DNA of 64,000 nt, taken from NCBI GenBank assembly GCA_963922205.1, contig CAWUHX010000150.1, forward strand, positions 434,001 through 498,000, read 5' to 3'. This DNA is from Romanomermis culicivorax. Its lineage: Eukaryota; Nematoda; Enoplea; Mermithida; Mermithidae. The notes beneath the pieces were generated by a model, which was given only the letters and a program-made list of their open reading frames with translations, had not been told where the DNA came from and did not search any database. The first letter of the stretch is position 1. Every line of letters starts with the position of its first letter. Positions 1 through 64,000 of this stretch are shown here, one piece after another. The translations under genes were made by a program, and so were the position numbers.

Positions 1-2
1 AA

Positions 3-1748
3 CGATTCACCTCCCTAACAGACATGTCTGACGAGGCAGCTTATGTTGAACAACAAATTTTCAGAAACAGATTGAAATCTAGCCCCATACCCCTCATATC
101 CCCTGAATCGGAACCCATCCTTTCATTAGGCAATCACACTGAACAGCAAGGAATCCTACATAAATTAGAACAAGTCATGGAGTTGCAATTGCAAATACTG
201 CGAAATTCTCAAACCCAACCCCAGCATGATAACAGTAATTTGAGACAGATCACATGTTTTCAATGCAATCAAGTCGGGCATTTCGCCAGAAATTGTAATT
301 CACCAGGTACTCAAAAGTCATGCCAAATTTGCTTTAGGAGTAATCACATGACTCGAGACTGTAAAAGCAGATGCATTCACTGTTCTCAGACTGGTCACAG
401 ATCCAGCCATTGCATATCAAAAAGCTACTCAAATGCAGAATGTTTTCTTTGTAAGCAAAAAGGTCACACGAGTAGATATTGCCCCAACCAAATGACCCCT
501 AACGTCCAAAATTGCATTGAAGAGAGACTACCCCCACCACAAATGAACATTGATGTCCCAGTCATGTACTCCACATTGCCCACTGTCCAGCATCAACCTC
601 AACATGCTTTAAATACAGTCCTGCCCAGCAGTCATAAGCAGTTTGACCCCCAGTATAACCTTGACATACCCCTTCCTGATAGAAGCAGCACTTCAAAAAT
701 TGCATCACCAAAAAGCAGTGACACGTTGAAATCCAAACTCCCCCAGCCAAAAATTGCACAGAAACATAAACATCCTGAAACCAGTGAGACGTCCAAACCT
801 GAACCAGCATGCAAAAAGGAACGCCCAATGTTTTCACAATTGCAGGGCCTCCCCACAGACCCCAACACATTCCCCAGGCGAAAAACTTCTCTTCCTACCC
901 CCAAAGCACGAAAAAATCGTAAAATTCACTTTGCAGCTAGCATTTTCCAAAGTAAAAATAGTGGTATCTGCAGTCCTGTCTCAAACGACGTCAGCAAGCC
1001 CCAAATCCCCCATCCTGATACATGCATCGACCCTGTTTCTTGTCCCCTCCCAGCAACCGACCCCAACACATTCCCCAGGCGAAAAACTTCTCTTCCTACC
1101 CCCAAAGCACAAGAAAATCGTAAAATTCATTTTGCAGCTAGCATTTCAAAGAGTAAAAGTAGTGGTATCTGCAGTTCTAGCTCAAACGACGTCAGCAAGC
1201 CCCAAATCTCCCATCCTGATACATGCATCGCCCCTGTTTCTTGTCCCCTCCCAGCGAAAAATTCAACCGCCCAATCTCATTTCCCCACCCAAAACAAACA
1301 GAAACGTCTTCATACATTCCCATGGGTAAAAGGCAAAGTAGAATCGACCAAAACTGACAGGATTGAAACGGAAAAAGCTGAGTTAATCAATTTCTTATCC
1401 AAATATCAGCCCCTTCACACTGAGTCGAAAACACATGTGAGTCGCAGGCCACTTGTCTCCCACAGCATTGGTACAAGTAATTATAAACACAGACACAGAC
1501 CCCTTTTTCGAAAAGCACCAAAAACAAAACAAAGCAACAAACAAAAAGTTGAGCAACTTAAGAAAGCTGATGTTATCAATCAAAGCACATCCCCTTCATG
1601 TAAACCTGGCGGGTCAATCCTTCAGACAAAATCCCTTATCCCTCCAAGTCTGCCACCCCAAAACCCTCTCTCCCTCGACCCCTTTGAACGAGGACGTTCA
1701 ACTCCGGAAGGAGGGAAATGTAACGTACCTGCTAAAGCAGTACTGTAA
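3..1748 (+). CDS. Internally deleted gag-derived ORF of a Ty3/gypsy-type element (5' end outside window)
   Basis: The frame is open from the window edge (the codons before the ATG at 24 match the complete element near 31336) to a stop at 1748, 574 codons from that ATG. It carries four CCHC zinc knuckles at residues 78-91, 100-113, 117-130 and 140-153, all with C-x2-C-x4-H-x4-C intact, for example CFQCNQVGHFARNC. After a proline-rich linker the sequence jumps to the stretch that in the complete copy lies between protease and reverse transcriptase (motif KIHFAAS). It then jumps again, a few residues into the RT N-terminus, to the polypurine tract and reads into the LTR. Envelope, protease, RT core, RNase H and integrase are therefore missing, yet no stop or frameshift is present. 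It could be a nonautonomous derivative mobilised by relatives, or a retained Gag-like protein. The capsid part lies upstream of the window. Confidence 0.75.
   Translation, partial: RFTSLTDMSDEAAYVEQQIFRNRLKSSPIPLISPESEPILSLGNHTEQQGILHKLEQVMELQLQILRNSQTQPQHDNSNLRQITCFQCNQVGHFARNCNSPGTQKSCQICFRSNHMTRDCKSRCIHCSQTGHRSSHCISKSYSNAECFLCKQKGHTSRYCPNQMTPNVQNCIEERLPPPQMNIDVPVMYSTLPTVQHQPQHALNTVLPSSHKQFDPQYNLDIPLPDRSSTSKIASPKSSDTLKSKLPQPKIAQKHKHPETSETSKPEPACKKERPMFSQLQGLPTDPNTFPRRKTSLPTPKARKNRKIHFAASIFQSKNSGICSPVSNDVSKPQIPHPDTCIDPVSCPLPATDPNTFPRRKTSLPTPKAQENRKIHFAASISKSKSSGICSSSSNDVSKPQISHPDTCIAPVSCPLPAKNSTAQSHFPTQNKQKRLHTFPWVKGKVESTKTDRIETEKAELINFLSKYQPLHTESKTHVSRRPLVSHSIGTSNYKHRHRPLFRKAPKTKQSNKQKVEQLKKADVINQSTSPSCKPGGSILQTKSLIPPSLPPQNPLSLDPFERGRSTPEGGKCNVPAKAVL
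858..1259 (+). repeat. In-frame tandem duplication, 2 x 201 bp
   Basis: Unit 1 is 858-1058 and unit 2 is 1059-1259. The period is 201 bp, exactly 67 codons, so the gag-derived frame survives. Each unit begins TDPNTFPRRK and ends SCPLPA. The two copies differ at only a few positions, so the duplication is fairly recent. Confidence 0.85.
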
Positions 1749-2548
1749 ATATGTAGCATACTGTATGTGATATTCATTTATTAGATATATTTTCATTTAT
1801 TAATCTATCGTCTCAAGGGTGTCTGGAATTCACACCCAAACATTCTTATAAATTTATGTGAAGCACTTTATTTTGATCTTCCCACACCCCATCGACCCAA
1901 TTAAAGACACACATAATTATTTCCACATTGGCACCTGGCCCTCGTAATGCACATGAAGATACACATTTTGTAGGTACAATAATCCCCTCCAAAACGCGTA
2001 AACACACCTGCCCATGTAGAAAGTACAGAAATCCCAACCCAGACAAAAGATTTAGGAGGAATGCATGAAAAACCGAAAAACGTATGAAAAACTAAAAACA
2101 TAGAGGCGGCAAAGCATACTGTAGGTTAAAAGGCATGCAAGCGTAGAAATTAGGAGTAAATTAACGTGAGGCGTGGCGAAAGAAGCATACAGTAGGCGGA
2201 AACAGGTAAGCGAAGCAGCGATTGGTGGAAGAAGATCGACGGAAACACGACCTCCCGCGACGCCCAGGGAGTGGCCAAAACGTTGTATAAAAGAGAAGAA
2301 AAGCGTGATTTTTATGATTATTTGGTCGCGATTATTATTCGTGGTTTTTTTAAAATTCGTGGTTCGCGTTCCTATTTTCATTTGCAAGCAAACGTGCCGT
2401 TCGAATTGTGTATTGTCGATGTTCAAGCGACCGTCGATCACCCGTTGTTATTGTAATCGTACCGCCCGCGCCCCGTCCCGTAATTCCGTCCCCGCCGTAT
2501 CGACCGTTGGTTAGAAGTAAAGTACCTCACAGAAATCTGGTCGTTACA
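1719..2548 (+). mobile_element. LTR of the deleted gypsy-type element
   Basis: It starts TGTAACGTACCTGCTAAAGC directly after a purine tract ending GGAAGGAGGGAAA and ends CGTTACA, the same inverted ends as the 906-bp LTRs at 29562 and 37972. It is about 830 bp and clearly more diverged, with small internal deletions. A TATA-like GTATAAAAGAG occurs near 2284. The short frames in it on both strands are LTR shadows. The sequence just after it, TATTTTGTGAACGAC, resembles the primer-site leader of the complete element. Confidence 0.85.
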
Positions 2549-3795
2549 AAGTATTTTGTGAACGACAGACTCAAAATTTCCAAACCATATCTCCAAAAAC
2601 GATTCGCGACATCGATTTAGGGAAAGATAGTGATAATTGTCACGGAAGTCTACTCCCAGAACATATTGATTGATCGTCTACAGCAGAGTCTTTGATGTTT
2701 TTCAAATTACAATCGTTTTTCATGAAGTCATAAGTCGTTTGGTTTGTGGTAATCCTCACAGGCAAAGGTTTCACACAAAAATGTTCCTTTGATACAGGCG
2801 TCTATAGATCAAATGGCAGTCGCAGTGACACCCAAAGATAGGTTACGCTTGACCTAAAATAAATTTATACTGGGGCAAAATAACTCGATTTCTTCATGAA
2901 AACGGGAAAATAAAGACTGTTGAAACAAGATCCATTATTTATCTGATTAGTATAAAAACATGGCATCTAAATTTGGGAAACTCCGACAATCTCACTACGG
3001 TTACCGAAGAAAATTATCAGCTTGTCTTTATTCGCTCATAATCTTCCTTCGGTCATTACAGTGACCAGTTTATTGACTTTTTCGATAATACTTACTTTGA
3101 TCGATTCGATGCAACTGCAACTTCAAAATGAATAGACTATAGTGTAACATGACAGTGTGTTTGTATATTGTAAATTCATAAAATTCTGGGGCAACTGATT
3201 TCATAATTTTACGATTTTCTACTAAACCATTTCAATATTGAACCAGAAGTTTATTTGCATTTTTAACTAGTCTAACGATACTGACTAATATTTGACATTT
3301 TTCTAGCATTGATAAAACATACTATAGCCAGATTTGTTTGCAAAAGGAATTGTAGTCTGGTTCAAATAATTTGATGGAATGCAAACGAAAGTCAGCTGGT
3401 TCTTTTATCTGATCGGTTGATGTGCTTGATTTATTATTCATAAAAATAAAATCCGACTAACTTCAATATTCAGAAAGACCACGACTATGATTTTTAAAAA
3501 TTCTGCCTGACTTCAGTGTAAGTCGAATTCTAGTTCAAGTACCCCAACGTTGAAGGATGAGTTGTTAGCCACCAAAAGATTCATCTTCAATTTCAAATTC
3601 GCGCCTACAACTCGCACGACAAATACAGCATTCTCTAAACTAAAGAAGTTGGAAAATTCGCATGCATCAACGTGTCTACTTCCCGAATAACGTCTCAGAC
3701 ATACTTCTATTCATATCAAAAGTGGATAAACATTGTGATCTTTCTGTGATTTTGACGTTGCAGTGGTGTCATGGAGAAGTTCTGTTTTTTTCTGC
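2549..3795. other. No recognised gene
   Basis: AT-rich sequence without a long frame, tandem array or recognisable repeat boundary. A possible primer-site remnant lies at its very start, next to the LTR. Confidence 0.5.
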
Positions 3796-4207
3796 TATCG
3801 TAAATCCTCATTTATAAGTCGCCCTCGAGTATAAGCCGCATCAAAACACTGTTGTTGTTCTTTCTAGAAAATTCCACCAATTCCACCAAATTCCACCGAC
3901 CAAATTTAAATGCTTCTATCGTGTTAATTTTGTACATTGTGTTGTTATAACTGTACATTTAACTATCGAAATGAACAAGCGTAAATCTTACACCGCTACA
4001 CATCCGCACAATCCAGGTTTCGAACCTGAGGGAAGAGTCATCCGATTCTATACGAAATTGGAAACAATACTTTGTTTTTTGTTATTCATCTGAATGAAGG
4101 TGATCTGATTGAAGGGGTGTTTCAATTATAAGTCGCCTTCGATTATAAGTCGTAGTTTTAGACCCTATGTTTCGAGTATAAGTCGCGACAGGTGAGGATT
4201 TATGGTA
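3796..4207 (+). mobile_element. Pogo/Tigger-like MITE with a transposase N-terminal remnant
   Basis: The ends form imperfect terminal inverted repeats around CGTAAATCCTCA and TGAGGATTTATGG. They are followed inside by TATAAGTCGCC/GAGTATAAGTCGC-type subterminal repeats on both sides. TA bases flank the ends, as expected for the Tc1/mariner/pogo superfamily. A short frame at 3971 begins MNKRKSYTA, which resembles the start of the CENP-B/psq-type DNA-binding domain of pogo-like transposases, but it breaks down after about 40 codons. The element is about 412 bp and nonautonomous. The family assignment rests on those short matches only. Confidence 0.55.
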
Positions 4208-6009
4208 TATAAAGTTTTCTACTCGGTGAAAATTGTATCAAACTACCGATTTTGCTTTTTCAATTGTCGCTGCCTCTGTCATTTCAAAGTGAATGGGCTA
4301 AAATGCAATAGAGTAAGCTATGGCGTGTCTCAGTCAATTCTTTTGTGTAGGAATTCGCTAGTAGATGTATGTAGGATTCGATGATAAAAAGATGATTCGC
4401 ACACCATGTTGAGTTCCAATCGAAGCAAAACCTTGCTCGAAAAATAACTTTCCTAAATATTACAAGTAGTGGCACAAAATTGTTCTGCAGTGTACTCAAA
4501 AGTTTGAAGAAATCTGAATTCTATCCAATATCTATAATGTGTTGAATGGCGACTCTCTGTTTCATTCCAAAGTAACTTTCTCTTGACAAGGAATCATGCA
4601 CAAGTTGTCCATTATGACAATAAAAATTTTTCTATATTTGTCATGTATTTCTACAATAATCCATTGACTTTACAAGAAACATCTTCTAATATTAGGAACT
4701 GGATCGAAAAGATCACGTGCCCAATGTTCAGCTCGGAGAAAGCAGAGAAAGGTGCAGTGTTATGAAATCAGCGAGCGAAAACTGTTTCATTCCTTATTGG
4801 ATTATCGTTACGTTTTTTATGAAATGCCTATAAATCGAAAAACGACAAAAATTGGCACCGTCTTCAAAATAGTCCTTTGCACAGAGCTTTTACGAAAGAA
4901 TGTTTTTCTTTGAAAAAGTATGCTCATAAATTTTCATTTCTATGTGGCATACAGTTCAGCAGAAAGTCGTGTAAATATAAAATTGTGTTTGCTTTCCACT
5001 GTTATTATTTACAAGCATTTTGAGAAAAACAAGCTACACTATCGTCTGTTTTTTCATGTTACATGTTTAAATTTGATAATCATGCGGGCAAAATAACTGT
5101 TTACGGGAAAGTTCACAATTTTATAAAGATTTACCATTTTGCTGCTTAACGAACCAAAATTTGTCCTAAAGCAAAATCAAAATAAAATTTCCAGAAATAA
5201 AGATCTCACTCATCATTTTCCGTCGAAACTAAATCTTTTCGGAGGTATTTTTTCAAAAAATTTTCTTGAATCGTTTGGACAATAATCCATGAAAACCTAC
5301 GGAAATCAGTAGTATTGCCTCAAACTGCCAACCAGTCTGTGATTTTCGAACACGAATAAAATTACGACATAGTATGATACTATACTACAATAATTTTCTT
5401 ATAAGACGCAGAAGACCGGAACCTCAGATCACTGCTGATTACTGCAGGCTAGCACTTTTACGCAGACCTTTATCGTATGAAAAATATTCCTGCATAGCTC
5501 TTTCAATTCTACGATTTATAAAACATAGAAACAAATATGAGTTTCTAATTTTGTGTCAGGATTCATCTGACAAATTTTAGTATTTTTTAAATAAAATGCT
5601 TGTAAAATGGATAAAGACAAAAATCAAATAGCGCCCTCAAGGTCATATTTGCAAAGTTTTTACTATAGGATTTTTTACTTAAAAAAGGGTCAAGTTTAGT
5701 CGACTAGGCTCACATAAATTTCCAGTCCCATGTGACATACAGTTTAGCAGAAACGGTAAAAGTATAGAATAGTACTTGCTTTCTATCTCTTACTATTTAC
5801 GAGTGCTTTGAGAAGCACTGACTGTAAGGTATCTAGGATTTCATCGACAATATTAGACTTTATCCTTCTGAAGCGGACTTTGCTGAAAACGACGAACGGG
5901 TTTATGGGTGGATAACCTCGTAATCTCAGGGCGAAAGGTTATTAAAATTCGCCTTTTATTTCCAGAAACGTCAAAATTTACTGTACGACTTTACATCAAA
6001 CACATACAA
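4208..6009. repeat. Intergenic DNA with two decayed TA-MITE copies
   Basis: About 4800-5042 and about 5578-5830 align by eye with the 245-bp TA-MITE family (better copies at 20590, 26826, 39025), sharing the AAATGCTT end motif, the central CTCATAAATTT-type stretch and the TACTTGCTTTC / TTTACAAGC right end. Both have lost precise ends. No coding region recognised. Confidence 0.45.
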
Positions 6010-6121
6010 ATATGTTTAAATTAGAATAAAACGAAAAATTATCAGGTTTACAGTTGATGTGGATCGAATTTTTTCGAATCTGCCTGTGGACATTGAAGGG
6101 ACGCAAAAAACAGAGACATAA

Positions 6122-7453
6122 TCATACATCAAAACGATCGAACTTTTTGATGACGTCATCGATGGATGGTACAATTTGGTCCGCATCTTCTATTTGACGG
6201 ATCTTTTGTTGATGATCTATTAAGTGACGTAAACGCAAATCCTGGACGGGCTGCATCGCAGATTGGTGAATTTGATCTGAGAAAAAGATCATGAAGAAAC
6301 AAAAGAAAAATACTAAATGAAACTTACCAAGTTTCTATATAGCTGATCAGTATGAGAAGGAAATACCTACATAATACAATATCCTAACTTCCTGCTTTTG
6401 TAAAATGTGCCCACTGACATGCGAGTATCTAATGGCACTGTCTAAATTTTTTACAACAAAAGCTAGCAAACTATCTACAGGTTTCTCCAAAGCTTGACCC
6501 TTCAATCAATTTTGACTTTCCATGATGTTTTTGGTGCAGTCATGTCTGACTCAGTGATACAGTCAAGCCTGACTACAGAAATATTTTGACTAAATTGTGG
6601 AAGATGCAAGAGGAGATATTGTTGAATTGCGGCATCATGAAAAGGCTTTACGTTACAAATCAGCCTAAAAATTGAATTTTATATTTAAATCTTGCATCCA
6701 ATTTCTGATCCACAGACCAGGAGCCGGTTTCCTCAAAGAGACTTAACCTGCAGCTGGGCAACACCTTAACTCATACACACAAAACATATCGAAAGTCAAG
6801 CTGCTCATGCTGCAGTTCAGCTGGCGCTTATGTCTCTTCGATGAAACCGTCCTCATGGTATCATGTGACTTTTTTCATTACTATTAATAAAAAAACAGTA
6901 GAAACATATACAGCTGTGTGAACGCTATGACTAATGCATCAAACATGATTCCAAAAAGATTTTCCAGGAATGGTTTTCAGGAAGGAATAAACATGTTAAA
7001 TCTGAAACAAATTAGGCACATAAAAAGTCGTAAATGTCAGCTTATCTATATTCATGTCTTAGTTATATAATACTCCTAAATCAAAAGTTTATCCTGAACT
7101 TCTGAGCTTCAAGAGCAATGTCGCATGGAATTCAGAACATAATAGCGCCGTAACTTTAAAACTCATGGATAAAACTGTCCACTTCTCGTCGACTGTTGCA
7201 ACACATTTCCACGTGGTAAGTAAGTTCCACTTTAGGGACCACGTGCATAGGATTCGAATGACAAATCGTCAGCTCGTGGGCATTTTTCTAAAAAATCGAA
7301 AATACAGTCACACTACGAGCAGTATTTCACTGTCGTCAGTATACTTACGATTCTGCAATATCGCAGATGCAAGTCGAAAATCATAGCATCATCGAAACTG
7401 CAGTTGCAGTTTCGATACGGGCAATTGAAGTTCGTTTGCACCTGGTTTTCCAT
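6122..7453 (-). CDS. GTSF1-like double zinc-finger protein, copy B (possible pseudogene)
   Basis: Minus-strand three-exon model: exon 1 7349-7453 (35 codons), exon 2 7167-7287 (40 codons plus 1 nt), exon 3 6122-6276 (stop TGA at 6122-6124), about 126 residues. Exon 1 holds a C-x4-C-x12-H-x3-C finger that begins CPYRNC and ends HLRYC. Exon 2 holds a canonical CHHC finger, C-x5-H-x9-H-x3-C (CHSNPMH ... YHVEMC). CHHC fingers define the GTSF1/Asterix, TRM13 and U11-48K group; a short protein with two fingers fits GTSF1, a cofactor of Argonaute/piRNA or RdRP small-RNA silencing. Intron 1 is 61 bp with GTAAGT. Intron 2 is about 890 bp and contains a foldback repeat; its donor reads ATGAGT where the paralog has GTAAGC. 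Without splicing, translation would stop five codons later (about 78 residues, both fingers kept). Confidence 0.6.
6725..6850. repeat. Foldback repeat, GGTTTC...GAAACC family
   Basis: Left end GGTTTCCTCAAAGAGACTTA pairs with right end ATGTCTCTTCGATGAAACC, and the interior is rich in CTGCAG / CAGCTG palindromes. A better copy is at 10070-10316. It sits inside intron 2 of GTSF-like copy B and is absent from the paralogous intron. Confidence 0.55.
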
Positions 7454-7726
7454 ATGGGTTGCCGTCGTCAGATCACCACGAGCGCAAATTTTAGGCGGAA
7501 TATCTCACAGGATAAATACGATTTTGATTTGGAAGTAAATGTTCTGTATTATATTCTTATAAATACAATATATGTCAAAATTTCAATGTGAAACCGGTTT
7601 CTACCAACTGATAAAGATTTATTCGTGTTTATCCACCATTCAATCTTTTCTACTACCGTCGAATATTTAAAATAAAATTTAATGCAGGGTCATGGGAATA
7701 CTAATTCGCAGAGAAGATAATCCAGA

Positions 7727-8190
7727 TCATAACAAGGATGGGGGGAAGGCTCCTGGGACGTTCCGACCCCACACAGAACATTTTTGATCAAACATAGATT
7801 GGTGTTTGACCCATACATATAACCGAGCCCCGCGGTATGCAGTGGGGTAAAGCTACCTTTTTATGGTCAGGGTCATCAATTCTCAAAAATTTTATAAAGG
7901 TGTCATTTGTAAGAAGAAAAAACTTGCGACGTTTTGATACAAAAAGTTTAAAATTTGGTTTAAAAAGACTATAAAAATGTATTTATGTCGTAAAGCGCCA
8001 AAAAAATGGATTTTTTGACTGTTCTTTGTTCAAAAATGACTACTTTCTACCAAAAATTTATATCTTTTTAAGTTTTTTCGAACAAAGAATGGGTTTGCTA
8101 TAGCTAACCCATCTCAGCCAAAGGACTAACAAATCTTGAGGGGGTTGTCCAATGATTCCAGGGGTTCTAATTATATGGATGGTTTCACCC
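7727..8190. repeat. Decayed relative of the CATACATGTAA MITE family (tentative)
   Basis: The order of features (G-run near the left, TATTTATGTCGTAAAGCGCCAAAAAAATGG-type centre, a GGGGGTTGTCCAATG stretch on the right) parallels the clean element at 23559-23981. Termini and target duplication are not recognisable. Confidence 0.3.
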
Positions 8191-9857
8191 CACGCGTAAA
8201 GTGTTTACCACACCATGTCAACTCCATAAAAACCGTGATTTCCGAGATGTGCTGGATTTTTTTTCTAAATTTTAACAAATTGAGCGTCAATCGGTAGGCA
8301 TCCTTGAGACATGTTCAAAAGGATTACTTAAACGACATACCAAATGGCGTACCCTGTGGCATTTAAAGTTTGGCTAAAATTTGATTGATCTCCAACAGAT
8401 TTTCCTCATCGTCGATTTTTGCTGCACTAAAAGATGTCTCATGGAAAATGTATGTCTTTCTTCAAATGTTTTGAAATAAAAATACAAAACAAGTGTCATA
8501 TCATATATTCTTATAATTTTCTGATAAACCATACGTTAGATTATGACACTCGAAATTTTTGGAAAATGTCAGACTAACCTTAAAAATTTTTTTGAGGTAA
8601 TTAAGTCTACAAGGCTTGTTTAATCGAACAAGATGGAAGTACTAATTCATGTTTTTCTGTCATTTTTCACTTCAAAGGCATGGCTTAAAAGCAGACTGTA
8701 GTAGCGGAAACGGTCTTTAGGATCATATGAATCATACATGATATTCTAAATTTTGAAACATGATGAAAGTCATGGGAATAAGAAAATACACGACTGAAAT
8801 ATTAAGAGACGAGTAAATTTCTTCAATTTGTTTTTAGATATCCCTGATTCAGTTTTTTGTATAATTATGAACAAACATCATTTTTGGAAGAAGTTCCAGA
8901 AACCTGAATAAGTATAGAAAACGAAAGACAATGAAAAACTATTGAATTAAATTGTTAAGGCAACCAATGAAAAATTACTCAACGTTTATGGCCTGAAGCC
9001 TCAAAATAGACATGTTGTATTGGAAGTTTTTACTATAATTTTATACCAATGTCATTTAGCCTCATTGAAAACAATACAGACTCCGAAAATACATTCATAT
9101 TATGGTAAAATGGCAAGTGTTCGTTTTAAAAATAATCGGAAAATGCACTTCTTCCTCGAAATAAGTCCTCATCCTCATACTAGTGATTGAAATTCTGGAA
9201 ATCCGGTGGAAAAAGCTAGCAGTGTCTTGATGACGACGAAGCCTAAATGAGTTTGCACTCAATGCCGACCTTCTAAGCACCCTAATTATTCATTGCTTTT
9301 TTCGTAAAAGTAGAGGATCACTCAACATTTGGGATTATAGGAGACGGAAAAATTCGGCAGATGTACCTAAACATCAGACGTCACATCTCTCACCAAAATT
9401 CAATACATTTAATATTAAAAAGTGACCAGTCTGCAGAGTGGTATTGTAGAGCATCAAAAAGCACGCCACCAGGGTAATTTAGCTTTTTTATTTCCCCAGG
9501 TTTCACATTTTACGAGGTAATTCAGATGCTCGCTACCTTTGTTTTTACCTTACCTTACCAGGAACATGCGAACAGCTCCTGTGTTTTTTTATTTTTTAGG
9601 CTTCCAAGCGATACATTAAAGAAGCGTTTGAGGTCACTTTCCTAGGGTAACATTCACCTGCTATGCATTGTAAAACCGGGAAAAAATAAAAAGACAAAAT
9701 TACCCTAGGCGCGTCCTTTTTGATGATCTACAGTACCAATCTACGGATTGGTTATAATTTTAATTCATTCACATTTTTTATATTAATAAAGTGAATTCTG
9801 GCGAAGGTTAGTGGTGACCTCTGCCGAATTTTTTCGTCTCCAATTATCTCTTAACGT
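8191..9857. other. No recognised gene
   Basis: AT-rich intergenic DNA with only short random-looking frames on either strand. No tandem array or clear inverted repeat was seen. Confidence 0.5.
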
Positions 9858-9951
9858 TGAATAGTCTTACTTCCACAAAACAAGGAAAAAAGAAATGATT
9901 AGGGTGAATAGTCTTACTTCCACAAAACAAGGAAAAAAGAAATGATTAGGG
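9858..9951. repeat. Perfect 2 x 47-bp tandem duplication
   Basis: Units 9858-9904 and 9905-9951 begin TGAATAGTCTTACTTCC and end GATTAGGG. They appear identical, so the duplication is recent or a replication or assembly artefact. Confidence 0.85.
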
Positions 9952-10069
9952 TACTTTGAAGGTCGGCGTACAGCCAAAACTCGTAAAAAGTTCGAAAAAA
10001 TAAAAGAATAGTAATAACATATATGCACTAGGCTGCCTCATCAAAACTGCTAGAATATGCTCCCACCAC

Positions 10070-10316
10070 GAACTGGTTTCATCAAAGAGACTTAAGCTCC
10101 AGCTGAGCAGCAGCTTAAACTGTAGCTTAACTCTATATGTTATATCCCTGTAGTTATGGTGCGGCACATAATATGTAGCTGAACTTACACGCGAAGCACA
10201 TCGAGAAAGTTGAGCTGCGGCTGAGCTGCAGCTTAAGGGCAATAGTAAAACATGTAGAGTTAAGTAACATCTTAAACCGCAGCTCAGCTGGTGCATAGAG
10301 CGCTACTGAAACCGGC
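10070..10316. repeat. Foldback repeat, GGTTTC...GAAACC family, with AGCT-rich palindromes
   Basis: Begins ACTGGTTTCATCAAAGAGAC and ends CGCTACTGAAACCGG. The interior contains many short palindromes of the form AGCTNNAGCT and CAGCTTAAG in alternating orientation, so the whole unit can fold on itself. The same building blocks make up the larger element at 26412-28376. Confidence 0.55.
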
Positions 10317-10693
10317 CAGGGATCTTCAGAATTTCAATCACAGCCATGATAACAAAAACATATCTCTAGGAAAGGTGCATTTTCGTAATATTTTTAAATT
10401 TAAGTAATGTTATTTTACCATAAACATTTTTACTATATTTTACCAAAATCGTATTTTTGGGTTCTGTATTGTTTTTAATGAGACTGCATACATAGCTTGA
10501 AAATTACAGTAAAAACTTCCAACACAGCGCGTTTATTTTGAGTCTTCTGGGCATAAGCCTTAAGTATTGTTCACTAGTGACCTCTACTTTTGAATATAAT
10601 AGTTTTTCCTTATTTAAAAGCCACTTTCATCGTTCATACTTGTTCAGGTTTCCAGAACCTCTTCCCAAAATTCTGTTTGCTCAATGAAGAAAT

Positions 10694-11800
10694 TGTGACG
10701 ATCCCTTCAGTGGCCCAACCTAAAAAGCCTACGTAGCCAAGTTGGCTTATAAAAAGACGTTTATTCGATATATGCTTTATGTACATGTTATTGTCATTAG
10801 CTACGTTCAAATAAGAATCTTACGACTTGTGTTTGTGTCAGTGCGCGCGAAAAACATGTTGCATGATGCTGTCACATTAGACGAATTGGTGGAGCCATGT
10901 GACAGGTGAAAAGTGGCCAATCACATTGATGGGGAACCCATGCCATATTGATAGAAAAAATACGGCCATGTCACTGTGAATGACATGCTGTGACCCCTTT
11001 GGGTGGCTCACTGCCTTTCATCTCGGAAACCTGACCCCACTAGTACTGGCTGTAGGAAGGCCTATAGGGTACTCTGGCGCTGTCTTGGGGGTGCTGCTGT
11101 AGAGTAATGGACAACGCCGCCAGGTCAGGGGTGGCAATCCCTGGTCCCATTCAGTATGAAAGATAGACAAGGTCATTCTAGGAATGACCTGATTTGGGGA
11201 CCCGATTGTAAACCAAAATCCCCTCTTTAGTCCTAACCCGAGGGGAACAAGAGCCCTGTTAACTGAGGGAAACTCAAGGGACAACTGACTTAAGAAAGGG
11301 CTCCCCAAAATACACCCTCAATAATAGTAATCCCCTGAGAAGACTTACCTCCTGCTTCTCAAAATATGATTCAATGAGGGGCGATGGGTCCCTGCTTTGG
11401 GGTTACGGTCGGCAAACGAGAGGAGTGGTCCACTCTGTTCTGCGGCTAGTGAAGGCGGGAGGTCGGGGCGACTCTCTTTCGATTCGGCGTATGCGTATGG
11501 ATGGGGAACCTGGCACAGGGTAGGTGACAGGTGTTTATGCAAATTCAGAGACGGATGCAAGGGGAATCAAATATTCAAATTTCTTAGTAATAAGTAAGGC
11601 GGCGGACGCAAGCTGAAGACAAAGTCGGATGTAAGCACTGAACCCAGAGAATGAGCGAAAAACTAACAAAACAGGCCCTTTTAAGGACCTCATGGGCATA
11701 CAGTATGGCCTGTGCCGAGCTTATGACGCCCGTGCTAACTTCTGCAGAGGAAAACGGTGCAGAAGATGCCTATGGCCACATAGACATTTTCCAGTTCTAA
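10694..11800 (-). repeat. GC-rich island, possibly an old minus-strand LTR
   Basis: Composition rises sharply above the flanks, most strongly at 10976-11560. The left edge TGTGACGATCCC is the kind of end seen in the minus-strand LTRs at 16092 (TGTAACGCCC) and 27356 (TGTAACGACC), so this could be the terminus of a related but distant LTR. The right end could not be placed. Short frames on both strands (up to 96 codons) show no motif I recognise. Confidence 0.35.
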
Positions 11801-12309
11801 TACGTGTAGCATTGGGAATGAGTTTCATTCCCATGCTAAACATATGAACGTCTTTAATGAAAACTTCTTAACTAGTCGTTTTGCATCGCAAAAACATTGC
11901 TAGTTTTACTGATAAGAGGTGCGCGTGATGCCCCAATTATGGCCATTAGCTCATAAAGCTCCTTTGGCAGAAGTTTTGATTAAATGGTCGCACTGCATGG
12001 AGTTTTGATTAAATGGTCCCAGCCTACATGGAAAAACAAAAACAACAAAATACAACAAAAATGACACACAGAAATGCATGTAAAACATAATGAACGAAAC
12101 AAAATAAAAGTAAGTAACTGTCAAATAAAAAGTGGTGGAAAACATAAAATATCAGCATGATGGAAATCACGTGATGTTTGGGGAAAATTGATCGGCATGT
12201 GACAATGCATTGCCAGACCTCAACAGCAAGTACTGCCATAAGCAATAAGCATGTATGCAAGAAGCTCAACATTAAGCAAGTTGACGACTTGGGAATCAAA
12301 TCATTTTCC

Positions 12310-13230
12310 AAGTAGTTAAATTTATTTGTTTTTTGTTTTTTAATTTCTTTAAATTTTTCTTCTTTTCCAAATATTAAAATTTTTTTGTTTGTTTAATTTT
12401 CTTTCTTCATTTTTCTGATTTTTCCAAGTCTTAAAAGTTGTTTTTGCTTATTGTTTTTTATTTTTTTCTGAATATTTGAAATTTTTTTGTTTTTCAAGTT
12501 TTTTATATTTTTTATTTTTTTCTATTTTTTCTAACTATTCAATTTTTTTAGTTTTTTGTTATTCAATTTTTTTAATTTTTGATGCGATTTCGATTTTGCA
12601 TTCTGAAAATCAAGTTCTAATCTTAAAGTTGTCTCAGGATCAAAGTTCGATTTTTTATTGAATTATAATTTTTGACTGAGAATAAAATTTTGATCTTCAA
12701 GCTGAATTTGAGAATCAAATTTTGGTTTTAAAACAATTTTCAGGCTCAATTTTCAATTTTTGAAAAATTTTAATTTGATTTTCAGGATCAAATTTTGATT
12801 TTCAGAATAAATTTTGTGATCAAATTTTAATTTTTGATTTTAAGATTTAAAATTGTGATCTGATCCTCAAATTCTTTGCAAAAAACTCTTTAAAAAATCC
12901 ACATTATTAAAGTAATATTTTTAATTGGGTTTTTTTCAGTTTTTCAAATTTGGAATTTTCAGAATCAAATTTTGTGTTTAAAAATCAAAGTTCGAATTTC
13001 AATGTGATTTTCAAATAAACTTTTGATTCTTAATTGATTTTTTGGCTCAAATTTTGATTTTCAATGTGACTATGAGAATCAGATTTTGTTTTTCATTGTG
13101 ACTTTCAGTATCAAAACTTTGATTTTTAAAATCAAATTTTGAATTTTTGAAATCAAATTTTGAATTTTTGAAATCAAATTTTGAATTCTTATCTTATCCT
13201 CAAACTTTGTCAAAATCTACATTATTTTTA
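12310..13230. repeat. Low-complexity AT-rich block
   Basis: 12310-12560 is T-rich (TTTTTTGTTTTTTAATTT type). 12600-13200 is a degenerate repeat of AATCAAATTTTGATTTTC in both orientations, with a clean 23-bp-period stretch near 13140-13190. No gene. Confidence 0.75.
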
Positions 13231-13684
13231 TGGAAATTTGAAAAAAACATCAATACAAAATTACAAGAGAAATATTATTTTTTTGAGAGACCCTGTCGCG
13301 TTTTTCGTGTATATAAAGCGAGAAAAATGCACAAAAAACAAAGACTGAAAAAAGCGAGAAAAATACAACAACTGAAAAAGAAAGATCACATGGAAAAATG
13401 AAGCTACAGTAAACTGCAGAAATACAGTGAAAATCTACAGTACACTGCAAAAAACAGTATGAAGCTACAGTAAACTTCAAAAAATAGAGTAAACATCCTG
13501 CTTCCACAGAAGCTACAGTAAATTTGGAAGACAGTATGATGCTACAGTAAACAGGAAAAATACAGTAAGCATCCTGCTTTCTACAAATTTGTGATTTTTT
13601 TCTTCGGCCCAAATTTCGTATTGACAAAATTGCAAAAATGAAAATGGTTCTATTTTTGCATCATTTTTGTCAATGTGCAATAAT

Positions 13685-13830
13685 CGCCTTAAACGCCATA
13701 AAAGCCTTAAACGCCATAAAAGCCTTAAACACCATAAAGGCCTTAAACGCCATAAAGGCCTCAAACGCCATGTACGCCCTAAGCACCATGAAAACCTTAA
13801 ACGCCATAAAGGCCCTAAACGCTATATCAT
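13685..13830. repeat. 18-bp tandem array, about 8 units
   Basis: Unit GCCTTAAACGCCATAAAA with point variants. The 18-bp period keeps one frame open on each strand (repeating N-A-I-K-A-L on plus), but no start context or flanking coding sequence supports a protein. Confidence 0.85.
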
Positions 13831-15590
13831 AGAAAGAATTGTATAATATGTTTTCAATGACGGAGGCTTTCTCCGTTGGGCCCTTTCAGTTTCGACCAAC
13901 AATGTTAGATAAACACGTTCATTCTTGAAAAAGCACCAACAGATTTGTAGACACCAAAGTAGTGCTGTAGACAGATGCCAATACAGAAGCTATAGTACTG
14001 TAGATTTCAAATACCTAGGGCTTTAGATTTTAAAGTTCAGGGTTTCAAACTCTTTAAATTGAGAAGGATAACTACAGATTTTGAATCACCCACAACCTAT
14101 TGTAAGTAACATATGTTAACGTAGGTTTAAAAAACATAGCATACTGTAGCCATACCCCTCGCAGGAACGCCCATCCGTGCAATTTTCTCAAGAATTAGCA
14201 TGAACAAACAGGAACTCAGAAGAGACTACAGTATCTGATAAGGTCAAATATATAAATTCGATGCACGGCTTAGAAAGCGAGAAATATTCGCAGCTGGGTC
14301 CAAAATCTTTTGAGCTTAGTCCTCAACTTCCACCTATTTCATTTGCACTTGAGGTGGTCTCATTCGAAAAGCACAAGGAGAGAAATCTGTCATCGATCGT
14401 ATGAAATAGTCAGAAATTATAACTGGAACCGAAAATCAGGAATCCGCTGCTGGAAAGAAAACCTGACAATAAAATTTATGTAAGCATCACGAATTCAATT
14501 GGGAGTACAGAATAAAAACCCTCTCAGTAATGAAACGTATTCCTTATAACCGCACACTGGGAGCAGAATAATGCAACTATTCACAAGGCTGCTGACCGAG
14601 AAAGAATAATTTGACTCACATGATGTTCCAGAAACGGTGAAAAACCATATTATTGCAAAGGAGAAAAGTGCGAAACAATTTCATACAAGTATCTGGTTTC
14701 TATATTTTGGCAAAATTTGCAATGTTCGGCACAGCTGCTCGCGGAGAAGTGTATGCATAAAATAAAATAAAACGTCTAGTCGATAGCAAAGTCATTTGGA
14801 ACAAAAGCTGCAGGGTTTCAAGAGTACGTTTTCTGCCATGGTTATATGATGCAGAACAGAAGCTGGGTCGACGGTAACTGTCTTGACACAGTTCTTTTCG
14901 ACAATTATATGCATCCCACTGTAACCGCTGTTTGCCGCGCTCGTCACTTCTTTGTTCATTTTTCTGGCCGCATCGTATTACTGTACAACTCAAGCCATGT
15001 CTTATCTGGTTTAGAATTTGACACGAACACATTTATATTGTGAATTATTTAGTCCTAGCCTACGTATTTCGGGCCCTAAAAGGCGCTTCCTGGAAATTTC
15101 ATTAAATAAAATTACAGCAAAAACCCTCACTCGAAAAATTTTCTGGTGCACAGCCTAAATTTGGGCAGAAAAGGTACAACGTTTTAAGGGTTTAAGTTTT
15201 TGAAGGGCAATCAGAATCTTATGATATCTTCCTCGTAAAAAATGGGTAAACTAAAAATTCTGAGTAGTATTGAAGTTTTGCGACTACACAAAAAACGAAA
15301 TATCGAAAATTGTGAAAGTTCAACGCGCGAAAGCTCAAAATGCAGCCTATGAGTTGATGATCACGGTTGCTGTAGGGCTAGCCAAAAAAAATAATCAAGG
15401 TACAGTGAGCTTTCAATCTTCTGGGTTTTAGCCCTCTCGACTGTTAAGGAAGCAATCGAGGTGATTGGTGGATCGCCATGTGAACACGTTTTTAAAAATC
15501 GCCCACATGGGGCCATATACACCGTTTTTCGGTACACTGTGCGTGCTCAGTTTCGTAGCGTAAAGCCTTTTTCAGAAGTAAAAAATTATA
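13831..15590. other. No recognised gene
   Basis: Overlapping 110- and 65-codon frames on opposite strands at 14700-15043 lack recognisable motifs or exon boundaries. Otherwise ordinary intergenic sequence. Confidence 0.45.
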
Positions 15591-16016
15591 TAGTCCGTTT
15601 TTTTAGATGCTTGTAGCGCAAAATTGCTGAAAGTAAGTACGCATGCAAAATTTCGTGCCGAGATAATATCGTTGTTGACTGTATGTTAGGAATCGATTAA
15701 CCAGCTGCGGTAAACTGTTAATAAACTCTTAAATAAGCTCGATAAATCTTTTAACAATAATGTCCAAAAAGATTTTCACACGGTTGAAAAAATATTCGCT
15801 CTGCACAGAGAAAGCTGAGCAAATGGCCAGCGCTGCCGTGCTATGCACAGGATTTTGAGATTCCAACTTTCCAAAGCACACCAATTGTATCGTGATCTTA
15901 ACTCTCAATTTGTTCTCATTAAATGAGAACCATGTTCAAAAAATTTTTTCTCATTTCCAACTTTTTTCCTCACAAATAGCTTTTTTTCGGTTACAAGCAT
16001 TTAAAAAAACAGACTA
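15591..16016. mobile_element. TA-flanked MITE, long subfamily (426 bp)
   Basis: Left end TAGTCCGTTTTTTTAGATGC pairs with right end AAAAAAACAGACTA, with TA on both sides. Ends match the 245-bp family at 20590, 26826 and 39025, but the interior differs, so this is a second subfamily sharing termini. No transposase is present. Confidence 0.7.
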
Positions 16017-16091
16017 TAGGATTTTTGTCGGCGACAGTCGACGACTGCACTTCTGAATTGGGCTTAAGGAACTGCAATGTGTGGTGTTTAC

Positions 16092-16870
16092 TGTAACGCC
16101 CGATTTCTATGATACTTTTACTTGTCCAGTTCAAATGGTCCACGAGACCCTTGGGGCGATAACACGACAAAATACTACGACAATAACAACAATTTAATTA
16201 GAAATAACAACATCACCGACAGCTTTATGCTTAGCATTGACGAAAACAAACATCCTGATTTTACGCGAATATACGAGTCAAGCTTTTACACACGAATATG
16301 AGGAAATACAAAAACTCCCCAATTTCACTATGCTTCTTTTTTTATACTGCTTCTTTAGACCACCCTTACCTCATGGGAGGTCTGCTTCCATTTTGCTTTT
16401 CTAACCAATCATTGCTTTGCTTTACATGCTTCTGGGTACTTGCTTTAATTTATGCTTAACTTCCACGCCTACATGCTTTAATTTACCGTATGCTTAGCCA
16501 CGCCTACATGCTTGTGTTCCACTTGAGTCTTGCATCTGGGTCGGGGTTTTTGCATTTTCTTACATGGCAGGTGTTTTTTACGACTCTGGGAGGGGGATAC
16601 TGTATTTCACGGGAATGTGCATCTTCGATTGACTTGAGTAGGTTGTAGGACCAGGTGCGGATGTGTGAAATTATTATGCAAGGATTCCTAATTGGGTTAC
16701 CAATGGATTTTCGTGTGGGAATACTTAAAAACAAAGTACTTACACAATACTTGAGAAAAATGTACAGGCCATCAACAAGTCGAAAAACCGGACATACTCA
16801 AGGAAATACATCACAAATAAAATTATATACAGTAATCCGATATACATGTTGTACACTATGAGTTTTACTC
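16092..16870 (-). mobile_element. Old minus-strand solo LTR related to the gypsy-type family
   Basis: Starts TGTAACGCCC (reverse complement of an LTR end). Along its length it keeps recognisable blocks of the 27356-28261 LTR: the GGTCTGCTTCC region, GCAGGTGTTTTTTACGA, GGTTGTAGGACCAGGTGC, AATTGGGTTACC and AAAGTACTTACAC. It is heavily diverged with insertions and the distal end is approximate. Confidence 0.65.
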
Positions 16871-17039
16871 TAATGTGTTATCACCTATCTTACATTACTT
16901 ATCTCATGAACCACCATAAAAAAGCGGATTACATTGAAGACTTGACATTTCAGCGCTAAATGAGAAATGTACACACATAAAATCATGAGAAACAAAGTCT
17001 CATACATCGACTGTCAGACCCTGCAATGCTGAGAACTTA

Positions 17040-17600
17040 AAATGGTCTACGCCCTAAACAGCGAAATTCATAATACTATTCTCAAACTTGTGAAACCTAA
17101 AACAGAGTTAGTCAAAACAGCAAAACTCTGAAACTGTCTTTTTCCCTCAAAACAGTGTGCCCAACAATGATTCTTAAAACGGAATTTTAAAAAATAGTCT
17201 GTTCCTATTCTAATCGATTTTATAAGTAACATCGATTCTGTAGGAGTCCATGGACCTATACCGCAACTGCAGCACAAAAACATATGAAACTTAGATGGCC
17301 AAATGCAACTAAAAATAGACTATCTCAACTAGCAAAACGATTTTACTATACCTAAATTGCATATTTATTATGAAAATCATGTGTGCGTTTACTCTAATGC
17401 ATAGAACTTCTTACTATCCACTGTATTGAGATTCGCTCTTTTGAGAATCGCTGTTTTGAAAATCGCTGTATTGAGATTGCGCTGTATTGAGAAACTCTGT
17501 TTTGAGTCTCGCTATTTTGAGTTTCGCTGTTTCGCTGCATTGGGGACAGGCCGCTATTTTGACGTACACTTTTTTAAATTTTGCTGTTCTGAGAATCGTG
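17040..17600. repeat. Degenerate short-period repeats (CTGTTTTGAGAATCG type)
   Basis: 17424-17540 is a 15-16-bp-period array of CTGTATTGAGATTCG variants. 17043-17280 contains partly complementary words (CAAAACAGCAAAACTCTGAA), suggesting the two halves could pair. Boundaries unclear. Confidence 0.5.
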
Positions 17601-17893
17601 TTTAGGAGACACACAACTGAAATGCTTGTAGAAAACGAATGCCGAAAGCATGCACTGTTTATAAATTTTCAATTTTCAATGATTTTCTAAAAAACAGACT
17701 ACAGCTTGACTGACTCAGGTCAAATTTTTGGACGGATAGTTTTTTATATTCCGTTTATTTACACAATATGCTACATAAACACACAAAGCATATAATAAAA
17801 CGAAAAATTATCAGGTTTACGATTGAAGTTGTAGGTATCAGACGTCGGATCTGCCTGCAAACGTTGGAAGGGCACAAAATAAATGGGACGACG

Positions 17894-18547
17894 TCACACA
17901 ACGAAATCGTCCTTTTGGGCGACTATTCTGATGGATGGTACGATTTGATCCTCGCCTTCTGTTTGTCCGATTTTCTTTCGACGATCCATTGCTTGACGTC
18001 GACCCAAATCAAGCATGAGCTGATGGATTTGATCTAAAAGTGAAGTATATTTATAATTTTATGCAGGTTTATCCACAGAGAAATACTCATGAATGCATAG
18101 TTTTTGAGAAGGCCAATGTCATAATGAATGCAGATAAACAACAACATAACATAATAACATTATAAGATGAATAACAATAGCAGACAGATAAATGTGCTAA
18201 ATCGGTTAATAAAAAAACATCAGAGGAAGACCAAAGACATTCTGTAAAAATAAATTCTGACGCTTACTGATGAATTTATCCACCCCTTTATCTTTATTGC
18301 AGCACATTTTCGCATGATAAGCCATTTCTAATTTTGGAACAACGTGCATATGATTCGACTGGCAAATGGTTAGTTCGCAAACATTTTGCTTAAAGAATCC
18401 CAATATTTACAATAGAATTGTTCCTCGAAGAGCTATACTCACAGTTCTGCAAAATCTCAAATGCAAGTCGAAGGTCATGGCGTCGTCAAAAATGAGGCCG
18501 CAGTTTCGATATGGACAAGTGAAAATATTTTCCATTTGGTCCACCAT
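17894..18547 (-). CDS. GTSF1-like double zinc-finger protein, copy A (intact)
   Basis: Three minus-strand exons: 18443-18547 (35 codons), 18268-18388 (40 codons plus 1 nt) and 17894-18033 (46 codons, TGA). The phases match throughout (0, then 1), giving 121 residues. Introns are 54 bp (GTGAGT...TTTAAG) and 234 bp (GTAAGC...CTTTTAG). Residues 11-33 form C-x4-C-x12-H-x3-C. In exon 2 a canonical CHHC finger, C-x5-H-x9-H-x3-C, runs from CQSNHMH to YHAKMC. Exon 3 is basic then acidic and ends FVV. Short proteins with CHHC-type fingers near the N-terminus are typical of GTSF1/Asterix, which supports Argonaute or RdRP-based transposon silencing. Here the first finger departs from the family's C-x5-H pattern and uses Cys instead. 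A second ATG lies four codons downstream. TRM13- or U11-48K-type proteins are less likely because those are much larger. Confidence 0.72.
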
Positions 18548-19614
18548 ATAGGCAGCTAGAGCGTGACAAAGAAGCTAATTCTAATTGTGATATAATTTGC
18601 AAGATAATAACTGTTAATTTCTGAAATGGCCAAAACAATTACAATTCCAGATAGCATTCATATGGATTATTAGGGTGCGAAACAGGTTTTCAATACTGAT
18701 AAGATTTTCATGGATTGTAGAGAAAATACACCGCTCTGGTAGAATAAAACAAGAATGAAACAGATGGACGTATTTTTATGGTAGTTCCTAATATCATATG
18801 CAGATCGGCAAATATGGGACGATAATTTCGTTTTCCGTGCAGAAATTGTAGAAAACGGGAAGACTGCAGAGGCCATGCTGTAGAACTCTGAAAGGTGTGC
18901 TGCCCATCGAATGAAAATTGACAAGCTCTCTTTATTCATAGTAGAATTGAATGGGGCATAAAATATAATGCCGAAAAATACGGAATGAGTCTTTGGATGA
19001 ATCTGTATAGCATTAAAGCATTTGTTCGGAACAAATCAATCATCTCCGAAGGTTATATTCGCCTATCGAATCGAATAGATGGGCTGAAGTTTTGAACAAG
19101 CTTATTCACGCCATGCGCGTTTTCCAGTTCTACAACATATCTTTCACTTTTAATTTTACACGAACTTATAAAAAAAATACAAGTGGTTGAAAAAGAGTAG
19201 GATTGATTCAAAGATTTGTCTTGGATTGAATTTGAGCGAATCTATACACTGATACTCAAATTGAAAAAAATGAGCAGAGCTCTCTCTCACCTTGTTAATT
19301 CGAATCATTTTCACATTTCAAAAGAAAAACTACACTGGCTCGTGACGAAATACTTCAGACGGAAACTTTCATAGTCATGCATGTTGTAAAAACGCAATGA
19401 AATAAAAATAGCTGAGTAATAAAATCAAAGTAAAAATTTCCGTAAAAAAAAATTTACAGGGAAAATATATTTTGATTCATGAAATCCAGGGTTGTTTAGA
19501 AAGACGCAAATGTCGAAATTGTGTCGACCTGATTTATCTAAATCTGCCGCACATTGAAAACATTGTTATTTTGAAAATTTCACTCGGTCTGATTCTATGG
19601 ATTCTTTTGATTGG
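18548..19614. other. No recognised gene; includes the duplicated upstream region of GTSF-like copy A
   Basis: 18548-18730 resembles the upstream region of copy B. Beyond that the sequence is AT-rich without supported frames. Confidence 0.45.
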
Positions 19615-20942
19615 GTAGCACATCCGCTACCTACTGCACATCCGCTACCTAGTGCACATCCGCTACCTACTGCACATCCGCTACCTAGTGCACATCCACT
19701 ACCGTAGTCACATCCGCTACTAGACAGCAAAAATGTGAAAAAGGTTTTGCTATTATTTTCATAAGGGTTTTCCGAAGACAAAAGAATAAAAGAAAATGGA
19801 ATACGGTAGGCGTTCTGCGAGGTAAAAAATATTTTGTTTGCCACTTTTGTGGAACCCCAAGAATGGTTTAAAAACGTAATACTACAGATAGTCTACCTAA
19901 AGATAAGTCACTAATGAGTACAGGTAAGTAATAAATCATAAAAATGACCACGCAACCACATTCTAATGAGTGAAAAGTTTTTATTTACATAACAAAGTGA
20001 CCACACAAGCACCTCGAGTGACAGAACGATCAGCCTAGACGGACGTTTTTCATTCTTTACCTGTACCAATCCGAGTGATGAAAATAACGTTTTCGTTTTG
20101 TTTTTTAATTTTTTTCAGACTTTTTTGACTTTTTAAAAATTATTTTCAAATATTTTATAATTTTGAGTTCAAAATTTAAAAAAAAAACTATTGTTGAATA
20201 TACCTCCAGAGTAGACCGAGGACTGATTATTTTCAGCAAACGTGGATCCATGGCAATTGTGCCATTTCTATCTAAAATTATTGGGATAACCCTGGGCCAC
20301 GAACAACAAATCACTGCATCTCATCGAGGTTCATGACACGCGTTTGGCAGAACACATTTCTTGCATTTACTTCTGAAAATACGGGGCAAATTAAAAATTT
20401 TGACACGCATCGGTTGTAAACGCATATTTCCGAATTTTTAACAGTCACATTTAACATTTAATTCCCAATTTAATAAATTAATAATGAAAATTTTAATTTT
20501 CACGGTGCATGCACCATCTAATTGGTAAAAAAATTAAATGGGCCAAATAATTTGTAAATGCATACTGTATATTAACGAAATCCTGCCTATAGTCCGTTTT
20601 TCTTGAAATGCTTCTAAATAATAAAAGTAGAAAGCAAGTAGTATTTCAGATTTTCACGATTTTCTAATGAACAATATACGATATAGGTCTGAAAATTTCT
20701 GAGCATACTAATCTCACCTTTAACAATTTTTCGAGAGAAAAATTTTACGGTAAAAACTCTGTGTAAACTATTTTGACGGCAGTACTGACTTGTGTCACTT
20801 TTCTATTTGGAAGCATTTAATAAAAAACAGACTATAGGTTATTCAACACAAAAAGTAAAAGTCACGTGTACCTGCGGATGTGTACTGGGTAGCGGATCTG
20901 ACTACGGTAGCGGATGTGCACTAGGTAGCGGATCTGGCACCG
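19615..20942. mobile_element. Foldback element with 18-bp tandem-repeat arms
   Basis: Left arm 19615-19721 is six copies of CACATCCGCTACCTACTG-type units. Right arm 20869-20942 carries the reverse complement (GTAGCGGATGTGCACTAG). The arms face each other across about 1.15 kb, the arrangement of foldback transposons with repeat-built inverted termini. A TA-MITE (20590-20834) is inserted next to the right arm. The frame over the left arm encodes GSGCALGSGCAVG-like repeats; I regard it as incidental. Confidence 0.6.
20590..20834 (-). mobile_element. TA-flanked MITE, 245 bp
   Basis: Ends TAGTCCGTTTTTCTTGAAATGC and its complement ending AAAAACAGACTA, TA on both sides. Reverse-oriented relative to 26826 and 39025 and exactly the same length. 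Confidence 0.8.
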
Positions 20943-23558
20943 ACCCGAGAAGTCATGACGCCAGGACCTTCTAAAGACTTCTATACTCCATTCATTTTGC
21001 ATTAATAGATGTACAAGTGACCTAGAAATACAGTTGCAGTAATTGTCAGAATTTTTGAATAAAATTAAAGTAATCCGCATTGTGAAAAAATTCTCAATTA
21101 GGGTCAACGAGCCTTTCGTAATTTTCAAAAAAAGTTGCGTTGTGTTGCGGCCTCGCTGTATCAGTCATTTAGAAATATATAGATTATAGAGGTTACTACA
21201 AAGATTCAGTCAATATCCAAATGGGGTACTACAAAAAACAGACAGAAAATGACAGTAACCAATGTCAATATTGGTAAATCCCAGCAATGGTTTTGTAAGT
21301 TACGTAAATGTGCAAAAACACACTGCCATGCGTGATAATACGGTGAAAAAGCGGTCCAGGTGAAGTCGTTTGGGCGCATCCACCTTGATGTCGCCGCCTC
21401 ATCGCGGCCATCTCAACGCCAGATCGTTTTGGTGCGGGACTGTTTCGGAGCAAAGTTATTTTTGACTTAAAACAGTTCGGCGCTGTCGTAACAGTCATTT
21501 TCATTTTTATCATTTCTCGTTTTGAAAATTGGGTGTGTTGCCCAATCCTCATCACTACAATAATACAAATAACAGCTGTTTGACAGGTATCTTTTGATAT
21601 TTCGGGAGTTATCAATCAGTGACATTGAACTTCTCAAAGTTTTGTAGATGATTCTTCAAAGAATTACAATCTAATGAAACGCAAATGCAGACAAAGCCTC
21701 AATTTATCATAATTTGTTTCCTGAGTAAGAATCAGACATTAAAATTTATGATCAAAATATATGTTCATTCGAATGTTCGTTTTTAATGATTTTATTTTTC
21801 TTCTGTTCATTCGTTCAGCTTTTCTATCTTATTTTTTTTGTCTCCTGCCCATATTTTATTCCACTTCTTTTGTTTCTGTTCTGTCCTCAACGGTATTTTA
21901 TAATTGCGTCATTTCTTCATCCGCCTAATTTTTGTTTTTGTTAAACAAAGAACTTTCTGTTTTGAATGTGTCTTTTTATCTTATGTTCATGTTTTTCGTT
22001 CACAGAATGCTTTCACCACAGAATTCTGTATTCCAAATTAAGGTCTTTTTGCGGTAGTAAATTTTCAGTCTTATGTACTTTTTTTTGAAGAATTTTAAGA
22101 AAAAACGATGATTGATCTAATCGAGTTGAAAAAATCATGACATTTGAGCCGATAACGCTCAATTGTCCATGCCCCAAAATACCTGCACCCAAACGGCGCG
22201 GCCAAAACGTCCCATCTGGTGAAAAAAGTCCTGGAGTTGGAATTTTCTTCTAGAACGACACGTCATAGAGCTGCAAATTTGCCAGCCAATTCAAATAACT
22301 AACAATTTTTGTGTGAGAAAGTAACAGAAACTGTTGGCAATTTTTGAAACAATTTTACTAAACTTGCATTCGGTTGTTGTAACCAGAATTTTGAATCAAA
22401 TTAATATTAAAAGAAACACAAATTGCACAGCTCAACTCGAAAACATTTGCGCCCAACTTATTAATGCAGAAACGTCCAGTTCATGAACACAATTGCAGGC
22501 ACCTCACGATTCCCTTATTTATTTGGTGATTAGTCTAGAACAATTATAATATTCGAGTCTCGGAACCTAAAAAAAATCGCAGGGCGCGAACTGTTTGGTA
22601 CTGTACCTCGAATATTTCTGTATCGTATATTCAAATCTCTAATATCCAATAACGATAACGAGAAACGGAGAAAAATCAAAGTGCAAAAGTAAAATAATTA
22701 CCATTAACCTGGCGCACACGATCTTTTAAGTTTCTCTTATCAGATTTGACTTGTTTACTCAAAAGGTTCTTTACTCCTATTTGGGAATGTTTAGGTCGCT
22801 ACACGAGACTAAATATGTTTTTATCGGGTTATTAGTTGTTGGCTATCAGCGTCTAGCTAGACGAAGTTCGCTCAGTACTTATCAATAGGGACGGGGCTTT
22901 TCAAATTTAGCTACCTTCTCAAAATATTCAAATAATACCAATAAATAAGATGTGTCAATATGGTTTCTCGTACATATTAAAGGTTCTCAAATAGAAAATG
23001 CAATTAATAGGAATACATGAAAAACTTGGAGGACGCCCATTTCCCAAAATTTGACAGTTGGAAAAACGAGAACTATACAAATTGGAATTTGAAATTCCAA
23101 GTACGCAAAAATTGGTCCCTGGATGTGGCCTTAACATCTCTCACGCCAGTGTGCAATTCCTTCAAGTTGCTCAGAATGGTGAAGCGGATGGTCGACTGTA
23201 CCCAAAAATTCGTATGATACTTCAGAAAAATCTTGAAGGGGTTATTCAGTCTGTATCGTGGAAACAAATCACGGTGTATAAATGGGGTCAAACATCACAA
23301 GCAACATGCATTGTAGTCTTTTCTGTAAATAAGAATTTGCAGGGTTACCTGAGCGCGCTCACAAATTCTCAGCTATATATGAAACGTGGTTTAACGGTCT
23401 ATGTCTCGGTTCTATGAATTTTGATCCGATTTGCACCATAATTATGTCACTGATTTATCAATTTCTTCTCCTGAACTTAAGTTGTGCGACTCCTAATTGT
23501 TGCTAATTATGATACGGAACGCACTGATTTTTCATCATTAACTTATGTTTATTTAAAG
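20943..23558. other. No recognised gene
   Basis: Contains a slightly GC-richer patch at 21330-21480 and overlapping frames at 22955-23417 (up to 119 codons). Neither shows a conserved motif or convincing splice structure, so both are left unassigned. Confidence 0.4.
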
Positions 23559-23981
23559 CATACATGTAACGGAGCTCCGAGGTCTGGGGGGGGGGGGTTG
23601 GAGCACTTTTTTGGGGCCGGGGGTCAGTAATTCCCAAAATGTTGGGGGGAGGGGTCCCTGAAGGAAAAAAAATTCGATTTTTTCCATGAAAAATGTCCGA
23701 AAAACTGTTTAAAAAGTAGTAATTTTTGTCTAAAAAATGATAAAATATGTACTTATGGCGCGAAGCGCCGAGAAAATTGACGTTTTTGACCATTTTTTGT
23801 TCAAAAATTGACATTTTTCAGTATTTTTCCGACTAAAACTATGGGCGTTCCTAGGGCTACCATATGGCTAGCCATAGGATTGGAAAATCCTGGGGGGGTC
23901 GCCCAATGGCTAGCCATATGGTCGACGATTTCTGGGGGGGGGGTTCCCATAGCACTTCCCCCCCCCCCAATTACATGTATG
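23559..23981. mobile_element. hAT-like MITE, CATACATGTAA family, 423 bp
   Basis: Termini CATACATGTAA and TTACATGTATG are perfect inverted repeats. The 8-bp direct repeat ATTTAAAG lies at 23551-23558 and 23982-23989, the target-duplication length of hAT elements. The interior has long G/C runs near both ends, repeated GGCTAGCCATA palindromes and a central GGCGCGAAGCGCC hairpin. No transposase. Confidence 0.85.
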
Positions 23982-23989
23982 ATTTAAAG

Positions 23990-24480
23990 TCATACACGCA
24001 GTAGAGGTTAGGGGGATCCAGCAGATTTTGAATGACTCTCAAAAGATTCGACACCCAGCAATGATCGAGAAGATGATGGAGTAAAATGAGCAAAAGAGAA
24101 GAGAAAATCGTCACAGCCAACTGTAGTTTGACGATTTTTTTAAACAAAGCATACATGATTCCAAAGAAGTAGAATCAAAACTTGAAAAAAACTGAGCAAG
24201 AATAGCTTAACATATATGACTAATGGAGAATGTGCTGCTTGGATCTTAAAAGACGTTTGTTTTCGTTATCACGAAAGAAAAAAATTTCTGTCCCACCCCC
24301 AGTCCTGGCAGACACCCCGTAGAATTGCCATGCTTGCGCATTTATGTTCGAAATATTGTGGAATCCGCGGGGTCTATATCTGTTTGCGGATTTCATTTAA
24401 AGGATATGGTATGCGTCAAGTCTTTTCTTATTATCAATCTAATTGAGCGAATATTATTTAGAAAATTTTAAATCTCTCAA
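23990..24480. repeat. Dispersed repeat shared with 40890-41480
   Basis: Shares ordered blocks with 40890-41480: CAGCAGATTTTGAATGACTC / CAGCAGATTTGACTCTCC, the AACAAAGCATAC block, TATCTGACTAAT, and a CCACCCCCAGTCCTGGC-type right part. Termini were not resolved. The short minus-strand frames in both copies (starting MYALFKKIVKLQ and including YALFRKIVKLQ) are related but not convincingly coding. Confidence 0.6.
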
Positions 24481-25340
24481 ATATTCTGTGTGATTACAAG
24501 AATCTATAAATAAAGACGTTGAGAATCAAATGTAGCACAGAATTTAACACATTCAGCAATGCCACATCGAATTGAGTAAATTAACGGATACGACTGTGAT
24601 GGAAATACACAAACTGAGTTTGCTCGATTCGTCGAAAAAAATGTTGGGATTTAAAACAGACACACACGACAAAAACGGGTCATAGATCGAAAACTGCTCC
24701 AAGTTGGAAGATTGGAAAAATTGAGAAAATATGACAGTTTTTGCTTTAAAAAGCATTTCAGGAAAGGGGATGGATGACAAGATAAGTAGCCAAAGTCTCT
24801 AAGTACGCCTATGAATTGAACCTCCTAAAAACGACAGAGATTGCAATTTTTTGATTAAAATAGTAACACCCAAAATATAAACGACTCCTCGGTCATCGCA
24901 ATGGTTGCTCGTACATGAGCTAGAGTTAAACGGAGAGTTTTTATTCCTACACATACAATCGTTTTTTGTGTATATCATCAGAAGTTGGAAATTATATCCT
25001 ATCATTACCAACAAGCCAGGTTCGATGCGGTGCACAACATAAACTAAACTAAATGCGATAGCCTAAAAAAAATTTGCGTACCAGGTTTATCAGATGGCAG
25101 AAACATTTATTTAGCAAAAACTGGGCGAAGGCATATGGCTGATTGATGGGACCGATAAAACGTATAAATAAATTCAGATATAAGCACAAACATGTCGAAA
25201 TAGCACACAATTTACCTCACTGCCTAACAAAGTTGTTTACCAGCAACCCAAAATCAAAACTTTCTAATTACCACTTATGAGAACCGAACACGTTGAAAAA
25301 TTTGAATGACCATAAAGTGTCCAAAAATTTTCAGTTGATA
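24481..25340. other. No supported gene
   Basis: Minus-strand frames at 24553-25062 can be joined through AG/GT sites in two incompatible ways, and neither gives a recognisable protein. Confidence 0.4.
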
Positions 25341-26170
25341 GTGCAACGGGTGGCCGACTGTGCCGTCTGATCGACTGTACCGACTGGTGGCCGACCGCAA
25401 AGACTGAGGCCGACTTTACCGGGTGGCCGACTGTAGCACATCGTTGACTGTACCGGATGTTCGAGTACCGGACGGTCGAAAGGTGACTATTCGATTATTT
25501 TTCCTTTCATAATTTCTTAATTTGTTATAAAAGCCGAAATTCATTCTATTGGCTTCCCAATATTTTTGTAACAAAAAAAACTGTATGAATAAAATATGTC
25601 AGAACTTGACGCGTCCTGGCTTAGCACAATTGTTGCATTAATAATACACGGTATGCAAACCATCAAATCCGCGTTTAGCTTTATTCTTTTTGAGTAGCCA
25701 AAAATGATTGGGATTTGTACGACCTTCGCAGGCATCGAATTTCCATGAACTGTCAACAACAGATATTTAGCAGCGCCAAAATCATTTTCATTCATTTTTA
25801 TAAGAAACATACTCAACAAAATGAACAGAAATGACGAGAAAAATGTCTCACAAAATGAAAAACTTTTAGAAATTCAGGAATTCCAACGTGTGGGCATTAA
25901 CTCAATTAACATATTTTTGCGTTGCTTCCATTTTTTGATGATCTATTGTGTATTGAAACCTATATTTGGCAAAATTTTATTCACAGTGCAAAAACATTTT
26001 ATATAAGATTCGACTTGTAAACTATTTCCAATTGAATTCGGCCTCCTGGTGCAATCGGCCACCCGGTACGGTCGGCCATGTCCTACAGTCAGCCACCCTG
26101 TGCAGTCGGCCAACTGGTACAGTCGGTCAGGCTGCACATTCTGTCACGCGGTACAGTCGGCCACCCAGTC
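25341..26170. mobile_element. Foldback element with GGCCGACTGTACC-repeat arms
   Basis: 25341-25482 is a degenerate 17-18-bp array of GTGGCCGACTGTACCGG. 26036-26170 is the same array in reverse complement (CGGTACAGTCGGCCACC). About 550 bp of unrelated AT-rich sequence separates them. Same architecture as 19615-20942 but a different repeat unit. Confidence 0.65.
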
Positions 26171-26825
26171 TAAAACGCATTTTTCCGGCATTTTCCCCTA
26201 CTCTACGTTTATATTGCTGTGGAATTTTTCACTCAAAAATTGCAGCTCATAGTTGGATGGGTTCACGAGTTAACACTTCCATGTGAGACGTCGTGTTAGA
26301 GGAGAAAATTTGAGAAATTTGTTTGCGAATTAATTTCATCATTTGCTCGGAAAATTCCAAAGAAACTGATAACTTCAAAGAGAACCATTTTTAGCCGAAT
26401 TAATTTTGAGGAACGGGGGCCGGTATTACTATTGCGACTTAAGTAGGAGCTTAAGGTGCAACTTAAGTCTCTACAATGTTATAACATATAAAAAAAGTTA
26501 AGTTCCAGCCGAGCACCAGCTTGGCCGGTATTACTAAAAATTTGTTAAGCTGCACCTGAGCAACAGACTCAAGTCCATTCAGCTGTTAAGCTGGAGCTCA
26601 AGTCTGACTAGTATTATGAAAGTTAAGCTAGAGCTTAAGCTGCAGCTTGACGTAAAAAAGTTAAGATTGGGGATAGCTGTCTTAAGTTCGTATTTTATGC
26701 TAGTCGTTTGGTTATATTGCTTGATGAAGAAAACGTCAATATAGAATTCGTAGAAATCGAAACTTTTCCTAGAAAATCGAGAACAACTAATCACTTTATT
26801 TATACATATATCTCTATCAATGTTA

Positions 26826-27070
26826 TAGTCTGTTTTTTATAAAATGCTTCCAAATAGAAAAGTGACACAAATCAGTACTGTCTTCAAAATCGCTTACATA
26901 AAGTTCTTTTTGTAAAATTTTTAACTCGAAAAATTGCTAAAGGTTAGGTCAGTATGCTTACAAATTTCTAGTCCTACATGATATTTTGTTTGTCAGAAAA
27001 TCGCGAAAATTTGAAATACTACTTGCTTTCCACTTCTATTATTTGGAAGCGCTTTAAGAAAAACAGACTA
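26826..27070 (+). mobile_element. TA-flanked MITE, 245 bp
   Basis: TAGTCTGTTTTTTATAAAATGC at the left and AAGAAAAACAGACTA at the right form inverted ends, with TA on each side. Collinear with 39025-39269 over the full length. Confidence 0.85.
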
Positions 27071-27355
27071 TAGTATTTTTCGATAAGTTCAATGCACATA
27101 GGTACTAGGTACTGTTGGATTATGCACACAGAAGAAAATAAACATCGTAGAGGCCCAAAAAAATGCCGACAGGAAAAGTTAAGCTACAGCTTAACTTCCA
27201 AGGCAAAACATATGAAATAGGTTAAGCTGGAACTTAAGCTGGTGCTCAGCAACAGCTTCGCCAAGCTGCAGCTTCTCATCTTAGTAATACCGACTTAAGC
27301 AGTAGCTTAACCAAGTTCCATCTTAACTTCCCACACAAAAGATATAAAAATGTAG

Positions 27356-28261
27356 TGTAACGACCAGATTTGTGTGAGGTACTTTACTTTTAACCAACGG
27401 TCTCTACGGCGGAACAAAGGAGCGCGGGCGTACAATATGGTGATACGGCTAATGATGATCGACGGCTGCTTACGACGTCGATACGACAATACAAAACCCG
27501 TCTCGATTTACAATAACGAACGGGGGCCTCGGTTTAAGTTGCTTTCATACAATTGGCCGCTTGCAAATATAAAAGACGGGGGCGAGCGCGGTTTAAAATG
27601 ACGAATTCGAAAATCCAAAAACTCTAACCAATAATAACAAAAATCACGCTTTGCTTCTTCTTTTATACGACGTTTTTGGCCACTCCCTGGGCGTTGCGGG
27701 AGGTCGTGCTTCTGTCCATCTTCTTCCGCCAATCGTCCCTTCCTGCTACACTTTTTATGCTTTCTTAGTTACGCCTTTCTAATGCTTTCCTGGTACTGTA
27801 TGCTTTCCGTGCTTCATTTGCTTTCTACGGTGGGATTAGCCACACCTTTGTGCTTCTGTGCATGCTTCCTGTATCGGTTTCTCTGTATACACATGTTTTG
27901 TGGGGCCGCTGCTACCGTTACACTTGAGACTACTGTCTGGCGGGGCTTCTACGTATTTTACTGTGTGCAGGTGTTGTTTACGATTTTTACGGGGGATTAC
28001 GGTAGCTGTGGAATGTGTAGTTTAGTGTAGGTTCTAGGGGACCAGCTGCCGTTTGTGCAAATTAATTAGGGCATCTTAATTGGGCTACCGGGGTGTGAAC
28101 GGATCAAAATAAAGTACTTCACATAATTTTATAGGAATGTTTGGGTGTGAATCCCAGACACCCTTGAGACGATAAAATACGAAAATGAATAATATTTAAT
28201 AAATGTTTATCACATACAGTATGCTATATATTTACAGTACTGCTTTAGCAGGTACGTTACA
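27356..28261 (-). mobile_element. Solo LTR, 906 bp, minus strand
   Basis: Bounded by TGTAACGACC and GGTACGTTACA and exactly 906 bp, the same length as the LTRs of the complete element. GTAG occurs immediately outside on both sides (27352-27355, 28262-28265), an intact 4-bp target duplication. This marks LTR-LTR recombination that removed the internal region. A minus-strand TATA box (TATAAAAGAAG) lies near 27665. Confidence 0.92.
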
Positions 28262-28376
28262 GTAGTTAAGCTGCAGCTTAACTCGTCTCTCTTGCTCAGC
28301 ACAAGCTTAACTTTTAGTAATACTGACTTAGGCTCCAGCTCAAACTTAAGCTCCAGCTTTGTAGTAATAGCGACCC

Positions 28377-29042
28377 CAGAACAAGATTCAGCTAGAGTAA
28401 GGATCAGTACACCAAGTGAAATCGATAAGCATGCAAAGAATGCATTCTATGCTGTCTTGCTGACGTCGACGTATTGTTAGAATTTGTACATCTGACAAAA
28501 TAACAGATTTTTCCTCAGAATGAATAGGGAGTGCCGACATGATATGTTTTGGTCCTCAGTCCCTTCCAAAATCTTTTGCCTGGATTAACAACAGGTTGCG
28601 TTTCACGATTCTGAAGAAAACAATCATTCTTTCACCTTGAAAAACTTATCTTGATTCACACCAGAAGAAATCGTTTGGGTTTCAAAAAAATTATCTGTAA
28701 AGTTCATCAAAATCTCTTCTAAGCTGAGACGAATTTTCCGGAAAAACTATACATTAAATCGTCGTTCGTGGTTACTGAATATAAAACTTCATATGGGATC
28801 GATTATCAAATAATATATTCAATTCTATCGTTGTCAGGAAGCCTCATCACGGCGACAAGTTGGGAGTTTGTATGAGTGTATCGTCAGAAGACTACCTACC
28901 ACTATTATAGAGCATAGACCACCAACGAATTACTAATAAAGTCAACACCATATTTCTTAGGGCGGTATTTTTGTAATTCGACACATTTTTGTATACCCTA
29001 TTTCTATGTAGGTCGCATGACATCAAAGGATTGTGAAACATT
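28377..29042. other. No recognised gene
   Basis: Ordinary AT-rich sequence between the foldback element and the old LTR. Confidence 0.5.
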
Positions 29043-29561
29043 TGTAACATACATGCTAACGCAGTACTGTAAATATATAGTGTACACTATGTGATAATCA
29101 TTATTAAATATTATTTCATTTCTTAATCTATTGTCTCAAGGGTGTCTGGGATTAACACCCAAACATTCCTGTAAAATTATGTGAAGTACTTTATTTTGAT
29201 CCTTCCACACCCCAGTAGCCGCTATTGACCCAATTAAGACGCCCCAATTAATTTGCGCAATGGCAACTGGTCCCCTAGAATCTACATTAAAGTACTCATT
29301 CCATGGCTACATTAATTTCTCATAAAAGTCGTAAACAACACCTGTACACAGTAAAAAGTAAAAGCCCTGCCAGACAGAAGTCTCAAGTGGGACAGTAGCG
29401 ATGGTCCCACAAAACATGTGTACACAGAGGAAATAGGTACAGAGGCATGCACAGAAGCACAGAGGTGTGGCTAAGCCCACTGTAGGAAGCAAGCATAGTG
29501 AAGACACGAAAAGCATACAGTACTAGGAAAGCATTGGAAAGCATGACCAAATTAGCGAGAT
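29043..29561 (+). mobile_element. Old gypsy-type LTR, left part
   Basis: Begins TGTAACATACATGCTAACGC and is collinear with the first part of the 906-bp LTR, but with many substitutions. It is cut at 29561 by the complete element; the remainder continues at 38878-39509. Confidence 0.85.
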
Positions 29562-30467
29562 TGTAACGTACCTGCTAAAGCAGTACTGTAAACATGTAGC
29601 ATACTGTATGTAATAGACATTTATTAGATATTATTTTATTTTCACATTTTATCGTCTCAAGGATGTCTGGGATTCACACCCAAACATTCCTACAGAATTA
29701 CGTGAAGTACTTTATTTTGATCCGTTCACACCCCGGTAGCCCAATTAAGACGCCCTAATTAATTTGCACAAACGGCAGCTGTTCCCCTAGAACCTACACT
29801 AAACTACACATTCCACAGCTACCGTAATCCCCCGTAAAAATCGTAAACAACACCTGCACACAGTAAAATATGTAGAAGCCCCGCCGTACAGTAGTCTCAA
29901 GTGTAACAGTAGTGGCGGCCCCACAAAACGTGTGTATACAGAGAAACCGATACAGGAAGCATGCACAGAAGCACAAAGGTGTGGCCAAGCCCACCGTAGA
30001 AAGCAAGTGAAGCACAGAAAGCATACGGTACCAGAAAAGCATTAGGGAGGCGTAATTAAGAAAGCGTAAAAAGCGTAGCAGGAAACGACGATTGGCAGAA
30101 GAAGATGGACAGAAGCTCGACCTCCCGTGACGCCCAGGGAGTGGCCAGAATCGCCGTATAAAAGAAGAAGCAAAGCGTGATTTGATCATTCTTATTCTTG
30201 TGGTTTTTTTCCGTTTTGACTTCCGCGCTCGCCCCGTCTTTTTTATACATTTGCAAGCGGCCGACTATTCGAAAGCAACTTAAACCGAGGCCCCCATCTG
30301 TATTTGAATTCGAAGCGCATTTATTGTCGACGTTCAAGCGACCGTCGATCCCCGTTGTTTTATTGTAATCGTACGCCCGCGCCCCCGTCCCCTATTTGTC
30401 CCCGCCGTATCGACCGATTGGTTAATTGGTTAGAAGTAAAGTACCTCATGCAAATCTGGTTGTTACA
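29562..30467 (+). promoter_or_regulatory. 5' LTR with promoter
   Basis: 906 bp, TG...CA ends. A TATAAAA box lies at 30157-30163 just after a GGAGTGGCC block that is conserved in every LTR copy here, so transcription probably starts some 25-30 bp downstream. The reading frame of the polyprotein is already open in the last 40 bp of this LTR. Confidence 0.9.
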
Positions 30468-30472
30468 TATTT

Positions 30473-30490
30473 TGGTGACCGTACCATTAC
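30473..30490 (+). promoter_or_regulatory. Putative tRNA primer binding site
   Basis: TGGTGACCGTACCATTAC begins five bases after the LTR, the usual place for minus-strand priming. Its first three bases (TGG) pair with a tRNA CCA end. Which tRNA is used cannot be decided here. Confidence 0.55.
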
Positions 30491-30710
30491 GTTAACCAGT
30501 GGAACTCCCTGCCCCCAGTTAGGTGTACTCTTATCCGGGCATTTAGAAGCATTAGATAATACAGTAGTAATCATTTCCTACAGTAAGACAGTATTCGTAG
30601 AAAGCAAACTGGAAATCCCCTCTAACGAGACATTAAGCGATACATTTAAACGAATACAGCGTGAAGCAAAAATTGAAGCATTTAAGCAGAAATCCCATCG
30701 TAAACCAAGA

Positions 30711-33700
30711 ATGACCCACCAAACGCAAGATCATTTAGGAGAAATCGTTAGAGAACAGATAAACGATTTGTTTTCAGAACATTTTCGTACCCTACGCACA
30801 CAATTGAATCAGAATACAGTAAACCCTACCCTAATAGACGATTTAAGAACAGCAAACATTCGTAATAACATGGCAAACAATTTCTACGCGAAACCTACAG
30901 TATTCACGGGCGGCGTGACCCAACATTTTGGTGAATGGAACAAAAGATTAGAACAATTCATGGCACTCCAAGGCATGAAAGATACAGACGTACAGTTAAA
31001 GTTGGCATGTTTAGAAATTCATTTAGGAGGAGCCGCATTAGCAAAATTCAAAAGCTTAGCCAATTCCGAAAACCCTCCCCACACATACGAGCAGTATAAA
31101 GTCGCATTGCAGGCATTTTTCCCAAACAATAGAGATAATGAGCTACATCAACAATTCCTACGCGAAAGAAAACAAAAGCGATCAGAAACAGTAACGGAAT
31201 TCTTATTTGATCTAGAACATCTCGCAACCCTCGCCTACCCTAACTTTAACACAGACGCACGAGAAATGATCATAAGACCCCTCTTTGTAGAAGGCATGCA
31301 AAACGAAATCAGGGAAGCAATTAAGTATAGAAGATTCACAACTCTAAAAGAAATGTCAGACGAAGCAGCTTACATTGAACAGCAAATTCTTAGAAATGAG
31401 TTAAAGTCTAACGCCCTTCCCTTCATACCCCCAAAACCCGAACCCATCTTTTCCCTCACCAATAACACAGATCAACAGGATCTTTTGCATCAGTTAGAAC
31501 AACAAGTAAAAGATTTACAGTTGCAGATCAAACAAAAACCTCAACCCCCACAACAAAGTAGCTACAACAATTTCAGTAACAATACTTTCAGCAGGAATAA
31601 TGCTTACAGGAACAATACCACCCCCAGGCAACCCACATGCTTCCAGTGTGGACAAATCGGACACGTAGCTCGTAATTGTAAATCAGTAGGCACCCGAAAA
31701 TCATGTGAAATCTGTTTCCATAATAATCACAGTACACGTGATTGTAAAAGCCGATGCATCCACTGCTCCCAAACAGGACATAGATCAGATAACTGCCTTT
31801 CAAAACCCTACTCCAATTTTCAATGTTTTCTATGCAAGCAGAGAGGTCATACAAGCAGGTATTGTCCAAATCAGCAGAGTCGTAATATTCAAAATTGCAT
31901 TGAGTACAGGCAACCCCAACCCCTCATGGACATTGATGACCCCGCATTTTACTCAAAATTACCCGCCATAACTAACGGCCCTCAGACTACTTTAGGAACT
32001 ATCATGCCCAACACCCACCGCCGTAGTGACGAATACGTCCTTGATCTGGACGTACCCGATTGGTGCGCCATGTCACCACCCCCCACGCCTGAAGCCGCAA
32101 AAATCGAAAAATTGCCGCCCACCATCCCCGTAGGCTACAAGATCCCCCGAAAGCAAGACACAACGCCACCCACCGCCCCCGAAACCCCATCGAAAACAGG
32201 TCGCAACTTATTGTCCCTCTTACACGGCCTGACCCCTGAACCCTACCAATTCCGCCCCCGCCAAACGCTTCTACCAACCCCCACAAGTAAGCAAGTCCAA
32301 ACCCCATCCCATGACTCAACTTTTAAAGTTTTACAGACCGTTCAGATTTCAAATCGGCCACCCCCCCAGCTCAAAATCGCAAAACGACAACACCAAAAAC
32401 CGCCACGCCAAATCGAGCAGAGCGAAAAAACACAGTACCCCGCCGCCTCCACTAAAACACTACATTGGCCATTGTATTGTATATTTTTATGTATAATAAT
32501 CCCCACATCGTGTAGTGCCCAATTTCAGATGTGTGGAACTTCATTGAGCGGTCACTCAGTCAGCATACCAAAACTTGTATCATGCATGCCCCCTTCCACA
32601 GTAGACAAACCCGTACAAACATTCGGAAAAATCTATATCCCCTCCACTAAGCCCCACATTACAGACACATACAAATGCAGTGTTCGCAAACGCAAAATTT
32701 GTACTAATACAGGATTTTTTGGATCAAAAGGTATTGTCTTCGACCAAACCAAAATGCAAAATCTAACCCCACATGTTTGTAAGGCAATCGTTATAGACAA
32801 AGAACACAATGGTCAAAAATTATACGAAACCCAACCAGGATTTTGGTCAACAAATAACTCCCTAAGCGTAGAATACACATGGTGTTGTACAGACCATTGT
32901 ACCTCGGTCACTAACGTCATCATAGAAATAGGACAAATAGCATCTTGGAATGGAAAATCTATGACAGGTACATTAGGCGACCTGGGGTCATGCAAACCGA
33001 CATCAGGTCATTGTGTCACAGCCGACGGATCCATTATCTGGAATGAAACAGCATTTGAAAACCTATGTCCTTTCGAATACAAAAATACACATCCCATCAA
33101 ACTCACGCAAACCCACATGATAATAGAAGAGCTACAAGGTGCATTCTCGGTTAAAAACATACTCTTTTCGAACCCCAATTGCCCAGAAATCCAAGACAGC
33201 ATTCTAACCGAACAAGGCATTATTGTACAATTAGACAAAAGCACCCCACATCGTAACGCATTTTTAACCCCAAAAACCAACGAAACTCATACTACACTAT
33301 ACGATTTTGATGATTTTGAACCCATCAATGCAAAACTAAACTATCTAGCAGACAAAATACAGGAATTCGAAATTCAAAATTTCAAAAACGTATGGAGTGA
33401 ATTATGCAGACAGGCACAGCGTCACCTTGATCTCGTATGGCAAATTTTACGTCTTGATGCAACCCTTGGAGCCCGTGCATTCCTACAGCGAACCGACATA
33501 ATAGCAGAATTCACAGGAGAAGCCCTCACAGTCTGGCCCTGCAAGCAGGTAAACGCATCCAAAGTCTTTTACAACCATAAAATCAACCAAACATGCTACA
33601 AACTTTTGCCCATTCTCGTAGGAACTGAACTCATGTTTTCAAATCCAGGTGGCAACGATTTGACCCCTTTCTCACAAACCGTTGACTGCCATCACATGCA

Positions 33701-36700
33701 TGTAGCCCTTTACAAACAGAATAATACATGGGTCAGTGAAACAGGATCCCCGCATGTCACAAATTTACCTTTAGAAATCGTCTGGAACCAAAATTTCTCC
33801 CTTTTCCATTTTAATACACCCGCCATTTTTCATGATCAACTTGCAACTATTTCGACCAACTTACTCTTTTTGAAACAATACATTTACAAAACTCACACAC
33901 TCGAAAACATTGTCAAAAAACTCGTCAATTACACCGCCCAAATGTCTCTCAATTCCGATACAGTTTACAACATGATCTCAGGCACTGGCCAAGCACTCGG
34001 AAATACACTCTCTGGCGCCGGTCAAGGCATAGAACATGTAATAACCGGTACCACCCAAAGTCTCACGGACGGATTAAACAATTTACTCAAAGGACCCCTG
34101 CAAATCATTATCAATCTCGCCGTTATTACTGTAGTTATTGCAGGCGTCTTTTATTCGTTTCTCGTTCTTCGAAAATATTTCCCCTCTCCAAAGCATCATG
34201 CCACAAACGAACATGCATACGAAATACCATCAAACAACAGACATTTACATGAGACCATTCCCCCATCATTCGGCCATGCTCTCTTAGAATTAGCTAATCG
34301 TCGTGGGGCACAAACACAGCAGAAATACGTCCTTGTCGATATTGATACCCCCCGAACTCCTGCAATCGAACTCATTAATCAAATTCACCAATCTGCATCA
34401 AATAAGCCACCCCAAAACGTACCTGAGAAACATACCCCTCATATTCCAATCACACTTAACGGCAAATTAATGACAAAAGGCATGATTGACACTGGTGCAG
34501 TTTACTCACTCATTGATTCCCGAATCGCTCAAATCCTACAGTTAGACATGAAACCCCCGCTAGTCCAAGCAAAAGCAGCAAATAATCTTCCGATTCACTT
34601 TGTAGGAACCACTTTTGTCACAGTGACAGCCCAAACAATCCAGGAAACAATCATGGTCCATGTCCAAAAAGATTGCACAGCAGACATCCTTCTAGGCAAA
34701 AACTTTCTCAGTCGATTTTCGGAATACACTATCAACAATCAAAAATCACAGGTCAAATTTGGCAATGTTATACTACCTTGTGATGGCCTAGAATATAGCC
34801 CTCTTTCAACTCGTGGTGGAACTTATTTGGATGAGAAATTAGAATTACCACCCCGTACAGTAACCGAATTTACTGTCCCCTTGCCCAAATCGTACTTACA
34901 GGTCAAACAGCTTGAATTCACCCCGAAACCCAAACAGAACTCTAAAGTCCATTTCGCAGCTTGTATATCTGAGAATCAAAACAGTCGCATACGCATATCG
35001 GTCCTAAACACACAAGAAACAGCCCAAATTCTTTACCCTGGAACATGCATTGGTACAGTCTCCTGTTACATCCCGAAACAAAATACTCCTGCTAACGTAA
35101 CCCCTTCAACGCAAAACCAGCCCAACCGTTTTGATACATTCACATGGTTAAAAGAAAATGTCAATTTAACCTCCAGTGACCTCACAGAAGCAGAAAAAAC
35201 GCAACTCCTACGCGCCCTATCGAAGTACCCTACATTATATGCTAAATCCAAAATGGACGTAGGTAGAACCACCCTCGTTTCACATACAATTGACACCAAT
35301 GGCTCCCAACCCGTACGTAGACAACTTTATCGGACTTCCCCAAAAGAAAAGCAAATCATACAAGCAGAAGTTGAGCAACTCGCAGCAGCAGGTGTCATAA
35401 GCCAAAGCAATTCCCCATGGTGTACCAACACAGTTTTAGTTCCCAAAAAAGATGGAGGCCATCGTTTATGCATTGATTTTCGAGGCCTCAACAAAGTCAC
35501 AAAAAAAGATACCTACCCCTTACCCCGTATAGACGAAATTCTAGACACCCTCCGTGGAATGAAATATTTTACGTCCCTTGACCAATCCAATGCATATTAT
35601 TCCATTCCCATAGCACAAGCAGACAGAGAAAAAACTGCATTCAATTGCTCAGCCGGCCAGTATCAATTCAATTACCTCCCCTTTGGACTCACCAATGCCC
35701 CAGCCACATTCCAAAGGTTAATGGATGTTATTCTTTCGGGTCTGCAATGGAACACATGCCTTGTGTATCTCGACGATGTTTTGGTATTCGCAGACTCCCA
35801 TGCCCAAATGCTGGAACGTTTAGACACTATTCTTGCCCGATTCTCACAAGCAGGCCTTAAGCTAAACATACAAAAATGCAAATTCTGCCAGCCCCAAGTC
35901 CAATACTTAGGCCACGTCATTTCTCAGCAAGGCATTTCACCAGATCCCCATAAGGTACAGGCCATCTATGACATACCCACACCCAAAAGCTCAAAAGAAG
36001 TTAAGTCATTCCTTGGCCTACCCTCATATTATCGCAGATTCATCCCAAATTGCTCTCAAGTTTCTAGCCCACTCACATCGCTACTCAAAAAGAATTCCGA
36101 ATTTTCCTGGGGCCCTGAACAGCAAAATGCATTCACTAAGCTAAAAGAATTACTCATTCATGCCCCAATACTACAGCACCCCGACTTCACAAAACCCTTT
36201 ATTCTGCAAATCGACGCCTCAAAACTCGGAATCGGCGCCATTCTCAGTCAGCTAGATAGTAAAGGTCAGGATCGCCCCATTGCTTTTGGGAGCCGCACAT
36301 TGAAACCCGCAGAACGCAACTATCCGATCACTGAGTTGGAAACCCTTGCAGTAGTCGAATTTGTCAAGTATTTCCACCCCTATCTTTTCCAGCAACATGT
36401 TATTGTACACACTGACCACACAGCAGTTCAGGCAGTCTTACAAAAGGAAAACCCGTCCCCTCGCATTGCCCGTTGGGGATTAGCCCTCTCCGGTATTCAG
36501 CTAGACATTCGACCCAAGAAAGGCACTGCTAACCGCAACGCAGATGCTGTCTCTCGATTCCCCTCACAGACAGCAAAGCAATCCTTTGATATTGAGCAAT
36601 TAGAAACCCGCCCCGAAATATCAACTATCAATTCAGTTTTGGAAGCCGAAGCAACTGAACAAGAAGAGCAACAGAAAAACTTTGCCGAACTCCAACGCAC

Positions 36701-37940
36701 TGACCCAACTGTCAAAAGTATTTTAGCAAAAATCTCCCAAAAACACCCCCTTACCCTTATCAAATTCGCAGTGCATCAAAACATTCTCTTCCGTATAGTC
36801 GACAAACAGGCAAAACTATACATTCCCAAGTCCCAAGTCCAGCATCTCATCGCCTCACATCATGACAGCAAATTCACAGGTCATTTTGCGGCCCGGAAAA
36901 CTCTACACTTGCTCAGACAGAAATACTTTTGGCCCCAAATGAGCCGTGATATCAAACGTTACTGCAAAACTTGCCACCCATGCCAGACACAGAAAGCTCT
37001 TAGGCACAAAGTACATGCAAACTTGGTACCAATTCAGCCAACTGGCCCATTTGATCGCGTTCGTGTTGATTGCATGGGACCGTTACCCCTCACTGAAGAC
37101 GGCAACCGATTCATTGTCGTTTTCATCGATTATTTCACAAAGTATGTAGAGGCATTCCCGACCCCTGACATCACCGCAGCCACTATTGCCAAGCTATTCG
37201 TAACCAAAATTGTTTGCCGTCATGGGTCCCCAAAAATCATCCATTGTGATCGTGGCTCCGATTTCGTATCCGATCTTTTCTCACGGATCACCAGTTTATG
37301 CAATACTCAGAAAATTCATACCACCCCATACCATCCCATTGCCAATGGGGAAGTTGAGCGTTGCAACCAAACCTTAGCCACCCGTATCCGCATGTACATC
37401 AATTCAAATCACACTGATTGGGATACTTATCTCCCGTACGCCGTTTTTTCGATCAACATTTATAAAAATGATAGCACTTCGTATCCCCCATTTGAATTAC
37501 TCCACGGTAGGCAAGCTAATCTGCCGTCAGATACAGCCTTAAACTTTTTCCCCACGTCCTACATGGTTGATTTAGACGATTACGCCCTTCGTGTAAAATC
37601 GCATTTCACAGAAGCACTCTCAACCGTGCAGAAAAGTTTGCAAAAAGCCCAAGCCCACTATACCCGTCAGTATAACAAGCATGCTCAGAACGTACATTAC
37701 AAGGCAGGTGATCTTATTCTCTACAAAAATCATTCGTGTAAACAAGGGCTGACTCCCAAATTCCTCCCTCGCCAGAACGGGCCCTATACAGTTACAAATT
37801 TCATGTACCCCAACGTTACACTCAAACACCCCCATAAGAATATTACATTTACGGTGCATGTAAACGAGACAACCCCTTTCTACCCTCGGAAAGCAACTAT
37901 CGAATCTACCCCCACCCCTCCTCAACCTCGAAAGCCTTGA
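30711..37940 (+). CDS. Gag-envelope-Pol polyprotein in a single frame
   Basis: From the first in-frame ATG the product is 2409 residues; the frame is also open without ATG for 81 codons upstream to the LTR. Domains in order: capsid-like Gag (about 60-220); four CCHC knuckles (310-323, 332-345, 349-362, 372-385); proline-rich linker; hydrophobic signal-like segment (584-600, ending SCSAQ); a Cys-rich ectodomain with several N-x-S/T sites; a transmembrane segment (about 1131-1155); aspartic protease (DTGA, D1260, then ILLG); reverse transcriptase with YLDD (1686-1689); RNase H (D1835); HHCC finger; and integrase DD35E (D2120, D2180, E2216). All key residues are present, so the element could be autonomous. 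Gypsy-type elements normally place envelope after integrase; here it separates Gag from protease. The signal/TM pair would put the ectodomain in the ER lumen and leave Gag and Pol cytosolic. The envelope's virus family is uncertain. Confidence 0.93.
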   Translation: MTHQTQDHLGEIVREQINDLFSEHFRTLRTQLNQNTVNPTLIDDLRTANIRNNMANNFYAKPTVFTGGVTQHFGEWNKRLEQFMALQGMKDTDVQLKLACLEIHLGGAALAKFKSLANSENPPHTYEQYKVALQAFFPNNRDNELHQQFLRERKQKRSETVTEFLFDLEHLATLAYPNFNTDAREMIIRPLFVEGMQNEIREAIKYRRFTTLKEMSDEAAYIEQQILRNELKSNALPFIPPKPEPIFSLTNNTDQQDLLHQLEQQVKDLQLQIKQKPQPPQQSSYNNFSNNTFSRNNAYRNNTTPRQPTCFQCGQIGHVARNCKSVGTRKSCEICFHNNHSTRDCKSRCIHCSQTGHRSDNCLSKPYSNFQCFLCKQRGHTSRYCPNQQSRNIQNCIEYRQPQPLMDIDDPAFYSKLPAITNGPQTTLGTIMPNTHRRSDEYVLDLDVPDWCAMSPPPTPEAAKIEKLPPTIPVGYKIPRKQDTTPPTAPETPSKTGRNLLSLLHGLTPEPYQFRPRQTLLPTPTSKQVQTPSHDSTFKVLQTVQISNRPPPQLKIAKRQHQKPPRQIEQSEKTQYPAASTKTLHWPLYCIFLCIIIPTSCSAQFQMCGTSLSGHSVSIPKLVSCMPPSTVDKPVQTFGKIYIPSTKPHITDTYKCSVRKRKICTNTGFFGSKGIVFDQTKMQNLTPHVCKAIVIDKEHNGQKLYETQPGFWSTNNSLSVEYTWCCTDHCTSVTNVIIEIGQIASWNGKSMTGTLGDLGSCKPTSGHCVTADGSIIWNETAFENLCPFEYKNTHPIKLTQTHMIIEELQGAFSVKNILFSNPNCPEIQDSILTEQGIIVQLDKSTPHRNAFLTPKTNETHTTLYDFDDFEPINAKLNYLADKIQEFEIQNFKNVWSELCRQAQRHLDLVWQILRLDATLGARAFLQRTDIIAEFTGEALTVWPCKQVNASKVFYNHKINQTCYKLLPILVGTELMFSNPGGNDLTPFSQTVDCHHMHVALYKQNNTWVSETGSPHVTNLPLEIVWNQNFSLFHFNTPAIFHDQLATISTNLLFLKQYIYKTHTLENIVKKLVNYTAQMSLNSDTVYNMISGTGQALGNTLSGAGQGIEHVITGTTQSLTDGLNNLLKGPLQIIINLAVITVVIAGVFYSFLVLRKYFPSPKHHATNEHAYEIPSNNRHLHETIPPSFGHALLELANRRGAQTQQKYVLVDIDTPRTPAIELINQIHQSASNKPPQNVPEKHTPHIPITLNGKLMTKGMIDTGAVYSLIDSRIAQILQLDMKPPLVQAKAANNLPIHFVGTTFVTVTAQTIQETIMVHVQKDCTADILLGKNFLSRFSEYTINNQKSQVKFGNVILPCDGLEYSPLSTRGGTYLDEKLELPPRTVTEFTVPLPKSYLQVKQLEFTPKPKQNSKVHFAACISENQNSRIRISVLNTQETAQILYPGTCIGTVSCYIPKQNTPANVTPSTQNQPNRFDTFTWLKENVNLTSSDLTEAEKTQLLRALSKYPTLYAKSKMDVGRTTLVSHTIDTNGSQPVRRQLYRTSPKEKQIIQAEVEQLAAAGVISQSNSPWCTNTVLVPKKDGGHRLCIDFRGLNKVTKKDTYPLPRIDEILDTLRGMKYFTSLDQSNAYYSIPIAQADREKTAFNCSAGQYQFNYLPFGLTNAPATFQRLMDVILSGLQWNTCLVYLDDVLVFADSHAQMLERLDTILARFSQAGLKLNIQKCKFCQPQVQYLGHVISQQGISPDPHKVQAIYDIPTPKSSKEVKSFLGLPSYYRRFIPNCSQVSSPLTSLLKKNSEFSWGPEQQNAFTKLKELLIHAPILQHPDFTKPFILQIDASKLGIGAILSQLDSKGQDRPIAFGSRTLKPAERNYPITELETLAVVEFVKYFHPYLFQQHVIVHTDHTAVQAVLQKENPSPRIARWGLALSGIQLDIRPKKGTANRNADAVSRFPSQTAKQSFDIEQLETRPEISTINSVLEAEATEQEEQQKNFAELQRTDPTVKSILAKISQKHPLTLIKFAVHQNILFRIVDKQAKLYIPKSQVQHLIASHHDSKFTGHFAARKTLHLLRQKYFWPQMSRDIKRYCKTCHPCQTQKALRHKVHANLVPIQPTGPFDRVRVDCMGPLPLTEDGNRFIVVFIDYFTKYVEAFPTPDITAATIAKLFVTKIVCRHGSPKIIHCDRGSDFVSDLFSRITSLCNTQKIHTTPYHPIANGEVERCNQTLATRIRMYINSNHTDWDTYLPYAVFSINIYKNDSTSYPPFELLHGRQANLPSDTALNFFPTSYMVDLDDYALRVKSHFTEALSTVQKSLQKAQAHYTRQYNKHAQNVHYKAGDLILYKNHSCKQGLTPKFLPRQNGPYTVTNFMYPNVTLKHPHKNITFTVHVNETTPFYPRKATIESTPTPPQPRKP

Positions 37941-37958
37941 ACGAGGACGTTCAACTCC

Positions 37959-37971
37959 GGAAGGAGGGAAA
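37959..37971 (+). promoter_or_regulatory. Polypurine tract
   Basis: GGAAGGAGGGAAA abuts the 3' LTR, the expected plus-strand primer. The same tract precedes the LTR of the deleted copy at 1706-1718. Confidence 0.85.
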
Positions 37972-38877
37972 TGTAACGTACCTGCTAAAGCAGTACTGTA
38001 AATATGTAGCATACTGTATGTAATAGACATTTATTAGATATTATTTTATTTTCACATTTTATCGTCTCAAGGATGTCTGGGATTCACACCCAAACATTCC
38101 TACAAAATTACGTGAAGTACTTTATTTTGATCCGTTCACACCCCGGTAGCCCAATTAAGATGCCCTAATTAATTTGCACAAACGGCAGCTGTTCCCCTAG
38201 AACCTACACTAAACTACACATTCCACAGCTACCGTAATCCCCCGTAAAAATCGTAAACAACACCTGCACACAGTAAAATATGTAGAAGCCCCGCCGTACA
38301 GTAGTCTCAAGTGTAACAGTAGCGGCGGCCCCACAAAACGTGTGTATACAGAGAAACCGATACAGGAAGCATGCACAGAAGCACAAAGGTGTGGCCAAGC
38401 CCACCGTAGAAAGCAAGTGAAGCACAGAAAGCATACGGTACCAGAAAAGCATTAGAGAGGCGTAATTAAGAAAGCGTAAAAAGCGTAGCAGGAAACGACG
38501 ATTGGCGGAAGAAGATGGACAGAAGCTCGACCTCCCGCGACGCCCAGGGAGTGGCCAGAATCGCCGTATAAAAGAAGAAGCAAAGCGTGATTTGATCATT
38601 CTTATTCTTGTGGTTTTTTTCCGTTTTGACTTCCGCGCTCGCCCCGTCTTTTTTATACATTTGCAAGCGGCCGACTATTCGAAAGCAACTTAAACCGAGG
38701 CCCCCGTCCGTATTTTAATTCGAAGCGCGTTTATTGTCGACGTTCAAGCGACCGTCGATCCCCGTTGTTTTATTGTAATCGTACGCCCGCGCCCCCGTCC
38801 CGTATTTGTCCCCGCCGTATCGACCGATTGGTTAATTGGTTAGAAGTAAAGTACCTCACACAAATCTGGTCGTTACA
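37972..38877 (+). mobile_element. 3' LTR of the complete element
   Basis: 906 bp, same length as the 5' LTR, ends CGTTACA. TATAAAA at 38567-38573. Short frames on both strands within it mirror those of the 5' LTR and are not genes. Confidence 0.95.
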
Positions 38878-39509
38878 AGATTAAGGAAGCAAGAAGTGGC
38901 GATGGGCCGAAGAAGATGGACAGAAGCAAGACCTCCTGCGATGCCCAAGGAGTGGCCACAGAATCCGCATTTAAAGAGAAGCAAAGCATGATTTAGTCAG
39001 TTCTCGGAGAATTTTGCGATTTTATAGTCTGTTTTTTATAAAATGCTTCCAGATACAAAAGTGACACAAATCAGTACTGTCGTCGAAATCGTTTACATAA
39101 AGTTCTTACTGTAAATCTTTTCACTCGAAAAATCACTAAAGGTTAGGTCAGTGTGCTCAAAAATTTCCAGCCCTACATGATATTTCGTTTATCAGAAAAT
39201 AGCAAAAATCTTAAATACTACTTGCTTTCCCCTTTCATTATTTGGAAGCATTTCAAGAAAAACTGACTATAGTGTTATTTGCAAGCGCCCCCGTTTTTTA
39301 TTTGCAAGCGAGATTTCTTTTCGAAAGCAGTTAAACCGAGTTTAGTTTATCACAAGCATTGTGTTGTGTATTGTCGAGGAATCAAGCGATCATCAATCCC
39401 ATAATTGTGCTATCGTGTCGTGCCCCGGTATTCGCCCCTATCCCATTTGTACGTCGCCTCGTTCGTTCGTTTAGGATCAAGTAAAGTATCTCTAGAACTG
39501 GTAGTTACA
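38878..39509 (+). mobile_element. Old gypsy-type LTR, right part (with MITE insert)
   Basis: Continues the LTR interrupted at 29561, restarting with the duplicated AGAT and keeping the GACCTCCTGCGATGCCCAAGG block. It is interrupted again by the TA-MITE at 39025-39269 and ends GTAGTTACA. The possible 4-bp duplication around the old LTR (CATT / CTTT) no longer matches exactly. Confidence 0.8.
39025..39269 (+). mobile_element. TA-flanked MITE, 245 bp
   Basis: TAGTCTGTTTTTTATAAAATGC at the left, AAGAAAAACTGACTA at the right, TA flanks. Same length and orientation as 26826-27070, inserted in the old LTR. Confidence 0.85.
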
Positions 39510-40889
39510 CTTTGTTTGATTTTGCCTGACTGTATTTTTAGGATTTTTCGGATAACTTAGGTAATACGGTATAGAACATTCTCCCGAAATAATTTTGTAT
39601 CGATCGTAGGTTCTTTCATTGACACCTCCTTCCTGACAGTATCGTTTTGCCTTATGTGTTCACAGAAGTTCGAACAACGCATACGTCTACATTTCAGATG
39701 ACAAATATTAGGCCAAGAGCTGACTGTCAAATCTGAACTATGAAAAAAATTAGAAACCGTATTACTGTAGCAAAAAAGATGTTTTATCGGCAGAATTTTT
39801 GCGAATGATCGAGTTGGCAGGTTTGGATGGGAAGAAAAAAAGCGCGAAAGCCGCATACGGAACTTTCAGCGGCTTATTTTTTTACTGTAGTTTCGTGCAC
39901 GTACGTAACCGAAAAATGTTATTTCCCTGTTGAAGTGCTCTTCTTGCTCGTACAGTTCTACTTTTATTTAACACTATTTTTTCCTTTATTGGGAAGCGGT
40001 CCTGTGACTGGTAAGCGTAATAAATCTTGTTGTTTTGTGCATTCTAGAATGCTGCTTTAGCACTCGGAATATGCTAAAAGCTGGAAATTTCGCAACCGGC
40101 CCGGTCAAGGTGGCCTATCACCCGCATCTTTTTGTCAAGTATGACACTTTAATTATTTTTAAATCAGCCTCCTTTTTTCCAGGCTTTCCAAAGCTCAAAA
40201 GGGCGAACTACCGGCTACCTACTTATCACTTCTATGTTCCAAATTTAGTCGTAGCTCGACTCGGGTAAAATTACGATTCGTGACGTATACGTAAGCAAAT
40301 TCTAACCTTAGCTCTTTTAGCCTCGTCCCCGAAACCTTCTCACATCTAATCAGGGTTCAGTCGGAATCCCAATATCGAGAAAACCTGATCCCTGCCAAAT
40401 ACTACACCTCGCGGATGTTTTCTCTCTCATGCATCCGGATTTTTTATCTGATTGAGTTTAAAGCGAATTTTTATGTGAAAATTGGGTAAATATTTTGGTT
40501 TTCTATGCTAATCATGGCAAGCATGCATGACAGCAAAGAAAACCTAGGATGAATAGTACTATAGTAAGATTCCAAAAATCAATTAATATTTCGAATAATT
40601 TATTCGTTATAGTGGTGAGGGAAATTAATATTAAAACCTAAACAACGAAACTAGAACTCACCACGGCTCTTTCGTTAACCTAAGCACAGCATATGCCACA
40701 CCCGTAAGATGTCCGACCAGTTGCAGGGAGGTGGAAAATTTTGAAAATTTTCCCGATAAAGCTATTTTTCCTAGGTCGACATTTGGGTATAGGGTTCGAT
40801 CATGGTTAGGGCGTACCCAAACCCCCTCCCCAATTACAGATATGGCGTAAGCCTAATTTTACCCTACACAGTTAACTAAGAAGCTAGCT
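39510..40889. other. No recognised gene
   Basis: Frames of 77-99 codons overlap on opposite strands (39557-40268) without known motifs. No repeat structure was recognised. Confidence 0.4.
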
Positions 40890-41480
40890 CACACGCATAC
40901 ACGCACGTGGGGGGGGGGGGGGGGTTTGACCCCCAGCAGATTCTTGCTGACCCCCAGCAGATTTGACTCTCCTAGAAATGATTGAGAAGTTGACGAAGGA
41001 AAATGATCAAGAGAGAAGACAAAGTCGTCATGAAAATGGAAATGATGCTGTAGTTTAACAATTTTTCTAAACAAAGCATACTTTTGATTCCAAGAGAGTA
41101 ACATTAAAGCTGTGAAAAGTGTTTTCTAAGCAAATTATTTAATATATCTGACTAATATAGTTGTAAGAATATGCTATTTGGATGTTAGAAAACCTTTCTG
41201 AGACCTTTCTTTTCATTATCAAGAATGAAAAAAATTTTGTATTCCACCCCCCCCCCGTCCTGGCTGACCCCCAGCAGAATTTCTATGCTGTGCATGTATG
41301 CTCACAAGCCATCAAAAATCCATGGGGAGCAAACTTTGATTACCACCATTAATGTAAACCTTACCCCATATTTTCAAATTACATGTCGATTAATATCTAT
41401 TATTCTCTGTTTTGAAACACTGGTTCAATTTTTGTCCGAAAAAGTTTGTTTTTTCCTGTGCCTGGTCGAGATTTGTCCGT
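40890..41480. repeat. Dispersed repeat shared with 23990-24480
   Basis: Second copy of the CAGCAGATT-containing repeat. It carries a G-run at 40908-40924, tandem GACCCCCAGCAGATT words and a C-run before GTCCTGGCTGACC. Confidence 0.55.
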
Positions 41481-41553
41481 TAGCTATGTAGTTGCAGTCG
41501 CCGAACTGAATTTTCATTCAAGCAGAATGATCTCAAAATCGTACTCTCTCGAG

Positions 41554-42054
41554 CAAACATGTAAGAGGTCCTACCACTTGGGGGCATACCTATACTAAGG
41601 GGGGAGGACCCCCCCCCCCCCAACGTGGCCAACCATATACCCAACCCCCCCCCCCCACTTAGGAAAAAATTTGCAAAAAAGTGTGTTTTTTGGCCTTTTT
41701 GGGAAAAATTTCAATTTTTTTTCTACCGCCTCCCCCCAAATTTCGGATACCCCCCCCCCCCAACTGGTCGGAGACCTCACAAGTATGCTTTGGGGGGGGG
41801 GGGGTAAACCGAAGATTTAGGAATGGGGATCCCGAAATTTCCAAAATAGAAGGTCGAAAAAATTTCGAAAATTTTCCCAAAAAAGGCCAAAAAAGCCAAT
41901 TTTTCTCCTAATTTTTTCCAATTTTTCCTAGTTTGGGGGCGGGTTGGATATAGGGTTGACCAAGTTGGAGGTGGGAGTCCCAACATTTGGGTGGTATAGG
42001 GTTCGACCAAGCTGGGGTGGGGGTCCCACCTCCAACACCCCAGTTACAGGTATG
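41554..42054. mobile_element. hAT-like MITE with a second copy inserted in it
   Basis: The outer ends CAAACATGTAA and TTACAGGTATG are inverted and flanked by a perfect 8-bp duplication CTCTCGAG (41546-41553, 42055-42062). An inner element begins CATACCTATACT near 41586 and ends CAAGTATG near 41786. It is flanked by near-matching CTTGGGGG / CTTTGGGG, so it landed in the outer element's G-run. No transposase. Confidence 0.75.
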
Positions 42055-42839
42055 CTCTCGAGCCCAGTACTCGGCTGTCGTGCACACCAGTCTTTTTGTT
42101 GTTGGTAGATGCAACGAAAGGTTTTTCGACTTATGGCTTCAAGTTGTCATTTCATTTTTCACGTCTTTTCACTTCCAGCTTTTATATAATTGCATATGTT
42201 GTTGCCGTCCGTTGAGCATATGTTTTTCGTTTCAAACTTGGAAAAACAGTTATTTCATCGTCTTGAACTTATCTCGCTCCACATCTATGAAGCTCTTATT
42301 TCACCGATGTGCTGTACCGAGAATTACAAAATCTGTGTCGTTCTCTGGGAAAAAACTATCTTGTCTACTGTTTATGTATATGCTCGTACGTTAATTCAAT
42401 AATTTCTTCTGCTTATTCTCGACAACATCGTTTTATAAATATTTATTTAAATATAACCTTGGGGTCATGACTCCTCTACTAAACTCTGACAAGCAGGAAT
42501 ACTAGGACTGATTCTAGTCGGTCAAGTAGGTAATCAATTCCAATCAAAGCTTTTTTCCGATTATGCATGTAGAACAATGCAAAAGGTCATGAAATGTCCG
42601 GAAATTTGCGCCTTTTACATTATCTTATGACTTGTGGGTGCCCTCTTTGTCCCTCCGGCCCATAAGAAAATTCTTTGGAAAGTACTTTTCTTTGTATGAA
42701 CTTCTGGTTTATTTAAATTTCCCAATGGAACCGTGTTCTGTTGGAAGATGCCGGGCGCTAATGACGAAATTTTCATTATAGAATTTACAAGGCCGTTGGT
42801 ACTTTGTCATATGTCGATTTCATGTCTCTCACAGAGAAA

Positions 42840-43560
42840 AATCTCAAAATTTTCCGGCGCTTCGCGCCGGTCAATGAGAATGTTTTCTATCCTACATGGC
42901 CATTAGCATATCTACTTCCACCAACTATTTAACATTCAGCAGTTTCAATCAACTGAATTGTACCTCATCTCTTTTTGATTAGTTACAAGAAAACATTTTG
43001 CCGATAAATGAGATTTTCCATCAATCTTTACAGTTTTTTCTCTCGTCTCGTTTGGGGCACCGTTTCTTTCCTCAATGGGATCTTTTACGGAACAAAATTT
43101 CGAAATAAGGAAAAAATTTTGGGCATTTTTTTCATGAGAAATTTTTTTTTTCACTTCGAAACCGAAAAGATTCATTTTGGGGAATTTCAGTAGGTCAAAC
43201 CTCAAAATTTTCCGCCGGCCATGAGTATAACAGTCATTTTCTGTCTATCAGGCACGGCCGTTAGCATATCTACTTCCCCTTACTAATTAACCTTCATCAG
43301 TTTCTATCAATTGAATTACTTCATCTCTTCTTTACTAATTTAGTCAAGAGTCAGTAATCTACTGATAATTGAGATTTTTCATCACTTCTCAGAATTTTAT
43401 TCTCTCGCTTCGTTCGGAGTTTTCCAACGTTTCGAAACGTGAACCTTCACAATCTTCGATTGAAAGACGATGAAAACATCATTACAAGACTGTGAATTTA
43501 GAGCTTCTGTCCAGGAATAATTGTTGGGAGCATACATTTTCCAGCATTTTGGAACTCAAA
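42840..43560. repeat. Tandem pair of about 355-bp units with GGCGC hairpin
   Basis: Units start near 42845 and 43200 with CTCAAAATTTTCC followed by a GCGC-rich stem-loop. Both contain GTTAGCATATCTACTTCC-type and TCTCGTCTCG / TCTCGCTTCG-type blocks. A related unit is at 53040-53250. Confidence 0.6.
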
Positions 43561-43929
43561 AATCCGAAAATTTTCTCGGCGCTGCGCGACGGGATAAAAA
43601 AGGTATTACGATGCATTAGTTTCATTCCGATTTATTTTCATTGTTATGAAGATTCATATCCCAGCCTAGAATGTAAAAACCTGAAAATTTTTCCCGGCGC
43701 GCTTTTTTTCGTTGCGGCCATACCTGAGCAATGCCGGGCCACCCCAGCCACCGGGTAGCTACGTCTTTGGGTCCGGTAGTCACGTTGGCGGCTGTTGGTG
43801 GCTCCATAAAATCAACATTCCACAGAGATGAGAGAGGGACGGGAAAGAAAAAAGCAAAGAAAAAAGAAGAGAATGAAAAGAGGGAAGATGGAAGGTGACA
43901 CAGAGAAATAGGGTCAGCCAATCGAAAAA

Positions 43930-44900
43930 ACAACCAAATAACCAATCAACCAACCAATCCGGGAATCAACCAAACAGCCAACTGGTCTCGGAAGCAACCA
44001 ACCAATTTGAGAAACAACCAACCAACTGGTTTGGAAAGCAACTAATCAACCAAAACGGTCTGGAATAATCAACCAACTGATCTATGAGACCACCAATCAA
44101 TCTGGAGGTCAACCAACCAACTCTAATGGAAAGCAACCAACCAACTGATTTAGGAGTCAACCAATTAACTGACCTAGAAAATAACCAATCAATTTGGGAA
44201 ACAACCAACCGACTAACTGATCTTGGAATCAACCAAACAACTGATCGGAAGCAACCAATAATTTGGGAAGTAACCAACCAGTCTGGTAGTCAACCAATCA
44301 ACTAAATGATCTGCGAAGCAACCAACCAATTTGTGAAACAGCCAAACATGACAAAACAGCGATTCAACAAACGAACTGATCTGGGAGACAACCAAATAAT
44401 CTGGGCGTCAAACAACTAGCTGATCTGGAAATCAACTAACCAATGTAGGAAAAATTAACAAACTGATCTGGAAAGCAACCAATCAATTTATCTGACAAGT
44501 ATCCAATCAATCCAGAAAACAACCAACCACCTTATCCGGGAAACAATCAACTGATTTGGGAGCAACCAACTAATCTAAGAAACAAGCAACCAGAAAATCC
44601 GTCAACCAACAACCAACCAACTGATCTAGGAAACAACCAACTGATCAATTGATTTGTGAAGTAACCAACCCATCTGGGACACAGTCAACCAGCCAATCTA
44701 GAAAAAACTAATCTGGGAAGAACCGAGCAATGTGGGAGTGAATCAAGCAACTGCCCAATCAATTTGCGAAACAACTAAACAGCCAATATGGGAAACAGCC
44801 GACCAAACAATCAGGGATTCAGCGACTGTCAACTAAAGAATTTAAAAACCAATCAACAAAGTCGGGATTCAAACTTCAAGCAGCCAACTAACCAATCAAT
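43930..44900. repeat. Minisatellite, AACCAACCAACTGATCTGG type
   Basis: Nearly 1 kb of degenerate units of about 24 bp built from (C)AACCAACCAA plus TGATCTGGGA / TTTGGGAAAC. Frames through it read NQPTDLG-like repeats on plus and are incidental. Confidence 0.85.
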
Positions 44901-45269
44901 TGATCAGGTGAAGTCGTTCAAGTAACTATTCAAGAATGAGAACTGATCTGGGTGGCAGTACATCTTTCGCTCTAACTATCCTGCACGAAGTGATTTGTAA
45001 ATTATAAAGTGCCCTTACTATGATGTTAAATTTTTTACACAGTTCTGTTACTGAACAATGTTTTGCTCAATTCTGAATTTTCAATCCCAATACAGCAAAG
45101 TGTGATCTAGCAGGAAATAGAAACAAAACCTGAAATGACACTTATTTTCCTATTTTCTAAAATTTCACTAGTCAGTTTCGAAAATCGATATTACCAGTTG
45201 TATTTTTTGCTCAAATCCTCGACATCCACTGATTTTTGTACAAAATTGTGTGCAATAACTTTGGGAGCA

Positions 45270-45640
45270 CCCGTTGCCATGCACGTAATTGGGGAGGGGA
45301 CGTGCTGCAGGAACCTAATCGGAAATCGTCAGGCACATTGCTAGCCATTTGGCCCCCAGGATTTTCTAATCCTATGGCAAGCCATATAATAGTCCCATAC
45401 TTTGGTCAGAAAAAGACTGAAAAATGTCAATTTTTGAACATAAAATGATCAAAGCATATCTGTACTTGGGGTGGTTGGGTGGGCCTCCCCCCAACTTGGC
45501 CAACCCAGTACCCAAAATCATACCCTCCCCCCAGTTTGGAAAAAAATGTGCAAAAAAGTGTATGTTTTTTGGCCTTTTTTGGGAAAAATTTCGACTTATC
45601 TTTTTCGCCGAATTTGGTTATTTTCTTCCTGTTGGTGGGT
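45270..45640. repeat. Joined fragments of two CATAC-type MITE families
   Basis: 45278-45420 resembles the right end of the CATACATGTAA family in reverse. 45420-45610 resembles the CATACCTGTACTTGGGG family (as at 47952-48139). Target duplications are not visible, so both copies are truncated. Confidence 0.5.
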
Positions 45641-45695
45641 TTTTATCAGCAGACTAGGTAGCTGAGTGAATTTTTATCCTGGTTAATGTAGCTTG

Positions 45696-47462
45696 ATGAG
45701 CTTTCCAGCCAGTCCCATATTTCACCTTCATTTCCATTCCTATTTGTATGACTGTCGTTATTTTCTTTCAGAATTATTTGATACGAATATTCTGAGAAAT
45801 TTGCAATCTCACATGCAAACTTCCTTGCCTCCGTGCGAATATTGCAGAAAAATATACTGTGGATGCGGGTTTTTCGACGCAAATATCCACATTGACGTCC
45901 GAGTAAGATTTATATTTTTGTGCCCTAACTTTTTCGAATTTGAGAGCTGGAATGTATCCGTCGTAATCCTATTGATTGATTGATATCATACATGTAACAG
46001 AACCCCGAGGTCTGGGGGGGGGCATACATGTAACGGAGCTTCAAGGTCTGGGGGGGGTTGGAGCACTTTTTTGGGGCCGGGGGTCAGTAATTCCCAAAAT
46101 TTTGGGGGGAGGGGTTCCTGAAGGAAAAAATTCGATTTTTTCCATGAAAAATGTACAAAAAACGGTTTAAAAAGTAGTAATTTTTGTCTGAAAAATGATA
46201 AAATATGTACTTATGGCACGAAGCACCGAGAAAATTGACGTTTTTGATCATTTTTTGTTCAAAAATTTACATTTTTCATGGAAAAAATGACATTTTTCAG
46301 TATTTTTTCGACTAAAACTATGGGGGTCCCTAGGGCTACCATATGGCTAGCCATAGGATTGGAAAATCCTGGGGGGGGGGTCGCCCAATGGCTAGCCATA
46401 TGGTCGACGATTTCTGGGGGGGGGTTCCCATAGCACTTCCCCCCAATTACATGTATGGGGGGGGGGGGGGGGTTGGGCGACTTTTTTGGGGCCGGGGGTC
46501 AGTAATTCCCAAAGTTTGGGGGGGCGGGGTCTCTCAAGGAAAAAAACTTGATTTTTTCACTAAAAAAGTCCGAAAAATAGTTCAAAAAATAGTAATTTTT
46601 CCTAAAAAGATCGGAAAAATGTCGCCCAATGGCTAGCCATATGGTCGACGATTTCTGGGGGGGGGTTCCCATAGCACTTCCCCCCAATTACATGTATGAT
46701 TGATATGCTACAAAAAAAACCACCGTTATGAAATGATTTGCAATGTCAACAATATTTTTAGATTTTCGATTTTTGTGACTGTTCTAACTAACACTCATTC
46801 GAAGCAAAACCTCTTCATGTCTCAAGTTGTCAAAATTGTACAATCGTCATGCAGCATTTTTTGTCCGAATAATGGCCTTTACTTCGAACTTAGCTTAATA
46901 ACTTATTCAGTTTATCACTTTTAGACTGTCCCGGCTTTATTCGATGTTTTCCAGTGCGAGCATGGATATTACTATTTCGTTCAGAGGTTGCATTTTGAAG
47001 ATCCCTGTAGTAAGATGCATTCACTTTTATAATACTTCCACAAGTAAATTTTTTGGTGGAACAAGACATTTTGCATTTTTAATCAAATGCTTGAAAGTTG
47101 AAAAATGAAAAAACAAATAGTTTGCACGAAACTTTTACTGGGATATTTAGCTCAGAAAATAATATGGGTAGTATAGGCTCGGTGATTTCAAGTACTGCTA
47201 TGCTGCATTATAACGCTGTTTATGCTTATAAGCATGATGAAAAGTTTCTGACTATTCTTGAAGCAATGACAAGAGTAAGAAATAACTTTTGACCGTCATT
47301 ACCTAATCGGCTATAATATATACTCAATAGACGATCATAGTTAGAGTTTCAGGTTGACTCTGCTGACAACATCAAATTTTGATGACTCTTCTGCAACTGA
47401 TTTGTTTTCTGCTTTTTTCGCAGAGAATCGCCAAACAGCTACTGTGGACGATGGGACTCTGA
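45696..47462 (+). CDS. Small multi-exon gene of unknown function
   Basis: Model: exon 1 from ATG 45696 (or from an acceptor at 45772) to 45902, exon 2 46955-47009, exon 3 47156-47274, exon 4 47424-47462. Donors are GTAAGA, GTAAGA, GTAAGA; acceptors TTTTCCAG, AGCTCAG, TTTCGCAG. Phases join without a stop and give about 139 residues. Exon 1 has closely spaced cysteines (PPCEYC, YCGCGF) and exon 2 starts CEHGYYYFVQ, which could bind a metal, but I recognise no family. An AATAAA signal at 47686-47691 fits a short 3' UTR. Intron 1 contains the nested MITE 45987-46698. A longer open frame runs through exon 4 in another phase (stop near 47546), so the C-terminus is uncertain. Confidence 0.42.
45987..46698. 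mobile_element. Nested hAT-like MITEs of the CATACATGTAA family
   Basis: The outer copy runs from CATACATGTAAC to TTACATGTATG with the 8-bp duplication ATTGATAT (45979-45986, 46699-46706). The inner copy 46023-46457 has the same termini and lies within the outer copy's G-run, so its duplication is a run of G. The inner one is collinear with 23559-23981. Confidence 0.85.
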
Positions 47463-47951
47463 AGCATATGTCTGATGCAGTCGACCAAGTCGTCCCCGAC
47501 AATGTGAGAAACGCCGCCGAATATGATACCGACCAATTTCCTGTATGATTAATCGGCGGCAAATCAACCCTTCAACGTTAACAGGCAGATTTACGAAAAT
47601 ATGTATAAATATCTAAACTGTTATACATTCTGTATTAGTCACAGTTCCCTGTGCCTTTAGTTTTGTGGATTGTTCTTGGCCTGGTAATAAAACTTTCTAG
47701 CACTTTTATTTCGTGTTGACGAGTCTGGTGTATAGTGTGTATCATGCACTGACGAAAGAAATGCAGGTACTTCTGTTTCCACTTCCACGCATGCAATCGC
47801 TCGTGATCAAATTACTGTACACGAATTTGTCGGATAATCAGGGCTCTTAAATCAGCGTTTCTTTGTGCGCGGACATTTGTGCCAATTGGCACAAGAGTAG
47901 TGATGGACCCATGGCCAAAAATTTGCCATCGGCCAGGGTCACCGATGCATC

Positions 47952-48139
47952 CATACCTGTAACCACTTGGGGGGGGGGGTAGGAAAAAGTCGAAATTTTT
48001 CCCAAAAAAGGCCAAAAAACATACACTTTTTTGAAAATTTTTTTAATTTTTTCCAAACTGGGGGGGGGGAAATGATTTTGGGTACAGGGTTGGCCGAGTT
48101 GGGGGGTCCCCCCCAACCCTCCCCCCAAGTACAGGTATG
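47952..48139. mobile_element. hAT-like MITE, CATACCTGTA family, 188 bp
   Basis: Inverted ends CATACCTGTA / TACAGGTATG, flanked by the perfect 8-bp repeat GATGCATC (47944-47951, 48140-48147). G/C runs just inside both ends. Confidence 0.85.
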
Positions 48140-48394
48140 GATGCATCAGCTGTAACATGTACAAAATGCGACCTGAAGTTGCTACACTGCAGCGTTTTTT
48201 TGTGCACGGACATTTGTGCCAATTGGCACAAAAGGCCAAAAAATTTGTGCAAATGGCACAAAAAATTTTTTACTAGAGACATACTGAAAACTGCGGAATA
48301 GTTTTAGGCCAAAAGTTTGATAAAAAGTTATTGTTTAACGCATTAATTTTTTGTAAAAATCGTGCCCAACCTATTTTCCAGCTAACCATGTCAG

Positions 48395-49428
48395 CACTGT
48401 TTTTTTTTCCACGAACTTTTTTCCACAAATGTGGAAAGGGGTCAAATTTTTTTTCCACATGTGGAAAAAATTTTTTTTCGTCTTAAAATCCGTTTTTTGG
48501 CTTAAAAATGCTCACAGACGCTTTATCGCACTGTTTTTGAGCTTTTTCAAGCCTTCCGGTATTTTTAGAGAAGTTAATTCATTAAAATTGGAGAAAAATT
48601 GAAATGTTCGACTTAAAAGCCTAATCTACAAGCGTTGTTGAACAAGTTTTGTAGCAAACTATCCAAGAGCATAATTGACTTGAATTACACAAGAAATCAA
48701 TGGTCAAGTCCTCTCTGATGACAAGTGAAAGCCTAAAAAAGATGGTACTTTCCGGCGCGTAGCGTCGGAAAATTTTTTGGGTATATTGACATTCTAGGAT
48801 GCTGGAAAATCATTTTTCCGAACATTTATTTCAAGAATTAGATTCCAATTTAGTGTTCAAGAGTCGTAATTTCTAGAATTTTACTTGAAAAATTTTAAAA
48901 TCTGTAATTTATTTGTAAACTCTCATGAACTTGGTCGAAAATATATGAGTAAGAAGAATATAAATTTCCGGTAGATATTTCCAAGAAGCTTTTGAATTGA
49001 TTTTACGTTAGCAAAGAAATAATCGCATCATAAATCATAGAGACTTGACGTGTATTCATTTTTCTCAAAAGGAAAAAATGCGAATCTTCATTAAATATTA
49101 TGATAAAATGTTGAAGATAACCAATTAAAACATGAGATACTACGTTTAAGATGATGAAAACTATTATAGATTAAGTGATAAATGAAGGTAGACATGATAA
49201 AAGCCGCGCCTGAACTACTTAATGAATAATGATGATTATTAAAGTTATTACCGGCGCGAAGCGCCGGAAAATTTTGAGATTATGACCTTCTAAAATGCAC
49301 CAAAATGCATCTTTTCAATATGAAAACCCCAAATTTTTCTTCCACATTTGTGGAAAGACCTCAAAAATTTTTTCCACATTCCAGATTTTTTTTCCACATT
49401 ATAGTGTAAATGTGGAAAAAAAACAGTG
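48395..49428. mobile_element. hAT-like element, CACTG TIR, 1034 bp
   Basis: Left CACTGTTTTTTTTTCCAC and right GTGGAAAAAAAACAGTG are inverted. A perfect 8-bp repeat CATGTCAG flanks it (48387-48394, 49429-49436). Subterminal CCACATTTGTGG palindromes occur at both ends. GGCGC hairpins lie at 48751 and 49250. Confidence 0.85.
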
Positions 49429-49495
49429 CATGTCAGTGAGAAGAGAAAGAACTGTGCAACAAAATAGTTCACGAAATCCCAAAGAGAAATGGAAT

Positions 49496-51639
49496 CAGGG
49501 TTGGCAAAAACCAAACTTTTGAAATTTCGACTTTTTGGTTTTTTAGTGGTTTTTTACAGGGTTGGCAACGCTTTGGTTTTTTAGTTTTTGGTTTTTTTTG
49601 GTTTTTTAAAAAAACGAAAAAATTGGAAAATCTCTGGTTTTTTGGTTTTTTTCCAAAATCATTGGGAAAGTGTTTTTTCACATTAGTCGATCTTTTAGGC
49701 ATGTATTGGTGTCTATCTAAATCAACAAACTATTAATTGAGTTAAATTGACTTCACTACAAAGTAGAAAAAAGTCGTATTTTAGTGATACATTTCGTACT
49801 CAAAAGATGTAATATAAATCAATCGATATCCTTTGTATCCATCTTGCAACCACACATTTAGTACATGAGTCAACTTTGCTATAATTTGCTCACAAAAAAG
49901 TAGACACTAAATCTTTTGTGGAGTGTACTCCGACCATACGGGGTGACATTTATTGATCCATATCATCATCAAAATGTTATGAAACATGATTGAGTTTAAT
50001 AACTGATTTCATTGTTACGGTAAGCTTTTTAATTTTCTTAGCTCGAAATTTCAAAATATAAATGAGACAACAATAATAAAATTTTATACAGATCAGTTAA
50101 GCATACTGTAGGTTAGCAAAGAGAAGAGCTTTTGAGTGGCTCATTTTTATGTGACTTGACGTCGCTACTAAGTAGAAAAAATCGTGGAAAACTATGTTAA
50201 TATCTATCATGCAAGCGAGAATAGCATAATAAGACCTATTTGCTGTAGTTATAGCTCGCAGACAGGTTTGAAAAGCAAAAATTTAGAAACATCTGAAATA
50301 ATAAGACCAACCCTGGTTTTTTATGGTTTTTTAATGGTTTTTTTGGTTTTTCTATGGTTTTTAGTGGTTTTTTTCTGGTTTAATTCTTTAGAATGTTTGA
50401 TACATCAAAATAACTATGAAAAAAACTGCTGGAAGCTCCCTGTATCATCTAAGACTAGTTAGGGAGCCTTAAAATGGCAGCTAGAAGTATTAATCTTATC
50501 GGAAGTGTCATTATTTTATGCTATAGGAAATCCCTATTATAGCAATAAAAATACAGTAATAGTGGGCACACAAGAGAGGAACCATGAATGAAGAACATAA
50601 GAAAAGTAAAAATGGAACAGAGCATGCGATATGTAAGGGGTAAATTCAAGAAAAAGAAGAAAAATTACAAATAAAGAGAAATGTACAATACACAATGTAC
50701 GTAATCAAAACTCAAAAGAAATCAACTACAGAATTGTATCAATGCATATGCATCACATATGCATAGAAAAGTTGAAATGACACAATTTTTACCGTTTTCG
50801 ATAAGATGGTTTTGAATTGATAGATTATTACATATGTTATTAATATTACAAACTGCAGTTGAAGGTCACACATAGACATTTCAGATGTTTCCAAATTTTT
50901 TCTTTTCAAACCTGTCTGCGAGCTATAACTACAGCAAATGGGTCTTATTATTATTCTCGTTTGCATGATAGATACATATTTTTGTAAGACTTTTTCTACT
51001 TAGCAGCAACATCAAGTCACATAAAAATGAGCCACTCAGAAGCTCTTCTCTGTGTCAACCTACAGTATGCTTACCTGATCTGTATAAAATTTTATTATTG
51101 TTGTCTCATTTATATTTTGAAATTTCGAGCTAAGAAAATTAAAAAGGTTACTGTAACAATAGATTCAGGATATTAAACTCAATCAAATTCAACTCAAAAA
51201 AAATAACATTTTGATGATGATATGGATCAATGGATGTCACCCCGTATGGTCGAAGTACACTCCACGAAAGATTTAGCATCTACTTTTTTGTGAGCAAATT
51301 ATAGCAAAATTGACTCATGTACTAAATGTGTGCTTGCAAGATAGATGCAAAGGATATCGATTAATTTATATTACATCTTTTGAGTACAAAATGTAGCATA
51401 AAAATACAACTTTTTTCTACTTTATAGTGAAGTCAATTCAACTAAATCATGTAATTGTTTTGTTGATTTAGATAGACACCAAAACATGCCTAGAAGATCG
51501 ACTGATGTGAAAAAACAGTTTCCCAATGATTTTGGAAAAAAACCAAAAAAACCAAAAAACCAGAAATTTTCCAATTTTTTGGTTTTTTAAAAAACCAAAA
51601 AAAACCAAAAACCAAAAAACTAAAGCCTTGCCAACCCTG
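49496..51639. mobile_element. hAT-like foldback element with about 800-bp arms
   Basis: The ends CAGGGTTGGCAA and TTGCCAACCCTG match a common hAT terminus. A perfect 8-bp repeat AATGGAAT flanks it (49488-49495, 51640-51647). The left arm (to about 50310) and right arm (from about 50868) are complementary over nearly their whole length, including GCTGTAGTTATAGCTCGCAG against its complement. This leaves a loop of about 560 bp. Dense GGTTTTTT words lie near both termini. No transposase frame. Confidence 0.88.
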
Positions 51640-52770
51640 AATGGAATGCTGAGATAATTTAAATAGCTCTAGAATTGTTCACGAAGTTCAAATTGATTCA
51701 ACCTTCGACTACCAACGAATTATCTATGTTATGTATATTTAACAACCATGTAAAGAATAGAGAAAATAAAGTCGAAAATAGTGTCAATTTTCGATCGAAA
51801 CTTTGTGATATCGATTTTTCTACTTGAATCAATCAAACAACAATATCGATTTTTCTATTTGAATCAATCAAACACAAAAAGTAACAATTTCAGTTTTAAA
51901 TCCGAATCTGACTGAATGAAGAGAGAATATTCAGAATTTCTCTTCACTCATCAGTCTTGACAGCCTATAAAGTTTGCTGCAACGATACTAATACACTGTT
52001 CAAAGAGAAATCGTTCGCGTTCGCGTCAAATATACGAATAGGAAATATTATATTCACTGATTCGGCGCGTAGCGCCGAAAAATTTTTGCGTTTTCATCCC
52101 CTAAAAGGTCTAAAAATCAAGGAAATTTAATGTTTGACCAGCCAAAAATATGTGCCAATTGGCACAAACGCTCAAAATTTTTTGTGCCATTCCAATTTTT
52201 TTTGTGCCAAAAACCATGTTTTGGCACAAAAAAACACTGCTACACTGTAATAAATTCAAAATTATTATTGTGAATTATTCACAAAGTTCTACTGATATTT
52301 TCAACATTCAATAAGTAACAACATTTCATTCTTCCAATTTGTCATCAACAATGGCATCTGTTGTACTACGTTCACTTTGATTGTTGAGTTCACTAGAAGC
52401 TTCTTCAACTGCAGCTTGTTTTTCCAGTTTGCACTATATCTCAGCAATAAACGGGATCTTTTTCCACTTCTAACATCTGTTGCTTTTTAAAATGATCATT
52501 AACTAGCTACTGACCCAATTGGAGCTGATAAAAATTTCATGGAAAGCTAAGGAAATTTTTTTCATAATGAAACTTATTTTCAACTGCACACTATTTTGAC
52601 TCACATTAGCTAATTCTGGTTTTGTTGCAGCATTTTACTTCCATTATTCTAGTAATGTATTCCAAAACAATGGTTTTTGCTTGCTCAAATGTTGACATTG
52701 CATATTTTTCTGGCTACAGCCATACCACGTTTTTTCCTCATGTGGGGTCTTTTGAGGAAAAAATAAAGAA

Positions 52771-52966
<196 letters not shown>

Positions 52967-53119
52967 ATAAACATTTGGAACTGAAGAAAAAATTTTGGCG
53001 AAATCAAATCCGAAAAAATGCGGTTTGGTGGACTTTAAAAGGTCAAAATCTCAAAATTTTCTGGCGCGCCGGTCATGTGTACCTATATAATAATCATACT
53101 AATAAATGTTCAACAGTCT

Positions 53120-54480
53120 ATCAATCGAGGCAGCTCGTCTTATTTTCTAATTGTTAACAGTCAGTACTTCGCCGAAAATATAGATTTTTCAGCAATTCTC
53201 TCAATTTTTTTTCTCGATGCTTAGAATTTTTCAAACCTTTGCAACCTTTTGCGTTTGTTGAAAATGGAAATTGAAGATATCATTATAGATTGTGATTTTA
53301 GAGGTTTTGTTCACAAATATTTGTTCAAGAGATTTATTTTCCGGCGTTTAAGAATATCAAAACTCAAAAAATTTTTCGGCGCTGCGCGGCGGGATGGGGA
53401 ACAAATTATACTTCATCAGTTTGGTTTTACTCTATTTCTCAACGTTGTGAAGGTTCATTTTCCAGCGGTTTAGAAAGTGAAAATGCAAACAGGTTTTCGG
53501 CGCTCCGCGCCGGACTAAGAATTAATTAAAATTGGATTAATTTTAATTGGAATCTCAGAAATGTTAATAGCAATAATAGCGGATAAATTCATGAGAACTC
53601 GGTAGTTAACATGCTTTCTCTGCTTCTACAGACAGAACACCAATATATTCTTCATCAGCCTATTTTGACTAACCTAACCAGAATTTTTTGAATTTTGTCC
53701 TCATTTTTGCAGGTTTCTGACTCCGAAACACCGTTTTTTTCCTCGAAAATTTTTTGCGCATGAGGACCGGATCCAAAATTTTTTTCCGTTCTCCAAAAAT
53801 TCTCCACATTTTTAAAAACCTTTATAATGTGGCTACCGATGCTCTTTTTACGCATTTTGAGAGCATACCCAAGTATTCCGTTGTATTTGGAGTCAGAAAC
53901 CTGCAAAAATGAAAAAAATTGGAAAAATTCTGGTTATATTAGTCAAAATGAGCTGATGAAGAATATATTGTATTCTACAGAAACAGATAAGGCATTCTAA
54001 CGATTTGGTTCTCATGGATTTAACGGCTATTAGCTTTTTTGTGGTTCCGATCAGAATTGTCTAATTTTATTAAAATCTAAATTTTTTTGGATTTTCACCT
54101 TCTTAGAACGATGGAAAATGAACCTTCACAATGTTGAGAAATATTAAAATGAAACTGATGATATGTAATTTGTTTTTCATTCCGGCGCGAAGCGCCGAAA
54201 AAATTTTCGAGTTTTTATATTCTAAAACGCTGGAAAATAAATCTCTCCTACATATATTCTTGAACAGAGGTTCTAAAATCACAGAGTAGAATGATATTTT
54301 GAATTTCCATCTTCAATTAACGCAAAAGTTCAGGTTGCAAACGTTCGAAAAATTCCAAGCATCGAGAGAAGAAATTGAGAAAATTGATGAAAAATCTTCG
54401 GCGAAATAATGAAAATGAGACGAGCTAAAGTATATAACATCATTTTACAAACTGAGAAACATGTTCATACATTCATAAGT
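53120..54480. repeat. Near-palindrome of about 1.35 kb centred near 53806
   Basis: Sequence to the left of 53806 is matched in reverse complement to the right over some 650 bp. Pairs include TTCATCAG (53651) with CTGATGAA (53953), GGTTTCTGACTCC (53712) with GGAGTCAGAAACC (53890), GGCGC hairpins (53376, 54182) and AGCTCGTCTTATTTTC with GAAAATGAGACGAGCT. Mismatches and small indels are scattered. No gene. Confidence 0.8.
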
Positions 54481-54639
54481 TTGACAAATGCAAATTAAAC
54501 TTGAAATTTATGAAAATCACCTCCATCATGATGATGAATTCATACTCGGCTCCATATTAAAAATAATACTTACAAAAAATGGAAAACTTGAGATTTTGAT
54601 CTCTTAAATGCACTAAAATTCATCTTTTCCATTTCAAAC

Positions 54640-55553
54640 TAGTGCTGAACATCGGGTACCCGGGTATACCCGGGGTACAAAAATAAAACGTTACCCGGGT
54701 AATTCGGGTGCCCGTTTCAATTATTGATAAATTTTCATAATAATGAAATTAGGCATCATAAAACGGAATAAATTTTGACATGTAGCCTCAAAATCCAGAA
54801 GTGACAGTTTTTAATTCAATTATGAATTTGAGTTGACAGATTAACAATCTTTACTGTATAGCATTGTGCAATATGTGTTACTATTGCGTCATCTTTTAGT
54901 TTCGACCCTGCCTTACCTTTTGTCATGTTAAATCTCATTCCTCTCAACTGCCTAGTCTAATCTTACTCCTCAATTCGCTAACTCTTACTCCTCAATTCGC
55001 TAGGCCTAGTCTAATCTTACTCCTCAATTCGCTAACTCATTTTATGATTTGAGAATTATGATATTACAATCTTGTCGTGTCTGTTATTTTATTGTGTCCT
55101 TTATTTATTCCTACTGATTATTATGTAAGACGGAATTTAGCTTGCCTGACATTTGGATAGATTATTTCTGTCACCCCACTATTATATTATTCACTGCTTT
55201 TCAAGCGATCGGTTTGTAAATTCTATTAGCTTTATCTATTGGTGCAACGTAATCTTGTTTGAATAATTCATCATAAAATCATGTCAAGCTTCGTCTATAC
55301 AACTCTAGACCAATCGTCAGAAACAGGCGAAAATTATATTTGCAACAGATGTTGTTGAAGTTTATTTTATTTTTTTGTGCCACAGAATTTGCATTTTACA
55401 CATACTGATTAATAATTTACATTTTCATACTGTTTTACTGATATTTTACGATAACATACTTCATTTACATTATCTTTTCGTACTTTATATACATACCCGG
55501 GTAATGACTGGTCAGGGTACCCGGGTAACAAATTTGCTCCTTGTTCAGCACTA
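54640..55553. mobile_element. hAT-like element with ACCCGGGT-rich ends, 914 bp
   Basis: TAGTGCTGAACA and TGTTCAGCACTA are perfect inverted termini. The flanking 8-mers TTTCAAAC (54632-54639) and TTTCGAAC (55554-55561) differ at one base. Inside both ends are several TACCCGGGTA palindromes. A short array (CTTACTCCTCAATTCGCTA, three copies) lies at 54960-55036. No transposase. Confidence 0.8.
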
Positions 55554-55639
55554 TTTCGAACACCCATATTTTTTCCCTTTGTCGAGAATTTTTTTCGCAG
55601 GAAAGTTTGATTTGTAGAAAAACAGTGAATAGACTAATT

Positions 55640-55865
55640 TGAAAAACTATGTGTTGAGATCCGGTGCGAAGCGCCGGAAAATTTCCGATGGTTTATGATT
55701 TTCGAGCCTGTAAAACACTTAAATTTAAATCTAAAATTGAATGTAAATAACTACAATTCACTATAATATAAATGAATAAGTCAAAATTTTAGCAGCCAAA
55801 ATGTCCCCTAGACCTAAAATTTTAAGAGCCATTTCCGAATTTTTAGGGGCCTAGGCCAGACTATT
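55640..55865. repeat. Left member of an inverted repeat pair flanking the YTHDC1-like gene
   Basis: Reads GGTGCGAAGCGCCGG ... GAATAAGTC ... TTTTTAGGGGCCTAGGCC. 63090-63320 is its reverse complement (TTAGGGGCCTGGG ... CCGGCGCTTCTCG). The pair lies about 7.2 kb apart. Confidence 0.7.
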
Positions 55866-56521
55866 CTATGGGGAGGGTTATGAGGGAGTATTACCTCTGC
55901 CTGAAGTAAAAAAAAATGATCACTAGGTGCCGAATTTTGAGACAAAATGACGTGTTTAGTGGACACACTACCCCCGCAGATTTTGAACTTTACCCCTACC
56001 TGAAAAATCTAACCTTAGGGACCTCTGGCCCAGGCCCCTAAAATGACGAAAAAAGCCTGTTTGCGACACTACTTCAAAAGTCGAAAATCTCAAGTTTTTT
56101 GCTTTTTGCAGCGATACGATCCTTAAAATTGTCATGATTGTAAATCACAGAATTAGTTGGATCAGTTGCACTGCTCTGCAAGTGAGCGTAATTTTGGTTC
56201 TGAGCAGTCTTGCCCCCAGTATAGTTGTCGTGTTCCTACTTGACTTTGAACCAAAGTTCTGAAGCGATCGCGATCAATCATTGTTGAAGAATTATGCGAT
56301 GTGACAATTTTGATAGACTCAAAACGTACTCGTTATTTGATTGAAGTCATTTTATGCGTTCCTGTAGCAGGACAAACAAGAACTCAATGTCAAAAATTTT
56401 AAACTCGGATTTTCGCCTGCAATTAAAATATTCAATTTCTTCCATTATTTTTCAGACAGCATTATCTTAAAGTCGACTTTTAAACGCAACGATTAATCAA
56501 ATTCCGGTCAATTTTACGGAA

Positions 56522-59500
56522 ATGAGTCGATCTGCATCATCTATCGACAATAATGAATACGTGCTGACGTTGAAAGCGGAGGATATCGAATTCGAAGCGA
56601 CGGGAAACCCTAGTGGGTTGAGCCGCGCCTTCTGTGAGTTCTCAGGAAGCTCTGTGACATTTACTATAGAGAAACTCCAAATATTCCGATATTCTGATAT
56701 GAATTAGACAGTACGTAATTTGTCTTGGCAGTAGTGATTGACACACATGTTCTGGATCTTTGTTTCTCTAAAGTATTTTCTGAGAAATTTGACGTCTTTT
56801 TTCCAGCCGAATCATCTGAAATTCCTTTTATGAACGACGAACCAGCTCCAATATCCAATGACGAAGCGGCGCCCTTCTTTCCATCTGATCAAGATCAACG
56901 GGAAGATATTTCGGTCGACGATGATCACGCGATAAACAACGATGGCGGTGATAACGATATAGATCAAATTAGCGATGAAGAAAATGACGACCTTGATCAT
57001 CAGGAATTGGTATTTTTGCCCAATGTCGACGATGAATACGATGACAAGGAGAATGACGACAAAAGTGATCAAAGTTTGGAGGAAAATTTAGAATTTATCG
57101 GGAACGAAATGGCGCAACAACAAGACCAAATGCAACAGAATACGTCGCTAGAAGATATTTTGTCGAACGAAGATTTGGAGAAGAAAAATTCTATTAATCA
57201 AGAAGATTTGACGGAGATGTTATACGAGGAAGTGATCGAAGAGGACGGTGAAAATCGAGAAAATTTGGATAACGATGAAATCAACAACCAAACGGCTATA
57301 GAAGAAGCGTTCAAAATTTTACACCGCGACGATTCGATGGAGGAAGGTAGTGTAAACTCTTTTTTTGAAGAGTGCAAAGTTCGAAAAATTGTATACGACC
57401 AGGAAATTGGACTATTATTTTGCGATTTGATCCCAAGTTTTATATTTTTTGTCTGAAAATCAGCAATCAACCGGTGAAGGCGACGAAGGATCGCAGTCTA
57501 CACAAATTTACCTTAAAAGGAAGACTTTGTTGAGATAACTTTTTGTCTCCTTTATGAAGGAAGAACATTTTATACTTCATCAAATTTATGAATAAGATAA
57601 AAACGGTAAGTAAGAAGAATCGGGGCTACACGGCGTACTTTTCGTGATTATTTTCGATTAATTTTACATGCCACACGTTTTAACATGTCGTGTATTTTCT
57701 TCTTCATGTATTCATTCACTCGCTTAACATTTTTCACATAATATTACGTTAGATAACGAATCGAACAAATGCATGAAACTAGTTTCGGCGGGAAAGGAGA
57801 CGGACGAGAATAAGGGACGTCAAAATTTCGTTATTACTTGCGTTAATGACAAAGTTGCAGGTAAAAACAGGTTTTACCACTAAATTTATTTTACCTTGTT
57901 CCGTGTTGACTGTTTAATTATATATTTGAAGCCTGACTACATACATATCTATAATTGTTGATATATTACTGATTAATTGTGCAAAATATTGAGAAAATGT
58001 CACTATTCTCGTAGACTGAATTTTATTTCACTTTTCAGAAGCTAATCGCATCTATAAAACTGAATTAGCGAGAGTTCAACGCAAAGTTAAAGAAATCGGC
58101 GATACCAGTGGTAAACTTGATACGTTTGATGAAGGAAATGCGACAGGACAGAACGAGCAGAATGTAGCAAATAACATTGAAGAAAATCAGGAAGCTGTCA
58201 TTGAAGTTGAGGACGAAATAAAGAATGAAAAATCGTCGTCGCGCGATTCTTCACCATCATCACCAGAAAGTGAGTTATCTAAAAGGTGATCGATCAGGGA
58301 GACTGCTTCGTGATAGACCCTCTAGTTCAGAAATTGACTACGGTGGTCGATTTCATAAAATCTTTCAATTTTATAGGTTCAGTCGAGGAGGGAGAAGAAA
58401 AGCCGACCTCAAAAGAGAAAAAGAAACGTAACTCAAGCCCAGCCGTTCGCAATAAAAGGAAAAGATCAAGATGTGAGTTATTATTATTGATAATATATTT
58501 TGCTTCAGCTTTACTTGGCATAATTTTCAGCAAACTCTCCAGAAAAATCTTCGCATAAAACGAAACTATCAAAGAAGAAGTCATCTACGGATAAAAAGCG
58601 CAAAGGTATTAATTGTGGTCATTCAATAAAGCAAAATTATGAATTATTCTCAAAGTATTCTAACTCGGAAACTCTGGATTTCTCTTTCTTAACTTTGCAG
58701 AGACGGAAGGCTTTGCCCTGCATTATTTTGCCCTTTTGAAACATCCATTTTATCGGTACCTAATTTCCATTTTAGATATTTCGCCTTTTCAAGCATTTTT
58801 CGAAGACACCCGATATTTTCTGATCAAAAGCGCAAATCCCGAAAATGTTATTTTGTCCAAAGTCAAAGTAAATATTTTTGAGCATAGTTTTTCATTATTC
58901 AATTTGATGTGGTTCTATTTGTTTCTCTAGGGTGTTTGGTCAACAACGCCCCGTAACGAGCAGCTGTTGAATAGAGCTTTCAAACGTCATCACAACGTCA
59001 TTTTGATATTTAGCGTGGAAAAAAGTCAAGCTTATCAAGGTAAAAATGCACGTGCTGCGACCTTTAGCAATTTGCCTAAGGCTCTGTGCTTAAAATTTCT
59101 TCTGCTGATAATTTGTTCGAGATAATGAATATGAATGAGTTCGCAATTATATCGATCATTACATAGAAGCGCAGAGAGTGAGAATAGTTAGCATTTATAA
59201 CATTTTTTGCGACAGTTTGAAGAAAATTCTCTGCGCTGTCGACGTTTTTGTGCAGAAACAGTATATGCAAGTGCGACCTGAAAACTGAAGAGGTTTGTTT
59301 CAGAATGATTAAGTCGTTACTTCGAAAAGTTGGTGCTCGTTTGGAGTTTTCCTTGGTTTCCAAAGCAAAGGCTTCTGTCTTAAAGAAGTTAGTTTATCAA
59401 AATATTGAAGAGGCAAAGTGACCAGCAATCAGGAAATTGGGAATTATTTTTTGAACCCAGAAATGAACGGAGTTTTTGATAAGAATCAAAAGACTTTTCA

Positions 59501-62230
59501 TCTTTTTATCAATATTTTTTTGCAATTAAGATATTTTGTAACCAAGCAAAATAGAAATTTCCGGGTGCTTAGCGCCATACATCGACTTTGTTTTGCGCTC
59601 CAGGATAATATATACTAAAGATGCACATTGAGAAGGACAGGGGCATACATATATAATTGGGGGTAAAGGGGAAGTGCTAGTAGGAACCCCCGCACCAGAA
59701 ATCGTCAGCCATATGGCTAGCCATCAGGTGACCTCTCCCAGAATTTTTCAATCCGATCACTAGCTGGTCCCTCATACTTTTTGTCGGAAGAATACTGAAA
59801 AATATTTTTGAACAAAAACGTTAATTTTCTCGGCAATTCGTGCCATGAATAAATTTTTCACGGTTTTTCAAAGACATAAGTTACTATTTTTAAACCGTTT
59901 TGTGGACCTTGTTGGTGAAAAAATCGATTTTTTTACTTCAGAGACCCGACCCCAGACCTCAAGGCCCCGTAACATGTATGGATAGGGGCGAGCGGTGAAA
60001 TTTGCATTTCTGATCTGACTTTTTCTTGAACAAAAAACCAAGCCTTTTTTGCTTTTGCTTTTTTTAGCACTTGAAACATTTCGGGGAAGACCATGGGCCC
60101 CGCTAATCTCCCAATACCTACAGGCCTGGATATGGGTAACATAGATTCCTAACCTGAAACTCCAGTTACCGTGAACTTTTTAAAAAGTTCATTTGTAGAA
60201 TTTTACAGAGTGAAAATATCAATATTTTCCGGCGCTGCACTCCGGATCAATAATAACTCAATTCATGTCGTTTTATCTAATATCACAGTCATGGCCGTGC
60301 GCAAGGGGTGGCGGGGGGGCGGTACTCGACCCATTTGTACTAGTACCAACGACGGTCTAAAATTTTTTTGTACTTCATTGGTTACACTGTGATTAATATA
60401 TCAAATTGAATTTTCATACCAAAAAATTGTTTGTACTAGTACAAACAAGGTCCAAATTTTTGTTTGTAATCAAGCCAAAAAGTCTGTAAAGTACAAAAAA
60501 ACTATGACTGCTGCTACTTATCTGACTGAAACGGTCATCGTGGCAGATAACCAGATCAAGTTTTCAGTGCAACCATTGTAAAAATTGGCTGTGTGCAAGC
60601 CTGTAGTCAGGACTTTTTTCGGTTGGGGGGCATACATTTTTTCACTCAATTTACCCTAAAATTGGCATTTCTGACTTGACTTTCTTTTTTCTGACTTGAC
60701 TTGATAACAAACACCAGAGATTCATCTGCCTTTTTTTAACACTTCAAACATTTCGGGGGGAGGTCACGGCCCCCAACCCCCTACCTAAGGCCTGGCTGTG
60801 TGTGTGGTATGTTTATAAAAATTCTGCTCAATTTTGGAATCGATACGTTAAATTTTGTTTTTTGTTTGTTTATATTACCAGCTGATTTTGTGCGTCATCA
60901 TACAGTCCTTACCTGATTGTAACATCAACTTAATTCTGATCACCTCATACATTAAAGTTTCGCCCAGTATAAGAGCAGTTTTTTGCGGAATTCAGTCGTC
61001 CCTTTTTGAATCATACTCCATCCTTGGACTCATAGAAAAATCGCATGATTCACGTTTGGAAATGATTGTCATTGTTACAGAAATCTCGGTTTCGGTTTTC
61101 TAATTTTTGGTTTCATGAACACGGCTTCGATTTTGGAAAAGTGACGGTTTTTATGGTTTTAGCTGACCATAGCTGCCCTATTATTTAACTTTCTTTATGA
61201 AAACCTGTTGAAATTTGAAAGTTACTTTTTTCTAACCTTTTCTAATGCAGTTTTTTAAAACTGCCGCTGTAATTTAATTTTTATTTTTACACGTTGAATA
61301 ATTAGAAAATAACCGAGAAACCCTAAGAAAACGATAGTTTAACTATGTGAAATTGTTGGTCGCTCTGAAAATGAATAAACCCACCCTTCCATCCTTTTTG
61401 CTGTGGTTGCCGGTTAGCGAATAAATGATTTTCCTAATCGCTCATGTGCAAATTTTTGATAGCGATTAAAAATTAAATCCTAATCTCCGTGACCGAAACT
61501 AAAGTATAGTACGTATCAATCATTTTTATTCAGTATATTCTGTACTACAAATGTTGAATTTTCAAATTTTCGCTCACTGGCTGAATTTTTTAAAGACGCG
61601 TCCCAGTGCTCCAGTAAAATTGTTTTCAAGGCTTCTGCCGCATGTGTTCCGAATCGTCGCACAACGGTTCGCCAATAAATTGGGTTCTGCCGCCGGGTAT
61701 GAATTCGCGAGTTTTAGGCGGATCTTTCAAGGTCAATTGGTTGAATAGAAATGAATTACCTTTCGCTAAGGTGCAAAATTTGTACAATCCATGGAACGAC
61801 AATAAGCCAATCAAAATCGCTCGCGATGGAACTGTAAGCGATACAAAATTTTTGAAATAATGTTGACTGATGAACAAAATTTCATAATTGTCTTAGATAC
61901 TACTTTAAGACTATAGACTCACGATAAATGCACCTGATTTTGTTCACCGCGAAATCCACGCTCTTCCGAAATCAGGCGCTTAACTATTCCGTAATGAATT
62001 TGTTTTTACCCTTACAGGAATTCGAACCAAATATTGGAAAACAACTGTGTTGTTCGTTCCCCAGTGACCCCACTACAGACGTTGTTGCCCTAATAAAAGG
62101 TATTTTTCTTTATTAGAAGCTGAAATGAAATAGTCCGAAAAGCTCCTATCCATGGACCAGTCGTGACGAAGCTTAAACGATACGAATTAAGGCTCTTTTC
62201 TTTCATTTTCTAGAAGTATTCGTTATTTAA
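56522..62230 (+). CDS. YTHDC1-like: YTHDC1-like nuclear m6A reader (YTH domain)
   Basis: Exons by phase-matched splice sites: 56522-56612, 56807-57351, 57464-about 57520 (end unsure), 57753-57860, 58039-58269, 58377-58472, 58531-58605, 58701 (or 58776)-58867, 58931-59039, 61631-61833, 62018-62099 and probably 62214-62230. That is roughly 590 residues. Exon 2 is very acidic (Asp/Glu-rich, Gln patch). Exons 6-7 are Lys/Arg/Ser-rich, like a nuclear signal. The YTH domain spans exons 8-11: [63 protein letters not shown]. Tryptophans in GVWST and INWVLP match two aromatic-cage positions. The INWVLPPGM segment favours YTHDC1 over YTHDC2/YTHDF. In IKSANPENV an Ala replaces an Asn usual in vertebrate YTHDC1. 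The long Arg/Pro-rich C-tail of vertebrate YTHDC1 is not seen; the putative last exon adds only five residues. The joins around 57350-57750 are not fully resolved. Confidence 0.9.
59644..59980 (-). mobile_element. CATACATGTAA-family MITE in YTHDC1-like intron 9
   Basis: Starts CATACATATATAATTGGGGG and ends CCCCGTAACATGTATG, in opposite orientation to 23559-23981 and collinear with it. Flanks GACAGGG / GATAGGG are a decayed duplication. Confidence 0.7.
60270..60830. repeat. Repeat-like DNA in YTHDC1-like intron 9
   Basis: CAGTCATGG near 60288 and CTATGACTG near 60510 are inverted, with TTTGTACTAGTAC palindromes between them. No matching target duplication was found. 60600-60790 contains further G-run MITE debris. 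Confidence 0.35.
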
Positions 62231-62372
62231 TCAACGCTGTATGTCTATTAGAGGTGCAACGGTTCTTGATTTTAAAGAATATCGGATCCGGTTCTTCGAT
62301 TATTAGAATAACGGTTCCAGTTCCGGTTCCTGTTCTAAAATTTAGGAATCGTACGGTTCCGGTTCCTATGTA

Positions 62373-63066
62373 TACGGGGTGAGCCAAAAAAAGGCGACCG
62401 ATGCTGACTTCCATAACTTTTGAACGGATGAAGCTTTTTTAATGCGGATTGCTGCATTAGAATGCCATGTTTATCTTTGCTGTGAAAGCCAAATTTTATG
62501 CTCCTAGCATTTATGGTTACTGTACAAACAGAAATTTAGTAAAAGTAGTCATTTTTCTAAGAATAAAAATTGCGAAATCAAAGTGAAAGTTGTCCTACTG
62601 TGAGAAAAGTTTTGCAAAGCTTTTTTCACACAATAATACGTTAAAAGTCACCGAGATTTGTAAGCTACACGTAATTTAATGTCACTAACTTCTTGTTTCA
62701 ATGTGTGGAAAAATTTCGCCAATATCAAGAGCTTTTGTTTTGAAATTGGAAAAAAGCAAAATCAACACAAAATTAATTCTGTCATTGACCAGATCGGAAA
62801 ACGATTAAAATTATTGTTGAAGCAGAAAGTAAAACACACTGAAACGGCTCTTGTAGTTTCCAATTGTTATATGGTTCTCATGATTGGATCTATCGCTGAT
62901 TTTGTCAATTTTTCCAAATTTGTTTGCAAAAAAACCGATGTTTAGTATTTTTGATTCCAGTCAGTCAATATTGGAGCAATCTGGCTGAAACTTTGCAGTG
63001 TTTATGCCAGATGTTTTATCTATCGATAACAGGAAACCGCATTAAAAAAAGGTCGCCTTCCCTGTA
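62373..63066. mobile_element. Mariner-like nonautonomous element (tentative)
   Basis: TACGGGGTGAGCC...AAAGGCGACC at the left and AAAAAGGTCGCCTTCCCTGTA at the right form imperfect inverted ends beginning TAC, with TA-compatible flanks. The 88-codon frame at 62679-62945 has no DDE-type or other motif I recognise. Just upstream, 62250-62370 is rich in CGGTTCCGGTTCC words. Confidence 0.4.
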
Positions 63067-63089
63067 CAAAGCAGAGATATCGACATCCA

Positions 63090-63320
63090 GCCTTTTTTAG
63101 TCATTTTAGGGGCCTGGGTCCCTAAAAATTTTGAAATGGCTCCAAAAATTTTGGGCCTAGGAGCCATTTTGGCTCGTAAATATTCGACTTATTTATTCAT
63201 ATTTGATTGAATTAAAGCTATTTATATTCAATTTTAGATTTAAACTAAGTCTTTACAGGCTCTAAAATCATAAAACACCGACAATTTTCCGGCGCTTCTC
63301 GTCGGATCTCATTCTATAAT
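63090..63320. repeat. Right member of the inverted pair flanking the YTHDC1-like gene
   Basis: Reverse complement of 55640-55865, including the GGGCCT stretch and the GGCGC hairpin at 63287. Confidence 0.7.
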
Positions 63321-64000
63321 TTTTCAGATTGTTTTAATCACTGTTTATCTAAGAATCAAACTTTTTGGGGAAAAATTTTTCGAAAAAAAGAAAAAATATG
63401 GGGTTGACACAGTGTTTTTTACGCACCCGGCTTTGTGATCAAACACATGATTCAAAAAATTCTGCACCAGCGCAGAAATCTCCAAAAAAAATTCTGCACG
63501 AAGCCTAAAACGTCTGCACCGTGCAGAAAAAACAAGTACGACAACGAAAAGATTAATTTTGATGCATTTAAGGCGTCAAAATCTCAATTTTTCCATATCT
63601 TTTGTAACTATATTTTTCAAATACGGAGCCGGATTTGGATTCATGATCGTAATGCAGGTGATTTTCATAAATTTCAAGTTTAATTTGAATTTTTTAAAAC
63701 TCATGAAAATATAAACATATTTTATATTTGGTAAAATGATATACATGTTTTCGGATCCTGTATGTTTATTGAATAAGTTATCCCTAAATTGATTTACAGT
63801 TTAGAGTGTCGAAATCTAGAAAAATTTCCTTGCTTAGCGCCTGAAAGATATAGAAAACAACAGAACAATAAGAACAGAAGCTGCATTTTCAAAACCCTAT
63901 ACTTTTGAATCAGAAGGAAATGAACTCAAGTGCTACATTGGAAGAAGGCTTTTGCAAAAGTAAACGGAATATTGTGTTTTTTTGCAAAAAAACTTTTCTT
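63321..64000. other. No recognised gene
   Basis: Contains TTCTGCAC / GTGCAGAA inverted words at 63460-63530 and a GGTGATTTTCATAAATTTC stretch also found, inverted, near 54500-54525; repeat-derived. Confidence 0.45.

What the first reader, a model, noticed from the sequence alone, without database searches (positions are those of the whole stretch)
30711..37940. Envelope-like glycoprotein inserted between Gag and protease in one 2409-residue frame
Signal-like hydrophobic segment, Cys-rich glycosylatable ectodomain and transmembrane helix sit between the zinc knuckles and the DTGA protease, with no stop or frameshift anywhere. Known retroviruses and gypsy/BEL elements place env downstream of integrase, usually as a separate or spliced frame. 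I know of no described family with gag-env-PR-RT-RH-IN in one polyprotein.
Basis: partly seen in the sequence, partly recalled or inferred. Interest (0 to 1): 0.92.

Follow-up and report, generated by a model that had tools for sequence, protein, structure and literature searches.

The report
Retrotransposon with envelope inside its polyprotein
A recently active mobile element carries a virus-type membrane-fusion protein in the middle of its single long protein, between the shell protein and the copying enzymes, whereas the standard description of its relatives puts that protein at the end.

Summary
An LTR element (29562-38877; LTRs differ at 15 of 906 sites; 4-bp TSD) has one stop-free frame ordered Gag, Env, PR, RT, RH, IN. 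Env is a class III fusion-type glycoprotein (Pfam Monjiviricetes_fusion 66.9 bits, cut-off 27; modelled fold matches herpesvirus gB). It is not a one-off. An Env search of the host genome scored 71 copies at 97-100% identity, 41 of them in stop-free frames of at least 2,400 codons. Of 52 copies picked by PR-RT and read upstream, 51 have full-length Env abutting PR, one a partial Env, none lacks it. Env dN/dS is 0.10. Database relatives with 31-40% identical Env repeat the order; one 2,294-aa protein has all of it. Most likely the chain crosses the ER membrane once out and once back: an internal signal starts Env, one TM helix returns PR-RT-RH-IN to the cytosol. The nearest upstream Met is 45-313 residues away in 4 of 4 junctions. 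A splice-donor core kept at the end of gag hints at a spliced RNA without Env. The ICTV profile puts Env after integrase; the most relevant 2025 paper was not held.

The parts
29558..29561 (+). Target site duplication, left copy (AGAT)
   Evidence: flanks ..AGAT|TGTAAC and GTTACA|AGAT..
29562..30467 (+). 5' LTR, 906 bp, TGTAAC..GTTACA
   Evidence: 15 differences of 906 from the 3' LTR, 13 of them transitions
30473..30490 (+). Possible tRNA primer binding site (TGGTGACC...), 5 nt after the LTR
   Evidence: read; tRNA not identified, inference
30711..32459 (+). Gag: capsid (Retrotrans_gag), CCHC zinc knuckles, variable tail
   Evidence: PF03732 25.5 bits (cut-off 24.1), PF00098 30.9 bits (cut-off 20.8)
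32285..32291 (+). AAGTAAG: splice-donor-like core near the end of gag (first intron base would be 32287)
   Evidence: score rank 3 of 407 GT sites of the element; core kept in 51 of 52 copies
32460..34310 (+). Envelope segment: internal signal, Cys-rich class III fusion-type ectodomain, TM helix, tail
   Evidence: PF24664 66.9 bits (cut-off 27); gB fold
32472..32519 (+). Hydrophobic core and likely signal-peptidase region (LYCIFLCIIIPTSCSA)
   Evidence: cleavage site by the -3,-1 rule, inference
34104..34160 (+). Transmembrane helix of Env, positive charge on its C side
   Evidence: hydropathy 2.4; next 15 residues net +3
34288..34288 (+). Best acceptor-like site near PR (first exon base); with 32287 it would excise 2001 nt in frame
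   Evidence: rank 69 of 530 AG sites, hypothetical
34446..34715 (+). Aspartic protease (DTGA)
   Evidence: PF13975 35.0 bits (cut-off 28.2)
35439..35921 (+). Reverse transcriptase
   Evidence: PF00078 134.8 bits
36114..36491 (+). RNase H
   Evidence: PF17917 125.1 bits, PF17919 122.6 bits
36822..37337 (+). Integrase (H2C2 zinc domain and core)
   Evidence: PF17921 76.8 bits, PF00665 38.6 bits (cut-off 32.6)
37959..37971 (+). Polypurine tract next to the 3' LTR
   Evidence: read from sequence
37972..38877 (+). 3' LTR
38878..38881 (+). Target site duplication, right copy (AGAT)

Best explanation
This is one copy of a recently active, multicopy Ty3/Gypsy-like LTR retroelement family whose order is Gag-Env-PR-RT-RH-IN in a single frame. 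Env is a Monjiviricetes/chuvirus-like class III fusion-type protein. Shown: the order, its presence in copies and in distant relatives, purifying selection on Env, the lack of a nearby start codon in front of Env, one TM helix behind it. Inferred: translation starts at Gag; the internal signal hands the nascent chain to the ER; signal peptidase frees Gag; Env folds in the lumen; its TM helix returns the tail and PR-RT-RH-IN to the cytosol, where the protease releases them. Gag, Env and enzymes thus come from one chain, in the manner of flavivirus or alphavirus structural polyproteins (recalled analogy), and particles would bud with Env. A splice-donor core kept near the end of gag suggests that a second, spliced RNA omits Env and supplies extra Gag or Gag-Pol.
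Against: No RNA or protein data, so polyprotein translation is unproved. P0011 ends after the Env tail; P0003 begins with Met at its signal and P0009 with Met after it, so some relatives may use separate frames or be cut. P0021, among the closest by RT, lacks the ectodomain, and the charges beside its second helix (N side +3, C side +2) do not support an orientation. The Gag match of P0096 is weak (21.7% identity, E 6e-5). AlphaFold confidence is modest (mean pLDDT 61.6). The donor core is better kept than its surroundings, so not all RNA may be unspliced. Copies were chosen by closeness to this one and only the best 71 or 73 candidates were scored, so older subfamilies are unseen; the ten dated copies were chosen from those with long frames.
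Confidence: 0.72

Rival explanations
1. Env is a retained intron: the full-length RNA is a Gag-Env-Pol message, but most Gag-Pol comes from RNA from which Env (donor 32287, acceptor 34288, 2001 nt) has been spliced out in frame; or the donor joins another acceptor to make Gag alone, as copia does (recalled).
For: With both scores above 3, only one in-frame excision pair exists, and it removes Env. The donor core is kept in 51 of 52 copies; 7-mers within 90 nt average 25.7 of 52 and 5% of them do as well (18% over the whole gag tail). Both sites occur in 51 of 52 and keep the frame in 43.
Against: The acceptor is weak (rank 69 of 530). The exact donor 9-mer is kept in 62%, against a gag-tail mean of 68% (46% in the neighbouring 120 nt), and the acceptor 11-mer in 69%, against an Env mean of 77%. 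A third of pairs are in frame by chance, and the test was made after seeing the site. It does not remove the need for an Env-bearing chain, since Env has no near start codon.
Confidence: 0.35
2. A spliced subgenomic env mRNA, as in gypsy, joins an upstream AUG exon to an acceptor just before Env; the open frame is incidental.
For: Acceptor-like site at 32370, rank 12 of 530. Retroviral ENV is made from a separate spliced mRNA (PMC10309623, passage).
Against: The best donor in 30100-30760 is at 30583, rank 14 of 407, before the AUG. The message would still run on into PR. In-frame joins recur in relatives: gag/env in P0010, P0011, P0096; env/PR in P0003, P0009, P0010, P0012, P0025, P0096 but not P0011.
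Confidence: 0.12
3. A dead or one-off recombinant in which an endogenous viral glycoprotein fell into a gypsy element.
For: Env-bearing rows alone are rejected as one RT clade (p-AU 1e-5), so env has moved or been lost; an internally deleted copy without Env lies at 1-2548.
Against: Multicopy, young, Env under selection, order repeated in relatives.
Confidence: 0.02
4. As to origin: the order arose once, deep in this gypsy lineage, and the ectodomain was later lost in some members (P0021) while the membrane helices stayed.
For: P0021 keeps two hydrophobic helices (509-527, 570-588) between knuckles and PR; of the 34 of 120 listed proteins with both landmarks, only P0021 and P0096 have any. One clade of env carriers plus P0021, P0024, P0031 is not rejected (p-AU 0.105). 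The Env tree groups window, P0009, P0025, P0005 (98/98); RT groups the first three with P0021, P0024, P0031.
Against: P0096 sits elsewhere in the RT tree; independent captures at the same place are not excluded.
Confidence: 0.5

Closest known systems
Ty3/Gypsy elements (Metaviridae), ICTV profile PMC7879559 (whole text read)
   Same: LTRs, PBS and PPT positions, CCHC Gag, PR-RT-RH-IN domains
   Different: [quoted passage not shown] here it lies between Gag and PR in the same frame
Envelope-carrying gypsy/errantiviruses of metazoans (Chary and Hayashi 2025, eLife 108449: not held, known only through passages of PMC13172572)
   Same: Gypsy elements with an Env; type III fusion glycoproteins are mentioned
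   Different: The passages speak of GAG, POL and ENV ORFs, once as tandem; a place inside a polyprotein is not mentioned in what I saw, but the source paper could not be read
Anakin BEL/Pao elements with chuvirus glycoprotein (PMC7642597: passages and section 18 read)
   Same: Chuvirus-like Env captured by an LTR element
   Different: Pao-type rather than gypsy-type pol. The introduction places env downstream of the polyprotein in Roo, Tas and Cer-7; I saw no sentence on Anakin's own order
Monjiviricetes glycoproteins and herpesvirus gB
   Same: Pfam PF24664 and class III fold
   Different: Genes of RNA or DNA viruses, not part of a reverse-transcribing polyprotein (recalled)
Cer1 of C. elegans (PMC10309623 passages)
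   Same: No stop between gag and pol; a spliced product
   Different: [quoted passage not shown]
Copia and flavivirus/alphavirus polyproteins (recalled)
   Same: Single frame; in the RNA viruses capsid, internal signal, glycoproteins in one chain
   Different: Copia has no Env; the RNA viruses have no reverse transcriptase

Membership tests
Ty3/Gypsy (Metaviridae) | PR-RT-RH-IN order with gypsy-type domains | tested here: met
   PF13975, PF00078, PF17917/PF17919, PF17921, PF00665 in order
Ty3/Gypsy (Metaviridae) | LTRs with TG..CA ends, 4-6 bp TSD, PBS and PPT | tested here: met
   4-bp TSD in 9 of 10 further copies; the PBS tRNA was not identified
Ty3/Gypsy (Metaviridae) | Env, where present, downstream of integrase (PMC7879559) | tested here: not met
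   31 nt between stop and 3' LTR; Env between Gag and PR. Hence 'gypsy-like', with a genome plan outside that description
Errantivirus / env-carrying gypsy | Separate env ORF after pol | tested here: not met
Anakin / BEL-Pao | BEL/Pao-type pol | tested here: inconclusive
   one search lists gypsy-type domains and no BEL/Pao-type family such as DUF5641 (seen weakly in P0004); the RT was not placed on a tree with named BEL/Pao elements
Class III viral fusion glycoprotein (Monjiviricetes type) | Family profile above curated cut-off | tested here: met
   66.9 bits against 27
Class III viral fusion glycoprotein (Monjiviricetes type) | gB-type fold | tested here: met
   [not shown]
Class III viral fusion glycoprotein (Monjiviricetes type) | Membrane fusion activity | not testable with these tools
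   needs experiment
Retroviridae | env after pol | tested here: not met
Retroviridae | Spliced env mRNA | not testable with these tools
   no RNA data; site scores only

The most novel reading that the evidence does not exclude
A living lineage of reverse-transcribing agents expresses shell, fusogen and replication enzymes as one membrane-threaded polyprotein, flavivirus-fashion, with a splice at the end of gag that drops Env to set the ratio; the topology is so built in that a relative which lost the ectodomain keeps the signal and TM helices.
Probability: 0.4. Interest if true: 0.9.

Novelty: new variant of a known kind. Interest (0 to 1): 0.8.

Why it matters
Capture of an env is how retrotransposons are thought to become retroviruses, and the published plan puts env at the 3' end. 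A family that keeps Env under selection inside the polyprotein shows another way to build an enveloped retroelement, poses a clear topological problem (how Gag and Pol stay cytosolic and in the right ratio), and is young enough to study in its host.

Tried and rejected
Scans of viral contigs and of bacterial/archaeal genome contigs found no DNA for relatives, so relatives are known as proteins only and their ORF edges cannot be checked. PDB by sequence: none at E<=5. Rfam: none at gathering scores. (dN/dS with minus-strand loci not turned) is wrong and is replaced (Env 0.041; copies picked by Env protein score) is biased for Env and gives way to (0.103). Dropped before counts: Env dN/dS used 48 of 52 loci (largest pair divergence 13.9%, so some misread frame may remain) and gag tail 40 of 52, 16 to 20 of 20. 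One search's coverage of Env may join pieces across frameshifts. The hydrophobic-segment control could examine 34 of 120 proteins; the other 86 lacked a recognised knuckle or D[TS]G[AS]. One search listed 120 of 6143 hits; only those were examined. A search for the deleted copy P0007 did not complete. The host was not identified. Papers: phrase searches for env between gag and pol gave none or one unrelated listing; some searches were seen as listings, apart from the papers named in the report.

Full report
What is there. The window holds an LTR element at 29562-38877. Its LTRs (906 bp, TGTAAC..GTTACA) differ at 15 positions, 13 of them transitions, and are bounded by the 4-bp duplication AGAT; the joined host flanks give an older LTR that aligns through the insertion point with another LTR copy in the window. 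One frame runs from before 30711 to 37940, far beyond chance (2490 stop-free codons against at most 216 in 200 shuffles). Given to Pfam in four pieces, it reads Retrotrans_gag, CCHC knuckles, Monjiviricetes_fusion, aspartic protease, RT, RNase H, integrase. After the stop there are 31 nt and the LTR.

Is it a one-off? No. The host genome (359 Mb, 595 contigs, unnamed) has many copies. A search with the Env piece scored 71 of 4227 candidates, covering Env at full or nearly full length at 97-100% identity, 69 of 71 without a stop inside; by my count of the listed column, 41 of 71, the window's copy included, lie in stop-free frames of at least 2400 codons. Env covers at least 600 of 617 residues in 51 of 52 and 528 in one; none lacks it. 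45 of 52 are stop-free over Env, 41 over Env and the last 100 gag codons, 37 over the 900 codons ending at PR. dN/dS is 0.103 for the Env ectodomain (48 loci), 0.144 for TM and tail, 0.262 for the gag tail (40 loci). In the earlier Env-picked set of 20 the figures were 0.041, 0.078, gag side 0.187 (16 loci) and PR+link 0.052 (18 loci). LTR pairs of ten other copies, chosen from the Env-picked set mostly for long frames, differ by 0, 0, 0, 1, 1, 1, 1, 5, 9 and 12 bases of 883-904, nine with a 4-bp TSD. So the unit Gag-Env-Pol has amplified recently, and as a unit.

Relatives elsewhere. Three protein searches gave 10 Env-bearing proteins among the 128 examined. P0096 (2294 aa) has a weak Gag match at 74-223, a knuckle at 335, Env 437-1000, DTGA at 1086, RT, RH, IN; P0010 has Gag, knuckle, Env, PR and the pre-RT link; P0011 has Gag and Env, then ends; P0025 has Env, PR, RT, RH, IN; P0009 Env to RH; P0012 Env, PR and the start of RT; P0003 Env and a collinear PR region with DSGS. 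P0004 has Env after what looks like a BEL integrase tail (DUF5641, 16 bits, below cut-off). P0005 and P0006 show Env only. Env identity to the window is 31-40%. These are database proteins, some from metagenomes, and their ORF edges could not be checked in DNA.

Evolution. In RT-RH trees the window groups with P0025, P0009, P0024, P0021, P0031; P0096 is elsewhere. The env carriers alone are rejected as a clade (p-AU 1e-5), but together with P0021, P0024, P0031 they are not (0.105). P0021, one of the nearest by RT, has no ectodomain, yet has two hydrophobic helices between knuckles and PR. Among 34 of 120 listed proteins where both landmarks could be found, only P0021 and P0096 have such helices. 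I read P0021 as an in-frame loss of the ectodomain; this is inference, and the charges beside its second helix (+3 before, +2 after) do not fix its orientation.

How it may work. Env has no near start codon: the last Met lies 134 (window), 306, 313 and 45 residues before the signal core in the four gag/env junctions at hand, and in 41 of 52 copies the frame is open from 100 gag codons through Env although the gag tail varies. With a signal at the start and one TM helix at the end, the simplest reading is a chain that crosses the ER membrane once out and once back, leaving Gag and Pol in the cytosol. Signal peptidase would free Gag and the element's protease the rest. The weak point is ratio: retroviral particles need much more Gag than Pol (recalled). 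There a second clue may help: AAGTAAG, a splice-donor core at 32285-32291, is kept in 51 of 52 copies, whereas 7-mers within 90 nt average 25.7 of 52 and 5% do as well; over the whole gag tail 18% do. Against this, the full 9-mer is kept in 62%, below the gag-tail mean of 68%, and the only in-frame acceptor behind Env is weak. I found the site first and tested it afterwards, so it is a lead: a spliced RNA that drops Env and makes Gag or Gag-Pol.

Compared with what is known. [quoted passage not shown] Chuvirus-like glycoproteins are known in Pao elements (Anakin, PMC7642597, passages and section 18), and a later survey reports no clear capture by gypsy (PMC10084718, passages); gypsy and BEL insertions with type III fusion glycoproteins are mentioned in PMC13172572 (passages). 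Bdelloid rotifer elements carry extra ORFs as ORF3, a place usually taken to be downstream of pol (PMC5408684, passages). Papers on Odin and lokiretroviruses (PMC9040795, passages), Troyka (PMC12440569, outline and passages) and Kuafuorterviruses (PMC11673190, passages) do not describe this order in what I saw. Phrase searches for env between gag and pol found no relevant paper. The library is limited to open-licence PMC papers, and the most relevant one, Chary and Hayashi 2025 (eLife 108449), is not held. Novelty is therefore stated as: a new architecture as far as this library shows.

Verdict. Confirmed observation, supported interpretation. A gypsy-like retroelement with a class III envelope kept under selection inside the polyprotein: a new variant of a known kind.

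Noticed in passing
window 1-2548: A second, diverged copy (gag piece 51% identical) cut by the window edge: gag runs in frame into the pre-RT link and on towards the 3' end and LTR, with no match to Env, PR, RT core, RH or IN, and an in-frame 201-bp tandem duplication (858-1255); the frame stays open for at least 574 codons, which suggests a Gag-only derivative or a kept gene.
   Followed up: partly
27356-28261 (-), 29043-29557 with 38878-about 39000: Further LTRs of the family: one reverse-oriented LTR with no adjoining element seen, and an older LTR that is the target of the described insertion; its right part from 39019 matches 26820-27080 (87%) rather than the family LTR.
   Followed up: partly
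P0021 residues 509-588: Gypsy-like polyprotein without the Env ectodomain that has two hydrophobic helices between zinc knuckles and protease.
   Followed up: partly
P0006, P0012: Env-bearing retroelement-like proteins filed under bacterial metagenome-assembled genomes (Gammaproteobacteria GY820, Desulfobacteraceae GY737), probably eukaryotic contamination.
   Followed up: no
window 52771-52968: TAT tandem array of 66 copies.
   Followed up: no
window 56725-57456: 243-aa acidic, low-complexity ORF of unknown kind.
   Followed up: no
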